64,000 nucleotides of DNA from Fodinibius saliphilus (GTDB lineage Bacteria; Bacteroidota; Rhodothermia; Balneolales; Balneolaceae): NCBI RefSeq assembly GCF_005869845.1, contig NZ_VAWF01000001.1, positions 744,001 to 808,000 of the forward strand, read 5' to 3'. Positions 1 through 64,000 of this stretch are shown here, one piece after another (the stretch's first letter is position 1; every line of letters begins with the position of its first letter). The notes beneath the pieces were generated by a model. The model made no database searches, was not told the origin of the DNA, and saw only the letters and a list, made by a program, of their open reading frames with translations. The translations under genes and the position numbers were made by a program.

Positions 1-10
1 AATGTCTATG

Positions 11-27
11 CATAATATCATATTATG
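11..27. promoter_or_regulatory. 17-bp palindrome upstream of the integron integrase
   Basis: An 8-bp arm (CATAATAT), one central C and the perfect reverse complement of the arm lie about 65 bp upstream of the chosen integrase start. The symmetry is directly visible. That it is an operator or part of the integrase promoter is inferred from position only. It is AT-rich, so chance symmetry is possible. Confidence 0.3.
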
Positions 28-92
28 TGTAAGGATTTGCATGGGGGTTGGTCTTACTATTAAATCATAAGATCAAGAAAGAGTGGGCAAAT

Positions 93-1049
93 ATGGCCAG
101 CCAATTACTTCAAAGAGTAAGAGAGGAAATTAGAAGACGAAATTACAGTTATCGTACGGAGAAAGCCTACATCCGTTGGATAACGCGATTTGTGAAATTT
201 CATAAGTTAACACACCCTGAAAAGATGGGCAAAGAAGAGGTTATGGAGTATCTAAATTGGTTAGCTAATGAAAGGAATGTGGCTGCTTCTACACAAAATC
301 AAGCGTTATGTGCTATTGTTTTTTTGTATAAACAGGTGATGGAAAAGAAACTGGGGCAATTTGATAATCTTACCAGGGCTAAAGAATCAAACCACCTTCC
401 GGTAGTACTGTCACGTTATGAGGCCCGAAAAATAATTGGGTTGATGAATGGTGATGCACAACTAATGGTAGAACTCCTCTATGGAAGTGGTCTTCGGCAG
501 TCTGAGTGCCTGAGATTACGAGTTAAAGATATAGATTTTGAATTCAATCAGCTTTGGATACGCAATGGCAAAGGAAATAAAGATCGGACTACCGTTTTAC
601 CTCAGAAAAGTAAACAAAAACTTAAAGAGCAGATTGAAAAAGTGAAGGTGCTCCATAAGAAAGATTTAAATAATGGCTATGGGAGTATAATACTGCCGAA
701 AGCTTTATCTAAAAAATATCCCAAACTGAATAAAGCACTGGGATGGCAATATCTATTTCCAACAAATAAAATCAGTACGGATCCACGGTCGGGATTAAAA
801 CAGCGGTATCACAGGTCGTCATCTTATCTACACAAAGCAATTAAAGAAGCAGTACAAAAAACAGATATTCTTAAAAAGGTTAGCAGCCACACATTTCGGC
901 ACTCTTTTGCTACACACCTTCTAAATGATGGTTATGATATCCGAACGGTACAGGAACTGCTAGGGCACAAAGATGTTAAAACAACCATGGTTTATACCCA
1001 CGTCATTAAAAATAAAGGGAGTGTGGTACAGTCACCTATTGATTCTTAG
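93..1049 (+). CDS. integron-type tyrosine recombinase (IntI-like)
   Basis: Site-specific tyrosine recombinase that would cut and rejoin DNA at attachment sites. The N-terminal SAM-like domain (about residues 1-95) carries the RTEKAYIRW signature. The catalytic domain shows Arg135 (GSGLRQSE), Lys near 160 (GKGNKDR), HTFRH (His266, Arg269), His292 (LGHKD) and nucleophile Tyr301 (MVYTH). The stretch at about residues 195-250, with KKYPKLNKALGWQYLFP and the RSGLKQRYH motif, matches the extra domain that separates integron integrases from XerC/XerD. The ATG at 93 is chosen over the upstream TTG at 48 because the neighbouring paralogue begins with the same MA..LL....R.EIRRR register. The catalytic set is complete, so it is probably active. 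Cassettes normally lie on the 5' side of intI, which here is outside the window; no attC site was recognised inside it. Confidence 0.9.
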   Translation: MASQLLQRVREEIRRRNYSYRTEKAYIRWITRFVKFHKLTHPEKMGKEEVMEYLNWLANERNVAASTQNQALCAIVFLYKQVMEKKLGQFDNLTRAKESNHLPVVLSRYEARKIIGLMNGDAQLMVELLYGSGLRQSECLRLRVKDIDFEFNQLWIRNGKGNKDRTTVLPQKSKQKLKEQIEKVKVLHKKDLNNGYGSIILPKALSKKYPKLNKALGWQYLFPTNKISTDPRSGLKQRYHRSSSYLHKAIKEAVQKTDILKKVSSHTFRHSFATHLLNDGYDIRTVQELLGHKDVKTTMVYTHVIKNKGSVVQSPIDS

Positions 1050-1172
1050 GGTGCGTCTCCGCTAATCCAACAATCCTTTAAAAGAATGTGATACCCTTTT
1101 AAAACCCCTAACCAGTATATTTATTGTAAGGATTGGCCCTCTGGGGGATCATACTTATTAAAAAGAGAGATT

Positions 1173-1472
1173 ATGGCACAGTCATCTTTACTTAGTAAAA
1201 TGCGCACCGAAATACGCCGCCGGCAGTACAGCTATTTTACCGAGCAGGCCTACATTAAATGGGTAATTCAATTTTTGAAATATCATAACATGCAGCATCC
1301 CGCTGAACTGGACGAAGAAGATGTACTGCGGTTCCTGATCTACTTGGCCGAAACCAAACAATATTCACTGGCAATACAAAAACAGGCACTTTCAGCATTA
1401 CTGTTTTTATATGACCGTATATTAGGATCGCCGCTTGAGACGCTTAATAGACCTCAAGTATACGAATGGTAG
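1173..1472 (+). pseudogene. truncated second integron-type integrase
   Basis: Ninety-nine residues match only the N-terminal SAM-like domain of an integron integrase (YSYFTEQAYIKW, then KQALSALLFLYDRIL). Homology to the neighbouring full-length integrase ends at about residue 91 (PLETL), near base 1449. An unrelated tail of about eight residues then runs to a stop. The whole catalytic domain is missing, so it cannot recombine DNA. It differs at roughly half of its positions from the intact copy, so it is an older relative or separate acquisition, not a fresh duplicate. Deletion or insertion at about 1449 is inferred. A short regulatory peptide is an alternative but less likely. Confidence 0.8.
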
Positions 1473-1839
1473 CATACCCGGTATCGTCGTAACATTCTAA
1501 AATCGCCTCTAAATCACTTTCGAGTGCTATCACAATGGTATGCTCATGGAATCGCTGGTTGCAATTGCCTTTTAGGGTGAGTTCTTCTCTTGCTCCTTTA
1601 ATGTTAAGAGTCCGGCTGTGGTGCACTTCAATATGCAAAAGCATATTAATGAATCGGTTTCCATTATATGCTAATAAACGTTGATGCGGATCTTCAGGGG
1701 AGAGGTGAAAGACTTCGATTTGTGATTGAGCAATCAGTGCTTCAGTCGTTTTAATTGGTTGCCGTTGACCATTTACCTTATGCTTGTCCTTAGTATGTTC
1801 CATGGTGATAAGTGCGAGAGCCATTGTGTTGCTGTTCAA
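1444..1839 (-). CDS. hypothetical protein next to the truncated integrase
   Basis: A 131-codon open frame with an internal ATG at 1803, which gives a 119-residue product. I do not recognise the family. The composition is protein-like: alternating hydrophobic strands near the C-terminus (TIVIALESDLEAILECYDD) and no low-complexity stretches. Its stop codon falls inside the leftover integrase sequence, so the original C-terminus may have been lost at the same junction that truncated that gene. There is no clear ribosome-binding site. It could be an accessory gene brought in with the rearrangement, or a spurious frame. Confidence 0.4.
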   Translation of the reverse strand: MNSNTMALALITMEHTKDKHKVNGQRQPIKTTEALIAQSQIEVFHLSPEDPHQRLLAYNGNRFINMLLHIEVHHSRTLNIKGAREELTLKGNCNQRFHEHTIVIALESDLEAILECYDDTGYATIRILEVY

Positions 1840-2141
1840 GAGGTTAGGGGACCATTTGTGTTCTTAGTACTATGGTACAAGAGACAGCATTGAAATGAAC
1901 TACATGGCTATGCGGAATCACTGGCACATTACATTGAATGTGGAGACTGAGGCTTTTAAAAAAGCAAAATGTTCAATATCGTATGTTATTCATTTAATTA
2001 TTGTTGGTTCTCCCTCCCAAAAAAGGTTACTTTCGGGATACATTCTTAAAATAAAATATATCGGGTACCATTGGGGCTTTTGAAATCGATTTATTACTAT
2101 CAATAAATTTCTTAACTGTATAAAAACAAACCCAAATTTTT
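1840..2141. other. intergenic region before the LacI-type gene
   Basis: About 300 bp with no convincing gene. A 62-codon frame at 1895-2083 has no recognisable motif. The last 60 bp are AT-rich and should hold the promoter of the regulator gene, but no clear -33/-7 pair was picked out. Confidence 0.4.
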
Positions 2142-3167
2142 GTGAGCTCAAATATTACTTTAAAGCACATTGCAGAGGAATTGGGATTGTCGGCAATGAC
2201 CGTTTCACGGGCGTTAAATGACCGCTCTAACGTCAGTAAAAAAACAAAAAAAAGGGTGATCGAGAAGGCGAAGAGTATGGGGTATACTCCGAACCATGTA
2301 GCAAAGAGCTTGGTATCCAGTAAAACATATACCATCGGGGTTGTTATTCCACAAATAACCCATTCTTTTTTTCCTGAAGTAGTAAGAGGTATTGATGAGG
2401 TTACCAATGCATCCAACTACCAGCTTTTTTTAACTAATGCCAATGAAGAGTTCAGTAGAGAAAAGGAAGCCATACGTACCCTACAGTCAAAACGAGTAGA
2501 TGGCCTGTTAATTTCCTCTTCTCAAGATATTAAAGACTACTCTTTTTATGAGGAGATCATAAACTCCGGTACTGTAATCGTATTTTTTGACCGCTGTATC
2601 GAAAATATCGGGGCCAGCTGTGTAAGTGTTAACGATCGTGCCAGCTCCCGGCAGATAACAGAACATCTTATTGAGGTCCATGGGTATACCAAAATCGCAC
2701 ATCTTAGTGGTCCGCCCGAAGTTTCAGTAGGTAAAAAGCGTAAAGAAGGGTACCTGGATGCTCTTCGAGATCACGGTATTGAAATTAACGACAATTGGAT
2801 CACAGAAGGGGGATTCCAGGAAGAATCTGCTCAACAGGCGATGCAAGAGCTCCTGGAACTGCCCGAAAATGAACGTCCCGAGGCGGTAGTGGCTGTAAAC
2901 GATCCCTCTGCTCTGGGCGCAATCAATGCAATAAAAGCATCAGGATTATCAGTTCCCGAAGATATTGCTGTTGTTGGTTTTACGGATGATGTACGAGCTC
3001 CTTTGTTGGAAGTACCCTTAACTACCGTTCATCAACCGGCCTACGAAGTAGGGAAGAGGGCTGCACGTCGTCTGCTTCGCAGCATTGATAATCCTGATGA
3101 ACCGGCCGAAAATATTGAAGTTCTTACGACCCTTAAAATACGGCAGTCATGCGGCTGTTCCAGCTAA
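2142..3167 (+). CDS. LacI-family transcriptional regulator
   Basis: DNA-binding regulator of the LacI/GalR family, 341 residues, the usual length. The N-terminal helix-turn-helix and hinge are clear (ITLKHIAEELGLSAMTVSRALN, about residues 5-26, then VAKSLVSSKTYTIGVVIP). The periplasmic-binding-like sugar-sensing domain fills residues 60-335, including VAVNDPSALGAINAIK and VPEDIAVVGFTDD. The start is GTG at 2142, fixed by the family register. Adjacent genes are all for galactoside breakdown and uptake, and two LacI-type palindromes lie between susC and galM, so it probably represses that locus until a galactose-related ligand binds. The ligand and target are inferred. Confidence 0.93.
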   Translation: MSSNITLKHIAEELGLSAMTVSRALNDRSNVSKKTKKRVIEKAKSMGYTPNHVAKSLVSSKTYTIGVVIPQITHSFFPEVVRGIDEVTNASNYQLFLTNANEEFSREKEAIRTLQSKRVDGLLISSSQDIKDYSFYEEIINSGTVIVFFDRCIENIGASCVSVNDRASSRQITEHLIEVHGYTKIAHLSGPPEVSVGKKRKEGYLDALRDHGIEINDNWITEGGFQEESAQQAMQELLELPENERPEAVVAVNDPSALGAINAIKASGLSVPEDIAVVGFTDDVRAPLLEVPLTTVHQPAYEVGKRAARRLLRSIDNPDEPAENIEVLTTLKIRQSCGCSS

Positions 3168-3256
3168 ATGAATCTTTATAACGTGGAGGGGTCCCACTTC
3201 TGACCTATCTCATCGTTCTGCCGGAATAGGAATGCTTTCCTGTAAAAAGTGCTGGG

Positions 3257-5269
3257 TTAAAGCTCCAATTCATCCATCTGGCTCAACATCAAAATATGGG
3301 CTGCCGACCAGCTAAAATGGCGGGCATTTAGGCCTTCACCGCTCATTGGATGGTAATTCTCACGAATGGGAGCAGGTCTATCCGTCAAACCCTCCGCATT
3401 TTGCAGCAGTTCCTGTACCAGCACAGACGCCTCCTTATTATATCCATAGCTGGTAAGCCCCTTGATCCCAAAATAGAACTGGTCCAGCCATACAGGGCCG
3501 CGCCAATAACCATTACGGGGGTTAAATTTGGGATGCGAGACCTGTAGCGTTGGAAGGGGAACCTTCGAACGAAAATGATCTTTATTCATCATAATATTCC
3601 GTACAGTGGCTGCCTGCTTTTTATTGGCAATGCCAGCCCAGAGGGGAATCCATCCTTCCGGACCTTTGACCGGTATAAGCTTCTCAGACTCCAGCTTTTT
3701 ATCATAATAATAACCGGATTCCGCATCGTACATCTTTTCATTAATTTGGTCTTTTAGTGCCTGTGCTTCTTCATATAGTGTCGCCGACTCCCGGGGCAAA
3801 TAAAGGTTATCCGCTATTTTAGATAGATAGATCTTATCAGCATACAGGTATGCATTCAGGTCAACCGACTCTTGGTTTAGTGACCAGGCATGGTCATGGT
3901 TTTTCACCATTACCGCATTATCAAAACGCACGGCATTATCCATACCGCTCTCCCAGGCAGCTGCTATGCGCGTTCCGTCGGTAGAACCGTACTCACACAA
4001 GCCATTACCGTCGTGATCCCTGTTGGCATACCACCATTGGTGGTAGCGCTTTAATTTAGGGTACATTTCATTTAAAAAAGTACTGTCGCCTGATTGGCTA
4101 TAGATATTCCATACGGCCCAGCTGGCAAGCGGCGGTTTGGTATCGCGCCAATTATTTTCTGTACTGTCAGCGTATATAACATCCGGTACCATGCCCGCAG
4201 TATTCTGATAATCAAACATCACCCGCATCTGGTCTTCGGCCAGCTCCGAATCAAAAAGGGCCAGGGCAGAAGCATGTTTCCATGAGTCCCACGACCAAAC
4301 GCCATGAAATCCCTGGTAAGCATAGGAGGGAAACAAACCGTTATAGGTTAGATCTCCGTGCGGACTTCTCCAATTATTGATAAGCGTAATAATACTTTTT
4401 ATCGATAGGCGCTGCAGCCTTTCTTTATTATTCCAAGAGGTTGAAGCGGCTAAAACATCATTGATATACCCTGACCAGCGTTTCTTATTTTTATGAAAAT
4501 AATGAGCAGCATCAATAATAATCTTCGCTGGCTCTTTTTTAGCGTAGGAATAAGCCAGGGTTAAGGTATCAGAAGATTGTGGGGATAACTCAATAGAATT
4601 TGCCGCCTCAATGAGATATCTATTACTGCCACGATCAAAAGACAGAGGCTTATCAGAGGTTAAGTATAGCGACTTTTTATTACCATCCTGCGCCAGCTGG
4701 GCGATTCCGTTGCTAAATATAAGCTCAAAATGGTCATTGAAAAGTGTTTGATTCCAAACCGGTCTGAGTGTCCGGACCTTATTCCCGTTATTTTTAATAA
4801 TTGTTCGCACCAAGGCCGTTTCATCAGTAGCAAAAATAAGAGTAAGCGTTGCTTCCATATCTCCATAGGAGATCTGTTGCTGCATACGTCCCGGATAAGC
4901 ATGAGAGACTATATCAACAGGGGACAGTTGGCCGTTCCCGGAGTCCTTGACAAGTTGCAATTGTGCAATCGTTTTTCCCTCCCAAAGGCTTGGTGTTTGC
5001 CAGCTGTCTGAAATGTGATAGGGACCCGAAAATCCGACCTTCTCTTGTAGCGTCTTACCTTCTGTAAAGGAGAAGCCAAACCACGACCCCTGGTCAGTAA
5101 ATACCGAAATACTATCGTCTTTGGTGCTGTCGGGAGCGCCCTTCATAGCAAGTACATCGGGATAATCTAAAATCATTTTATCTTCGTTTATTACTTCAAC
5201 CGAATCACATGAAAACAGTGTAAATGCAAGCAGTACAAAAAGTAACAGTTGTAATCTATAATATTTCAT
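3257..5269 (-). CDS. GH63-like exo-glycosidase lipoprotein
   Basis: Predicted surface or periplasmic glycosidase of the GH63/YgjK-like group with an (alpha/alpha)6 barrel, 670 residues. The ATG at 5269 gives a lipoprotein signal ending in the lipobox LFSC (Cys21); the longer frame adds 12 residues ahead of it. Family hallmarks are GVWSWDSWKHA (candidate acid Asp328), DGNGLCEYG, PRNGYWRGPVW, and IRENYHP..GEG (candidate base Glu637) followed by HFSWSAAH. Family members are inverting alpha-glycosidases acting on glucosides or galactosides. The neighbouring beta-galactosidase and SusCD suggest it trims the same imported glycan, but the specificity cannot be read from sequence. It is the last gene of the leftward run, about 84 bp after lysA. 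Confidence 0.82.
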   Translation of the reverse strand: MKYYRLQLLLFVLLAFTLFSCDSVEVINEDKMILDYPDVLAMKGAPDSTKDDSISVFTDQGSWFGFSFTEGKTLQEKVGFSGPYHISDSWQTPSLWEGKTIAQLQLVKDSGNGQLSPVDIVSHAYPGRMQQQISYGDMEATLTLIFATDETALVRTIIKNNGNKVRTLRPVWNQTLFNDHFELIFSNGIAQLAQDGNKKSLYLTSDKPLSFDRGSNRYLIEAANSIELSPQSSDTLTLAYSYAKKEPAKIIIDAAHYFHKNKKRWSGYINDVLAASTSWNNKERLQRLSIKSIITLINNWRSPHGDLTYNGLFPSYAYQGFHGVWSWDSWKHASALALFDSELAEDQMRVMFDYQNTAGMVPDVIYADSTENNWRDTKPPLASWAVWNIYSQSGDSTFLNEMYPKLKRYHQWWYANRDHDGNGLCEYGSTDGTRIAAAWESGMDNAVRFDNAVMVKNHDHAWSLNQESVDLNAYLYADKIYLSKIADNLYLPRESATLYEEAQALKDQINEKMYDAESGYYYDKKLESEKLIPVKGPEGWIPLWAGIANKKQAATVRNIMMNKDHFRSKVPLPTLQVSHPKFNPRNGYWRGPVWLDQFYFGIKGLTSYGYNKEASVLVQELLQNAEGLTDRPAPIRENYHPMSGEGLNARHFSWSAAHILMLSQMDELEL

Positions 5270-5353
5270 GGAGTTATTGTCCTCAAATATCGTTATTTCA
5301 ATCAATTAGTATTGATCGTTAAATAGTCTAAAATGTTGTATTAGAAAATGGAA

Positions 5354-6586
5354 TTACCAATCAATATCAACCTGTTTGTGTACGAGGTCCTCGTATGTTT
5401 CCCGTTCTCTGATGAGATGCACCTCACCGTTCTTTATTATCACCTCAGCAGGACGTACCCTTGAATTGTAATTCGAGGCCATACAAGCACCATATGCACC
5501 CGCATTTTTGAGGCAAAGAATATCTCCCTCCCGGATATCGGCGATCTCCCGATCCCGACCAAGAAAGTCGGTCTCACACATATTACCTGTAACGTGATAT
5601 CGTTTCAGTTCGCCCTTTGCATTGGAAATGTTGCATATTTCATGATAAGCATCATACATCTTGGGACGCAGCAGGTGGTTAAAACCGGTATCAGTTCCCG
5701 CATAAGGCAGGTCCCGATCTCCTTTTAGTACTGTTACTGTAGTGAGCAGATAGCCACATTCACTCACTAAAAAGCGACCCGGTTCAAACCAGATTTCCGG
5801 CCGGCTCCCGTAATCATCATAAAATGCTTCTACCTTCACAGCTAACACATGGCCCAGCTTTTCAACATCTATTACCTCATCATCCGGGTGAAAAGGAATC
5901 GTTATTCCACCCCCAAAATCTACAAAATCGAGTTCCTCAAACGATTGAGCAATAGAAAACATCCGCTCAGCAGCCTCCAGGTACACCGGGATGTCCAAAA
6001 ACGATGAGCTGTTATGTACATGCAGACCCACAATATTTAGGTCATAGCTGTCAATAAGGGCTTTGATATCATCAAGACGAGAATAATGGATGCCAAATTT
6101 CGATTTATTATGCCACTTCGTTGAGGCCTCATGTTCGCCTACCAGTGGGTCCAGCTTCAGCCTAATGCTGCACGGCTCACTGCCTCCAAACGTTTTGCCA
6201 AAGGTTTCGAGCAATGAAAGGCTATCGATATTCACCTTAATCCCATGGTCTATGGCCTGCTTAATCTCCTCGAATGAGACGCTGTTAGAGGTAAAAAGAA
6301 TATCATCAGGATCAAAACCGGCATCCAGCCCCATTTTAAGTTCATTCACCGAAACTACGTCTAACCCCAGTCCATAACTGCGTATCAGCCTCAGCACGGC
6401 AATATTTGTCAATGACTTAGCGGCATAATTGATACGATGGGGAAAACCGTCAAAGGCATTTTGCAGGCGATTAATCTGTCGGTCAATAGTAAATGCGTTA
6501 TACACAAATAGCGGGGTGCCGTACTCTTCGGCAAGCGCTTGCATGCTAATATCTTGAATATGATATGTAGAGTTCTTCAGTTGCAT
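5354..6586 (-). CDS. lysA: diaminopimelate decarboxylase-like PLP enzyme
   Basis: Fold III PLP decarboxylase, 410 residues, the normal LysA length. The PLP lysine is Lys57 in NYAAKSL. HVHNSS lies at about 189-194, the glycine-rich phosphate loop FVDFGGG at 221-227, and EPGRFLV at 268-274. The catalytic cysteine loop is NMCETDF (Cys337), followed by GAYGACMASNYNSR. The usual substrate is meso-diaminopimelate, giving lysine. The loop reads CETDF, not the common CESGD, so a related amino-acid substrate is possible. It starts 9 bp after the kinase gene. Its placement inside a sugar locus is odd; linkage could be coincidental operon packing. Confidence 0.85.
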   Translation of the reverse strand: MQLKNSTYHIQDISMQALAEEYGTPLFVYNAFTIDRQINRLQNAFDGFPHRINYAAKSLTNIAVLRLIRSYGLGLDVVSVNELKMGLDAGFDPDDILFTSNSVSFEEIKQAIDHGIKVNIDSLSLLETFGKTFGGSEPCSIRLKLDPLVGEHEASTKWHNKSKFGIHYSRLDDIKALIDSYDLNIVGLHVHNSSSFLDIPVYLEAAERMFSIAQSFEELDFVDFGGGITIPFHPDDEVIDVEKLGHVLAVKVEAFYDDYGSRPEIWFEPGRFLVSECGYLLTTVTVLKGDRDLPYAGTDTGFNHLLRPKMYDAYHEICNISNAKGELKRYHVTGNMCETDFLGRDREIADIREGDILCLKNAGAYGACMASNYNSRVRPAEVIIKNGEVHLIRERETYEDLVHKQVDIDW

Positions 6587-6595
6587 AAATAGCGG

Positions 6596-7474
6596 TTAAT
6601 TAGCAGTTCTAAAACATTGATTAATACAATCAGAAAGTTCTTTCCTGTACTCACGAGCCCATTCTACGCGCTGTATTAGTTCCTGTACGCGGTGCAGTTG
6701 TTTTTTATTGGGATGATCGAGGAGGCCGTAGCGCAGATGCCAGTAGATCTGGCTGTGAGCGCCCCATCGTATAAACCAAGGCAGTAGCTCGCGTTCTAAG
6801 GGTTCAAGAGGGCGGTGCTGGGTGTAGGCGTTCAGCAGTTCGGTAAGAAGGTTGCTATTGAGTTTGTTGTTGGGATAACAAAAGCCGTTAATAGCAATTC
6901 CTACATCAAATAACAGCTGATCGATACATACTTCTTCGAAATCGATGAGCCCGACCAGTTTGTCCCCCTTAAATACGGTATTATCGGTAAACAGATCTGC
7001 ATGGACAATACCGGTGGGTAAATCAGTCGATAGCGGCGACTTTAATGCTTTTGTTTCTTCTTCAAAGTAGGTGAAAATGGGGTAAAGCTGGGCATCCTTG
7101 TTTGTAAAAAAGGGAATCAGGCGCCTGCATTTCTCCAGTGTAATAGCATTGTCCCGCTCCAGCTCTTGCCACTCTTTCAAGGCGTTAAGCCGGCCAGCAG
7201 CATCGCCAATCTCTTGTGCTACCAGTTCATTCAGAGTCGGTTCTTCGCCCTCCAGGAACTCATATAGTACAATAAGATGCTCGTCATCATTTATATAAGA
7301 ACCGTTTTCCTGCGGCAGCGGATAGGCGGCAGGGAAATCATGATCAGCCAAGAAATCGAGCAGTTGCAATTCATGTGTCAGTTCATGCTTATCCTTTTGT
7401 TTAACGACCCGAAACAGCACGCTGCCGCGATCTGTAGTAAGCTTGTAATTCTCATTGGCAAAACCGGCAGACAA
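6596..7474 (-). CDS. ThrB-like/APH-fold small-molecule kinase
   Basis: Kinase of the choline kinase/aminoglycoside phosphotransferase fold, closest by eye to the ThrB-type homoserine kinases. It shows SAGFANENYKL as the start of the N-lobe, the catalytic HADLFTDN (158-165) and the metal-binding DFEE (178-181). The only ordinary start is the TTG at 7474, but the same frame stays coding-like back to 7552 (..IAQHIILPRYNLGYFRSIKRL), resembling the family N-terminus. An in-frame TAA at 7556-7558 blocks further extension, and no ATG, GTG or TTG occurs between. The true start may be ATT, ATC or CTG, or there may be a start-region mutation. It follows lacZ directly and precedes lysA by 9 bp. Confidence 0.75.
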   Translation of the reverse strand: MSAGFANENYKLTTDRGSVLFRVVKQKDKHELTHELQLLDFLADHDFPAAYPLPQENGSYINDDEHLIVLYEFLEGEEPTLNELVAQEIGDAAGRLNALKEWQELERDNAITLEKCRRLIPFFTNKDAQLYPIFTYFEEETKALKSPLSTDLPTGIVHADLFTDNTVFKGDKLVGLIDFEEVCIDQLLFDVGIAINGFCYPNNKLNSNLLTELLNAYTQHRPLEPLERELLPWFIRWGAHSQIYWHLRYGLLDHPNKKQLHRVQELIQRVEWAREYRKELSDCINQCFRTAN

Positions 7475-7558
7475 GCGTTTTATGCTGCGAAAATACCCAA
7501 GATTGTACCGGGGCAGTATGATATGTTGGGCAATCTCTTTAATAGCGACTAAGCGTTA

Positions 7559-10717
<3,159 letters not shown>

Positions 10718-10800
10718 TTATATTAGCTCCCAATTGTGGAATAGCTGGGGAGCAGGGTTGAAGGTACACAATTTTCTAGATGTTTTGCTTCTGCTAATCA

Positions 10801-10833
10801 AAAAGCCCAGACTAAATTGGGTCCGGGCTTTTT
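10801..10833 (-). terminator. intrinsic terminator between susD and lacZ
   Basis: A hairpin pairs AAAAGCCC.GAC with GTCCGGGCTTTT around a short loop and has A/T runs on both sides, so it could work in either direction. It sits 16 bp beyond the susD stop and should end or attenuate susCD transcription before lacZ. Confidence 0.7.
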
Positions 10834-10848
10834 AATTAATAGAAGGGA

Positions 10849-12363
10849 TTAATAACCGGAGTTCTGTTCCAGTTTTGCATTCTTATTGATTTCTGAAAGG
10901 GGAATAGGGTAGAGTTCATGTTTCCCTTCTTCAAAGTTTGCAGCATCAGGTTTTCCGTGGTTTGTTAACACATCTTTGATGCTGAGGTTGCCTTTGTTCC
11001 ATCGAGCCAAGTCGAACCATCGGATGCCGAATTCCATAGCAAACTCTACAGGTCGCTCAACGTGGCGCAGGTGAGTTCGTAATTGCGACTGACTCATACT
11101 GTTTGAAAGGTCTGCACTTTCTGAACGCTGACGAACCTGGTTCACATAGGGAATTGCCTGTTGAGTTTGTCCCAGCTCATTGAGTGCTTCTGCATACAGC
11201 AACAGGATATCGGCGTAGCGCATAAGATGGACATTCATGCCGCTCCGGGTGGTATTACCATCAGAGATATCATTGCTATAGAGGTATTTTTTATAGAAAC
11301 GTTTTTCGCTACCAAGATCACTTTTAATATCAGCATAGGCAATACCGTCTGCGGTGGAGTTGGGATGATCAAAAAACACGGTTCCCATTGCACGGTCGCT
11401 AAGCTCACCGGATGCGGTGGTATCTTCCATCATGCGGCTGAAAAGCCAGTCAGACGGGAAGAACTCTTCCCAACCACCCATGATGCCGGGAGCCTGCTCA
11501 TTATACAAGGGCGTAGATTCTGTGAATCCATTGGGACGCTTTGAAGAGTGCTGAATTTCAAAAAGCGACTCCGGTCCGTTTTCTCCATTGCCATTAAAGT
11601 TATCAGTAAAGTTTGACATCAGTGAGAAACCGCCATTATCGATAATGTTTTTGAATTCATCATCGGCTTTATCAAACTCGTGAAGGAACATATAGGCTTT
11701 TCCAAGGTACCCCTGGGCAGCCCATTTGGTAGCACGTCCTTTATCTGCTGCCGAGTAGGAGGCAGGAAGGGTACTTTTCGCTTCTTCAAAATCTGCGATT
11801 ATCTGGTCCCATACTTTTTCTGGGCTAGCTTGTTCGGCATAATACTCGTCACTGTTTTGTGGGACTGAAGTTACCAGCGGGATATTTTTAAATAGGGTAA
11901 CCAGATTAAGATAGTAGTAGCCCCTCAGAAATTTTGCTTCTGCCAGAAAGTGCTTTTTGTCACTGTCTGACATTTCCGGGATTTGTGGTACGTTTTCTAT
12001 TACCTGGTTGGCATAAAAAATGCCGTTGTAATAGTCCTGCCACAGATCGCTGAACGACTTGTTATCAGAAGTAAAGGTAAAGCCAGCAATTTTTTGGGCA
12101 AAGGGCAGGTCTTTACGCGTAGCCCGAATAAGATCAGAACGGTAATTCTGAGCTATATAGTGGTTTTCAAACCATGCCCATCGGTTGTCTGCCTGCAGTT
12201 GACTGTAGGTTGCGATTATACCTTTTTGGGCATCGCTTTTATCCTTCCAGAAAAGCTCCTTGTTAAGTTCATTACCATTGGTTTGCACCAAGAAGCCGTC
12301 GTCGCAGCCTGTTAAAAGCAGCAGACTAAACGTTAGTAACAGTAAATAGTTGGTAAATTTCAT
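10849..12363 (-). CDS. SusD/RagB-family nutrient-binding lipoprotein
   Basis: Surface lipoprotein that captures a glycan and lids its SusC partner, 504 residues. The lipoprotein signal ends in LLLTGC. The TPR-rich core and SusD landmarks are visible: KHFLAEAKFLRGYYYLNLV, WAAQGYLGKAYMFL, MRYADILLLYAEALNELG and the terminal FEEGKHELYPIPLSEI. It is encoded 19 bp after susC, the standard pairing. Its ligand is probably a beta-galactoside-containing oligosaccharide or polysaccharide, judged from the neighbouring hydrolases; this is inferred. Confidence 0.95.
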   Translation of the reverse strand: MKFTNYLLLLTFSLLLLTGCDDGFLVQTNGNELNKELFWKDKSDAQKGIIATYSQLQADNRWAWFENHYIAQNYRSDLIRATRKDLPFAQKIAGFTFTSDNKSFSDLWQDYYNGIFYANQVIENVPQIPEMSDSDKKHFLAEAKFLRGYYYLNLVTLFKNIPLVTSVPQNSDEYYAEQASPEKVWDQIIADFEEAKSTLPASYSAADKGRATKWAAQGYLGKAYMFLHEFDKADDEFKNIIDNGGFSLMSNFTDNFNGNGENGPESLFEIQHSSKRPNGFTESTPLYNEQAPGIMGGWEEFFPSDWLFSRMMEDTTASGELSDRAMGTVFFDHPNSTADGIAYADIKSDLGSEKRFYKKYLYSNDISDGNTTRSGMNVHLMRYADILLLYAEALNELGQTQQAIPYVNQVRQRSESADLSNSMSQSQLRTHLRHVERPVEFAMEFGIRWFDLARWNKGNLSIKDVLTNHGKPDAANFEEGKHELYPIPLSEINKNAKLEQNSGY

Positions 12364-12382
12364 AATATTTGTCTGTTGTTTA

Positions 12383-15300
12383 TTAAAACTGTGTTTGGAT
12401 GCCTATCATGGATGTACGGGCCAGTGGGTATAGTCCACTGTCAACGCCACGTCTGAATAACGAGAAGTTATTCAGGCTTGGATCAAATCCACTGTAATTG
12501 GTAAGCGTTACCAGGTTCTCGAAGCTCAGATAGACCCTAAACTTGCTAACCCCGTAATTGTCTAAAAAATTGGCCGGCAGTCTATATCCCAGCTGTACGT
12601 TTTTCAGACGCAGGTAAGAGGCATCCTCTAGAAATCGGTCCGAGGGACGGGCATTGCCGTTGGGATCCCCAGAAATATTACGCGGTACATCCGTATCGGT
12701 ATTTTGTTGGGTCCAGGCATCCAACAGGTCGGTAGAATAGTTGGTGTTTCTATCGGTTCTGTGGGTTAAGAACTTGGTACCGTTATACATCTTGTTTCCA
12801 TAAGTCCCCTGTACAAATACACTCAGATCAAAGTTTTTATAGTTGGCATTGAATGTGAGACCATACTCAAAATCAGGAGCTGCACTGCCCATATATACTT
12901 TGTCATCTTCGTTGAGGACACCGTCGCCGTTTGTATCCTTAAAACGAATATCCCCGGGCGCTGCATTGGGCTGCAACAGGCCATTTGAGCTACTGTGATT
13001 CTGTACTTCCTGGGCGTTTTGGAACAGGCCATCCGTCTCGTAAAGGTAGAAGCGAGCCACCTCTCCGCCTACCACTGTTCGTGTAGTAGGATGGGTGCCA
13101 TATTCAATATATCCTCCGGTAAATGCTTCATCTTTGAAACCCAGCTTTGTTACTGTATTGCGTGATGTGGATAAATTCGTTCGGACATTATAGGTAAAAG
13201 GTCCTTCTCCTTTACTGTAACGAGCCGAAAACTCGAGTCCTTCTGTTTCCATCTCACCACCGTTGGTTAGTGGCCCGGCAGAAGATCCGGAAGTAGCGGG
13301 GATAGGAATATTGACCAGCATATCACTGGTTACATTATTATAGTAGTCGACAGTAAACTGAACCTTATCATCATATAAAGATAGGTCCACACCAAAGTTT
13401 CTTGAAGTGGTTGTTTCCCATTTAATATCCGAAGCGGCAAAGTTAGTTACGATAGCCCCGTTATAAATATTCTGCTCTTGGCCTAACACATAGTTGATGA
13501 AATTGCTGCCAGCAGAAATAGTGGGGATGAACTGGTAGTTACCAATCTCCTGGTTACCGAGTTTACCCCAACTGGCACGAAGCTTCAAATTTGTAATTGC
13601 ATCCACATTAAAGAATGCTTCCTCGTTAATTCTCCAACCTACCGATGCAGAAGGGAAAATTCCGTAGCGATTACTTTCTGCAAAACGTGATGAGCCGTCA
13701 CGTCGAATGTTCCCGGTAAAGAGGTAGCGATTGTCGTAAGAGTAGGTCAACCGACCAAACTGAGATCGCATAGTGCTTTCATAAATTGAGCCGGATACCG
13801 AAGCACTACCACTGCCTGCGCTCAGGGCACGAATTTCATTAGAGGGAAGATCGTCAATAGAAGCATTTGAAGACTTGTATACTGACCGCTCTTGGGAGTA
13901 GCCAGCCATTGCTTCGATATCGTGATCGTTAAAGCTTTCAGTATATCTCAGCAAGGTATAGATAGAAGTCTCAGTATTTCGACTGCGCTGTTGCGACAGG
14001 TATGAAACTTCTCGCTTATAAATTGAGCTGGTGTAGTAGGTTGGTGCAAAATAGTTTAAATATCCGTTGTCAACATTTGCTCCAAATCGAAGCTCATAGG
14101 TTAAGTTGTCCAAGATGTCATACTCACCGTAAACGTTGGCCTGTATAAAATCACTTTGGCTTTCATTTGTGGTAAGCCCCTGGGTAGCCATAGGGTTTGA
14201 ACTCTTTGGCATATCAGGGTGGGGAGGGCCGGCATAACCACCTTCGTTGCTTGCATCATAAACCGGAGTATGAGGCAGCATATCCATTACCTGGTAGATA
14301 GTACCATAGCCACCGTCATAAGAACCGCCTGTTAAGTTTTGGGTATTACTGCGGACGTATGAGAACGATTCGCCCACTTTTAGTTTACCGTGGGTATAAT
14401 CAGCATTAACCCGCAAATTGTATTTATTATGCCCGGTATTAGTAGCAATGCCTTCCTGATCGTAAAAGCCACCGGCAATAGTATAGGTTAGATTCTCGGT
14501 TCCGCCGGAAATAGAAAGGTTATACTTTTGCTCTATACCCGGATCAAAAAAAGCGTCTTGCCAGTCCGTGTCTGCATAATTTCCACCACCGGTAGTATAG
14601 GCGAGTGGTTGTAACCCAGCATTGTTATACATCTGCTTGCTAATCGTATTGTACTGTTCTCTGTTAGCCAGGTCTATTCTGTTATCCAGCGATTGGACCC
14701 CGGTATACGCATCAAAACTGATGGTTGATCCGGAATCCTTGGTACCTCGTTTGGTCTTCACAATGATGACACCATTAGAAGCCCTGGAGCCATATATAGC
14801 TGCAGAGGCCGCATCTTTAAGCACGTCGATGGATTCGATATTACTGGGATCGACCTTACTGATATCCCCCGGCACCCCGTCAATAATATAGAGGGGATCA
14901 TTATTGCCAATAGTTCCAAGACCTCGGATCGTGACATTAGGGGAGGAGCCGGGATCTCCGGAACCGGAACTTACGCTTACTCCCGAAACTTGTCCCTGCA
15001 GCATATCTGCGGAATTACTGCCAGAGAGCTTCTCAACATTTTCCATTGCTACAGAACCAACAGATCCCGTAATGTCAGATTTCTTTTGTGTTCCGTAACC
15101 GACTACAATAATCTCTTCAGCCATAATTTGATCGGTTTCCATGACCACATCAATCGTAGTGCGACCATTAACCGGAATCGTTTTCTTTTTGAAGCTTATA
15201 AAACTAAAAACCAGGGTATCGGTATTTGCAACAGAAATAGAATACTTCCCTTTGGTGTCGGTAACCGTACCGCGATTTTCATTTTTAACACTGATATTCA

Positions 15301-15451
15301 CCCCGGCCAGCGGTTCCTGGGTGTCTTCCGTAATCACTGTTCCTTCTACTGTTAGTTGAGACTGAGCCAACAGGTCAGCACTCAAAAACATACAGCCTAT
15401 AAATAGTAAGCATGCTGCTACATGCCGGATATATAAACTAACCTTATACAT
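12383..15451 (-). CDS. SusC/RagA-family TonB-dependent transporter
   Basis: Outer-membrane importer of oligosaccharides, 1022 residues. In order: signal peptide (to about residue 30), carboxypeptidase-regulatory-like domain (VEGTVITEDTQEPLAGVNISVK), a TonB-box-like segment (EEIIVVGYGTQKKSDITGSV), plug with the SusC signature (YIIDGVPGD, IESIDVLKDAASAAIYGSRASNG), and a large beta-barrel to the C-terminus. Energy comes from TonB/ExbBD encoded elsewhere. It is first in the leftward susCD unit, and a LacI-type operator sits 46 bp upstream of the start. The divergent partner is the galM operon. Confidence 0.96.
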   Translation of the reverse strand: MYKVSLYIRHVAACLLFIGCMFLSADLLAQSQLTVEGTVITEDTQEPLAGVNISVKNENRGTVTDTKGKYSISVANTDTLVFSFISFKKKTIPVNGRTTIDVVMETDQIMAEEIIVVGYGTQKKSDITGSVGSVAMENVEKLSGSNSADMLQGQVSGVSVSSGSGDPGSSPNVTIRGLGTIGNNDPLYIIDGVPGDISKVDPSNIESIDVLKDAASAAIYGSRASNGVIIVKTKRGTKDSGSTISFDAYTGVQSLDNRIDLANREQYNTISKQMYNNAGLQPLAYTTGGGNYADTDWQDAFFDPGIEQKYNLSISGGTENLTYTIAGGFYDQEGIATNTGHNKYNLRVNADYTHGKLKVGESFSYVRSNTQNLTGGSYDGGYGTIYQVMDMLPHTPVYDASNEGGYAGPPHPDMPKSSNPMATQGLTTNESQSDFIQANVYGEYDILDNLTYELRFGANVDNGYLNYFAPTYYTSSIYKREVSYLSQQRSRNTETSIYTLLRYTESFNDHDIEAMAGYSQERSVYKSSNASIDDLPSNEIRALSAGSGSASVSGSIYESTMRSQFGRLTYSYDNRYLFTGNIRRDGSSRFAESNRYGIFPSASVGWRINEEAFFNVDAITNLKLRASWGKLGNQEIGNYQFIPTISAGSNFINYVLGQEQNIYNGAIVTNFAASDIKWETTTSRNFGVDLSLYDDKVQFTVDYYNNVTSDMLVNIPIPATSGSSAGPLTNGGEMETEGLEFSARYSKGEGPFTYNVRTNLSTSRNTVTKLGFKDEAFTGGYIEYGTHPTTRTVVGGEVARFYLYETDGLFQNAQEVQNHSSSNGLLQPNAAPGDIRFKDTNGDGVLNEDDKVYMGSAAPDFEYGLTFNANYKNFDLSVFVQGTYGNKMYNGTKFLTHRTDRNTNYSTDLLDAWTQQNTDTDVPRNISGDPNGNARPSDRFLEDASYLRLKNVQLGYRLPANFLDNYGVSKFRVYLSFENLVTLTNYSGFDPSLNNFSLFRRGVDSGLYPLARTSMIGIQTQF

Positions 15452-15496
15452 ATACTACCTTAATTTTCTTGGGATTTTGGTGTGCAAAACTTTAAA

Positions 15497-15510
15497 TGTT
15501 ATCGCTAACA
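15497..15510. promoter_or_regulatory. LacI-type operator upstream of susC
   Basis: TGTTATCGCTAACA is a 14-bp near-palindrome with the central CG typical of LacI/GalR operators and one mismatched pair. It lies 46 bp upstream of the susC start, immediately downstream of a putative -7 element, where a bound repressor would block transcription. It shares its design with the perfect site at 15769-15784. Confidence 0.7.
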
Positions 15511-15541
15511 CTAAATACAAGTTTTCTGAAGTATTTGCAAA
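15511..15541 (-). promoter_or_regulatory. putative susC promoter
   Basis: On the minus strand a TTTG (15538-15541) is followed after 20 bp by TATTTAG (15511-15517). This approximates the Bacteroidota-type -33 TTTG and -7 TAnnTTTG pattern. The operator at 15497-15510 adjoins it. The match is imperfect and found by eye. Confidence 0.4.
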
Positions 15542-15675
15542 CAGTTGATGAAAAAAAATCCCATAATTATACCAAGTATGATTTACAGAAAAGGAGAGGA
15601 TAAGGCTTTTGATAGATGCACATACTATGAATGCATAACTGATATATCACCGTTTATTAACTTTAAAGGTACATA

Positions 15676-15721
15676 TTACAGCAACTTTCCATATTTATTT
15701 GAATATGGAAAGTTGCTGTAA
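15676..15721. repeat. 20-bp perfect inverted repeat with 6-nt loop
   Basis: Two exactly complementary 20-bp arms (15676-15695, beginning TTACAGCAACTTTCC, and 15702-15721) flank the loop TATTTG. It lies midway between susC and galM, between the two LacI-type operators. There is no T-run after it, so it is not a standard terminator. It may be a transcription insulator, an RNA hairpin in a long leader, or a small mobile or recombination relic. The structure is certain, the role unknown. Confidence 0.85.
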
Positions 15722-15768
15722 ATATTGTGTATTAAAAAGAAAATTGGAACAACTTATCATTTTTATAT

Positions 15769-15784
15769 ATGTTATCGATAACAT
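15769..15784. promoter_or_regulatory. perfect LacI-type operator upstream of galM
   Basis: ATGTTATCGATAACAT is a perfect 16-bp palindrome with a central CG, 84 bp upstream of the galM start. An AT-rich TATATATG overlaps its left edge and a TTGGAA lies about 16 bp further upstream, so the operator probably overlaps the promoter of the galM-symporter-galK-galT unit. The LacI-family protein encoded at 2142-3167 is the obvious candidate ligand. Confidence 0.75.
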
Positions 15785-15867
15785 TTAAAAGGGCTTGGGC
15801 AGTCAGTTATATATCCTCAGTCTGCACTAATTGATAATGATGTATCTATTAACGAAGAACGATTTTT

Positions 15868-16926
15868 TTGAACATTCCTGAAAAAAATTTCCAAAAAACA
15901 CTTAACGGTAAAGAAATAAAACTTTTTACTTTGACCCTTGATGGTGACACTAAAATTGTACTCACTAATTATGGCGGCCGAATTGTTAGCTGGTTAACCC
16001 CGGACAGACAAGGTTCACTTGCCGACATTGTTTTGGGGTTCGATAGCATCGATAAATATATAGAGGCTTCTGATCAATATTACGGCGCCATAATCGGGAG
16101 ATACAGCAATAGAATTTCAGACGGCACTTTTGTTCTAAATGAAAAGCAGTATTATTTGAGTAATGGAAAAGATGGAAATCATTTGCATGGAGGTCCCGGA
16201 GGGTTTCATACAAAAATATGGGAAGCCTACCAGTGTGGCAACAACAAAGTGGTCTTAAAATATGTATCCGAAAATGGGGAAGAGGGATATCCCGGCAGGC
16301 TGGAAGTCTATATAGAGTATAAGCTTACCAATGAGCAGGAACTTACGATTGAATATACCGCCAAAACAGACAGGCCTACCATTATTAGCCTTACAAATCA
16401 CACTTTTTTTAATTTGAGTGGTAGGGCAGGGAGCACTATAGACAATCATAAACTGATGATTAATGCGGACCGGTATACTCCGATTACTGATACCCTTATT
16501 CCTACCGGCGAAATTACCGATGTTGCAAATACCCCATTTGATTTTCGACAATCCAAGGCAATAGGCAAAGATTTAGACCAGATAAATGATCAGCTTTTAT
16601 ACGGTTCCGGATATGATCATAATTTTGTACTTAACAAAACATCTGAACATAGACTCCATAAGGCAGCTAGGGTAGAAGAACCGAAAAGCGGGCGCTACCT
16701 GGAGCTTAGCACAACTGAGCCGGGACTACAGTTTTACAGCGGCAATTATTTGGATGGCAGCGATATTGGTAAAGAAGGAGTTCCATATTACTGCAGAACA
16801 GGTTTCTGCCTGGAACCACACCATTTCCCCGATTCACCCAACCATGCGACCTTTCCATCGGTTGTGCTTGAGCCCGATAGTACGTACAATTCGCGTTCCA
16901 TTTACCGAATGGGAGTCTTTAATTGA
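15868..16926 (+). CDS. galM: aldose 1-epimerase (galactose mutarotase)
   Basis: Cytoplasmic enzyme interconverting beta- and alpha-D-galactose so that galactokinase can use it; 352 residues, usual length. Landmarks are NRISDGTF, NHLHGG (His105, His107), the catalytic acid His178 in LTNHTFFNLSG, GYDHNFVL, and the base glutamate in CLEPHHFPDSPN. The start is TTG at 15868, which fits the expected N-terminus. It is the first gene of the rightward galactose operon, preceded by the LacI-type operator. Confidence 0.93.
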   Translation: MNIPEKNFQKTLNGKEIKLFTLTLDGDTKIVLTNYGGRIVSWLTPDRQGSLADIVLGFDSIDKYIEASDQYYGAIIGRYSNRISDGTFVLNEKQYYLSNGKDGNHLHGGPGGFHTKIWEAYQCGNNKVVLKYVSENGEEGYPGRLEVYIEYKLTNEQELTIEYTAKTDRPTIISLTNHTFFNLSGRAGSTIDNHKLMINADRYTPITDTLIPTGEITDVANTPFDFRQSKAIGKDLDQINDQLLYGSGYDHNFVLNKTSEHRLHKAARVEEPKSGRYLELSTTEPGLQFYSGNYLDGSDIGKEGVPYYCRTGFCLEPHHFPDSPNHATFPSVVLEPDSTYNSRSIYRMGVFN

Positions 16927-16964
16927 CTGAACTATAACTTTTATATGCGTTAACGAAATAGTAT

Positions 16965-18602
16965 ATGACCTTTACGACCATTGATATTATTGTATTTAGT
17001 CTCTATTGCCTGCTCATTGTAGGAATCGGCCTGTGGGTGTCGCGAGATAAAGAAGGACATCAAAAAAATGCTGAAGACTACTTCTTGGCCGGTAAGTCGC
17101 TGCCTTGGTGGGCAATAGGAGCTTCGTTGATTGCCGCCAATATTTCGGCTGAGCAGATCATCGGGATGTCAGGATCGGGGTTTGCCGTAGGTCTGGCTAT
17201 TGCATCTTATGAATGGATGGCGGCGGTAACGCTTATTGTGGTCGGTAAATATTTTCTGCCTATTTTTATTGAAAAAGAGATCTTTACCATTCCTGAGTTC
17301 GTTGAAAAGCGATTTAACACCACATTAAAGACTATTTTAGCCGTTTTCTGGATTGCTTTGTTTGTATTTGTAAACCTCACAACGGTTCTTTACCTGGGGG
17401 CATTGGCTCTGGATACAATCATGGGTACCGGCGACGGCAGCTTGATGATATATGCGCTTATTGGATTGTCGGCTATTGCAGCTGCATATTCTTTATACGG
17501 GGGACTTGCCGCAGTCGCGTGGACCGATGTTTTACAAGTAGGGTTGCTTGTGTTGGGAGGCTCCGTAGTTACCTTTGCCGGCCTCTATAACGTAACCCCC
17601 GAAGGAGGCATTATTAATGGTCTCGTCCATATCTATGAGGTAGCAGGCGATAAGTTTACCATGATTCTTGATAAATCAAATCCCGAGTATAAAAATCTAC
17701 CGGGCATTGCGGTGTTAATTGGGGGGATGTGGGTGGCTAACCTGTATTACTGGGGATTCAATCAGTATATTATTCAGCGAACGCTGGCCGCAAAATCGCT
17801 TGAAGAATCTCAAAAGGGAATTATATTTGCCGGATTTTTAAAGCTGATTATCCCATTGATTGTTGTTATTCCAGGTATCATTGTATACGTACTGTATAAT
17901 CAGCCTGAAGGGACCACTCATATCACAGGCATTATAGATACGTTTACTCAATCGGATGGAAGTATTAAATATGATAATGCTTATCCCTGGCTGATGAAAA
18001 TCTTTCTTTCTCCGGGATTCTTGGGCTTGGTGGTAGCAGCACTTGCCGCGGCTATTGTTTCTTCTGTAGCTTCCATGCTCAATTCGGTTGCAACAATATT
18101 TACGATGGATATTTATATCCCTTACATCAATAAAGAAGCTACCGACAAACAAACGGTAAATATGGGGCGTATTACAGCGGCTATTGCTCTTATCACTGCT
18201 GTATTTATGGCGCCGCAACTGGATAATGTACCGCAGGTTTTTCAGTATATCCAGGAGTATACAGGCATGGTAAGCCCCGGCATACTGGCGGTATTTCTTA
18301 TGGGATTATTCTGGAAAAAAACGACCTCTAAAGGAGCCATATATGGAGTATTGGCATCAGTTGTTATTGCGGTGTTCTTGAAAACCCCGGCCGTCCAGTT
18401 GCCTTTTTTAGATCAGATGTTTTACACCCTTATTAGTACAATGGCCATTATTGCAGGTGTCAGCTTAACAACGAATCCCCACGACGAAGATCCCAAAGCG
18501 ATTCATACCACAGCTAAGCTGTTTAAAACTAGTCCTGCATTTAATATCGGAGCCTATGTGATATTGGTACTGGTTGCTGTTTTATATGCCGTATTTTGGT
18601 AA
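16965..18602 (+). CDS. sodium/sugar symporter (SSS/SGLT family)
   Basis: Inner-membrane Na+-coupled solute symporter, 545 residues with about 14 hydrophobic helices. SSS family marks include the early DYFLAGKSLPWWAIGASLIAAN segment, the helix with NLYYWGFNQYIIQRTLAAKS typical of SGLT/vSGLT-type sugar carriers, and AALAAAIVSSVASMLNS, which holds the sodium-site serines. Placed between galM and galK, it most likely imports galactose released in the periplasm by the secreted beta-galactosidase. The substrate is inferred from context. Confidence 0.9.
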   Translation: MTFTTIDIIVFSLYCLLIVGIGLWVSRDKEGHQKNAEDYFLAGKSLPWWAIGASLIAANISAEQIIGMSGSGFAVGLAIASYEWMAAVTLIVVGKYFLPIFIEKEIFTIPEFVEKRFNTTLKTILAVFWIALFVFVNLTTVLYLGALALDTIMGTGDGSLMIYALIGLSAIAAAYSLYGGLAAVAWTDVLQVGLLVLGGSVVTFAGLYNVTPEGGIINGLVHIYEVAGDKFTMILDKSNPEYKNLPGIAVLIGGMWVANLYYWGFNQYIIQRTLAAKSLEESQKGIIFAGFLKLIIPLIVVIPGIIVYVLYNQPEGTTHITGIIDTFTQSDGSIKYDNAYPWLMKIFLSPGFLGLVVAALAAAIVSSVASMLNSVATIFTMDIYIPYINKEATDKQTVNMGRITAAIALITAVFMAPQLDNVPQVFQYIQEYTGMVSPGILAVFLMGLFWKKTTSKGAIYGVLASVVIAVFLKTPAVQLPFLDQMFYTLISTMAIIAGVSLTTNPHDEDPKAIHTTAKLFKTSPAFNIGAYVILVLVAVLYAVFW

Positions 18603-18628
18603 CGTAATTTTAACATTCATATAAATAA

Positions 18629-19813
18629 ATGACCCCGTTGATCCGTAAAATTGAACGCGAATTTGAGAACCGTTTTACTGAGGAATATATAGTGGTAAAA
18701 TCGCCCGGTCGGGTAAATCTGATCGGGGAGCATACTGACTATAATGAGGGCTTTGTTTTACCTGCTGCCATCGACAAAAGTATTGTTTTGGCGCTGTCGC
18801 CCAATGGTACGGATACCGTTCGGCTTGTTGCCACCGATATGGATGATACTTTTGAATCTGATATCTCGGAAGAGATCACTCAATCACAGAAAAAATGGCC
18901 CAATTATCTGTTGGGAGTTATTGATCAGCTGCGTAAAAATGACTTTATCGTTGGTGGTTTTGATTGTGTTTTTGGCGGTAATGTCCCCATCGGGGCGGGA
19001 CTTTCTTCTTCTGCAGCTTTGGAAGGAGGTCTTCTATTTGGACTGACAAAACTTTTCAATTTTGAGATTCCTCCCACCAAGATGGCCCGTATTGCCCAGA
19101 AAGCAGAAAATGAATTTGTGGGGGTGCAATGCGGTATTATGGATCAGTTTATAAGTCTGAATGGTAAGGCTGGGCAGGCGTTGAAGTTGGATTGTCGTTC
19201 ACTGGACTACGAATATTATCCTTTTAACAATGACAATATCCGTATTGTACTCTGTGATACCGGTATTCGCCGGGACCTGGCTACCTCTGAGTATAATATT
19301 CGCCGATCTCAGTGTGAACAAGGCGTAAACACACTGCAGGAGTTTCAACCGGGTATTACCAGCCTCCGCGATGTATCACTTTCATTTTTACTGCAGCATA
19401 AGACGGAGCTCCCCCCGGATGTATTCAAACGCTGTAAGTATGTTGTTGAAGAAAATAAGCGGGTATTACAGGCCTGCAACGATCTACAACAAAATAGTTT
19501 CGAATCATTCGGCCAGCGGATGTATCAATCCCACCTGGGGCTCCGCATTGAATATGAGGTCAGCTGTAAAGAACTGGATACCTTGGTAGAGATTGCACAA
19601 AATCAAAAAGGGGTATTGGGCGCTCGAATGATGGGCGGCGGTTTTGGAGGATGTACCATCAATTTAGTTACAAAAGAACAGCTGCCAGTTTTTAAAAAAC
19701 AGATCACGAGTAAATATGAACAGAAACTTGATCAACCATTATCTGTTTATGATACCAAAGTTTCTGGAGGCACTCACCTTGTTACCGAAGGTGAGCTTAC
19801 TTCTGCCAACTAA
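18629..19813 (+). CDS. galK: galactokinase
   Basis: GHMP-family kinase that makes galactose-1-phosphate from galactose and ATP, 394 residues. The galactokinase signature PGRVNLIGEHTDYNEG lies at about residues 25-40, the ATP loop VPIGAGLSSSAALE at about 125, the substrate-binding GIMDQFISL at about 170, and the C-terminal motif MMGGGFGGCTINLV at about 335. It starts 26 bp after the symporter. Leloir pathway step 1. Confidence 0.96.
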   Translation: MTPLIRKIEREFENRFTEEYIVVKSPGRVNLIGEHTDYNEGFVLPAAIDKSIVLALSPNGTDTVRLVATDMDDTFESDISEEITQSQKKWPNYLLGVIDQLRKNDFIVGGFDCVFGGNVPIGAGLSSSAALEGGLLFGLTKLFNFEIPPTKMARIAQKAENEFVGVQCGIMDQFISLNGKAGQALKLDCRSLDYEYYPFNNDNIRIVLCDTGIRRDLATSEYNIRRSQCEQGVNTLQEFQPGITSLRDVSLSFLLQHKTELPPDVFKRCKYVVEENKRVLQACNDLQQNSFESFGQRMYQSHLGLRIEYEVSCKELDTLVEIAQNQKGVLGARMMGGGFGGCTINLVTKEQLPVFKKQITSKYEQKLDQPLSVYDTKVSGGTHLVTEGELTSAN

Positions 19814-19849
19814 TTGATAATATAAATTTAGAATTTCAGCCACACCAAT

Positions 19850-20896
19850 ATGTCTTTTGATCTAAGTAATGACCCACACCGACGATTCAATCCCCTAAAA
19901 GGAGAGTGGGTGCAAGTTTCTCCTCATCGGGCCAAGCGCCCCTGGCAGGGCAAAGAGGAGGAACCTACCTTATCCTCAAAAAAGGAGTACGACCCTGATT
20001 GTTATTTATGCCCCGGGAATGCTCGGGCAGGAAATGCTGAAAATCCGGAATACAAGTCTACGTTTGTTTTTACCAACGATTTTAGTGCCCTCAAACTTGA
20101 TACCCCTTCTGAAACCATAAATAACAACGATTTACTTGTGGCCAAAGGGGAGAAGGGCATCTGCCGGGTATTCTGTTTTTCTCCACGCCATGATTTGACC
20201 TTGCCGGAGATGCAATTACTCCAGATAAGGAGAGTCGTTGACCTTTGGGTTGATGAGTATACCCAACTGGGAGCACGAGAAGAAATTAATTATGTGCAAA
20301 TATTTGAGAACAAAGGGGAGATTATGGGATGTAGCAATCCGCATCCCCACGGGCAAATTTGGGCCCAACAAACAATACCAGATGAACCTGCCAAAGAAAT
20401 GAAGCAACAAAATATGTACTACGAGAACCATGGCAGTACATTACTGGCTGATTATCTGGAGCTTGAACTGGAACTTGATAAACGCATTGTAGCCAAGAAC
20501 AAACACTATGTTGTTCTGGTACCGTATTGGGCGTTTTGGCCGTTTGAAACACTAATTATAAGTCGACGTCCTTTTGCACGGCTCACCGATATGTCTGATG
20601 AAGAAAAAGAATCACTGGCAGATATTGTAAAAAAAATTACGGTACGGTACGATAATATTTTTGAAATTTCATTTCCATATTCAGCAGGAATTCATCCTGC
20701 CCCAACCGATGGACAAGAGCATCCTGAGTGGCATTTTCACATGCACTTCTATCCTCCTTTACTGAGGTCTGCTACGGTAAAAAAGTTCAGGGTGGGATAT
20801 GAGATGTTGGGAACTCCCCAGCGAGATATTACTTCTGAAGCCTGTGCGCAATTATTGCAGTCATTGCCAAGTCAACACTACAAAGAAAGATCATAA
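19850..20896 (+). CDS. galT: galactose-1-phosphate uridylyltransferase
   Basis: Transfers UMP from UDP-glucose to galactose-1-phosphate; 348 residues. It shows the zinc-ligand pair in CYLCPGN (Cys51, Cys54), the nucleophile motif NPHPHGQIW (His165-Pro-His167), and the C-terminal [16 protein letters not shown]. It follows galK by 36 bp and ends the rightward operon. No galE (UDP-galactose 4-epimerase) lies in the window, so that step must be encoded elsewhere. Confidence 0.96.
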
Positions 20897-21057
20897 GAAA
20901 GTACTCGACTTACTTATTGTCCCTCTTCGAGAAGAGTGGTAGTTGATAGGGGGGAGTTTAACCTGGAAATAGTTTTATGGCATACCAAGAGGCATTCTTT
21001 AGCTTTTATGATTCGTTGGACTATAACCCAGTAGCCCAACAAAAAATTGTGCTGCAG

Positions 21058-21552
21058 CTATAAAACTAGTCCATTACCGCTTGAACGTCGTTCTTCGAAA
21101 AATTTTTTTAGAATCCACTCACAGTCATCTTCCATAAACCCTTGAATAACATCAACTTGGTGATTTAGCTTATCATTAGTTGAAAGGTTAAATGCGCTGC
21201 CACAGCTACCCGCCTTTGCGTCCCAAGCACCGATCACTACGGTATCAAGTTTAGACCATACTAAGGCTCCCGTGCACATAGGGCAGGGCTCCAGTGTTAC
21301 ATATAGTGTACAATCCTGAAGATATTTTTGTCCCAGCGTAGAGCATGCTGCTGATACCGCCAACATCTCGGCATGGGCGGTAGGATCGTTTAATCGTTCC
21401 GTTTGATTGTAGCCTTTCCCCACAATACGATCATCTTTTACAACCACTGCCCCCACAGGCACTTCCTTTTCATCGTAAGCCTGTTCAGCCAGGAAAAAAG
21501 CCTGTTGCATATATTGTAGATGCTTTTGGGCACCAGGGATATCAGTATTCAT
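21058..21552 (-). CDS. tadA: tRNA-specific adenosine deaminase
   Basis: Zinc deaminase converting wobble A34 to inosine in tRNA-Arg; 164 residues. The catalytic HAE (His60, Glu62) and PCPMC (Cys90, Cys93) zinc motifs are complete, with EVPVGAVVV before them and the conserved CGSAFNL segment after. The ATG at 21552 fits the usual N-terminus. It is divergent from apt, with a 93-bp intergenic region. Confidence 0.93.
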   Translation of the reverse strand: MNTDIPGAQKHLQYMQQAFFLAEQAYDEKEVPVGAVVVKDDRIVGKGYNQTERLNDPTAHAEMLAVSAACSTLGQKYLQDCTLYVTLEPCPMCTGALVWSKLDTVVIGAWDAKAGSCGSAFNLSTNDKLNHQVDVIQGFMEDDCEWILKKFFEERRSSGNGLVL

Positions 21553-21645
21553 TATTATTTGCTTCCTTGGGTTTCAAATAGCTATTATCAGGTCGATATA
21601 AAATTACACTTGCAGCGTAAAAATCACTACCCTAAAATACAACAT

Positions 21646-22191
21646 ATGGACGCGGTAAAACAACAAATCATCAGCCTGATTGAAGAGAATATCCGTAATA
21701 TTCCTGATTTCCCGAAACAAGGAATTCAATTTAAAGATATTACTCCGCTGTTAAAAAATCCGGATACTCTTGAGCTTACCTCACAAGTGCTTGCCCGTCC
21801 GTTTCGTCATATGGATATCGATTATGTAGTAGGACTAGAATCTCGGGGATTCCTCTTTGGTACAAACCTTGCACAAGATCTTCATGCCGGTTTTATCCCC
21901 ATCAGGAAGCCCGGCAAACTACCCGCCGAAACCATTACAGCTACCTACGCTCTTGAATATGGTGAAGATAAGATCCAGATGCATAAAGATGCTTTTGAAA
22001 AAGGGGATCGAATCCTTATTCATGACGATCTTATTGCTACGGGTGGATCTGCTGAAGCCGCTACAGAGCTTGTAGAAGAACTAGGGGGAGAAGTAGTAGG
22101 CTACTCCTTCATCATAGAGCTTACAGCATTACAGGGAGTTGACAAGCTGCCGGCTGATATTTCCAAGGAAATTCTTATATCTATTGACTAA
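21646..22191 (+). CDS. apt: adenine phosphoribosyltransferase
   Basis: Purine salvage enzyme forming AMP from adenine and PRPP, 181 residues. The family N-terminus IRNIPDFPKQGIQFKDITPLL, the GLESRGFLFG loop, and the PRPP-binding motif RILIHDDLIATGGSA are all visible. The ATG at 21646 starts the conserved protein; the longer frame upstream adds 42 non-conserved residues. Confidence 0.95.
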   Translation: MDAVKQQIISLIEENIRNIPDFPKQGIQFKDITPLLKNPDTLELTSQVLARPFRHMDIDYVVGLESRGFLFGTNLAQDLHAGFIPIRKPGKLPAETITATYALEYGEDKIQMHKDAFEKGDRILIHDDLIATGGSAEAATELVEELGGEVVGYSFIIELTALQGVDKLPADISKEILISID

Positions 22192-22298
22192 ATATTAGAA
22201 AACAGGGCAGCCATAAACGTATAATAATTTATCTCTACTCTAAAATCTTGTATGCCATATAAATAAAAGAGGGAACAAAAGCTTAGATACCGTCTATA

Positions 22299-22334
22299 AT
22301 TAATTGTGCAATATATATCATTTGTACAATTAAT
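22299..22334. promoter_or_regulatory. 12-bp inverted repeat upstream of the lipoprotein gene
   Basis: Arms ATTAATTGTGCA (22299-22310) and TGTACAATTAAT (22323-22334) are complementary except for one position, separated by 12 AT-rich bases, 21 bp upstream of the following start codon. It could be a regulator-binding site or a leader hairpin. Function is inferred from position only. Confidence 0.35.
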
Positions 22335-22354
22335 AACCATTAAATAAAGGTATC

Positions 22355-22852
22355 ATGAAATCAACAATATACAGCTATGTTGTTTCTGTAGTTTTGTCTG
22401 CAACACTATTTATGGGTTGCAAGCCCACAATGGTCATTAAAAAGGTTGACTATTCACAATCAATCGAATCAGTGTTAACACCTGATGAAAATGGGCTTGT
22501 TAAGGATGTTGAACATGGACTTACCTTTAATATCAAACCACTGCAATATGCCGAAACGCAAGACAGCTCAAAAGTAACAACAAAGCAGATACGTTATATC
22601 AGAGGGCAAGAGGGCTACTATTACATCACTGCTCCAAATTACAAGAATGTGTATGTGATGAACCCGGAGAAAGGGAAGCTTACGCTAAAAAAGAAGTTAA
22701 GTATATCAGAGAATGGTATTGAAAAGCCGGCACTGAACCAACGGGCATCATATGTGCAGTTACTCAATAGAACGTCTGGACAAAGCTGGAAACTACTCCC
22801 TGATAAGATCCAGAAAAACAATTCACAAATAGTCAAAAGAGAGAGGAATTAG
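22355..22852 (+). CDS. uncharacterised lipoprotein
   Basis: A 165-residue protein with a lipoprotein signal ending in LFMGC (Cys22). The mature part is hydrophilic and basic, with beta-strand-like segments (QIRYIRGQEGYYYITAPNYKNVYVM). No family recognised. The next gene begins 2 bp after its stop, so the two are almost certainly co-transcribed and may act together at the envelope. Confidence 0.75.
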   Translation: MKSTIYSYVVSVVLSATLFMGCKPTMVIKKVDYSQSIESVLTPDENGLVKDVEHGLTFNIKPLQYAETQDSSKVTTKQIRYIRGQEGYYYITAPNYKNVYVMNPEKGKLTLKKKLSISENGIEKPALNQRASYVQLLNRTSGQSWKLLPDKIQKNNSQIVKRERN

Positions 22853-22854
22853 TT

Positions 22855-24093
22855 ATGAAATTACGAATTTTACTTTTTGTTCTGATAGGTGGGTTATTAA
22901 CAAGTGGGGCCGTAGCACAGGAGGCAAAATCGGATTATGAAATTCAGAAGAATTTCAAACAGCAGTATGAACAGTTTGAAGAAAAACTTGAAACAGTTTC
23001 TACACCCGATAAAGCAAAGAAACTGATTGACAGTATCAAGGAGTTTGACAAAAAATATCAAGCACATACCAATTTGCTAGATAAAGCACTCCATCCCAAA
23101 TCGTATGACCAGAAGATAGCAGCCCTAAAACGATCTTCTGTAGTTACCAATGAACGTCTGACAACAATTAGCAAGCAAATGAAAAAGTTGGATGAGCTCC
23201 AAACGCAGCTGGCTATATATCAGAAGGATCTTAATCAACTGAACAAACGCACCGATTCTTTGCAGGAGGCGATGGCAAAATCTATTAAAAGTGAACAGAA
23301 GCTTTCTGCTTCGCTAAGTGAATATCGCCGCAGCCTTGAGAAAAGGGATGATCTGATCCTGGCTTTCATCGATTCTATGGTGGTAGCTTATCAACAAATG
23401 GATTTAGAAGCCTTGCAAGATCTGGAAAATATAGATAAAAAATCACGCATAAAATCTAATGGTAATGCCTTGGAGATGGTTCATGATATCTCTGAGGAAA
23501 ACCTAAGAATGTTAGAAAAAAATGCTGATAAACTTCGTTTAAATGACTATATGCGTATGGCAGAGGTCCAACAGCAATTTGAAACAATGTGGACCCGCTT
23601 GGGTAATAAAATACGGGAAGTTTATGATGGCAAAAATGCCGAAATGCTTGCAAAAGAGGTAGATCATAACATCAACCAATGGAATCTAAAACTAAAAACA
23701 CAAACATTTGCAGCACTTCATGATTCGCTTTCTGAATATGATATTCAGCTGAATGAATTTAAAAACTCGGACGAGTTCTATAACTCTCTGAGCTCGTATG
23801 TAAATAAACAGATAAAGAACAGTAAAGAGAACGAATCTAAAGCCAATTACAAAAAATTCACACAGTTCCAAGAGTTTTGGAACCAACTAGAAATCAAATG
23901 GTCTAATAATTTTGTTGATGCCGGAATTATTGAGAAGCCACAGATGGCTACCCTTAATGCGAGAGTTGATACTTGGGCACAACATGCGAAGCCCGATTCC
24001 AATAATTTATTAGTATACCTGTTTGGAGCCAGCATATTATTAGCCGTTACGTTGGGTGTTATGCTTATACGAGAAAAAAAACAGGCTAAGTAG
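22855..24093 (+). CDS. secreted coiled-coil protein with C-terminal membrane anchor
   Basis: A 412-residue protein of unknown function. It has a signal peptide (hydrophobic core LLFVLIGGLLTSG, probable cleavage after AVA), then about 350 residues of charged, heptad-like helix (for example LQTQLAIYQKDLNQLNKRTDSLQ near residues 120-145), and a single C-terminal transmembrane segment (LLVYLFGASILLAVTLGVMLI, about 384-404) followed by the basic tail REKKQAK. The layout predicts a periplasmic coiled coil anchored in the inner membrane. A GAGGAAT lies just upstream of the start. It pairs with the preceding lipoprotein gene, which suggests an envelope-spanning unit; this is inferred. Confidence 0.75.
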   Translation: MKLRILLFVLIGGLLTSGAVAQEAKSDYEIQKNFKQQYEQFEEKLETVSTPDKAKKLIDSIKEFDKKYQAHTNLLDKALHPKSYDQKIAALKRSSVVTNERLTTISKQMKKLDELQTQLAIYQKDLNQLNKRTDSLQEAMAKSIKSEQKLSASLSEYRRSLEKRDDLILAFIDSMVVAYQQMDLEALQDLENIDKKSRIKSNGNALEMVHDISEENLRMLEKNADKLRLNDYMRMAEVQQQFETMWTRLGNKIREVYDGKNAEMLAKEVDHNINQWNLKLKTQTFAALHDSLSEYDIQLNEFKNSDEFYNSLSSYVNKQIKNSKENESKANYKKFTQFQEFWNQLEIKWSNNFVDAGIIEKPQMATLNARVDTWAQHAKPDSNNLLVYLFGASILLAVTLGVMLIREKKQAK

Positions 24094-24133
24094 AGCCCAC
24101 TACGACATAAGCATAGATACCCACAATGTATGG

Positions 24134-24168
24134 TTCCCGGCAGTTTTTTGACTGTCGGGAATTTTTTA
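24134..24168 (+). terminator. intrinsic terminator after the coiled-coil gene
   Basis: A 9-bp stem CCCGGCAGT/ACTGTCGGG (one G-T pair), loop TTTTTG, followed by AATTTTTT. It ends the rightward lipoprotein/coiled-coil unit before the convergent gene. Confidence 0.85.
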
Positions 24169-24175
24169 TCTCTAC

Positions 24176-24733
24176 TTATTTAAGTTTCGCATCTCCTTCG
24201 GGGGTCAGAGTAATGCCAAAGGATAATCCAAAACCGGGATGAAATCCTGATGAGCTTATAACGGGGGTAAATGCCGCTTTGAAGGTAAAGTGGGAAGGTT
24301 CGACAGGTAAAAATCGGTATCCTACAGAGAATGTTGCCCCGGGTGGATCAACAAAGTTATTGTTATTCTCTCCTGATAATGTCCCAATCAGTATACCTGC
24401 GCCTAATTCTAGTTTATGGTTGTTATTTCCGATTGACCGAAGTCCCATTGCTACTCCTAAGAATTCATTTGAAGTGGAATAAGGCTTCTGATAGGGTATA
24501 AAATCAGTTTGGGATAGGGCATAACCGCCTCCAAGTCTGAATCCCCAACCACTTTGGAACAACACATCATAGTTAAGAGAATAAACTAAGGCATTACCCC
24601 CAAGTTCCAAATATACACTTTGTTGCGGTATGGGCACTTCTGTCGGACGTTCAAATAACTGGGCTTGAACGGATGTAATAGAAACTGTTAACACGATTAG
24701 TATGAATAGTATTATTCTCTTGAAAATAGACAT
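24176..24733 (-). CDS. outer-membrane beta-barrel-like hypothetical protein
   Basis: A 185-residue protein with a signal peptide (RIILFILIVLTVSITSVQAQ) and a glycine-rich, alternating beta-strand pattern (YLELGGNALVYSLNYDV, GWGFRLGGGYAL, LGVAMGLRSIG, HPGFGLSFGITL). This fits a small 8-strand outer-membrane barrel, common as unannotated proteins in this group. Function is unknown. It follows the phosphatase lipoprotein gene by 4 bp, so the two form an operon. Confidence 0.7.
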   Translation of the reverse strand: MSIFKRIILFILIVLTVSITSVQAQLFERPTEVPIPQQSVYLELGGNALVYSLNYDVLFQSGWGFRLGGGYALSQTDFIPYQKPYSTSNEFLGVAMGLRSIGNNNHKLELGAGILIGTLSGENNNNFVDPPGATFSVGYRFLPVEPSHFTFKAAFTPVISSSGFHPGFGLSFGITLTPEGDAKLK

Positions 24734-24737
24734 ACCG

Positions 24738-25589
24738 TTACTCTTTTTGGGATTCTAATTGTTCTAGTTTTTTGCGATCAATTTGTGAGTTAGATAAAGA
24801 ATTCTCAAAATTATAGAGCGCTGATTCCCAATATCCGTAAACGGGGTTGGGTAAGATATACCATTTTTTATTCCACTTCTCTTGGTGCTTTTGTACCAGG
24901 CTCGCACGTTCTTGCTGGCTGATGCCTTTAGCTGAAACAAAATCGTTCAAATCATCCCCAAAAACCATCAAAATGCGATGCTTTTGTGCTACATAATCCC
25001 TTCGAGCAGTTTTGGCAGAGGTCCAGTTCTTACGCTCATTCTTACTTAGAATATGATCGTCATCTTCAGAGAGTGGAAATCCAAGCTTTTTAAGGTTCTT
25101 GCGTGTGCCTTCCTCGACCTTTGCTTCCCGATTTGTGATGTAATAAATGTTAACGTCTTTTTGATCTGCCCATTTTGTAAAGGTCAGGGCCCCGGCTACC
25201 GCATCCGCTTTTGCTTCCATAACCCATTGGTTCCATGCCGCAATATTAAATTTACTGTTTTGTTTGATCATTCTTGCTTGAAATGCGGCGTTGTTAAGTA
25301 CTGTTTCATCTACATCAAGAATAACGGCAGGGGGTTTTGTCCGATAATTCTCTTCAGTTTTCCCGGTATAGGCCGACCAATAGGAGTCTTCCAATGCCAG
25401 TGCAAGATTAGCACCCGCCGTTTTATATATAGAAGTAGTAATGGCTTTATATTCTGCCGAGTGTTGCATCCAAAGCGTGCTATTGGTTGTGGGATGATCA
25501 AGAACAGGAGCTGAGCTGCTGCAGCCGGTGGTAACGATAAACCCAACTATTACTAATACTATTGTTAGAAGCGAACCTTTATGAAACAT
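24738..25589 (-). CDS. HAD subfamily IIIB acid phosphatase lipoprotein (e(P4)-like)
   Basis: Predicted envelope acid phosphatase or 5'-nucleotidase, 283 residues from the ATG at 25589. Lipoprotein signal with Cys23 (VTTGC). The HAD motif I is ILDVDETVLNN (nucleophile and general acid aspartates of DxDxT), motif II is YYITNREAK, and motif IV is VFGDDLNDF. The class IIIB insertion with AWNQWV fits the e(P4)/OlpA group, which dephosphorylates nucleotides outside the cytoplasm. A TTG 39 bp upstream gives a longer frame but a poorer signal peptide. Confidence 0.85.
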   Translation of the reverse strand: MFHKGSLLTIVLVIVGFIVTTGCSSSAPVLDHPTTNSTLWMQHSAEYKAITTSIYKTAGANLALALEDSYWSAYTGKTEENYRTKPPAVILDVDETVLNNAAFQARMIKQNSKFNIAAWNQWVMEAKADAVAGALTFTKWADQKDVNIYYITNREAKVEEGTRKNLKKLGFPLSEDDDHILSKNERKNWTSAKTARRDYVAQKHRILMVFGDDLNDFVSAKGISQQERASLVQKHQEKWNKKWYILPNPVYGYWESALYNFENSLSNSQIDRKKLEQLESQKE

Positions 25590-25756
25590 AACTAAAAAAG
25601 CGTGCCTTAAATTTATGTTTATTTTCAAGATATGAACGTATCAAAAATAGGGCAGTAGTGCTACAATATTTAATGCTTAAAGACAGATGATACAAAGCTG
25701 AATAACCTGTATACTAAGGTAAACATCTCGTAGGTCAAAAACAGTGTGAGGATAAC

Positions 25757-26215
25757 ATGGCTTCACAATTTGATAATTTAAAAATCATTGGTAGGCTCGA
25801 GCGCGTTGACTTTCCAGAATGGAATATTTTTGATATCAATGCCAAAATCGATACCGGCGCCTATACCTCAAGTTTACACTGCCATCATATTGAACCCTAC
25901 GAACGGGATGGGGAAAGTTATGTAAGGTTCAATTTATTAGATCCATCCCACGACACATACAAAAATAAAACGTTTGAATTGCCCATTTATCGTACAAAGA
26001 TGGTAAAAAGCTCGAACGGATCTACGGAAGAACGTTATGTGGTGAAATCAGCGATACAGCTTTTCGGCGAAAAATTAACGGCTGAATTCTCTCTCACCGA
26101 TCGTTCAGAAATGCGTTATCCCGTTTTATTGGGACGTAAATTGCTAAATGGACGTTTTTTGGTTGATGTGTCCCAAAAATATATCTCACAAAAAATTGAA
26201 GAAAAGAAAATATAG
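25757..26215 (+). CDS. RimB-like retropepsin-fold protease
   Basis: A 152-residue protein of the RimK-associated protease family (often labelled ATP-dependent zinc protease). It shows an aspartic-protease-like [13 protein letters not shown] motif (about residues 27-39) and a closing [10 protein letters not shown] segment, as in RimB. In Pseudomonas, RimB trims glutamates added by RimK to ribosomal protein S6. It lies 5 bp before rimK, matching that partnership. It is the first gene of a six-gene operon. Confidence 0.85.
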
Positions 26216-26220
26216 TACAC

Positions 26221-27129
26221 ATGCACATAGTTGTCCTTTCTCGTAATTCTAAACTATACTCTACCTCCCGCCTGGTTGAAGCTATTGAAGCAGCCGGCCA
26301 TGAAGCAACGGTTTTAGACCACTTAAAATGTGATATCGTCAGTGAAAAAGATAATCCCTGTATCTATTATCGAGGTACTCGTGTAGCGGGCGTAGATGCC
26401 GTCATACCTCGCATTGGCGCTTCTGTAACCTTTTATGGATCTGCTGTTGTACGCCAGTTTGAAATGATGAAAGTCTTTACGGCAGTTGAGTCTCAGGCTT
26501 TGGTACGATCACGGGACAAACTGAGAAGTCTACAGCTAATGGCTCGCGAAGGTGTAGGCATGCCTAAAACTGTTTTCACTAACTATTCTACTGAAGTCCG
26601 TAAAATAATTGATTCGGTAGGCGGTCCGCCACTTATTGTAAAGCTCTTGGAAGGTACACAGGGGGTAGGAGTGGTGTTGGCACCTACCTTTAAAGCTGCT
26701 GAATCTATCATACAGGCCTTTCATAGTATGAAAGCCCGTGTTATTGTGCAGGAATTCATTGAAGAGGCCAAAGGGGAAGATATTCGTGCTTTCGTTGTAG
26801 ATGGAGAAGTAGTTGGAGCTATGAAACGTAAAGGTGTTGAAGGGGAATTCCGTTCCAATATTCACCGGGGTGGAAGTGGTGAGCTTATCAAACTTACGGA
26901 CGAAGAACGCAAGGCTGCACTTATTGCTGCACGTGCTATGAGCCTTTCTGTTGCCGGAGTTGATATGCTGCAGTCAGAACGAGGACCACTGGTACTTGAG
27001 GTCAACTCATCACCGGGCTTGGAAGGTATTGAATCTGCAACCGGGAAAAATATTGCAGGACGCATCATCTCTTTTGTTGAGCGTAAATCCGAGGAAATGA
27101 AAGACTCTCCACATCAAACAATAGCCTAA
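26221..27129 (+). CDS. rimK: RimK-type ribosomal S6 glutamate ligase
   Basis: ATP-grasp ligase that adds glutamates to the C-terminus of ribosomal protein S6, 302 residues. The N-terminal pre-ATP-grasp domain (residues 1-95) contains [11 protein letters not shown]. The ATP-grasp fold follows, with [49 protein letters not shown], and the metal/ATP motif [14 protein letters not shown]. It sits 6 bp before the aspartoacylase-like gene. Confidence 0.93.
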
Positions 27130-27135
27130 GACATA

Positions 27136-28083
27136 ATGTCTGATACAATTTCAATCGATGATCATACGATTGGTCCCGGAGAGCGACAGCAAATTCAACT
27201 TAATATTGCCCGGCTGCCGACCTATACTAATATTGATCTGCCTGTACATGTCTTTAGAGCCGAAAAGGAGGGACCCACACTTTTATTAACGGGCGGACTT
27301 CATGGCGACGAACTTAATGGTATAGAGATTGTTCGTCGGATGGTTTACAAAGATATGCTAATGCCCAAACGCGGAAGCGTTATTGCACTACCGTTAGTCA
27401 ATGTGTACGGCTTTATCCAAAATGTACGAGGGTTGCCTGACGGTAAAGATATCAATCGGAGTTTCCCCGGCAGTAAGGGCGGTTCTTTAGCTCGATTACT
27501 GGCCCATACCCTGATGAAAAAAATTATACCCCAGGTAGATTACGGGATCGATTTTCATACCGGAGGGTCTGCACGTGCCAACTACCCGCAAGTTCGCTGT
27601 ACTTTTGATGTTGATGAAAATATGAAGCTTGCCAAAGCTTTTGAGCCACCATTTATAGTCCATTCATCATTGATAAAGAAATCTTTTCGGAAAGCCGCTC
27701 ATAATAAGGGTAAACCCATTTTAGTTTATGAGACCGGCGAATCTACCCGCTATGATGAGACCGGAATACAGGAAGGGATCAATGGAACATTACGGCTGAT
27801 GAAATCCCTAGGACTTAAAGAGGAAGCTCCTGAAGCTGAACATAGTACAGAAATTTTCAAAAAAACTACTTGGGTTCGGGCAAAATACGCCGGACTCTTT
27901 CAACCTAAAATTAAACTTGGAGACAGCGTAGAAAAAAAGCAGGTTCTGGGTCATGTCACCGATCCCTATGGCAATGAACGATTTAAATTTGTTTGTCCAT
28001 ATAAAGGCCGAGTAATCGGACTCAATTATGCGCCCGTTGTTCATAAGGGCGACGCTTTACTCCATCTTGCATACCATCAATAA
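27136..28083 (+). CDS. succinylglutamate desuccinylase/aspartoacylase-family protein
   Basis: Zinc-dependent M14-like hydrolase, 315 residues. Ligands are in TGGLHGDELNG (His and Glu, about residues 53-63) and in GIDFHTGGSARANYP (His at about 138). A C-terminal beta-rich domain includes FKFVCPYKGRVIGLNYAPVVHKGDALLHL. Members of this family are commonly linked with RimK and are thought to act on acylated or glutamylated amino acids; the exact substrate is not known. It is translationally close to rimK. Confidence 0.87.
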   Translation: MSDTISIDDHTIGPGERQQIQLNIARLPTYTNIDLPVHVFRAEKEGPTLLLTGGLHGDELNGIEIVRRMVYKDMLMPKRGSVIALPLVNVYGFIQNVRGLPDGKDINRSFPGSKGGSLARLLAHTLMKKIIPQVDYGIDFHTGGSARANYPQVRCTFDVDENMKLAKAFEPPFIVHSSLIKKSFRKAAHNKGKPILVYETGESTRYDETGIQEGINGTLRLMKSLGLKEEAPEAEHSTEIFKKTTWVRAKYAGLFQPKIKLGDSVEKKQVLGHVTDPYGNERFKFVCPYKGRVIGLNYAPVVHKGDALLHLAYHQ

Positions 28084-28107
28084 TTTAACCGAATACTTAA
28101 TACCATT

Positions 28108-28461
28108 ATGCGCGACGATCTGCTATTTCATATTACTACAAAAGAAGAGTTTAAAGAGTATCAAAATAACAGTAGGTATGAACCGGAATCCCTTGATGAA
28201 GAAGGATTTATCCATTTTTCAAGTGGGGAACAAGTTGAGGATACGGCCAACCGTTTATATAAAAATAATGACAGAATCCTTTTACTGGTAATCGATGTCT
28301 CTACCTTAGGTGAAAATATTAAATACGAAAAAGATGAAGAAACCGGTGAGAAGTTTCCCCATCTATATAAAGCCCTTGATACCAGTGCTATAATAGATAA
28401 AATTGAGATTGCCTCAGAGTCAGACGGATTTTTTAAAATCGGTTTCAGCTCAAATTCATGA
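28108..28461 (+). CDS. DUF952-family protein
   Basis: A 117-residue cytoplasmic protein matching DUF952 by eye: LFHITTKEEFKE near the start, EGFIHFSSGEQV at about 33-44 (the family GFIH.S motif) and FPHLYKALDTSAI near residues 82-94. Function is uncharacterised; the fold is related to ADP-ribose/RNA 2'-phosphotransferase-like proteins in some classifications. Gene spacing (24 bp upstream, 4 bp downstream) places it inside the rimK operon. Confidence 0.85.
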   Translation: MRDDLLFHITTKEEFKEYQNNSRYEPESLDEEGFIHFSSGEQVEDTANRLYKNNDRILLLVIDVSTLGENIKYEKDEETGEKFPHLYKALDTSAIIDKIEIASESDGFFKIGFSSNS

Positions 28462-28465
28462 CATT

Positions 28466-29320
28466 ATGATTGAACGAGCTATAAAACATATTACAGGTAC
28501 AGCTCAGGTTCCCTCATTTAGTAGTTATGAGGAACGGTTACATCCCTATATTAATGCTGTTGTTAACGAACTGCCACAGGTTAATAAAATTGAGGTTCAC
28601 GGCAATAACCTACTTTATAAAGTTGGAGATCAGCAAGATCGCCCGACTATAGCATTAGCTGCTCATCTTGATAAAATTAATCATTATGGTGATGAATATC
28701 CTCAACAGCTACCGGTAAAAGTAACCGATGATTATATTGAAGGAGCTATGGATGATTGTGCCGGTCTTGGCATGCTTCTAACGATCGCCGAAATGAAATC
28801 TGATCATGATTGGCCTAATTTGTTACTCTTTTTCTCTGAAATGGAAGAGAGTAAAGGGCTTAAAGAACATCCTGAACTCCTTAAGAATAATGGAAGTGGC
28901 TATACCCACGGAATGGGAGCAAAGCGTATAGCAACACATTGTGTAGAGCATGATTGGGTTCCCGATGAAGTGATTACCCTGGATACTACGCCTTTATTTA
29001 AAGGGGAACCTGGTATAGCTCTCTATTCAAAACATTGGGAATATAATGACTTAGAACCTTCAGAGTCCCTTATTGAAGCTACTGAAAAAACCGTAGGACG
29101 GTTTATCCGTATCGATGCCCGTATCAAAATTGATAACAATACCAACGATTACCTGCATTACGGAGAAGTATTTAATAATAAAGCTGATAAGGCGGTTGTT
29201 TCTGTTGCCCTTGAACCCGCCATCTATCCATATCATCAAAAAGGAGAACGGGTTTTTATTAGAGATATTGAACGTACCCTCAACATTGTATCGGAATATT
29301 TAAATAACTATTCTGTTTGA
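28466..29320 (+). CDS. M28/M42-like metallopeptidase
   Basis: Predicted cytoplasmic aminopeptidase-type hydrolase, 284 residues from the ATG at 28466, which follows the DUF952 stop by 4 bp. Co-catalytic metal ligands are recognisable: ALAAHLDKI (His, Asp), EGAMDDCAGLGMLL (bridging Asp), FFSEMEESKG (Glu pair), VITLDTTP (Asp), and a late ALEPAIYPYHQKGE segment (His). It is shorter than typical M42 peptidases. The operon context suggests processing of peptides or acyl-amino acids, which is inferred. Confidence 0.8.
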   Translation: MIERAIKHITGTAQVPSFSSYEERLHPYINAVVNELPQVNKIEVHGNNLLYKVGDQQDRPTIALAAHLDKINHYGDEYPQQLPVKVTDDYIEGAMDDCAGLGMLLTIAEMKSDHDWPNLLLFFSEMEESKGLKEHPELLKNNGSGYTHGMGAKRIATHCVEHDWVPDEVITLDTTPLFKGEPGIALYSKHWEYNDLEPSESLIEATEKTVGRFIRIDARIKIDNNTNDYLHYGEVFNNKADKAVVSVALEPAIYPYHQKGERVFIRDIERTLNIVSEYLNNYSV

Positions 29321-30186
29321 AACGGTACGCATTTATATATAATCCTGCGGCTCGCAACGGCAAGTCAAATAAACAACTTCACCGGTTAAAGCAACAAATA
29401 GATACCCACTCCCATTGCATCCTGTTAAAGTCAAAAAAGAAGGGAGATATCACCCAGTTAGTGCGACAGCACATAGGGGATTATGATGTTTTTGTAGCAT
29501 GTGGTGGGGATGGAACTGTTCGCGAAATTGCCGGGGAACTGCTTCATACTACTAAAGAGTTAGGAATAATTCCTATGGGCACCGGTAATGATTTGTGTAA
29601 GACATTAGGCATACCCAAAGATATGGACCGGGCGCTTGAAATCTTATTTCAACAAACTGCAACAGCTATTGATGTTGGAAAATGCAATGAATTCATCTTT
29701 TTAAATACCCTTGGATTAGGTTTTGACGGACTTACTAACAAGTATTCCTATAATTTCAATAGTTTGCCTTCTTTCTTACGATATATAGTAGCCGCAATAC
29801 GTACTACATTTACCCATTCCGCTTTTATCGTAATGTCTGATTGGTTTGATAATCCTAAAAAGGTAATCATGCTTTCCTTTGCTAATGGAAGGGTAGAAGG
29901 GGGAAACTTTCGAATAGCCCCTGAAGCCTCAATTACTGATCAGCAATTGGATATGGTTACTATTCGCAAAGTAAGAAGATGGCTTATTCCCCTTTTATTA
30001 CCGGTATTTTATTTCGGAAAAGCTTCAAAACTACCCCAGGTGCAATATCAACAAATCGATAAAATAAACTTTACTATTGATCAACCGGTAGATATACATG
30101 CCGATGGCGAAATTATAGAATCAGGGGAAACCGACTTTACTGTTTCAATACTTAGCGGTGCTTTGTCTGTTATTTGCAAGCTTTAG
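29317..30186 (+). CDS. diacylglycerol kinase-family lipid kinase (YegS/DgkB-like)
   Basis: Lipid kinase of the DAGK catalytic family, 289 residues. It has AFIYNPAARNGKS at the start, the nucleotide loop VFVACGGDGTVREIAGEL (about residues 57-74), and PMGTGNDLCKTLGIP (about 87-101). The C-terminal beta-domain includes ILSFANGRVEGGNFRIAPEASITDQQLDM. The start is a TTG that overlaps the previous stop codon (TTGA), indicating translational coupling. It probably phosphorylates diacylglycerol or a related lipid at the membrane. It is the last gene of the rimK operon and converges on the fasciclin gene with a 1-bp gap. Confidence 0.88.
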   Translation: MKRYAFIYNPAARNGKSNKQLHRLKQQIDTHSHCILLKSKKKGDITQLVRQHIGDYDVFVACGGDGTVREIAGELLHTTKELGIIPMGTGNDLCKTLGIPKDMDRALEILFQQTATAIDVGKCNEFIFLNTLGLGFDGLTNKYSYNFNSLPSFLRYIVAAIRTTFTHSAFIVMSDWFDNPKKVIMLSFANGRVEGGNFRIAPEASITDQQLDMVTIRKVRRWLIPLLLPVFYFGKASKLPQVQYQQIDKINFTIDQPVDIHADGEIIESGETDFTVSILSGALSVICKL

Positions 30187-30187
30187 A

Positions 30188-30640
30188 TTACTTTATAACT
30201 CCGTTAATAATATGAATAACTCCATTACTGGCTTTAATATTTGAAGATAGCAGTCGAAATGAATTAACTGACATTTTATTATTGCTATCTGACTTTATTG
30301 TGATTTTCTTTCCACTTAAGCAAGTAACATTTTTCATCACCTTTAGGCTTCTTTCTGTTGCCATACCGGTGAATATATGATTGAGAATCAATTGCTTATT
30401 AACTTTCTGGGCTTCATTTAATGAGTTAAACACCTTTTTAGAAGGTACAAAAAGGGTATAAGGGCCAGAATCATTGAGCTTTTGATCTAAATTGGTCTCA
30501 ACGATGGCACGAGCAAAATGTTTAGCTTGCTCATGTTGTTTCATCTTGTCCATAATATTTTGCGCCTCACATAGCTCTGAAGCGGCCATAATACCTACAA
30601 AACAAACCGATAGAGTAATAAATCGCCTTAAATATTCCAT
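30188..30640 (-). CDS. secreted fasciclin (FAS1)-domain protein
   Basis: A 150-residue single FAS1-domain protein with a signal peptide (RRFITLSVCFVGIMAASELCEA). FAS1 landmarks are GPYTLFVPSKKVF (about residues 59-71), the LILNHIF segment, and the closing VIHIINGVI. FAS1 proteins mediate adhesion or surface interactions. AGGAG lies 8-12 bases before the start. The domain is compact but complete. Confidence 0.87.
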   Translation of the reverse strand: MEYLRRFITLSVCFVGIMAASELCEAQNIMDKMKQHEQAKHFARAIVETNLDQKLNDSGPYTLFVPSKKVFNSLNEAQKVNKQLILNHIFTGMATERSLKVMKNVTCLSGKKITIKSDSNNKMSVNSFRLLSSNIKASNGVIHIINGVIK

Positions 30641-30824
30641 AATTAATCTCCTGATCAGGGATCTAAATAATTTACAATGGGCTCTCTTGCTGACTTCTAA
30701 TTCACATTATAACAGGATTTTGATTATATACCAATTAAAGAAGTTCCAAAATTACATTACAAAAAGTAGAGCTCCGTCAATACTAATTATATAGTATTAT
30801 AATCTTTAATAAGAATAGGCTGTT

Positions 30825-31343
30825 ATGAAAAGGTTTACTTTATTTATGATTCTGATCATGATGGGCGTACATCATGTAACAGCTCAACAATTAAATAATG
30901 ATTTAAATCCATCCGAATATTTTGATTTTTGGATTGGTCAGTGGGAATTAAGTTGGGAATCAGCGGATGGTACTATAGGTAAAGGAACCAATAACATTGA
31001 AAAGATCCTGAACGGTAAAGTAATAAAAGAGAATTTTGAAGCTACCAAAGGTTCTTTAAGTGGTTACGTAGGTAAAAGTTATTCCGTCTATGACACAAAA
31101 ACAGAGCAATGGAAACAAACCTGGGTTGATAACCAAGGCACATACCTAGATTTTGTCGGATCATTTATTGAGAATAAAAGAATTTTTAAAAGAAAGACAA
31201 CGAATGCCGATGGGAAAACAATAATTCAGCGCATGGTATTTTATGATATTAAAAAAGATTCTTTCACCTGGAGATGGGAAAAATCACGGGATAATGGAAA
31301 CAATTGGGAAATTATGTGGAAAATAGCCTACCGAAGACATTAA
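30825..31343 (+). CDS. secreted DUF1579-like protein
   Basis: A 172-residue protein with a signal peptide (LFMILIMMGVHHVTAQ). The mature part resembles the DUF1579/lipocalin-like group: EYFDFWIGQWELSWES, then beta-strands ending SFTWRWEKSRDNGNNWEIMWKIAY. Such proteins are usually uncharacterised periplasmic barrels. It stands alone, 184 bp from the fasciclin start and followed by an empty region. Confidence 0.7.
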   Translation: MKRFTLFMILIMMGVHHVTAQQLNNDLNPSEYFDFWIGQWELSWESADGTIGKGTNNIEKILNGKVIKENFEATKGSLSGYVGKSYSVYDTKTEQWKQTWVDNQGTYLDFVGSFIENKRIFKRKTTNADGKTIIQRMVFYDIKKDSFTWRWEKSRDNGNNWEIMWKIAYRRH

Positions 31344-32593
31344 GAATTAATTTTAGCCGCTTAGAATAGAAATATGGCACTTTCGCCTTTTAGGACATAT
31401 TAAGGGTGATTTTATGGGTTTTAACGTATTTATGGCTAAATGCAACTAATTTAAGACCGATATCAGTGTTAAGTCATAAATTCAAGATGATAAAGAGGTA
31501 GTACCAATTATAAAACTCATAATAGCATCAATGTAACCGATTCTAAAGCAAAAGTTAGATTAAAAATGGAGAGTGGCATGAAATTAATTTAGCTAATGCT
31601 TAAAAGAAATCAGATTGGTAAAAGTCGAAGAGCAATATTTAAACTCCAGGAAAAATGAGACAGGATTGTCAATGATGATATTCAATGAACCTTCGAACCA
31701 TATATCTTCATATCAAGCAAAATGAATAAGCATGATGTATTAGAGAATATTTAAAATAAAAAGTGGATTTGTGATTAACATAGTGCATTCTTGTCGTATA
31801 ATTTATATTATGTAAAATAGAAATAGTTTCTTTTATATCACATTCTACTGCAGTTATGTTAACGATTATCGAGAGACAACCGCTTTAATATTTACGGACT
31901 ACCTTAATAAAATAATTTAAATCCTATTCTTACTTGGTGTCTGATTGTGTTAGACATCTCATTTACTATGAATATTTGTCTTTAAGTCTTACGGATAACC
32001 TATTTCAGTTATAGTATAATCAGCATGGACTTGTCAATACAAATATTGATGCTACTTCCCACTTCCCTATCGGATAATATACCTTCGGTAATATTATGGC
32101 ATACCATGAGATTTATAAAAACGATAGGTATAAGTATAGGTTAACCGTAGTTAATCCAAATCAATAGCAATATTAACGGAATTATCACAGATCTTTAACT
32201 GATAGGAGACGTTCCAACCCTGTCTATTATTATATCCCAAGTCGTTCCGTTCTGGGTAAATTACATTTTGTGTAATCAATTATCACCCTGGCTCCTTGTT
32301 ATTTAACAAGATGAATGGAAATATTTTCAAATAGTTAAAATGCTTACGCACTTCACTCAGATAGTTTATTAAAAAAGTAATCTTTTACGCTTCTTACACT
32401 TTTGTCTTTAAATTAATACCATTACTTGCATATCTAAAAAAACTCCAGCCCCAATAATAAACTATCACAGTCTATTATTTAATTCAATTTTGTTGTAGAT
32501 TGAGATATTGATTCTCACCGGCTATTACTTCATAACATGAACAGCATTAATTACCTGCTGTTTCCTATTTAATCTAAACATATAGGGATTGCC
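31344..32593. other. 1.25-kb AT-rich region with no recognisable gene
   Basis: The region has frequent stops in all frames and no tRNA, IS or repeat that I can recognise. One hairpin is visible at 32074-32097 (ATAATATACC, loop TTC, then GGT and ATATTAT with one bulged base). It may hold decayed coding sequence or an unrecognised RNA. The part before 32594 should contain the promoter of the flavoprotein gene. Confidence 0.6.
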
Positions 32594-33982
32594 ATGTTAC
32601 AAGTAGAAAAAAGTCAGATCGAAAAGCTGAAAAGCAGTATAGAAGGCCGGATTATTCTGCCTGAGGATGTCGACTATGATAAAGCCCGGACCATTTGGAA
32701 CGCTATGATAGACCGTAAACCTGCTATTATAGTGCAGTGTGGTTCAGCCGAGGATGTACCACCCGCGATCCATTTTGCAAAAGAAAAAGGATTAGAACTT
32801 TCGGTACGTGGTGGCGGACATCATATTGCAGGAAACTCAATAGTAGACAATGGACTAACCATCGATTTCTCCATGATGCGCAAGGTTAAAGTGGATCCCC
32901 AAAAAAAGCGAGCAACTGTTGAGCCGGGTGCAACCCTTGGTGACTTTGACAAGGCGACTCAGGTACACGGGCTTGCCACTCCAACCGGTATTAACTCCAC
33001 TACCGGCATTGCCGGACTCACTCTGGGAGGCGGTTTTGGGTGGCTCACCCGCCAGTATGGACTTACCATTGACAACCTTGTCTCAGCTGATATTGTGACA
33101 GCCGATGGGGAGCAGTTAACACTGAGTAAGACACAAAATACCGATCTATTTTGGGCTATACGCGGTGGAGGCGGTAATTTCGGTGTAATCACAAGGTTTG
33201 AATTTGAGCTTTATGATATTGGAACTAAAACCTTTGGAGGGCTTATCGTTTTTCCATTTGAACAGGTAAGAAAAGTGCTGAATCGATATCGGGAGTTTGC
33301 AAAATCGGCACCTCTTGAACTCAATGTCTGGATCGTAGTTCGTCATGCCCCACCCCTTCCTTTCCTTCCAGAAGAGATTCACAATAAAATGGTGGTCGTC
33401 CTTCCCGTATTCTACAATGGAGATCTACGTAAAGGAGAAAACCTGGTGAATTATCTCCGCAAGTTTGGTAATCCATTGGGCGAACATGTAGGCAGACAAC
33501 CCTATGTGCAGTGGCAGCAGGCGTTTGATCCACTGCTCACACCCGGAGCTCGCAACTACTGGAAATCACACAACTTTACCGAAATCAGTGATGGACTGAT
33601 TGATGCCATCATCAAATTTGCTGGTACCATGCCCACCCTGCAGACAGAGATATTCTTGGGTATGCTCTCAGGAGTAGCAAATGAAGTGCCCGTCGAGGCC
33701 ACCGCCTATGCCGCTCGCGATGCTAAATTTGTCGTGAATGTGCACGGACGCTGGGTAGAACCAATAGAAGACCAGAAGTGCGTCAGTTGGGCACGAGAAT
33801 TTTTTGAAGCTACCCGTTCTTATGCTTCCGGAGGCGCTTACGTAAACTTCATGACTGAGGATGAGAAAGACAGGATATCCGCAGCCTATAGTTCCAACTA
33901 TCAACGACTGATGGAATTAAAAACAAAATATGATCCGGATAACCTATTTCACATGAATCAAAATATTAAACCCCAAAATTAA
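32594..33982 (+). CDS. FAD-linked oxidase with berberine-bridge domain
   Basis: Oxidoreductase of the vanillyl-alcohol oxidase/berberine-bridge superfamily, 462 residues. The FAD-binding domain has LSVRGGGHHIAGNS (about residues 70-83, holding the histidine that is usually the covalent FAD link), GATLGDFD and GLTLGGGFGWLTRQYGLT. The second covalent cysteine found in bicovalent members is not apparent. A C-terminal BBE segment is present (YVNFM...YDPDNLFHMNQNI). There is no signal peptide. The substrate (alcohol or oligosaccharide) cannot be read from sequence. It is monocistronic by layout. Confidence 0.9.
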   Translation: MLQVEKSQIEKLKSSIEGRIILPEDVDYDKARTIWNAMIDRKPAIIVQCGSAEDVPPAIHFAKEKGLELSVRGGGHHIAGNSIVDNGLTIDFSMMRKVKVDPQKKRATVEPGATLGDFDKATQVHGLATPTGINSTTGIAGLTLGGGFGWLTRQYGLTIDNLVSADIVTADGEQLTLSKTQNTDLFWAIRGGGGNFGVITRFEFELYDIGTKTFGGLIVFPFEQVRKVLNRYREFAKSAPLELNVWIVVRHAPPLPFLPEEIHNKMVVVLPVFYNGDLRKGENLVNYLRKFGNPLGEHVGRQPYVQWQQAFDPLLTPGARNYWKSHNFTEISDGLIDAIIKFAGTMPTLQTEIFLGMLSGVANEVPVEATAYAARDAKFVVNVHGRWVEPIEDQKCVSWAREFFEATRSYASGGAYVNFMTEDEKDRISAAYSSNYQRLMELKTKYDPDNLFHMNQNIKPQN

Positions 33983-34185
33983 TATAGTAACATACTGGTT
34001 TGGGATTCTAAGCTGTTTGCTCTACGAAGCGAGACCTACGCGCAAGGTGAAGAAGTGGTCTGCAAAATTTGCACGTAATAGTAATAGTGTTAACAGGTAT
34101 CCCTTTTGTCAGTAATGTTTGATTGTATATGTTATATAAGGTTAAAGTACCAGGTAGCCACCAACAGGAAATAAATCTTCTTACA

Positions 34186-34662
34186 CTAGTCAAACTGCTT
34201 TAAAACGTTCTGTATTGCCTTAAAATCAGGTAAGTTACTTGATTCATCAAGTACTTCACGGTGTCGGATAATCCCTTCTTTATCTACTACGAAAGATGCC
34301 CGTTGGGCTACGCCTTTCATTCCAAAATAATCATCATTTAAAACGCCATATGCTTGTGACGCCTCTTTATTGAAGTCGCTGAGTAGAGTAAAGTTCAGGT
34401 TTTCCGCTTTTTTAAACTCTTTGAGGGTGAAAAAACTGTCTATGCTGATACCAATGACTTCAGCATCTAATGAGTTATATAACTTCATATTATCTCGCGT
34501 GGTACAAAGCTCTTTGGTACATGTACCGCTAAATGCAAGTGGAAAAAACAGCAAAACTACATTTTTCTCCCCTTTGAAAGCAGAAAGACTTACTTTTTCT
34601 CCATCGGTATTTTGCAATGTAAACTCGGGAGCTTTTGTACCTTCAGCTAAGCTATTTTCCAT
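34186..34662 (-). CDS. AhpE/Bcp-like peroxiredoxin
   Basis: Thiol peroxidase, 158 residues. Thioredoxin fold with the peroxidatic cysteine in PLAFSGTCTKELC (Cys48) and a nearby Cys53 that could act as resolving cysteine; APEFTLQNTDGEKVSLS at the N-terminus and SFVVDKEGIIRH in the core. It reduces peroxides in the cytoplasm. It is the last gene of the leftward der-nuoI run, 16 bp after the membrane-protein gene. Confidence 0.9.
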   Translation of the reverse strand: MENSLAEGTKAPEFTLQNTDGEKVSLSAFKGEKNVVLLFFPLAFSGTCTKELCTTRDNMKLYNSLDAEVIGISIDSFFTLKEFKKAENLNFTLLSDFNKEASQAYGVLNDDYFGMKGVAQRASFVVDKEGIIRHREVLDESSNLPDFKAIQNVLKQFD

Positions 34663-34678
34663 AAAAGTAACTGTTAAA

Positions 34679-35308
34679 TTATTGAGTATCTGCTGTTATA
34701 ACCGCTGAATCAGCATGTTCATATCCCAGCACAGTAGTTAATAGCCCTGCGGCCAAAAATAATTCCCATAACCAGGTGTACGGTCCATTGACCGCCGGTA
34801 CAAACCAGTAAAGCAGATAGCTGAAAAGTAAAATGATACTACCGCTGAGAATAATAGCATACTGCTTTCGGCGGTAGGTATACACAGAATACATCAGTAT
34901 GGATACGGTAATAGCCCCACCCTGATATATTGTTATGAGCCAATTTTTCAAGGCATACGTATCTTTGACGAGTAGATATGACAAGACAATAAGTAAGGGT
35001 AAGCCGGTATAAAGCATTGGAAATTGCGCAAAAGCCGGCTTCGATTCCCTTATAAAAACAGCCAGTGAACTAAGTACAAAAGCCAAACATATTATATGGC
35101 CCCATTCAAATATAAATGCGGCAGTATTCGAAAAAAAAGCATCTGCGATAAAGAAATTAGTAAGTGCAGTCAGCTGCATGATAAAAAATATCACCGCAGC
35201 AATAGTGAGGCCTAAAAACTTTATCCGTCCCCTACTTTGGGTTAGACCTATTAATTTGACAACCACATATCCGACTACGAGAACCAACAAGAACGTTGTC
35301 AAAGGCAT
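34679..35308 (-). CDS. uncharacterised multi-pass membrane protein
   Basis: A 209-residue protein with about six to seven hydrophobic helices, for example LTTFLLVLVVGYVVVKLIGL, FLGLTIAAVIFFIMQLTAL, IILSGSIILLFSYLLYWF and LWELFLAAGLLTTVLGY. No family recognised. It begins 11 bp after the DinB-like gene, so it is in the same operon as nuoI. Confidence 0.7.
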   Translation of the reverse strand: MPLTTFLLVLVVGYVVVKLIGLTQSRGRIKFLGLTIAAVIFFIMQLTALTNFFIADAFFSNTAAFIFEWGHIICLAFVLSSLAVFIRESKPAFAQFPMLYTGLPLLIVLSYLLVKDTYALKNWLITIYQGGAITVSILMYSVYTYRRKQYAIILSGSIILLFSYLLYWFVPAVNGPYTWLWELFLAAGLLTTVLGYEHADSAVITADTQ

Positions 35309-35319
35309 CGAAATATATA

Positions 35320-35889
35320 TTAGGAGTTTTCGGTGGGCTGCTGGTTTTCACGTTGTGAACGACGCTGCTCAATCTCACGCATTCTTTCCTTTTCTTGATT
35401 GTACACTTTAACCTGCTGAGCAATATCGCGAAGAATTCCCCGTTCAAAACGAATCATCTCTTGCATAAAATCATATAACATTACTTTTTGGTCATTGCGA
35501 TAAACTACTGTTTCCCAATCTATTAGCGGGATATTATCAATGGAATTGACCAACCCTGCGCGATGTTTTGCAAGCTTTTTAAGTATCTTCTGAACATCTT
35601 TCAACTTTTCTTCATCCGGCTCAAAGCTTTCGCGATAGTGCGTAAAGTTTTCGAGATGGGTAGGTCGCTTATTTTCTACGGCTTTTTCCAAGATAGGCCG
35701 ATAATATGATAACTGTGCATGATCTATAAGCAACAACATCTCTGAAATCGAACGCCCGTCGGGCGGACGCTCATCATACGGTACATTATCAATAACATAT
35801 TGCATCGCTTCTGCCTCATCCTGCAGGTATGAAGCGTCTTCGATTAGTTCGTTAATTTCTTCTTGGGTAATTTGACGATCTGCCATCAT
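35320..35889 (-). CDS. DinB-like helical-bundle hypothetical protein
   Basis: A 189-residue, largely helical and acidic protein. The pattern SISEMLLLIDHAQLSYYRPILEKA with DFMQEMIRFERGILRDIAQQV recalls DinB/YfiT four-helix bundles, but the usual triad of histidines is not complete, so metal binding is uncertain. The C-terminus is a charged tail rich in Arg and Gln (QRRSQRENQQ). It sits 4 bp after nuoI. The family assignment is tentative. Confidence 0.6.
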   Translation of the reverse strand: MMADRQITQEEINELIEDASYLQDEAEAMQYVIDNVPYDERPPDGRSISEMLLLIDHAQLSYYRPILEKAVENKRPTHLENFTHYRESFEPDEEKLKDVQKILKKLAKHRAGLVNSIDNIPLIDWETVVYRNDQKVMLYDFMQEMIRFERGILRDIAQQVKVYNQEKERMREIEQRRSQRENQQPTENS

Positions 35890-35893
35890 CTAC

Positions 35894-36592
35894 CTATCGT
35901 GCCCATTCAGATTCTGCTTGAACATTGTCATTGTGTTCCTGTTGCTCAAGCATCTCTACCAAAGACAGTCCCGAATTAAAATCGCGGTCGCGATCTCTCA
36001 CAGAATGGATATTATTTTCTTCCTGGAAATCCCAGAACTGACCAAACTGTCGATTTTTATATTCACGTAAAAAATCAAGGCGTTCTTTCACATCCTCTTT
36101 AGGCACCAACAGTCGTTGTTTGTCATAAATGGCTTCTTCCCTGGATTCAAAGACGATATCATAATCTTTACTCATCACAATCGCCTCTTCTGGGCAAACT
36201 TCTTCACAATAGCCGCAGTAAATACAGCGCAGCATATTAATTTCAAAGAAGTTGGGATAACGTTCTTTGGGATCATCAGAATCTTCGTTGGCCTGCATGC
36301 TGATTGCAAGTGGCGGGCAAGCACGGGCACAAAGTCCACATGCCACACAACGCTCTTTGCCATTATCTTCCACCAGAACGGGACGACCACGAAATATGGA
36401 AGGAGGATCCCACTTCTCTTCCGGGTATTGCATAGTCACCTTTGGCTGAAACATCTGTTTAAAGGTATACCAAAGGGCCTTAAAAATTTCGGGCAAGTAC
36501 AATTTCTCCATAAAGGAGAACGAACGCTCCCGCTCAAAATTCTCGTTGAGCGCATTTGCACGTGGTTGCTCTAAATTTTGTGGTGTTGCCAT
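35894..36592 (-). CDS. nuoI: NADH-quinone oxidoreductase subunit I
   Basis: Complex I subunit carrying clusters N6a and N6b: two 4Fe-4S motifs [12 protein letters not shown] and [12 protein letters not shown], separated as in Nuo[22 protein letters not shown] precedes them, as expected. It acts on the peripheral arm at the membrane. It has an extended C-terminal tail (about 75 residues past the second motif). It begins at the ATG at 36592; a second frame start four codons upstream is less likely. No other nuo gene is in the window. Confidence 0.93.
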
Positions 36593-36684
36593 CTGAATTC
36601 GCAATTAAAATATTGATTGTTACTCAGCATAATATCGCTGGAAAAATAACTGATTCAAGCATTCACATCAAAACAAAAATACGT

Positions 36685-37992
36685 TTATTTCTGGACAAAT
36701 CGCATTGTGATGGGAACCCCCGTAAATTGATACTCTTCCCGGATTTTATTCTCAATATATCGCCTGTAGTTAGCTGGAAGATGCTCAGGATGGTTCATAA
36801 AGAACTTAAAAACCGGGGGATTTGCCTGCACCTGTGTGCCATATTTTATTTTAAGAGGTACTTCTTTGCGCACCGGCAGCGGCTTTTCTTTAAGTATTTG
36901 TTTCAAAAAGTCGTTAAAGTGAGAAGTTTTTATAGTCTTCTTTCGTTCCTTCATTACTAAATCTGCCACATCAATAACTTTATGAATCCGCTTACGATGT
37001 GTAGTAGAAATAGAAACGATCGGCACATATTTCATACGTGGAATACGTGAATACACATATTCTTCAAACTCTTTGTGGATATTCGTATCCTTTTCCGGCA
37101 CCAAATCCCACTTATTGAGTACGATAACAAGTCCTTTATTATAGTCAGCTGCATTCCTAATAATACGCTTGTCCTGTGCCTCAAATCCGCGCATAGCATC
37201 AAGCATTAGGATAGCCACATCACATTCTTTTAAGGCCCGGTCTGTGCGCACCGTGCTGTAAAACTCAACATTCTCTTGTACTTTTGCCTTTTTACGTAGG
37301 CCCGCAGTATCAACTAAGATATATTCCTTTTCATTATAAAGCAGTTTACTGTGAATAGAATCACGAGTGGTACCGGGAATATCCGTTACAATACAGCGCT
37401 CATCCTCAAGCATAGCATTAACATAACTACTCTTTCCTACATTGGGGCGCCCAACTACGGCCAGCTTAGGTATGGTTGTCTTCGGTTCCTCTTGTTCTTC
37501 CGGGAGCAGTTCAACCATTCGGTCGAGCAGCTCACCGGTGCCTCGACCGCTTATGGCCGATACCGGGTATAGCTCTTCAAAGCCAAGTGCATAAAATTCA
37601 GTAGCATTAAATTCCCGTTCTTCATTATCAGCTTTGTTTGCTACTAATAATACGGGCATTTCCTGTTCACGTAGCAACTGGGCCACAGAACTATCCAAAC
37701 TAGTAATACCCGCTTCGGTATCAACCACAAAGAGTATAAGGTCCGATTCTCGAATGGCAATATGCACCTGTTCGCGAATACCTTTCTTAACGACATCGGT
37801 GGCACCGGGCAGATATCCTCCGGTATCTATAACATTAAAATCACGACCATTCCAATATGATTCACCATAATGGCGATCTCGTGTTACACCGTACTGATCA
37901 TCGACAATGGCTTTACGGCTGCCGATTAAACGATTAAAGATAGTAGATTTGCCAACGTTGGGCCGCCCTACGATAGAAACTACAGGGAGCAT
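36685..37992 (-). CDS. der: ribosome-assembly GTPase Der (EngA)
   Basis: Double GTPase needed for 50S assembly, 435 residues. The first G domain starts with IVGRPNVGKSTIFNRL, the second with VVGRPNVGKSSYVNAM (about residue 180). DTGG and DTAG switch II motifs and NKAD and NKWD specificity motifs are all present. A C-terminal KH-like domain contains KYGTQVQANPPVFKFFMN. Normal length and complete. Confidence 0.97.
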   Translation of the reverse strand: MLPVVSIVGRPNVGKSTIFNRLIGSRKAIVDDQYGVTRDRHYGESYWNGRDFNVIDTGGYLPGATDVVKKGIREQVHIAIRESDLILFVVDTEAGITSLDSSVAQLLREQEMPVLLVANKADNEEREFNATEFYALGFEELYPVSAISGRGTGELLDRMVELLPEEQEEPKTTIPKLAVVGRPNVGKSSYVNAMLEDERCIVTDIPGTTRDSIHSKLLYNEKEYILVDTAGLRKKAKVQENVEFYSTVRTDRALKECDVAILMLDAMRGFEAQDKRIIRNAADYNKGLVIVLNKWDLVPEKDTNIHKEFEEYVYSRIPRMKYVPIVSISTTHRKRIHKVIDVADLVMKERKKTIKTSHFNDFLKQILKEKPLPVRKEVPLKIKYGTQVQANPPVFKFFMNHPEHLPANYRRYIENKIREEYQFTGVPITMRFVQK

Positions 37993-38076
37993 GTGGGAGT
38001 TTTTATTTAATATGTTATTTTCAGTGATAAGCGTTAAAAATAATGAATTAACTACTTAAAGTAGAGTAGAAACTCA

Positions 38077-38313
38077 ATGCTACAAACCTTTTATAACAAC
38101 TTCGGTTTTCTCGGCTCCATTGGTATTGCCATGTTTATATTTCTCTGTTTCATTTTTTGGATGGCCGGTATAGCCGGAATATCACAGCATCCTCCTTCCA
38201 GAAAAAAAACGACTAAGCTGGTTATTTCGGTCCTATTTCCCCCCTATCCCATCATTTGGGTATTTATAGATATGTATCGGCAGCGTAAACTTATGAAAAA
38301 AACGCAGATCTAA
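38077..38313 (+). CDS. small two-helix membrane protein
   Basis: A 78-residue protein with two hydrophobic segments (LGSIGIAMFIFLCFIFWMAGI, about 12-32, and LVISVLFPPYPIIWVFIDMY, about 48-67) and a basic C-terminus (RQRKLMKKTQ). No family recognised. It is divergent from der with an 84-bp gap. The sequence looks like a real small membrane protein and not noise. Confidence 0.6.
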   Translation: MLQTFYNNFGFLGSIGIAMFIFLCFIFWMAGIAGISQHPPSRKKTTKLVISVLFPPYPIIWVFIDMYRQRKLMKKTQI

Positions 38314-38736
38314 ACTGTTTCCCCTATACAAAAAGCCCTGTTCCGACAGGTATCAGTCGAATACTTTGGGAAGAACATAAAAATGAAACAGAATAAAAAT
38401 TGCACGCTCTACCAAAATGTTGAGAGCGAAATTCAAAGAACATAAAAGGGAGCTTTAAAAAAGCTGGCAAACATAAGTTCCAAATGAATTACAATACAGA
38501 TGCCATATATGTGATAAGGATAGAAGTACCTCCGATCAAGACTCAATGTTTTGCAAAACCCTCTGGGTATGATTTATATTTCTTCTAATAAACTATATTT
38601 CTGATTAGAGGTTATATCCCTACCGGATTATTAGCAGAAATAAAAGGGCTTGAATTCATCTTTTTATTTTTAACCTCACAAAGATATATTCCATGCTTTA
38701 GCTAGCACACCCAGAAACTCTATTTTTTAACAATTT
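38314..38736. other. intergenic region before the thymidine kinase gene
   Basis: About 420 bp of AT-rich sequence. Two short hairpins are visible, near 38404-38427 (CGCTCT/AGAGCG) and near 38450-38464 (AGCTTT/AAAGCT), neither with a clear T-run. No gene is seen. It should include the promoter of the thymidine kinase operon. Confidence 0.5.
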
Positions 38737-39381
38737 ATGCTTAATGAACCATCGTTGGTCCCGCAAAAAGTGGGATGGATTGAAGTAGTTTGCGGAGGGA
38801 TGTTCAGTGGTAAGACCGAAGAGCTTATTCGCAGAGCTAAACGAGCTCATATCGCTGGACAAAAGGTTGTAGTTGTAAAACCCAAGGTAGATAACCGCTA
38901 CGATGAAGAAGATGTGGTTTCTCATAACCAAAATGTTTTACCAGGATTGGTTGTTGATACCGCAGATCAAATTGTTTTACTGACCGGTGAGGCCGAAGTA
39001 GTATGTATTGATGAAGCACAATTTTTTGACCTACAGCTAATGAATGTGGCCAATACGCTGGCTAATGATGGCAAAAGAGTTATTGTTGCTGGATTGGATA
39101 TGGACTTTGAAGGCCAACCCTTTGAACCAATGCCACAGATGCTGGCCATTGCTGAATATGTAACGAAATTGCATGCAGTGTGTGCTGAAAGTGGTACAAT
39201 GGCCCATTATTCACAAAGAGTAGTAGAAAGCAAAGATCGCGTCTTAGTGGGTGAGACTGATGCCTACGAACCACGGTCACGACACTGCTACCGCCCTCCT
39301 GTTGATGAACGACGCGGCCGGCCTATAACTCCTATTTCTGCACAAGAAAACACCAACGAAGACCAAGTCTCAGATGATTGA
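38737..39381 (+). CDS. tdk: type II thymidine kinase
   Basis: Salvage kinase making dTMP, 214 residues. It has the P-loop GGMFSGKTEEL (about 20-30), the Walker B/active-site VCIDEAQFF (about 89-97) and the GLDMDFEGQPF region. In the C-terminal lasso, the structural zinc site normally has two CxxC/H pairs; here the first reads CAES (Cys149, Ser152) and the second SRHC (Ser181, Cys184), so one cysteine of each pair is serine. Other catalytic features are intact, so activity is expected. The stop overlaps the nucleoside transporter start by 8 bp. Confidence 0.93.
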   Translation: MLNEPSLVPQKVGWIEVVCGGMFSGKTEELIRRAKRAHIAGQKVVVVKPKVDNRYDEEDVVSHNQNVLPGLVVDTADQIVLLTGEAEVVCIDEAQFFDLQLMNVANTLANDGKRVIVAGLDMDFEGQPFEPMPQMLAIAEYVTKLHAVCAESGTMAHYSQRVVESKDRVLVGETDAYEPRSRHCYRPPVDERRGRPITPISAQENTNEDQVSDD

Positions 39382-40708
39382 TATTTTACGCGGTATGATT
39401 GGAATGCTGGCAATTATCGGTATTGCCTTAGTATTCAGTAAAAATCGCAAAGCAGTAAACTGGCGTCTCGTCGGTACCGGCCTTAGCATTCAATTTATCT
39501 TGGCGGTATTTATACTCAAAGGCAATCAAATGGCTCAGTACTGGGGTCCCTTGAGATGGCCTAAAGATTTCTTTAGCTGGGTTTCCTCTTTTTTTGTTAT
39601 TGTTTTAGATTTTACTACTGAAGGAGCCAAATTCATATTCGGTGATTTGGCTAAAAGTCCTGGCATGGATGGAAGTATGGGCAACTTTTTTGCTTTCCAG
39701 GTATTGCCCACGATTATTTTCTTTGCTTCTCTGACAGCCATTTTATATCACTATGGTATCTTACAGTGGATTGTTCGCCTTATGGCCTCAGGGATGCAGA
39801 AATTAATGGGTACTTCCGGTGCCGAATCACTTTCCGTGATCTCAAATATTTTTGTAGGTCAAACAGAAGCCCCCCTCGTTATTGAGCCTTATATTAAGAA
39901 GATGACAAAATCGGAGCTTTTAGCTGTAATGACCGGTGGAATGGCTACCATTGCCGGCGGTGTGATGGCCGCCTATGTACAGATGCTCGGCAATTCGTAT
40001 GCCCAGGCCCACGATGTAGCACTGGATGTTGGACGACTCATGTTTGCTGAACAATTGCTGGGGGCCAGCCTAATGGCAGCACCTGCTGCCCTGGTTATAG
40101 CAAAAATCATGTATCCCGAAGTAGATGAACCAGTTACAAAGGGAGATGTAAAAATGAAAGTTGATCAACCAGATGCCAATGGTATTGATGCGGCAGCAAC
40201 GGGAGCTAAAACTGGATTAAAACTTGCTGCAAATGTTGGTGCTATGTTACTGGCATTCATTGCCTTACTAGCAATGGGAAATTACTTTCTCGAAGGGTTT
40301 GGCAGCATTACCGGTATTAACGAAATGATTGCTGATGGCAACTTGCGAATTGAAAAAGTTCTGGGATGGATTATTGCTCCTCTTGCTTATATTGTTGGTG
40401 CGCCTTGGGCCGATGCTGTAAACCTTGGTTCACTGTTGGGAACCAAAGTAGTATTGAATGAATTCGTAGCTTATTTACAACTTTCGGATATGGTAGAAGC
40501 CTCCTCTTTGAGTCCTAAAACAATCACAATGGCCACTTTTGCTCTTTGTGGTTTTGCAAACTTCTCTTCTATTGCTATTCAAATCGGCGGTATTGGCGGC
40601 TTGGCCCCAAGTAGAAAATCGGAACTAGCTCAATTCGGCCTTAAAGCAGTATTGGCAGGTACCCTTGCTAACTTAATGACTGCTACTATTGCAGGTATAT
40701 TATTTTAA
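39374..40708 (+). CDS. concentrative nucleoside transporter (CNT/NupC family)
   Basis: Inner-membrane nucleoside:cation symporter, 444 residues with about ten helices. Family signatures are GQTEAPLVIEPYI (about residues 165-177), GGMATIAGGVMAAYV, and the C-terminal NEFVAYLQL and FALCGFANFSSIAIQIGGIGGLAPSR. It overlaps tdk and is followed by a TAATG junction with the next gene, so uptake and phosphorylation of nucleosides are coupled. Confidence 0.94.
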   Translation: MIDILRGMIGMLAIIGIALVFSKNRKAVNWRLVGTGLSIQFILAVFILKGNQMAQYWGPLRWPKDFFSWVSSFFVIVLDFTTEGAKFIFGDLAKSPGMDGSMGNFFAFQVLPTIIFFASLTAILYHYGILQWIVRLMASGMQKLMGTSGAESLSVISNIFVGQTEAPLVIEPYIKKMTKSELLAVMTGGMATIAGGVMAAYVQMLGNSYAQAHDVALDVGRLMFAEQLLGASLMAAPAALVIAKIMYPEVDEPVTKGDVKMKVDQPDANGIDAAATGAKTGLKLAANVGAMLLAFIALLAMGNYFLEGFGSITGINEMIADGNLRIEKVLGWIIAPLAYIVGAPWADAVNLGSLLGTKVVLNEFVAYLQLSDMVEASSLSPKTITMATFALCGFANFSSIAIQIGGIGGLAPSRKSELAQFGLKAVLAGTLANLMTATIAGILF

Positions 40709-41640
40709 TGATGTTATCACATAAAAAAATAGTTATTGTTTTCTTAGTCGGTACAGCATTAACTGTATTAGCTACCTGTACACCTACCCCCTCTGAGCAA
40801 AAAGAGAATGCACTAGCACGGGTAGGAACGAAGTACCTTACAGTTGATGAAGCACAGAAGTCAGTACCTCCTTTTTTACTCAAACAAGACAGCATTGGGG
40901 CCCTCAAAAAGTATCGTGACCAGTGGATCAAACAGCAAGTCTTATTACAAGAAGCTAAACGTCTTGGACTGCCTCAAAAAAAGGCAGTCCAACAACAGCT
41001 CAAACAGGCTGAAGAAGAAATACTGCGTGAAGCCTTGAGAAAAACCATTACCGCATCTAAAGAAAAAGCCCTTACTATTACCGATGAAGAGGCCCGAACC
41101 TACTACCAAGCTCACAAGAACCAGTTTGCACTGGATGAAGAGTTTGTACAATTCCGACATATGCGTGCTCGCACATTAAAAGAAGCTCGAGCGGCAAAGC
41201 AAGATCTGCTGGGGGGAGTGTCTTGGGAAGAAGTCGCGCACGATTATGCTATAAATCCGGAATCTGCCTTGGAAAAAGCAGAGCAATATTGGCCTATTTC
41301 CATGGCCTTAAGTGATATAAGCATCATGAACCGATATTTAAATATCATTGGTCAAAGTGAAATATCGCCGATTCAACGGGTAAATGGAGTCTATCATTTT
41401 GTACAACTTATCGACAGTCGTGCCAAAGGCGAGCTCCCTGACCTGGATTGGCTGCTCGATAAAATAAAGGACTGGATGCTTTTAAATAAACAGCGTCGAA
41501 ATTTCAGTTCCTATCTAAAGAATCTTTATCTTAAAGCGAAATCAAATAATGAAGTAGAGACATTTAACGTTTTACCTACACAAACTAACCCAACAACCAC
41601 TTTTGAAGATACTCTTGAAAGCAACTCAACTGATGAATAA
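40708..41640 (+). CDS. degenerate parvulin/SurA-like lipoprotein
   Basis: A 310-residue envelope protein with a weak lipobox (VLATC) after a hydrophobic start. The N-terminal helical chaperone-like part (Val/Leu-rich ALARVGTKYLTVDEAQ, then LKKYRDQWIKQQVLLQEA) resembles SurA and PrsA. The following segment (QFRHMRARTLKEARAAKQDLLGG to NGVYHFVQL) keeps a parvulin outline but lacks the GG core motif. It likely acts as a chaperone without isomerase activity. Its start overlaps the previous stop (TAATG), and surA overlaps its end. Confidence 0.75.
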   Translation: MMLSHKKIVIVFLVGTALTVLATCTPTPSEQKENALARVGTKYLTVDEAQKSVPPFLLKQDSIGALKKYRDQWIKQQVLLQEAKRLGLPQKKAVQQQLKQAEEEILREALRKTITASKEKALTITDEEARTYYQAHKNQFALDEEFVQFRHMRARTLKEARAAKQDLLGGVSWEEVAHDYAINPESALEKAEQYWPISMALSDISIMNRYLNIIGQSEISPIQRVNGVYHFVQLIDSRAKGELPDLDWLLDKIKDWMLLNKQRRNFSSYLKNLYLKAKSNNEVETFNVLPTQTNPTTTFEDTLESNSTDE

Positions 41641-43015
41641 AGCTTATCTCTTACTACTTTTACTTATTTCACTTACTATAATCCCCTCTTCGCTACAAGC
41701 ACAACAAAAGAACGGGGGCAAAAATCTAGACCAAATCGTTGCCCTTGTCAATGATCATATTATACTCAAGTCTGAGGTTGATCAACAGGTTCAGCAATAT
41801 ATGATGCAGATGCAACAACAGCAGGGAAAACAGGTCTCTTTTGGCGAAGATATCTGGTACACGGTGTTGCAAAATACGATTGACCGTTATGTTATGCTTG
41901 ATCAGGCCGCAATAGATTCGATTTCGGTGCCTACAGAACAAGTTGACCAACAGATCAACCGCCGTATACAGCAATCTGTTGAACGTATCGGAAGTGAAGA
42001 AGCCCTTGAACAACAGTTGGGAAAAAGTATTGTTCAACTTCGTGCAGATCTTCGTGAAAACTACCGTGAACAGATGACAATACAACGGTTTCAACAACAA
42101 AAGAGATCTGAAGTTTCTATAACGCGGCCCGAGGTTAAAGAATACTTTGAGCGAATCCCTCAAGATTCACTGCCAAATATACCAGAACAGGTAGCGGTAT
42201 CTCAAATTGTTGCTGTTCCCCCGACCCTTGCTAATGCTAAATCAGAAGCACGTAATTTAGCTGAACAACTACGTGATTCTGTACTTAATCATGGCAAAAC
42301 CATTGAAGAACTGGCTAAAAATCACAGTGATGGACCAAATGCCGAAAACGGCGGAAAAGTACCAATGATGGCTATTAACGACTTAGTAGCAGAATATTCT
42401 GCCGCAGCAACCTCGCTGGAACAAGGAGATATATCGCAGGTTGTAGAAACATCATTCGGATTCCATGTAATTCGTTTGAATAAACGTGAAGGAGATAAAA
42501 TTGATACTAATCATATTCTCATCAAAATTGATAATGAAAGCTATGATGACCAAGCTGCCATTGACAAGTTAAAACAGCTTAAAGATAGCGTACAAACAAA
42601 TGAGGATATCACCTTTTCTGAAATGGCACGCAAACACTCTGATGATCCCAATACTGGGCCTCAGGGCGGTCGAATACTGCACCCGCAAACAGGAGAACGT
42701 CACATCCCACTTCAAGACTTGGAACCCGCTTTATATCGCATCGTTCTATTGCTTGATGAAGAAGGTGACATCTCAAAGCCCAAGAAGTTTCAGATGGGAA
42801 ATGAAAACAATTCAAAACGCGCATACCGTATTGTACACCTTGATGACAAAATTGAGGAGCACACCGCAAACCTTAAACAGGATTACTCTCGTATTAAATC
42901 AGCGGCTTTACAACAAAAACAGCAGCGGGAGTTTTCCAAATTGCTGGATAAACTTCGTAAAGAGATGTATGTCGAGTATAAAATTTCTGTGCCCGAGAAA
43001 TACAAACAATTATAG
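41633..43015 (+). CDS. surA: periplasmic chaperone/peptidyl-prolyl isomerase SurA
   Basis: Escorts outer-membrane proteins, 460 residues from the ATG at 41633. It has a signal peptide (AYLLLLLLISLTIIPSSLQAQ), the SurA N-domain (DQIVALVNDHIILKSEVDQQ), and two parvulin domains: the first with AVSQIVAVP..NGGKVPMMAINDL..GFHVIRLNKREG, the second with DTNHILIKID..SDDPNTGPQGGRI. The ATG overlaps the preceding stop by 8 bp. The long upstream frame start at 41603 is less likely because it would spoil the signal peptide. Confidence 0.92.
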   Translation: MNKAYLLLLLLISLTIIPSSLQAQQKNGGKNLDQIVALVNDHIILKSEVDQQVQQYMMQMQQQQGKQVSFGEDIWYTVLQNTIDRYVMLDQAAIDSISVPTEQVDQQINRRIQQSVERIGSEEALEQQLGKSIVQLRADLRENYREQMTIQRFQQQKRSEVSITRPEVKEYFERIPQDSLPNIPEQVAVSQIVAVPPTLANAKSEARNLAEQLRDSVLNHGKTIEELAKNHSDGPNAENGGKVPMMAINDLVAEYSAAATSLEQGDISQVVETSFGFHVIRLNKREGDKIDTNHILIKIDNESYDDQAAIDKLKQLKDSVQTNEDITFSEMARKHSDDPNTGPQGGRILHPQTGERHIPLQDLEPALYRIVLLLDEEGDISKPKKFQMGNENNSKRAYRIVHLDDKIEEHTANLKQDYSRIKSAALQQKQQREFSKLLDKLRKEMYVEYKISVPEKYKQL

Positions 43016-43024
43016 AGAACGACT

Positions 43025-44017
43025 ATGAGCCAGATTCCCCAAGATTCGGTTGAAGCTGTTGATTTTTTCCAGGATTCGGTTTCCAAAATCAGAGAGCAAG
43101 TTGGTAAAGTTATTGTCGGCCAAAAAGAAATTCTTGACCAGTTATTAATTTGCCTATTCTCGAGGGGCCACTGTGTATTGATTGGGGTACCCGGCCTGGC
43201 AAAAACATTATTAATTCGTACGGTTTCTAAAACATTGAACCTAAGCTTTAGTCGCATCCAGTTTACTCCGGACCTAATGCCCGGAGATATTACGGGCACT
43301 GAAGTGATAGAAGATGATCGGGAAACCGGCCATAAAGAGTTTAAATTCGTAAAAGGACCTATTTTTGCCAATATCGTACTTGCGGATGAAATCAATCGCA
43401 CCCCTCCCAAAACGCAAGCTGCCCTGCTAGAGGGTATGCAAGAGTTTCATGTTACTGCTGCCGGTCATAGTTATCCTCTGCAGCCGCCATTTTTTGTGCT
43501 TGCAACACAAAATCCCATTGAACAGGAAGGAACGTATCCATTGCCAGAAGCTCAACTTGATCGCTTCATGTTTAACCTGTGGCTCGATTATCCCTCTCTG
43601 GAAGAAGAGAAAAATATTGTAAGTCAAAATACTGCTCTTGAAGAGACTGATATTGAAGCTGTGCTGGATATCGAACAGGTCATTGAACTACAAAATCTGG
43701 TTCGTGAGGTACCGGTACCCGAGGGCGTGTTAGCCTCAGCAGTAGAACTTGTCACTAAAACACGTCCCCAATCTGATATTGCTCCTGATTTCATTGCAAA
43801 ATATATGAGCTGGGGCGCCGGACCCCGTGCTTCGCAATTTCTTGTTCTCGGGGGTAAAGCCCGGGCATTGACAAGAGGACGGTATAACGTAACCGAAGAA
43901 GATATTCGGGCCTTGGCTAAACCAGTTTTACGCCATCGCATTGTCAATAACTATGCGGCCGAAGCCGAAGGCCTCTCAGCCGATAAACTTATAGACATGT
44001 TGCTCGACGAAATGTAA
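43025..44017 (+). CDS. MoxR-family AAA ATPase
   Basis: Chaperone-like AAA+ ATPase, 330 residues. The Walker A reads GVPGLAKTL (about residues 57-65), followed by FTPDLMPGDITGTEV, Walker B LADEINRTPPKTQAALLEGMQE, and sensor ATQNPIEQEGTYPLPEAQLDRF. MoxR proteins typically work with VWA proteins to assemble or activate complexes. It is 9 bp after surA and 14 bp before a VWA-type membrane protein, so all are probably one transcript. Confidence 0.94.
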   Translation: MSQIPQDSVEAVDFFQDSVSKIREQVGKVIVGQKEILDQLLICLFSRGHCVLIGVPGLAKTLLIRTVSKTLNLSFSRIQFTPDLMPGDITGTEVIEDDRETGHKEFKFVKGPIFANIVLADEINRTPPKTQAALLEGMQEFHVTAAGHSYPLQPPFFVLATQNPIEQEGTYPLPEAQLDRFMFNLWLDYPSLEEEKNIVSQNTALEETDIEAVLDIEQVIELQNLVREVPVPEGVLASAVELVTKTRPQSDIAPDFIAKYMSWGAGPRASQFLVLGGKARALTRGRYNVTEEDIRALAKPVLRHRIVNNYAAEAEGLSADKLIDMLLDEM

Positions 44018-44031
44018 CTACTACCAACGCT

Positions 44032-46155
44032 GTGGATTTTATTTTCCAAGGATTTCAGTCGACTCTGCCTCTGTGGACTTATGTACTCATATTTATAAGC
44101 ACTACCCTGCTTTCGTGGTGGGCATACAAAGAACATATCGGTATTAGTCCCATCTACCGATACCTACTCATAGCATTACGATCTTTGGTTTTTGTAATAC
44201 TGCTTATTCTTTTGCTGAATCCCTTTATCAAGACGGAGACCTCCTATCTTGAAAAACCCTCCATAGCGGTAATGCTTGATAACTCAGCCAGTACGGCAAT
44301 TCAGAAAAAATCTTACAAAGGTGTTGAAAGCTACCAAGAGACTTTGGATAGGCTGGAACTTCGGGAATTAACAGATTTAAACCTTGAATTTTACTCCATT
44401 GGCAATACCTTAGCCCCTGTTAATTTAGATTCTCTTACTCTTGATGCCGAACAAACAAACCTTTCAAGTGCAATCAATTTTCTTAATACTAATCAACATG
44501 ACATTAATACTGCCATCCTGATTAGTGATGGTATCTATACCCAGGGACAAAATCCTGTTTTTAATTCCGGTAATCTGGATATCCCCGTCTTTACGGTAGG
44601 GCTTGGTGATAGTACTACGCAAGAAGATCTCCTTGTCCGTTCTATCTCAACCAACTCCACCGGCTACATTGATACCCCTCAACCTTTGGCCGTTACTATA
44701 TCCAGTAATGGATTTCGCGACCAATCCTTTAGCGTTCAATTGCAAAATGGAGATACCATTTTAGAATCTAGGACTGTTACTCCTGATTTAGATTCAGACA
44801 TACATGAAATCACTTTTGAATTAGTGCCCAAAGAGGAAGGGCTACAACAATACACAATCGTTATACCACCATTGCAGGATGAATGGACAAGCAGTAATAA
44901 CACTAAACGTTTTTCAGTGGATGTCAAAGACGCCAAGCAATCAATTGTCTCCCTTGCTTTTGAAGTACATCCAGATGTTAAATACATGCGTTCCTTGCTT
45001 CGGTCCGATAAAAATACCGAACTTACCAATCGAACCTGGATAACCGGTAATCGTTTTATTGAAGGTGCTTTCAATATCTCAGCTGATACAGTTGACCTGG
45101 CTATAATACACGGATATCCCCGCTCCGGTTTACCTGCTAATTTAGAGGATAAAGTGAAGCAGCTTGCCAATGAAATTCCAATTATCATATTTGCTACCCC
45201 CCTTTTTGCTATTCAACAATTTGAACAAAATGTACGCTCATTACCGATCCGTTCAATAGCTTCCTGGGAATATGTAGAGGTTGGCCTCCTTCCTCAAGAG
45301 AATGCTTCATCCCACCCAGTTATGAATTTGCCTGCCCTTAAGTATAATCAGCTTCCTTACCTTTGGGCTCCTATTGATAATATAACTACCTCTGCAACTG
45401 CTACACAGCTTTTTAGTAGCAGTTATAGAGATGGGCAAACGAACAAGCCGGTATTATCAGTACAAGAAACGGGCAATCGACGTATATCATTTTTTAGCTC
45501 ATACGGATGGTACCAGTTAAATCAAATTAATAATAAGGAAATCAAAAATTTTGCTAGTGAATTGCTCCTTAATGTTGTTAGCTGGACAGCTACCGATCCC
45601 AATAACCAATTATTAAAGGTTGAACCTGCTAAAACAACTTTCTCCGGAACAGAGAATATCATCATTGATGCGTATCTTGAAAATGAACGTGGAGAGATGG
45701 AAACCAATGCATCAGTGGACCTTTCCTTATCTGCAGACACTCTTGAAAATAGATTCTATTCTATGGAGAATATAGGATCGGGACGATATCGTATAGACCT
45801 AGGACATATGGCCGAAGGCATTTACTCTTTTAAAGCTGTTGCACAAAAAGGCGGGCGCCAAATTGATACCCAACAAGGTGAGTTCGCTGTTTCTAAATCA
45901 AATGCTGAATTTATTAATACCTCTCGCAACGACCAGTTATTACGAACTTTAGCTGACCAATCGGGTGGTTCATATGTTACCTTTGATTCTGTCTCAAGCC
46001 TCTGGCCAACGCTTAGGCAACAAGACCTATTGAAACAGCAACAGAAAACAGAAACTTCTTTCTTTTATCTTTATCGCAATGCAGGTTGGTTTATAGTCGT
46101 TATATTACTGCTTTCATGCGAATGGATAATCAGGAAATACCTTTCCCTCCCTTAA
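44032..46155 (+). CDS. VWA-like membrane protein downstream of MoxR
   Basis: A 707-residue protein starting at a GTG. Two N-terminal transmembrane helices (about 14-33 and 44-64) are followed by a VWA-type domain with a MIDAS-like DNSAS motif (about residue 83), a threonine/serine in TNLSSAIN, and AILISDGIYTQG. After that come a long beta-rich region and a C-terminal helix (FIVVILLLSCEWIIRKYL). Such proteins are the partners of MoxR ATPases. The DUF58 gene that usually sits between MoxR and VWA genes is absent here. Confidence 0.8.
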   Translation: MDFIFQGFQSTLPLWTYVLIFISTTLLSWWAYKEHIGISPIYRYLLIALRSLVFVILLILLLNPFIKTETSYLEKPSIAVMLDNSASTAIQKKSYKGVESYQETLDRLELRELTDLNLEFYSIGNTLAPVNLDSLTLDAEQTNLSSAINFLNTNQHDINTAILISDGIYTQGQNPVFNSGNLDIPVFTVGLGDSTTQEDLLVRSISTNSTGYIDTPQPLAVTISSNGFRDQSFSVQLQNGDTILESRTVTPDLDSDIHEITFELVPKEEGLQQYTIVIPPLQDEWTSSNNTKRFSVDVKDAKQSIVSLAFEVHPDVKYMRSLLRSDKNTELTNRTWITGNRFIEGAFNISADTVDLAIIHGYPRSGLPANLEDKVKQLANEIPIIIFATPLFAIQQFEQNVRSLPIRSIASWEYVEVGLLPQENASSHPVMNLPALKYNQLPYLWAPIDNITTSATATQLFSSSYRDGQTNKPVLSVQETGNRRISFFSSYGWYQLNQINNKEIKNFASELLLNVVSWTATDPNNQLLKVEPAKTTFSGTENIIIDAYLENERGEMETNASVDLSLSADTLENRFYSMENIGSGRYRIDLGHMAEGIYSFKAVAQKGGRQIDTQQGEFAVSKSNAEFINTSRNDQLLRTLADQSGGSYVTFDSVSSLWPTLRQQDLLKQQQKTETSFFYLYRNAGWFIVVILLLSCEWIIRKYLSLP

Positions 46156-46156
46156 C

Positions 46157-47191
46157 TTATGGTATAGTAGCAATTTCATTAAAACGAATGGTACCACTTT
46201 CAGCATCCATTCGACTTCTAAGTCCAACCGGTAGCGTAATCATTTTACTTGTGTGCCCGAACATAGCTCCAGAAAAGGCCGGAATTCCAAGTGGCTTAAT
46301 ATGATCATCAAACACTTGTTGCAGAGTTAAGCTGTATGAATTTGATTGCTCGCAGTTGGTACACTGGCCAAAAATAAAGCCAGAAATCTGGTCTAATATT
46401 CCATTGAGCTTTAGTTGTGTTATCATACGATCTATACGATAAATATCTTCTCCGACATCTTCTAGGAATAAGATATTTCCTTCCCAATCCGGCAGGTAGT
46501 CCGAACCTGCCATAGCCGTTAAAACAGTGAGGTTGCCGCCTAGGATACGCCCAGAGGCTCGGCCGGGGGTTATTACCGTATGCTTGTCACAACCGTTGCA
46601 CACTTCATTATCTGGCTTTTCAATTCGAACCACTCTCTGCCCTGAAACTATTTTTTCGAAGTGCTCTTTTGTATAGTCTGTCCATTCTGATTTTCCTACC
46701 GGCCCGTGGAAAGTAATAAGTCCTGTTTTAGAATATATTGCTAGCAGCAGTGATGTAATATCACTAAAACCTACCAATATTTTAGGATTCTTTCTGATTA
46801 ACTCATAGTCAATACTGTCAAGTATGCGATTGGCTCCCCATCCACCACGAAACGGCATGACGGCATCTATGCTATCATCGGCAAACATTGCATTAAGGTC
46901 TGCAACGCGTTCATCATCGGTGCCCCCCAAGTAACCATACTGATTACGAGCATTCATGCCCTCTTTTACCCTATAGCCCAACTTTTTTATCTGTTTTACA
47001 ATTTTATTGTACAGCTTCTTTTCTGGCAATCTACTAGAAGGACTTATCAGACCAATAGTATCCCCTTTTCCTAATCGTTTTGGCTTGATTATACCCTGCT
47101 TTACTGATGAATGTGCCATTATACCTGCCGAACTTAAAACCGGGGCAAGGCTACTTATACCTACGAGTCTAAGAAATCCTTTTCTATCCAT
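46157..47191 (-). CDS. S66-family LD-carboxypeptidase-like protein
   Basis: Peptidase S66 (LdcA/microcin C7 self-immunity family), 344 residues. It begins with a possible Tat or Sec signal (MDRKGFLRLVGISSLAP), then GDTIGLISPSS, the glycine-rich MPFRGGWGANRILD, and the nucleophile serine motif VGFSDITSLL. The glutamate and histidine of the triad are likely in VLEDVGEDIYRIDRM-type and FGHTSKM segments. LD-carboxypeptidases trim tetrapeptides in murein recycling; here the export signal suggests a periplasmic role. It converges on the VWA gene with a 1-bp gap. Confidence 0.85.
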   Translation of the reverse strand: MDRKGFLRLVGISSLAPVLSSAGIMAHSSVKQGIIKPKRLGKGDTIGLISPSSRLPEKKLYNKIVKQIKKLGYRVKEGMNARNQYGYLGGTDDERVADLNAMFADDSIDAVMPFRGGWGANRILDSIDYELIRKNPKILVGFSDITSLLLAIYSKTGLITFHGPVGKSEWTDYTKEHFEKIVSGQRVVRIEKPDNEVCNGCDKHTVITPGRASGRILGGNLTVLTAMAGSDYLPDWEGNILFLEDVGEDIYRIDRMITQLKLNGILDQISGFIFGQCTNCEQSNSYSLTLQQVFDDHIKPLGIPAFSGAMFGHTSKMITLPVGLRSRMDAESGTIRFNEIATIP

Positions 47192-47203
47192 AATATGGGT
47201 CCT

Positions 47204-47794
47204 TTAATAGGGATTATTTTTATTGATAAAATCCTGAACCCGGGATGGTACCAGGTCAGAAATATCACCCTCATTCTTAATTAATTCTCTGATTTCAGTT
47301 GAAGATATATTAATGGGATCATGATCTATAATATGAGCATTCCTGGCAACCTCGGGCTCCAGTTTCAATATTTTGTCTGAAGGTCTGTGGGCAACTAACA
47401 GATCACAATATTGCAATATTTTACGCCATTGATACCATGATTTAAAATGATGGGCGGAATCTTCGCCGATACAGAGGTAAAATTCTTTATCTGGAAACTG
47501 TTTAGAAAAATACTGTACCGTTTGAATAGTATAAGAAGGGATGGGTAGTTTGCTTTCAATATCAGATATGGTAACATCATCCCAGTCCTCAAAAGCAAAC
47601 TTCAACATCTCAAGTCGAAGTTCATAGCTTGTTAATGATTGGTCCTCTTTGTGGGGGGGATTAGGAGTTAGTAACACCCAAAGTGATGAGATAAACTCTG
47701 AATTTAAAAACGATTGGGCAATTGATAAGTGTCCGTTATGAACGGGATCAAAACTGCCCCCAAATAACCCAACCGTTTGCTTTTCATTCGTCAT
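47204..47794 (-). CDS. nadD: nicotinate-nucleotide adenylyltransferase
   Basis: NAD biosynthesis enzyme joining nicotinate mononucleotide and ATP, 196 residues. The nucleotidyltransferase motif GLFGGSFDPVHNGHL lies at residues 9-23, VLLTPNPPHK follows, and the closing ISSTEIRELI is present. It sits between the LD-carboxypeptidase gene (12 bp) and bamD (2 bp). Confidence 0.94.
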   Translation of the reverse strand: MTNEKQTVGLFGGSFDPVHNGHLSIAQSFLNSEFISSLWVLLTPNPPHKEDQSLTSYELRLEMLKFAFEDWDDVTISDIESKLPIPSYTIQTVQYFSKQFPDKEFYLCIGEDSAHHFKSWYQWRKILQYCDLLVAHRPSDKILKLEPEVARNAHIIDHDPINISSTEIRELIKNEGDISDLVPSRVQDFINKNNPY

Positions 47795-47796
47795 TA

Positions 47797-48663
47797 CTAA
47801 TAACCGCTTCCTGTGTCTCCGGCAGGGGTTGTGTTCCCTTCATTTGTTTCCACTGTCAGCTCTGCAAGTGCAGCTCGTGCTTCATCAACATACTCATCGG
47901 CCTCACTGCGATATTCGCCATTAGGGAAAAGCTGAATAAACGTTTCATAAGCAGAAACCGCTTTCTGATAACGCTCCTTCTGTTTAGATAAGATACTTCT
48001 CCCAGCAAAAGTATTATATGCTTTAATCTTATCAACTAAAGAACGTTGTGCCCACGTAGATTCCGGGTACTTGTCAATGGTAAGATCGTAATATGTTATA
48101 GCTGCATCATAATCATCTATCCGCATATAAAGATCAGCAGCATGATAGAGTTTTTTAGCCAATTTTGCCCGCATCTCTGTAATATATTGGGCAGCTTCTT
48201 GGCGTTTTTCAGAACTTTGATACCGTGAATTATAGAGTCGGAATTTCTCGATAGCTTTTCGGGTATAACTTTGATCCAGCTTATAACGCGGGCTCAATTT
48301 ATAGTAACTGTAGGCTTCTTTAAATTGTGCACTTTGCCGGTCTTCTGAACGAGGAAACAGCGAAACATAGCGTTCATACTCAGAAGCCGCTAGTAAGTAG
48401 CGTTCACCTTCAAAGTATGACTCACCCAAATAATATTGGGCTTTCTTTCCATAATCTGTACCTCTTCCCAATTGAATAATTGTTTCAAAGGCATTAGCTG
48501 CATCTGAATATTTTTCAGATTGGAATAATCGCATCGCTTTTTTATAAGCAACAGGTAAAGTATCACCACGCTGTATAAACTGTTGGTTCTTGCAAGACGA
48601 CAACAGTACGAACATTAGCAATACAATTGAGCTTTTTATAATAATAGTAGAAGTATTCTTCAT
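47797..48663 (-). CDS. bamD: outer-membrane assembly lipoprotein BamD
   Basis: Essential BAM-complex lipoprotein, 288 residues from the ATG at 48663. The lipoprotein signal ends in LLSSC. Tetratricopeptide-type helices follow (YKKAMRLFQSEKYSDAANAFETI, ASEYERYVSLFPRSED, DYDAAITYYDLTIDKYPESTWAQRS, ETFIQLFPNGEYRSEADEY), matching the five-TPR BamD layout. A TTG 21 bp upstream would extend it, overlapping the previous gene, but gives a worse signal. Confidence 0.9.
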   Translation of the reverse strand: MKNTSTIIIKSSIVLLMFVLLSSCKNQQFIQRGDTLPVAYKKAMRLFQSEKYSDAANAFETIIQLGRGTDYGKKAQYYLGESYFEGERYLLAASEYERYVSLFPRSEDRQSAQFKEAYSYYKLSPRYKLDQSYTRKAIEKFRLYNSRYQSSEKRQEAAQYITEMRAKLAKKLYHAADLYMRIDDYDAAITYYDLTIDKYPESTWAQRSLVDKIKAYNTFAGRSILSKQKERYQKAVSAYETFIQLFPNGEYRSEADEYVDEARAALAELTVETNEGNTTPAGDTGSGY

Positions 48664-48680
48664 TATACACTTTTTAGCTT

Positions 48681-49676
48681 TCAATATTCCCGAGAGATCA
48701 AACGATTAAAAAAATCAGTAATTTCATTTTTGTATGAGGAGTTACCAAAACTCTGTAAGTGCTCTATAGCTTCTTGGTAATGATACTGCATAGCACTTTT
48801 GGTATCCTCAATAACATTCAGCGATTCAAAAACAGATATAACATCAGTAATTTCATCTTGCGTGTTATTTTCAGCCAACAGCAACTTTTTAAGTTGCCTA
48901 TGCTGGGAACCCTCACTGCGTTGCAGAGCCATTAAAGAAAGATACGTTTTCTTACCTTCAACGATATCCCCGCCTCTTTTCTTACCAAACTTTTCAGGAT
49001 CAGCCAGAATATCCAGCAAATCATCCTGAATCTGGAAGGCGATCCCAACTTTTTTGCCGATGTAGTTGAGCTCTTCAATCTGTTCTTCCGTTGCTCCTGC
49101 TACAGCTGCTCCCATTGCAAGAGCTCCACTGATAAGGGCTGCTGTTTTACCTTCAATCATTTCCAGATATTGTTCTATAGAAACGTCTTCTTCTGTCTCA
49201 AACATCAGATCATAAGCCTGTCCCTCACAAACTTTTTCTGCACTATTCAGAAAAATATCCAAAATAAGACTATAATCTTCTTTTGTATAGGCTTCTTCTC
49301 TACCGTATACTTGCAACTGCTTAAAGGCTTTGGCATACATAGCATCGCCGGAAAGAATGGCGGTATTAGCATCCCATTTCTTAAAAACACTCGCTTTACC
49401 ACGACGTTTTTCTGCACCGTCCATGATATCATCGTGAAGAAGCGTAAAGTTATGCAGCAGCTCTATAGAAACGGCAGCAGGCAATGCTTCTTCAACTTCA
49501 CCTCCACAAATTCCACACCCCACAAGTGTTAAATAAGGGCGAACCCGCTTACCCGAAAGCGATAATGTATAGCGCACTGGATCGTACAATAACGACGGTT
49601 CTTTAGGCAGTGCAAGCTCAGAAAGCCGAGCATCAATACGTTTAGAAAGTTTTTGCTGTTGCTTCGTATTTTCCAA
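48681..49676 (-). CDS. trans-isoprenyl diphosphate synthase
   Basis: Polyprenyl synthetase making a short or medium-chain prenyl diphosphate, 331 residues. First aspartate-rich motif LLHDDIMDGAEKRRGK (about residues 75-90), second FQIQDDLLDILAD. GKRVRPYLTLVGCGI marks the N-terminal substrate loop. The chain length (geranyl, farnesyl or geranylgeranyl) cannot be decided by eye. It is separated from the isomerase gene by 66 bp; together they supply prenyl precursors. Confidence 0.92.
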   Translation of the reverse strand: MENTKQQQKLSKRIDARLSELALPKEPSLLYDPVRYTLSLSGKRVRPYLTLVGCGICGGEVEEALPAAVSIELLHNFTLLHDDIMDGAEKRRGKASVFKKWDANTAILSGDAMYAKAFKQLQVYGREEAYTKEDYSLILDIFLNSAEKVCEGQAYDLMFETEEDVSIEQYLEMIEGKTAALISGALAMGAAVAGATEEQIEELNYIGKKVGIAFQIQDDLLDILADPEKFGKKRGGDIVEGKKTYLSLMALQRSEGSQHRQLKKLLLAENNTQDEITDVISVFESLNVIEDTKSAMQYHYQEAIEHLQSFGNSSYKNEITDFFNRLISREY

Positions 49677-49742
49677 TTTTCAAATGCTGAATTTATAAAA
49701 GGCCAAATATAAGAATTTTAGCGAAAGATGTTACGATCGAAA

Positions 49743-50762
49743 TCACTTTGATTGGATATGATTCCGATTAAGCTCATTGACGTGTTCGCAGCCTAAGAGT
49801 ACCAATATGGTAATAAGTTGCTTTCGCCAACTTCTGTAGAGTACTTCCAAGCCTTCATAACCATCGTTGATCACCGCCTTAATTACCGGCTGAGCGGAAG
49901 CTGAAAAATTTGCTCCAAGACAAAGGGTTTTAGCGATATCATGGCTGGAACGTATTCCCCCAGAGGCTATTAAATCAAATTTGTAATCAGATCTCAGCGC
50001 ATTTACCTGCTTTATGCATTCCAGTGTTGGCAACCCCCAATCGTTAAAATCATTATCTGGTGTTTTATTAGTAGCTCTTTCATTTTCAACTTTTGCCCAA
50101 CTGGTTCCTCCTGCCCCGGCAACATCAATGACTTGCACACCCGAATCCAATAAACGTTTAGCAACATTGGCTGAGATTCCGGCCCCGGTTTCTTTAACGA
50201 TTACCGGTACTGGACTCTCACTGCAAAGTTCGTCGATTCCACTTTCAATACCCTTAAACCTGCGATCGCCCTCGGGCTGCATGAGCTCTTGTAATGGATT
50301 GAGATGGACAATTACAGCATCGGCTTCAATTGAATCTATCAAAAGATTCATATCGTCTTTGGCAAGTCCCTCCACCAGCTGTGCGCCACCTATATTTGAA
50401 GCTATGAATGCATTGGGGGCTTTCTCTCGGACTACCGAAAAAGAAGAAACGGCCTCTTTATCTTCAAGCATAATACGCTGACTCCCTACGCCAAAGGGCA
50501 AATTGTAATCTTCACAAAAACGAGCAATAATAGCGTTTACTGCTCCGGCGTCAGTGTATCCACCTGTCATTGATGAGATAAAAAGAGGAAATGAAAAAGT
50601 ACGTCCCAAAAAGTCAGATTCCGTAGAAATATCTTTTACATTAACCTCCGGAAGGGCATTATGAATAAATCGATACTGCTGAAAACCTGTTTCCGTTTCA
50701 TAGTCAACTTCTCCCGAAGTTGTTAAAGAAACATGGTCTTTTTTTCGCTGCTTTATGCTCAT
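49743..50762 (-). CDS. fni: type 2 isopentenyl-diphosphate delta-isomerase
   Basis: FMN-dependent isomerase of IPP to DMAPP, 339 residues. Signatures are RKKDHVSL near the start, FISSMTGGYTDAG (about residues 63-75), GVGSQRIMLED, AVIVHLNPLQELMQPEGDRRF, IVKETGAGIS, VIDVAGAGGTSWAKVE and LIASGGIRSSHDIAK. It needs FMN and NADPH. It sits 14 bp after the SDR gene and ahead of the prenyl synthase. Confidence 0.96.
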   Translation of the reverse strand: MSIKQRKKDHVSLTTSGEVDYETETGFQQYRFIHNALPEVNVKDISTESDFLGRTFSFPLFISSMTGGYTDAGAVNAIIARFCEDYNLPFGVGSQRIMLEDKEAVSSFSVVREKAPNAFIASNIGGAQLVEGLAKDDMNLLIDSIEADAVIVHLNPLQELMQPEGDRRFKGIESGIDELCSESPVPVIVKETGAGISANVAKRLLDSGVQVIDVAGAGGTSWAKVENERATNKTPDNDFNDWGLPTLECIKQVNALRSDYKFDLIASGGIRSSHDIAKTLCLGANFSASAQPVIKAVINDGYEGLEVLYRSWRKQLITILVLLGCEHVNELNRNHIQSK

Positions 50763-50776
50763 TAGTAAAAAATTCG

Positions 50777-51508
50777 TTAAATCATATAGCTTCCGCCATT
50801 GATATGGAAGGTAGTACCGGTCATATGCGGCACTTTGCCGGAGGCCAAAAAGGCAACAAGTTCTCCTACTTCTTCAGGAGATGTTATTTCGTCAAAAGCC
50901 ATACCCTGCGTTAAATACTCTTCTCCATAAACTTCAATAGAGTCCATCGCCATATCAGTTTTGATAAAACCCGGAGCAATAGAATAGGCAGAAACATCAT
51001 GTTTTCCATAATCCCGCGCTACACTTTTTGTAAAGGCAACCAACCCTCCTTTTGAAGCAGCGTAAGCAGAATACTCTTGTGTATCACCCCTATAAGCGGC
51101 TCGCGAAGATACATTAATCAATATACCACCTTCTTGGTCTTTCTTCCACCGGTTAAGCGCCCATTTAGATAACAAGGCCGGAGCTCGTAGATTAACCTGC
51201 ATAGTTTTGTCCCAGGCATCAAGCCAAGAGTGATCATCGCTATCAAAACCGGATTCCAAAAAAATACCCGCATTATTAATTAAGATACTCGGTACTGTAT
51301 CCCGTTTAAAAATGGGGAGTAGTTTTGCTTTTAAAGTTTCAGGATTAGAAAGATCTGCATACAGACCTTCGAAACGGTCATTATTTTGAAAATCCTTTGG
51401 AAATTCCGAACTGCGAGCGGTACCTATAACATCCGCTCCCTCTTTTAATAATGATTTGGTAATACTCTTGCCAATACCACGTGATGCTCCGGTAACTAAT
51501 GCGTACAA
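50777..51508 (-). CDS. short-chain dehydrogenase/reductase (FabG-like)
   Basis: Classical SDR, 243 residues. NAD(P)-binding TGASRGIGKSI at the N-terminus, NNAGIF at about 86-91, catalytic Ser in NVSSRAAY, and the YSAYAASKGG motif (YxxxK). C-terminal VAFLASGKVPHMTGTTFHINGGSYMI resembles the FabG type. It may act in fatty-acid or polyol metabolism; the substrate is undetermined. It lies between the SUF-linked DUF2480 gene (114 bp) and fni. Confidence 0.88.
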   Translation of the reverse strand: MYALVTGASRGIGKSITKSLLKEGADVIGTARSSEFPKDFQNNDRFEGLYADLSNPETLKAKLLPIFKRDTVPSILINNAGIFLESGFDSDDHSWLDAWDKTMQVNLRAPALLSKWALNRWKKDQEGGILINVSSRAAYRGDTQEYSAYAASKGGLVAFTKSVARDYGKHDVSAYSIAPGFIKTDMAMDSIEVYGEEYLTQGMAFDEITSPEEVGELVAFLASGKVPHMTGTTFHINGGSYMI

Positions 51509-51622
51509 AAGACTAGGAATTTCTTAACATTTCTATTACATAGAATGTAATGTAACAACGATTGGCTTACAAACCGACTGGCAATTCTTATATCGTCAAA
51601 AGAAATTAATAATGTCCATTAT

Positions 51623-52147
51623 TTATGCCCTGTATACCGGTACATTAGAACACGCTTCTCCATACATTAATTTTTTGACATATGGGATGAGCTTTTGGGT
51701 TGCATGCAGATAAATACTCTCGGGAACGGGCTTTTCTTTACTTGAACAGCCTTTTAAAATTACGAACTTATCTTGGTAAGAACTCCAGTCTACTTGTTTA
51801 AGGTTACGACGGTATAGTTCATACAGCATATCATCAGAATCTCCTTCAAATACCTCTTTAGCGTGTGGTGCCAAGTGTTGTCCTACCAACATATACGCCC
51901 ATTTAGATATGATCGCATCGGTAGAACAGAATATACCCACGTATTGATCTTCAAATTGACTCCAGTCAAACTCATTGAGCTGTTCTCTAAAATCTTCCTC
52001 TTTCAGAATCATACCCTTAAAAAGAAATTGTTTAAGGTCTAATTCTGCTCGAGGAGTAGTATCAAAGTATTGCTGAAGGTCAATAGTGACCAGTTTTTCA
52101 GATTGTTTAACCTTATTTACTATTTCACCTTTGGTTTCTTGTACCAT
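51623..52147 (-). CDS. DUF2480-family protein
   Basis: A 174-residue cytoplasmic protein of the DUF2480 family, common in this bacterial group next to SUF genes. Features are VTIDLQQYFDTTPRAELDLKQFLF, FEDQYVGIFCSTDAIISKWAYMLV and VILKGCSSKEKPVPESIYLHATQKLI. Its function is unknown; position right after the A-type carrier gene suggests a role in iron-sulfur assembly. The preceding gene ends 3 bp upstream. Confidence 0.85.
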   Translation of the reverse strand: MVQETKGEIVNKVKQSEKLVTIDLQQYFDTTPRAELDLKQFLFKGMILKEEDFREQLNEFDWSQFEDQYVGIFCSTDAIISKWAYMLVGQHLAPHAKEVFEGDSDDMLYELYRRNLKQVDWSSYQDKFVILKGCSSKEKPVPESIYLHATQKLIPYVKKLMYGEACSNVPVYRA

Positions 52148-52150
52148 AAT

Positions 52151-52489
52151 CTAAATTGAAAATGATTCTCCGCACGAACATGTGCGGTTCGCATTCGGAT
52201 TATGAAAATGAAATCCTTCGCCGTTAAGTCCGTCCGTATAATCGAGTTTAGTACCTGATAAATACAAGAAACTGCGCATATCGCAGATAAGATTAATGCC
52301 TTTCTCTTCGAACTCTTGGTCTTCTTCAGTTGAAGATTCAGGGGTGCTGTCGAACTCGAGATCATATGTCAGACCTGAACACCCGCCGCTAACAACTCCT
52401 ACACGGAGTTTGGCATCATCAGCAATTTGCTGCTCTTTTCGAATTTTTTTTATGCGTTCTGCTGCTCGTTCAGTAATAGAAATGGACAT
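52151..52489 (-). CDS. A-type iron-sulfur carrier (SufA/IscA/ErpA family)
   Basis: A 112-residue HesB/IscA-fold carrier. The three conserved cysteines are present in GVVSGGCSGLTYD and in the terminal TCSCGESF. It accepts and passes Fe-S clusters. N-terminal ITERAAERIKKI is typical of the family. It lies 13 bp after the Nfu gene. Confidence 0.93.
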   Translation of the reverse strand: MSISITERAAERIKKIRKEQQIADDAKLRVGVVSGGCSGLTYDLEFDSTPESSTEEDQEFEEKGINLICDMRSFLYLSGTKLDYTDGLNGEGFHFHNPNANRTCSCGESFSI

Positions 52490-52502
52490 ATATTAACCCA
52501 CT

Positions 52503-53054
52503 TTAAACTGAGACTACTTGAATTTCCGGATCAATACGCTTAACCATGCTTTCTATTGCATATAAAGTACCACTGGTAGCCGTAGGACATGTTCCACAAG
52601 CTCCCTGATAGTGTACTTTCAAACGATCTCCATCCAGACCCAAAATCTTTAATCCTCCACCATCAGCCAATAAGTATGGGCGTACCTGCTCATCTAGCAT
52701 CTTATTGATCTCATTAAGACGGGGATCATCAGATTCCTGAACTTCTTTCGTTGCATGAACTTCTTCGTCTTCTACCGCATCTGTCTGTGGCGTTGCTTCT
52801 CGTATAGGTGGTGCTAATTGTCGAAGTAGTTCAGACCAAACTGCATCTCCATCTTGCGTTACGGTCACATACTTATCAACAAAATAAACGTTAATAACGT
52901 GATCGATTGCAAATAATGAGGAAGCTAGCTCGTTACCTTCAGCATCACCGGCATTCTCAAAAGACTTAGTGACTCCGTTGGTGAGAGGTTCGCCCAATAC
53001 AAATCGCATTGCATCGGGGTTAGGTGTACGTTCAATTTCTTTGATCTTAGGCAT
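52503..53054 (-). CDS. Nfu-type iron-sulfur scaffold protein
   Basis: A 183-residue protein in two parts: an N-terminal Nfu_N domain (ERTPNPDAMRFVLG to about residue 90) and a C-terminal NifU domain with the cluster-binding YQGACGTCPTATSGTL (CxxC). A charged linker joins them (DAVEDEEVHATKEVQESDD). It scaffolds or delivers 4Fe-4S clusters. It lies about 100 bp after sufS in the operon. Confidence 0.93.
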   Translation of the reverse strand: MPKIKEIERTPNPDAMRFVLGEPLTNGVTKSFENAGDAEGNELASSLFAIDHVINVYFVDKYVTVTQDGDAVWSELLRQLAPPIREATPQTDAVEDEEVHATKEVQESDDPRLNEINKMLDEQVRPYLLADGGGLKILGLDGDRLKVHYQGACGTCPTATSGTLYAIESMVKRIDPEIQVVSV

Positions 53055-53155
53055 AACAGTTTAAACTAATAGCTTATTAAATGTTCACTATTTAGAACGA
53101 ATATAAATATAATCTATTGCAATTGACAGCTGTATTTAATCGAAACAAAAGATTT

Positions 53156-54403
53156 TTAAAATATCGTCTTTGCTTTTTTTATCCCTTCCACAAGTCTATC
53201 AATATCTTCTTTATTATTGTAAAAGGAGATAGAAGCTCTAGCAGTAGCAGGCACGTTAAATCGACGCATAGCTGGTTGAGCACAATGATGCCCTGTTCGT
53301 ATGGCAATACCTTGCTGGTCCAGAATAGTGCCTATATCAGTGGCGTGGATATCATCAAAAACAAACGACAGTACAGATGCTTTCTCTTCTGCAGTACCGA
53401 TAAGCTTTAGGCCGTCAATTGATAAGAGCTGCTCTGTTCCATACTCAAGGAGTTCCTGTTCATAAGCAGCAATACGTTCCATGCCAATACTACTTAAATA
53501 ATCGATTGTTTCGGCAAAACCAACACCTGCTACAATGGGTGGAGTACCTGCTTCAAACTTATGGGGAATAACATTAAAGGTCGTTTCTTTAAAGGAAACC
53601 TTATCAATCATGTCCCCACCAGATCGGTATGGAGGCATTTCTTCAAGGTATTTCTTTTTGCCATATAAAATCCCAAAACCGGTAGGTCCACACATCTTAT
53701 GTGCAGAGAAAGCATAGAAATCGGCATCGAGATCTTGTACATCAACAGGACTGTGCGGGATAGCTTGTGCCCCGTCAATCAAGACCGGTATATCTTTTTC
53801 GTGAGCTGCCGCAATCATCTTTTTAACGGGATGTACTGTACCAAGGGCATTCGAGACATGCCCCATAGCAACAATTGCCGTATTCTCATTCAATTTTTGC
53901 AGATATTCATCCCAAATAAGCTCACCGGCATCATTAACCGGTGCAACAACAACCTTGGCCCCTTTTTGTTCAGCAATAATTTGCCAAGGAACAATATTAG
54001 CATGGTGCTCAATTTCAGATATGAGGATTTCATCCCCCTTTTCAATAAATTGTGACCCAAAACTATGGGCAACCAAGTTGATAGAATCTGTGGTACCAGT
54101 TGTGTAGATGATTTCCTCTTCATGCTCGGCATTAATTAAGGTTTTAACCCGTTTGCGAGCTAATTCATAGGCATCTGTTGCTTTTTGGCTGAGAGTATGA
54201 ATGCCACGATGAACATTAGCATGCTCATTTCTATGGTAATTATCCATACGTTCAGCTACACAAGCCGGCATCTGGCTCGAAGCTGCATTATCAAGATACA
54301 CTAATGGATTCCCTTTCACCTGCTGTTTAAGCACATGGAAATCGTCACGAATTTTACTAAAATCCGTTTTCTCTTCTGATATTGATGGTGCAGCTTCTGC
54401 CAT
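53156..54403 (-). CDS. sufS: SufS-type cysteine desulfurase
   Basis: PLP enzyme that provides sulfane sulfur, 415 residues. Fold I aminotransferase with VYLDNAASSQMP at the start, TTGTTDSINLVA, SEIEHHANIVPWQ, the PLP lysine in YAFSAHKMCGPTGFG, and the active cysteine loop in IRTGHHCAQPAMRRF. Group II desulfurase. It starts 5 bp after sufD. Confidence 0.96.
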   Translation of the reverse strand: MAEAAPSISEEKTDFSKIRDDFHVLKQQVKGNPLVYLDNAASSQMPACVAERMDNYHRNEHANVHRGIHTLSQKATDAYELARKRVKTLINAEHEEEIIYTTGTTDSINLVAHSFGSQFIEKGDEILISEIEHHANIVPWQIIAEQKGAKVVVAPVNDAGELIWDEYLQKLNENTAIVAMGHVSNALGTVHPVKKMIAAAHEKDIPVLIDGAQAIPHSPVDVQDLDADFYAFSAHKMCGPTGFGILYGKKKYLEEMPPYRSGGDMIDKVSFKETTFNVIPHKFEAGTPPIVAGVGFAETIDYLSSIGMERIAAYEQELLEYGTEQLLSIDGLKLIGTAEEKASVLSFVFDDIHATDIGTILDQQGIAIRTGHHCAQPAMRRFNVPATARASISFYNNKEDIDRLVEGIKKAKTIF

Positions 54404-54408
54404 AATTT

Positions 54409-55773
54409 TTAAACCGTTAATTCAGAGTCGAGCTGACGCTTGGTAAAGTTCCGAACTTCTTCTACCAATAGATTTTGTACAGAGTCAACGGTGATGTTTT
54501 CAATTGTCTCAAGTGCAAATGCATAGATCAACAGTTCTCGGGCCTGCTGTTCGTTAAGTCCACGACTTTTCAGATAAAACAGTTCATCTTTCTCTAACTG
54601 TCCTACTGTAGCTCCGTGAGTACAAACAACGTCATCTGCAAAAATCTCAAGCTGGGGCTTGGTATTCACCAATCCTTTGCGAGAAAGCAGAAGGTTCCGA
54701 TTTTCCTGGAAAGAGTCGATCTTCTGAGCATCTCGTTGAACAAAAATCTTGCCGTTAAACACAGAATGTGCCTTACCATTAATCACGCACTTATGCAGCT
54801 GGTGGCTTTCGGCATGAGAGAACCGGTGATCCATCACAGAGTGTGTATCAGAAACCTGTTCTCCGTCAATTAGAACTAGGCCATCTACCGTAAATTCGAC
54901 TTCTTCATCACGTTGAGAGATGCGCGGTTCATTTCGGGAAAGTTTTGCACCTCGTGTAATGGTATATGACTCATAATCTGCATGCTTTGCTACAAAAGCA
55001 GCAGTTCGAGCTATATGTATGGCTTCACGACTATCACGCTGAATCTTGGTATGTTTAACATAAGCCTCTTCCTCAAGATTCACTTCCACAACCGGGAGGT
55101 TGAAATATTTATTGTCAGAAAGCCCTACATGGTCTTCAATAACAGTTACTTCGGAGTTCTGTTCTGCTGCTATAACTGTACGAGGGGTTATAAAGTATTT
55201 CTCATCCGCATCAGTCTGAATATTCAGCAGGTGAATAGGTGTATCTACTTTCTTCCCTTCCGGGACATAGATGAAGGCACCGTCTTTCAGAAAAGCACTG
55301 TTGAATGCCGTAAAAACATCGCCTTCGAAATTATTATCCGCATATTTATTTAAATGCTCCTTTAGCAGGTCATTATCCTCCGCTGCCAACTGTGCAATAT
55401 TGCCAATAACAACATCGTCCGGCAGAGCGTCCATTGAAGAATGCTCTTCGGAAAAGGAGCCATTAACAAATACCAAGCGTGAGTTTTTGCATTCGGGCAG
55501 GTAATGTTCACTGAAATCAGGAACATTAACGTCCACATCTGCAGCTAGCTCGTAAGAGTCTCTATAAAGATCCCGAAGGCTGATAAATTTCCAGTCTTCC
55601 AGTTTCTTCGTGGGAAATGGGGTGCTACGAACCCCTTCTGCCCCTTTCAAGCGCACTTCATCGAGAAATTGTGATTTCCCGTTTAAAGAGCCCTGAAAGT
55701 TGAGTAGATCTTGTAAAAATGTACGTTCTTTCTTCTGCTTCACTTTTGCCATTTGATTATTGCTGTTCTCCAT
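54409..55773 (-). CDS. sufD: SUF system FeS assembly protein SufD
   Basis: Part of the SufBC2D scaffold, 454 residues with the right-handed beta-helix core. LFVEGSF-like [22 protein letters not shown], the core segments [20 protein letters not shown] and [35 protein letters not shown], and [23 protein letters not shown] are typical. Its start overlaps sufC by 17 bp. Confidence 0.95.
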
Positions 55774-56536
55774 TTACAGATGCAGTTGCAGGTTCAATCA
55801 ACCAGTCATACCCTTGCTCTTCGAGCTTGATAGCAAGATCTTTATCACCGGACTTCGCAATCTTACCGTCGATCATAACGTGTACATGATCTGGTGTAAT
55901 GTAGTCAAGAATACGTTGATAGTGTGTTACCAAGACAACAGCATTCTCATCATCAGAGATCTCATTGATTCCATTGGCTACCGTTTTAAGAGCATCAATA
56001 TCGAGTCCTGAATCAGTTTCATCCAAAAATGAAATCTTAGGATCTAAGACAGCCATTTGAAAAATCTCATTACGCTTCTTTTCACCACCACTAAAACCGG
56101 CATTGACGCTACGTTCAATAAATTCCGGCTTCATATCAACCAATTCCAGCTTCTCTTTGGCATAATCTTCGAACTGCAGTGGATCTAATTCTTCACGTCC
56201 TCGTTCTGCAGCAATGGTATTGTAAGCCTGGCGTAATAAGTTCTTATTTGTGACACCGGGTACTTCTACCGGGTACTGGAATGCAAGGAAAAGTCCCAAA
56301 TGAGCTCGTTCATCTGCTTCAAGCTCGAGAATACTTTCCCCCTCAAACAGAATGTCACCTTGTGTTACTTCATACGCTTCATGTCCGGCAACAACTTTGG
56401 AAAGAGTACTCTTTCCACTACCGTTAGGGCCCATTATTGCATGAACCTCTCCTTCATTAATCGTCAAATTAACACCTTTGAGGATTTCCGTTCCATCCTC
56501 TTCTACACATACATGTAAATCCTTTATTTCTAGCAC
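55757..56536 (-). CDS. sufC: SUF system ATPase SufC
   Basis: ABC-type ATPase of the SufBCD complex, 259 residues. Walker [11 protein letters not shown] (about residues 36-45), the SufC-type signature [10 protein letters not shown], Walker [16 protein letters not shown], and switch histidine LVTHYQRIL. Cytoplasmic. It lies 54 bp after sufB and overlaps sufD. Confidence 0.97.
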
Positions 56537-56590
56537 GTTACCTTATTCCTCTAATATTGTTTTTAGTTTTAAAAATGATTTATGCGAAGA

Positions 56591-58039
56591 CTAACCGACG
56601 CTTCCTTCAAGCTTGATACCAAGCAACTTATCGGCCTCAACAGCAAATTCCATCGGTAGTTCTTGCAACACTTCTTTACAAAAACCATTTACAATGAGTG
56701 AAATTGCATCATCCTCATCCATTCCGCGCTGTTGTAAGTAAAAGATCTGATCTTCACCGACCCTGCTTGTTGAAGCTTCGTGTTCAACTTTTGCAGTAGG
56801 GTTCGCCGACTCAATATACGGGAATGTATGCGCCCCAGAGGTCTGTCCAATTAACATGGAGTCACAAACCGAATAGTTTTGAGCGTTTTCTGCGCGCGGA
56901 CTAATTTTAACAAGTCCACGATAACTATTATCAGATTCACCGGCCGAGATACCTTTTGAGATAATAGTACTCTTTGTATTCTCACCTACGTGAATCATCT
57001 TCGTACCCGTATCGGCCTGCTGACGATTATTGGTTACCGCTACAGAGAAGAATTCTCCGATAGAACCATCACCCTGCATTATTACGCTTGGATACTTCCA
57101 GGTAATGGCAGATCCCGTTTCTACCTGGGTCCAGGAGATCTTGGAATTATCACCACGGCAGTGTCCACGCTTAGTAACAAAGTTAAAGATACCGCCTTGC
57201 CCTTTTTCATCCCCGGAATACCAGTTCTGAATGGTAGAGTATTTAATTTCTGCATCCTCAAGAGCAACAAGCTCTACAACGGCAGCATGCAACTGGTTTT
57301 CCTGGTACATCGGCGCAGTACAACCTTCAAGATAGCTTACATGGCTGTTGTCCTCGCAGATAATAAGAGTACGTTCGAACTGACCAGACTGCATATTATT
57401 GATACGAAAATATGTAGAAAGATCCATCGGGCATACCGTATCTTCCGGCACATATACAAATGAACCGTCAGAAAATACCGCTGAGTTAAGAGCTGCATAA
57501 AAGTTATCGCCTTTGGGTACAACCGAACCCATATATTCTTTAACAAGCTCGGGATGATCTTGGATAGCTTCCGAAATAGAGCAGAATATTACGCCCGCTT
57601 CAGCAAGTTTCTCCTTGAACGTAGTAAAGATCGACTCACTATCGAATACCGCATCTACAGCAATACCTTGTAGTTGCTTTTGTTCTTCAAGGGGAATACC
57701 CAGTTTCTCATAGGTTTCCAGAATCTGGTCATCTACGTCTTCAAGACTTTCAGCCTTTTTACCATCCTTCTTCTTTGTAGATGAATAATATTGAATATCA
57801 TCGAAATTTGGTTTCTCATATTCGACATTGGGCCAGTCGGGTTCTTCCATCTGCTTCCATTTCTCAAAAGCTTCAAGACGAAACTCCAATACCCATTCCG
57901 GCTCGTCCTTGCGGCGAGATATTTCCCGGATGATATCCTCGTTAATACCTGTTGGAAAATCTTCATATTCCACATCGGTGGTAAATCCATACTTATACTC
58001 ACCACCAACCATGGATTCAAGTGCTTCAGTTTCACTCAT
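56591..58039 (-). CDS. sufB: SUF system FeS assembly protein SufB
   Basis: Cluster-building subunit of SufBC2D, 482 residues. [17 protein letters not shown] near the start, [64 protein letters not shown] (with the conserved cysteine) and the C-terminal [24 protein letters not shown] are diagnostic. It is the first gene of the leftward SUF operon. No Rrf2/SufR-type regulator is seen next to it. Confidence 0.97.
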
Positions 58040-58367
58040 AAGTTGATATCTGCGGTATATTTATAATGTGTTTGATAATTGACTAACAAAACGCCAGAAC
58101 AGTGTGCGACGCTCAGAATAAAGACACGGTGTGATACTTGGAATTACAGCCCTTACCTCTAGGAAACAACCTCAGAGACGCTTTCTGTTCCGAGCACGGA
58201 ATATAAACAAACTTACTAGCAACTTAAACTTATTTCAGCGAATAACATTGTCTGTTCTTTGCACATTTCTGCATTCGAAAAATGATGATAAAAGCTTCTT
58301 AATACCAATAGAATGATACTATTTATCAAATAGGTAAAAACTATTTCGGAATTGGTATTATCAACCT
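58040..58367. other. SUF operon upstream region
   Basis: About 330 bp with no gene. It should contain the sufB promoter, but no strong -33/-7 pair was chosen. It includes the inverted repeat at 58300-58360, close to the end of the neighbouring DinB gene. Confidence 0.5.
58300..58360. repeat. 61-bp element with 10-bp terminal inverted repeats
   Basis: TAATACCAAT (58300-58309) and its exact complement ATTGGTATTA (58351-58360) bound a segment that contains a second small inverted repeat (CTATTT/AAATAG around 58320-58334). It ends 7 bp past the DinB stop. It could be a terminator-like hairpin for that gene, a small interspersed element or a regulator site. Confidence 0.45.
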
Positions 58368-58871
58368 TCAAATTGCGGAAGCAATTTTCTTCAATTGATA
58401 AATATGCCGTTGACTATGGTGGATGCTAAATACTATCCACTCTAGCCGAGTTAATGCCCCAAAAAAGGGATGCTCAAAGGTTACTACAAGCTTTGTCAAA
58501 TCTTTAGCTTCGATAAGGCTGGTCATTCGCTGCCTAATATCCTGCAACATCCCAAGCATCTGTTCTTTGTCTTTAGGATTGCCATCAGGTGTAATAGGAT
58601 CTGTTGCATTCATTTTTGTTTCAAAGTCATGCATTCGCTTTTTAAAAACAGGGATCTTGTCTCCGGGCTTCCGATCTATTTCTCTCCCCTCTGCTGTAAG
58701 AAGACGTACAGCACCTCCATCTACCAATATAAGATGTTGACATACCTGTGCTGCTGACCACCCTCCGTTTGGCGGTACTGTATTAAACTTATCTGCTGAA
58801 AAATATGAAATAGTCTTTAATAATGTTTGAGTGTTCTCCTTTAGATCTCTACGCAGTACAGGTTTTTCCAT
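58368..58871 (-). CDS. DinB-family protein
   Basis: A 167-residue four-helix-bundle protein of the DinB/YfiT superfamily. Conserved histidines are in QVCQHLILVD (first helix pair) and FSIHHSQRHIYQL near the C-terminus, suitable for metal binding. DinB-like proteins include thiol transferases, but the role here is unknown. It is encoded upstream of and in the same direction as the SUF operon, separated by 328 bp. Confidence 0.85.
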   Translation of the reverse strand: MEKPVLRRDLKENTQTLLKTISYFSADKFNTVPPNGGWSAAQVCQHLILVDGGAVRLLTAEGREIDRKPGDKIPVFKKRMHDFETKMNATDPITPDGNPKDKEQMLGMLQDIRQRMTSLIEAKDLTKLVVTFEHPFFGALTRLEWIVFSIHHSQRHIYQLKKIASAI

Positions 58872-58991
58872 AATATAATTTCAGTAGTGTTCTGTCAGTC
58901 AGCGGATCTGCCTCTATGAATAAAGTAAGAATATTTAGAAACGTTAAGTCAATAGTTTGTAAAAGGAAATGTAAATTAAACTGTTATTAAT

Positions 58992-59453
58992 ATGAAATGG
59001 GTTAAAAGTGCTATTACAGGATTAGTAGGAAGTTTGGTAATGTTTATTATTATGACAGTTGGTATTAATGTAACGGGAATAGCCCCATTCAATATACCTC
59101 CTTCAGCGGCTTTCCTATATACTCTTGGGTTAAATATAGGCCCACTGCCTGTAATTGTGCATTTTAGTTATGGGATATTCTGGTCTGTGGCTCTTTATTT
59201 TTTCTTAAAAGATAACGTTTCTATCAAGAATGGAATCTACCTGGCAATAGCCCTCTGGGCCTTTATGATGATTGTATTGAGCCCAATTATTGGCTGGGGA
59301 CCTTTTGGCTTTGGCAGTGCCAACAAATTAGCTGTTGATTCTCCTTTATACTTAGAAACGGGTCCTAAGTACCTCATCATGACACTATTACTTCATCTAA
59401 TCTACGGAAGTATTATTGGCTGGGGCAATGGTCAAATTGGATCTAATGAATAG
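58992..59453 (+). CDS. small multi-pass membrane protein
   Basis: A 153-residue protein with four hydrophobic helices (ITGLVGSLVMFIIMTVGI, IVHFSYGIFWSVALYFFL, IYLAIALWAFMMIVLSPIIGW, YLIMTLLLHLIYGSIIGWG). No family recognised with confidence. It converges exactly on the pta gene with no gap. Confidence 0.7.
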   Translation: MKWVKSAITGLVGSLVMFIIMTVGINVTGIAPFNIPPSAAFLYTLGLNIGPLPVIVHFSYGIFWSVALYFFLKDNVSIKNGIYLAIALWAFMMIVLSPIIGWGPFGFGSANKLAVDSPLYLETGPKYLIMTLLLHLIYGSIIGWGNGQIGSNE

Positions 59454-60437
59454 TTACGAATCGCTCATTAATATGGAAACACAAGCAGCATTTACAATAT
59501 CCTGCCAGCTACATCCTCGTGATAGATCCATCATTGGTTTGGCAAGTCCTTGTAGTATAGGTCCTGTTGCACTGGCACCGGCTAATCGTTCGGTTATTTT
59601 ATACGCAATATTACCAGCATCGAGGTTAGGAAAAATAAATACATTAGCCTTTCCCGCTACTTCTGACCTCGGTGCTTTTCTTTCAGCTACATCGGGGACA
59701 AATGCTGCATCAAACTGTAATTCCCCGTCGATTGGCAGATCCGGCTTTTTATTTCTAATGATCCTGAGTGCATTAGTCACTACTTGGATACGTTCATGTT
59801 CGGCACTCCCCTTGGTAGAAAATGACAACATCGCTACCATAGGCTCCTCTCCGGTCAATATTCTATGGGTTCGGGATGATTCAATAGCAATATCAGCCAG
59901 CTGATCTCTATCCGGGTAGGGAACTACTCCACAATCAGCATATGTTAGCACCTTGCCATCTTTTAACACCATCAAAAATGTGCTTGATACAATGCCTGTG
60001 CCCTCCCGAAGTCCAATAGTATGAATAGCTGCCCGAATAACTTCTCCTGTTGTGGCAATGGACCCGGCTACACATCCATCAGCTTCTTCCTTAGCTACCA
60101 AAGCTCCGCCAAGGTAAAGAGGATCTTTCAAAGCGTCTTCGGCCTTTTCCCTGCTAATACCTTTGTGCTTTCGCCGCTCATACAGATAATCAACAAGCGT
60201 CTTATCAATCTCTTTGGAATTGAAAAAAGAGAGCTCCTTTGGTAATACAATACCTTCTTCCTTAGCTGTTTTTACAATCTCATTTTGCTCCCCTATAAAA
60301 ATGACTTCACAAATTTTCTCATTACATAAATATGAACCAGCCCGTAACACCCTGGGGTCGCCAGTCTCTGGTAAAATAATCTTTTTATTTTTAGAAGCTG
60401 CCTTATCTCGAATACGATTTATTACAGAAACCATCAT
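59454..60437 (-). CDS. pta: phosphate acetyltransferase (short form)
   Basis: Interconverts acetyl-CoA and acetyl phosphate, 327 residues. The PTA/PTB domain starts VINRIRDKAASKNKKIILPETGDPRVL and includes DGCVAGSIATTGEVIRAAI, YADCGVVPYPDRDQLADIA, VAMLSFSTKGSAEHE, GELQFDAAFVPDVAERKAP, and ANVFIFPNLDAGNIAYKI. It lacks the N-terminal regulatory domains of long enterobacterial Pta. The ATG at 60437 overlaps the stop of the upstream transporter gene (ATGA). No acetate kinase gene is adjacent. Confidence 0.93.
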   Translation of the reverse strand: MMVSVINRIRDKAASKNKKIILPETGDPRVLRAGSYLCNEKICEVIFIGEQNEIVKTAKEEGIVLPKELSFFNSKEIDKTLVDYLYERRKHKGISREKAEDALKDPLYLGGALVAKEEADGCVAGSIATTGEVIRAAIHTIGLREGTGIVSSTFLMVLKDGKVLTYADCGVVPYPDRDQLADIAIESSRTHRILTGEEPMVAMLSFSTKGSAEHERIQVVTNALRIIRNKKPDLPIDGELQFDAAFVPDVAERKAPRSEVAGKANVFIFPNLDAGNIAYKITERLAGASATGPILQGLAKPMMDLSRGCSWQDIVNAACVSILMSDS

Positions 60438-61291
60438 ATCAATAGTAAAATTGCAATTATAGCAGCAGCAATACCGCCCCATTGTTTATAAGAAACCTGA
60501 TCATTCCAAACCAGTAGTCCCAAGAATGTACCACCTAAGACGTTTAATATATTCACTATGGGATAAGCAATAGAACCATCGATGCCACCCAAAGCATAAA
60601 TTAAGAAAATCGAAGAGTATAAGTTGGGAATACCTATAGCTGCTCCAAGCAACAGTTCCTTTTTTCTGATCAAAGGTTTACTACGTAACAGGCATAACAC
60701 GAATCCAATTATAAAAGCCCCTGCAAAAACCATCCCCATAAAAGTAAGTTCATTGAGGCTTGTTCTAAATTCTTCTTCATAAATTTTAAGAGAGGCATCT
60801 GCAAAACCGGAAAGTACAAAAGTAATCACCAATAACCAGGAAGCACTAATACTTCCTATCTTTACTGAGTTTTTTTTAGGTATTAACATTCCCATTGCCC
60901 CAAATACTAATAATATGCCCACTATTTTAAGAATCCCCAAGTACTCAGCATACAAAAAAACTGAAATCACAACGGGTATTAACAATGATAGTCTCATAGC
61001 TGCAATAGTAATACCAACACCATTGGTATGAACTGATTTCCCATATACTACAAAATTGCCAATGAAAAAGGCTCCAACTATGATACAGAATACTATTAAG
61101 AAAGAACTCTGTGAAAGCACTTCTCCACCGGCCTTTTGGGAGAGGCCAACGCTAAATGCAAATATTGCAGCTACCAGATAGTTTACAGTCAATGTATTCA
61201 GCGTTCGAAGCTCTTTTACTTCGGTCAGCTTTAGCAGGTGGGCAATGGTAAGAGAGCATGCAGAGCTTAAAAGCAGATAGAGATAAGCCAT
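60434..61291 (-). CDS. EamA-like drug/metabolite transporter
   Basis: A 285-residue inner-membrane protein with about ten helices arranged as two five-helix EamA-type halves. LNTLTVNYLVAAIFAFSVG, GVGITIAAMRLSLLIPVVISV and GGIDGSIAYPIVNILNVLGGTFLGLLVW are typical of the DMT superfamily. The substrate is unknown. Its stop overlaps the pta start, so the genes are translationally coupled. It lies 3 bp after the caspase-like gene. Confidence 0.87.
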   Translation of the reverse strand: MAYLYLLLSSACSLTIAHLLKLTEVKELRTLNTLTVNYLVAAIFAFSVGLSQKAGGEVLSQSSFLIVFCIIVGAFFIGNFVVYGKSVHTNGVGITIAAMRLSLLIPVVISVFLYAEYLGILKIVGILLVFGAMGMLIPKKNSVKIGSISASWLLVITFVLSGFADASLKIYEEEFRTSLNELTFMGMVFAGAFIIGFVLCLLRSKPLIRKKELLLGAAIGIPNLYSSIFLIYALGGIDGSIAYPIVNILNVLGGTFLGLLVWNDQVSYKQWGGIAAAIIAILLLI

Positions 61292-61294
61292 TTA

Positions 61295-63055
61295 TTACTC
61301 CCCTAAATCCAACAGTGTATTACCAAGTAATAGCGGATCTTGGGGAGTGTCATGCAGCTTTCGGGCTGTGTACGACACATTTCGCTCTAAATATTGATGA
61401 ATCTCTGATAGATCAGTAATTCTATTCTGTAAAGCTTTGGCAAAGAAATAGGGAAATATATGGTGTTTTTTTCCACTGCCGGTACTGGATATGTAAACTT
61501 GTGATGCTTGGTTAAGCTGCGCTCCGAATAATACGGACCACTTATCTTCGCTACCCAGGTTCCGGATGCTACTTTCTAAAATCCTCTGCGTTTTTAATAC
61601 AGAAATATTAGTGCCCATTGATTGACTAAAGTCTATATCGCTTAATATGATCGTTTTTTCCTTGGTAAGCTTAGAAAGTGTTTTGAAAAGTTTTTCAAGA
61701 TCTAAAACTGCAGTAGCTTCTTCTTTTATATCATTCACTCCAAGGAATTTCAGCTGACTGTTACCTGAAGAACTATCCACTTCTCCATATCCACTTATGA
61801 ATACTGAAAGCTCAGTACTGTCGTTTGCAATAGAACGCATTCTTGAGAGCACCATATTTAGGGTATCGCGGCTGGAAATCTCCCTGACATCAAAAATATT
61901 ATCCGATTTATAACCGAGTGAAGTTTGCAAGTAGGTCTTTATAAGTCGAGCATCACGGTGAGCATAACTTCTCTGTTTATATCGCCCCGAATAATTTTTG
62001 TTAGCAATAATAAGAGCTATTGCATTATCTTTCGACGTTCGCAGAACCGGTATATTTGTTTCAACATCTACTTCTCCAAAAGGCAGTCTCGGTACTGTTA
62101 CCAGTTGATCTTGTTGATTGAAATCTGAAGATCTCCAAACAATCTCAGCATCTTCTTTATGAATAAAATGTTCTGAAATACCATACATCACACGAAACCA
62201 TTCATCATCTTTCGTGCTGGCTATTTTAACTTGACTCCCTTCTCCCAGGTCAGCCACGATATTATTCGTAGTTGTGTTGTCAGTACTGTTTCGTAATGAA
62301 GTAATGCGCGACACAACCTGAGCATATGGCTCAAGAATATCATAAACAGGATATTTGTACTCATATAACGAATCTTTAAACTGGATCGAAATACTCACGT
62401 TCCCCGGATCTGGTCCTGCTATATTTTGATCATTTAATAATTCTGACAGTGGTATCTGAAGCTGTCCATCTGTTAAAGCTCTGATCTCTTCATTTCGAAT
62501 TGTCGAGTCTTGATACTGAACAGAAACATATGCAGTAGCATCCTCAGTCTGTTTTATTGCAACAGTATCTATCCGCACGATATTTCCGGACTTCTTTAAA
62601 AAGCGTTCTTCTCCTGTAGTGCGAGGAGTTCCTACCGCTTTCATATTTAAAAAACCCGCGGCAACCATAGTTGTCCCTACCGCATTGAGGGTCCACATTC
62701 TGGCTTTGGATCTGGTTTTATTGACTGCGTTAGAATTAGCTGCGATAAAGGCAAGAGCGGCTCCACTTAATCCCACCGCGATGAAACCTGGCCGCAACTT
62801 GTACTTTTGAATATTTCGTTGAGCTAGTACCCGCTGTGTATAGCGATATTTAGTGCGAGCCATGAGGTCCAAGCTAAGCATAGATTCGCTGGGACTCACT
62901 TCTCCCCTTTGCATCAGAAAGTATTTTTGACTTATAGTTTCAGGATCAGATTCATCTATTGCTTGTTGATCCTTGACTGTCCATCTAGCGCTGGTACATG
63001 CTGAAAAAATGCACCCCAGTATTGCTATAAATAATATGTTAGTAAATAGTTTCAC
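61295..63055 (-). CDS. caspase-fold lipoprotein with inactive catalytic site
   Basis: A 586-residue envelope protein. Lipoprotein signal ends in IFSAC (Cys20). A short helical region with two hydrophobic stretches (about 90-106 and 125-137) is followed by an SH3-like segment (about 265-308) and a C-terminal caspase/metacaspase-like domain (about 343-586) beginning NAIALIIANKNY. Active caspases have SGHG and D(A/S)C(F/H)SG. Here the first reads SGYG (Tyr423 for His) and the second LSDIDFSQS (Asp475 for Cys), so both catalytic residues are gone. It is likely a non-proteolytic scaffold. It is 7 bp downstream of an outer-membrane barrel gene. Confidence 0.8.
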   Translation of the reverse strand: MKLFTNILFIAILGCIFSACTSARWTVKDQQAIDESDPETISQKYFLMQRGEVSPSESMLSLDLMARTKYRYTQRVLAQRNIQKYKLRPGFIAVGLSGAALAFIAANSNAVNKTRSKARMWTLNAVGTTMVAAGFLNMKAVGTPRTTGEERFLKKSGNIVRIDTVAIKQTEDATAYVSVQYQDSTIRNEEIRALTDGQLQIPLSELLNDQNIAGPDPGNVSISIQFKDSLYEYKYPVYDILEPYAQVVSRITSLRNSTDNTTTNNIVADLGEGSQVKIASTKDDEWFRVMYGISEHFIHKEDAEIVWRSSDFNQQDQLVTVPRLPFGEVDVETNIPVLRTSKDNAIALIIANKNYSGRYKQRSYAHRDARLIKTYLQTSLGYKSDNIFDVREISSRDTLNMVLSRMRSIANDSTELSVFISGYGEVDSSSGNSQLKFLGVNDIKEEATAVLDLEKLFKTLSKLTKEKTIILSDIDFSQSMGTNISVLKTQRILESSIRNLGSEDKWSVLFGAQLNQASQVYISSTGSGKKHHIFPYFFAKALQNRITDLSEIHQYLERNVSYTARKLHDTPQDPLLLGNTLLDLGE

Positions 63056-63062
63056 AAAAATT

Positions 63063-64000
63063 TTAAAGTGATATTACAGCTCCTATACCAACAACGCTGC
63101 GAAATTTAAAAGATTTTCCTATTCCCGGATTCGATAACCAAAGTGGGATGTCATATCGGATCATCAAACCCCGTGGCTTCCCAAGATAATCAGGAATATT
63201 GAGTGTAAACATAAAACCTAACCCTGCATCAGAAAGCAATCTGTCTTCCTCGAAATCAGTAAATCCCAATGAAGTACCGACATCAAAAAAAGCATATGAC
63301 CGTAAATCAAGAAAATTACCCACAATCGAAATATTATCGATCGCTTTGTCAAGTGGGTTTGGATAATCGAGTTCTAAATTTAACGTTGAAAAAGAGGTTA
63401 ATAAAGGAGCACTCCCTCTATTCAGTTGATCGATATTCTGTTGCAGATATCCCCGCAAATTACCTGCGCCTGTAACTTGAATATTTCCACTTTCTAACCA
63501 TGAAGGAGGTATTGTGCCACGGGCTCGAGTTAATCCTTTATCCATCCATCCCACTGCCGTTTTAAGGCCGGGCATAAACAAATATTCTGGAGTAGTCGCT
63601 TCTGAGGCAAACCCGGAATATAGCTTACTAAATAATGTGAAAGAGGACGACAGATGAACTTTTTGTTCAAAAGAAGCCTCTCCCCTTAAAAAGGAATCTA
63701 TATTACCACCTAAATTGGCATCCGCTCCAATAGATATAATATATCTCCCAAGACTATTGTCGGCAGTCATCACAAAATCAATTGTCGTTAAGTAGAGCCA
63801 GTCAGTTTGCCACAGTTGAGGATACAATAAATAATCGGTATCAAACCGGTGCTCAGCTCTGAACCCTGCCGAAAGCTCTTTATAATTATCCTCATTAAAA
63901 CCGTTTTGCCACCGTTTATTAAATGTTAACCCATGCCTCTGCAAACCAGTCCTAAACTGACTGGCTACTTGTATATTCGCTTCACTGCCAAAATCCGAAA
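63063..64000 (-). CDS. outer-membrane beta-barrel protein (5' end outside window)
   Basis: At least 312 residues of a gene that continues past the right edge; the frame is open to 64000, reading SDFGSEANIQVASQFRTGLQ at the edge. The visible part is amphipathic beta-strand throughout (GFRAEHRFDTDYLLYPQL, GNLRGYLQQNIDQLNRGSAPLL, LNLELDYPNPLDKA, RSYAFFDVGTSLGF, LGFMFTLNIPDYLGKPRGLMIRYDIPLWL) and ends in aliphatic strands (SVVGIGAVISL). It is the barrel of an outer-membrane protein; any N-terminal domain is unseen. It is coupled to the caspase-fold lipoprotein gene. Confidence 0.75.
   Translation of the reverse strand, partial: SDFGSEANIQVASQFRTGLQRHGLTFNKRWQNGFNEDNYKELSAGFRAEHRFDTDYLLYPQLWQTDWLYLTTIDFVMTADNSLGRYIISIGADANLGGNIDSFLRGEASFEQKVHLSSSFTLFSKLYSGFASEATTPEYLFMPGLKTAVGWMDKGLTRARGTIPPSWLESGNIQVTGAGNLRGYLQQNIDQLNRGSAPLLTSFSTLNLELDYPNPLDKAIDNISIVGNFLDLRSYAFFDVGTSLGFTDFEEDRLLSDAGLGFMFTLNIPDYLGKPRGLMIRYDIPLWLSNPGIGKSFKFRSVVGIGAVISL

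Follow-up and report, generated by a model that had tools for sequence, protein, structure and literature searches.

A caspase-fold lipoprotein of Fodinibius saliphilus with both catalytic residues replaced

RESULTS

The locus and its gene neighborhood

Toward the end of the window, by which we mean the whole stretch of 64,000 nucleotides that was analyzed from the genome of the halophile Fodinibius saliphilus, a minus-strand gene encodes a predicted lipoprotein that carries a caspase-fold domain (Table 1). The open reading frame lies where the earlier note had placed it. Pfam matches the C14 model (PF00656) to residues 346-566 with 39.8 bits against a cut-off of 21.4, which is the sole Pfam match of the Fodinibius protein itself, and a search of NCBIfam gave no match. 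The claimed SH3-like segment is recognized by the SH3_3 or SH3_4 models in part of the orthologs (Table 1), and the region gives weak profile matches to SH3b chains of the PDB (E 0.14-0.53). The claimed lipoprotein signal is well founded too: the hydrophobic N-terminal segment ends at Cys20, the lipobox cysteine, which is invariant in the 62 aligned orthologs. None of these 62 has Asp or Glu at positions +2 to +6 after it.

Table 1. Features of the locus (positions in the window)
Feature	Position	Strand	Evidence
Pseudo-caspase lipoprotein gene	61295..63055	-	Open reading frame, 586 aa, GTG start; PF00656 E 5.5e-10; orthologs in 75/98 relatives
Lipoprotein signal peptide, residues 1-20, putatively lipidated Cys20	62996..63055	-	Cys20 in 62/62, lipobox-like residues preceding
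N-terminal domain, residues 20-166	62558..62998	-	AlphaFold2, pLDDT mostly >85
Small beta domain, Ig-like, residues 171-241	62333..62545	-	Predicted strands; middling Ig-like structural matches, Z ~6-7.5
SH3b-like domain, residues 242-312	62120..62332	-	SH3_3 in 18/62, SH3_4 in 5/62 members
Caspase-fold domain, residues 339-586	61298..62041	-	PF00656; structural matches Z up to 20.8
Tyr423 codon (TAT), site of the catalytic His	61787..61789	-	Alignments to orthologs and to a His-Cys relative
Asp475 codon (GAC), site of the catalytic Cys	61631..61633	-	Alignments to orthologs and to a His-Cys relative
Outer-membrane-barrel-like gene, upstream, incomplete in the window (full frame, 413 codons)	63063..64000	-	Last residue F/L in 52/54 relatives
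EamA-type transporter, downstream	60434..61291	-	PF00892 E 2.5e-10
Phosphotransacetylase (pta)	59454..60482	-	PF01515 E 4.1e-111

As reported before, the barrel-like gene lies directly upstream. It is on the same strand, with a gap of 7 bp to the start of the pseudo-caspase gene. Its product has no sequence match in Pfam, NCBIfam, or the PDB, and the label "barrel" is based on a signal-peptide-like start, the C-terminal Phe or Leu, and the reading of the earlier note. The genes commonly follow one another as nudix, barrel, ackA, pseudo-caspase, eamA, pta, and some have been lost here and there. The acetate kinase gene (ackA) separates barrel and pseudo-caspase in many relatives; the two are directly adjacent in Fodinibius. 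In the F. saliphilus genome pta is present and a search for acetate kinase at E 0.001 found none, though ackA sits in the block in many relatives. Scans for promoters and terminators gave results near the shuffled expectation, and Rfam had no match within positions 58000-64000.

The neighborhood varies in other ways. The f4 genomes (L086-L092) and one f1 genome (L093, with the order barrel, eamA, pta) have the barrel gene without the pseudo-caspase. At L105:6769-9466 two barrel-family genes stand side by side, and at L085:13854-19001, outside the window and upstream of the block, there is a minus-strand open frame of at least 1715 codons.

Orthologs are found in most of the related genomes searched (Table 1), as a rule one per genome, across one bacterial order. 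In a sample of 395 genomes of the phylum, full-length matches are confined to this order and only the caspase domain is matched beyond it; the N-terminal domain, when queried alone in a sample of 196 genomes of the class, was likewise found only in the same order. The genomes of just 33 of the 98 relatives contain a C14 match, so most members of the family escape the Pfam caspase model.

The catalytic dyad is replaced

The earlier note read SGYG for SGHG at Tyr423 and IDFSQS with Asp475 in place of the cysteine. Both the numbering and the register hold when the protein is aligned by BLASTP with L083, a true His-Cys protein of the same genus: ISGYGE pairs with YSGHGA, and SDIDFSQS with IDACFSGA, so that DIDFSQ faces DACFSG, with no gaps nearby. 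Because a profile comparison yields the same register as this gap-free alignment, we conclude that Tyr423 and Asp475 occupy the sites of the catalytic His and Cys. The protein was also modeled with AlphaFold2 on the basis of 62 orthologs (mean pLDDT 90.4, whole-protein pTM 0.55). Residues 339-586 of the model match metacaspase 4, MALT1, and animal caspases with Z of about 20 (maximum 20.8), Tyr423 lies within strand 415-427, and Asp475 ends strand 467-475. We also considered an intact His-Cys dyad elsewhere in the protein. This is excluded, since the single cysteine of the mature protein is Cys20, the one that would carry the lipid. The domain thus has the fold and profile of peptidase family C14 and lacks the His-Cys dyad of its active members, and it shares with pseudo-orthocaspases a p20-type domain in which at least one dyad residue is replaced.

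The loss extends to the whole clade. Position 475 is devoid of Cys in every aligned member, and the caspase domain has no Cys at all in 56 of 62. Acidic residues occupy position 475 in 56 of the 62 rows, with both synonymous codons of Asp and of Glu in use. The residue is Asp in all 12 aligned rows of Fodinibius, in the 17 readable rows of f3, and in the 5 rows of f5; the remaining f1 rows have mostly Asp or Glu, and a few have Ser, Phe, Gln, or Ile. Position 423 behaves differently. It is His in 17/17 readable f3 rows, all of them with Asp475, Tyr or Phe in nearly all f1 rows, and assorted residues in f5. Among residues of the S1 pocket, Asp473 is kept in 60/62 members and is Glu in the other 2, and the second pocket position, Asp368, is conserved in f1 and lost from both f3 and f5.

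The tree separates the members of f1, f3, and f5 from the His-Cys relatives (support 97/80) and unites f3 with f5 (95/84); the single f2 member (L081) has a long branch and its placement is unsure. Given the distribution of residues over this topology, parsimony suggests that Cys was lost first, about where the clade begins, with an acidic residue in its stead, and that at least two losses of His followed.

An N-terminal domain of long strands

The domain that follows the lipobox is modeled as three strands of about 30 residues each (20-50, 59-87, and 138-166), and residues 89-136 are modeled as a hydrophobic hairpin of helices. Across the 62 members, strands 2 and 3 always have 29 residues and the turn 8, strand 1 has 31 or 32, and the hairpin region ranges from about 45 to 51; Trp25, Arg80, and Tyr85 are invariant among the orthologs. 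Strand lengths so nearly invariant suggest a geometrical constraint, which could be, e.g., assembly into a ring. Foldseek gave no significant match for this domain: the pore-forming proteins among its top matches are non-significant, with E of 0.077 or worse and probability of 0.08 or less. There was also no match of Z 8 or more among the structural chains aligned, which does not imply that the fold is new. Fatty-acid-binding proteins appeared as sequence relatives in the PDB with marginal E values (0.16 and worse) and were not accepted. A plain membrane barrel made of these strands was rejected because of their low mean hydropathy and irregular alternation.

DISCUSSION

Proposed role

The residues at the active site strongly indicate that the caspase-fold lipoprotein of Fodinibius is non-proteolytic. 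The earlier description of an envelope pseudo-protease is upheld, as far as sequences can tell, by the clade-wide loss of the dyad, the lack of a spare cysteine, and the invariant lipobox. On balance, we regard the protein as an envelope lipoprotein whose caspase fold has become a non-proteolytic binding module or scaffold, and which is probably anchored in the outer membrane on the periplasmic side; a scaffold role is plausible. Early in the history of the clade, at its base or close to it, an acidic residue would have taken the place of the catalytic Cys, and the His would have been lost afterwards. The predicted layout relies on a single method of structure prediction (AlphaFold2, with the whole-protein pTM given above). 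It would put three long strands and a hydrophobic helical hairpin closest to the membrane, followed by the Ig-like, SH3b, and caspase-fold domains. The N-terminal part may anchor the protein at the membrane and perhaps oligomerize there, and the SH3b and dead caspase domains may bind a ligand of the cell wall or a protein. Binding of a basic peptide by the caspase domain is possible, since the pocket residue at 473 is acidic in all members. Surface lipoproteins of Bacteroidetes bear an acidic export motif after the lipidated Cys (PMC5080379). Since Cys20 is invariant and acidic residues are absent from the positions that follow it, the anchor would face the periplasm, with the reservation that this motif was defined in other Bacteroidetes. 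Lipidation, membrane sidedness, and oligomerization of the pseudo-caspase are all things that we infer.

Alternative explanations

The protein could instead work with the neighboring barrel protein, as its partner or as an accessory lipoprotein; the earlier note proposed such a partner at the membrane. In most relatives the genes belong to one conserved block and are transcribed the same way, and 53 of 68 well-assembled genomes have both. However, 6 of these genomes have the barrel only and 4 the pseudo-caspase only (5 have neither; these counts ignore the kinship of the genomes), ackA often stands between the two, and since the block includes metabolic genes, adjacency may merely mirror conserved gene order. 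Although the two genes have long been neighbors, this tally and the intervening ackA leave conserved gene order as the only sign of a partnership, which we consider rather unlikely. Less probable still is that the acidic residue at 475, in f3 together with His, has brought new chemistry, e.g., metal binding or another kind of hydrolysis. The prevalence of acidic residues at 475, two positions from the conserved Asp473, would fit such a change, as would the retention of both His and Asp in every readable f3 member, but the residue at 423 differs among members of f1 and f5, and f3 and f5 do not share Asp368, which leaves no complete new site common to the clade. We give about as little credence to a bolder version of the architecture, in which the long N-terminal strands would form a membrane ring or tube whose fold is not yet on record, with the dead caspase domain as its soluble gate or receptor.

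Some dead caspases are described as regulators (PMC6426788), and true His-Cys relatives are present in some related genomes, which might suggest that the lipoprotein regulates an active caspase-type protease or acts as its decoy, like c-FLIP or the trypanosome pseudo-metacaspase. Yet a PF00656 search of the F. saliphilus genome at E 0.001 (family C14 of clan CD) found no second C14 match, and many relatives have no other C14 match either, so the regulatory role that the earlier note had entertained is very improbable in Fodinibius saliphilus. Finally, the loss of the dyad and the fact that most members fall under the Pfam threshold in genome searches are what would be expected of a drifting relic without function. 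The retention of the protein across an order, with invariant residues and strand lengths, speaks against this, and we find the idea scarcely credible. The non-proteolytic binding module or scaffold in the envelope is the reading that we favor.

Significance and comparison with known systems

Surveys of bacterial dead caspases have dealt mainly with Cyanobacteria and Alphaproteobacteria. Searching the literature on caspases in Balneola or Rhodothermia, we found nothing on the present family of pseudo-caspase lipoproteins. This family is order-wide, seems to have lost Cys before His, and has kept an acidic residue; the caspase model of Pfam overlooks most of its members or gives them low scores. 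It is a clean system in which to ask how a bacterial envelope uses a caspase fold that does not cut.

The resemblance to metacaspases, MALT1, and animal caspases is one of fold, with the high Z scores reported above; in the matches listed, identity is 11-16%, and the active-site residues of those proteins are absent here. Closer are true C14 proteins of Bacteroidota (such as L083, L084, and L136-L138). The caspase domain of L083 is about 30% identical, and these proteins share with the Fodinibius protein an acidic segment, VDxExNIP, directly ahead of the caspase domain. They differ from it in having intact SGHG and DACFSG motifs, and several have a CARDB or PEGA domain ahead of the caspase domain where the pseudo-caspase has its long-stranded N-terminal domain. 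L136, L137, L138, and L083 are such His-Cys proteins with CARDB or PEGA, and their catalytic domain is akin to the pseudo-caspase domain.

The nearest known counterparts are the pseudo-orthocaspases, of which PMC6426788 counts 10 pseudo-variants among 1078 Bacteroidetes sequences and names the dyads YS, YA, FS, QC, HA, YN, and YG. The commonest substitutes are reported to be Tyr for His and Ser for Cys (PMC3501461), and the knock-out of a pseudo-orthocaspase in Synechocystis is reported to give higher tolerance of oxidative stress (PMC7889975). As in the cyanobacterial and alphaproteobacterial proteins described in these sources, the Fodinibius protein has a p20-type domain with a replaced dyad, Tyr for His, and a retained acidic pocket residue. 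In contrast, the family in Balneolales has Asp or Glu for Cys (YD, HD, FE, and FD), combinations that are not among the dyads quoted above, and it consists of lipoproteins with an SH3b domain and an N-terminal domain of long strands, spread over an order of Bacteroidota. Some of the 10 Bacteroidetes pseudo-variants of that survey may belong to the Fodinibius-type family. Pseudo-orthocaspases as such are already established; going by the dyads and proteins described in these sources, what sets the Fodinibius family apart is the acidic residue in place of Cys, the lipoprotein architecture, and the retention of the protein across an entire order.
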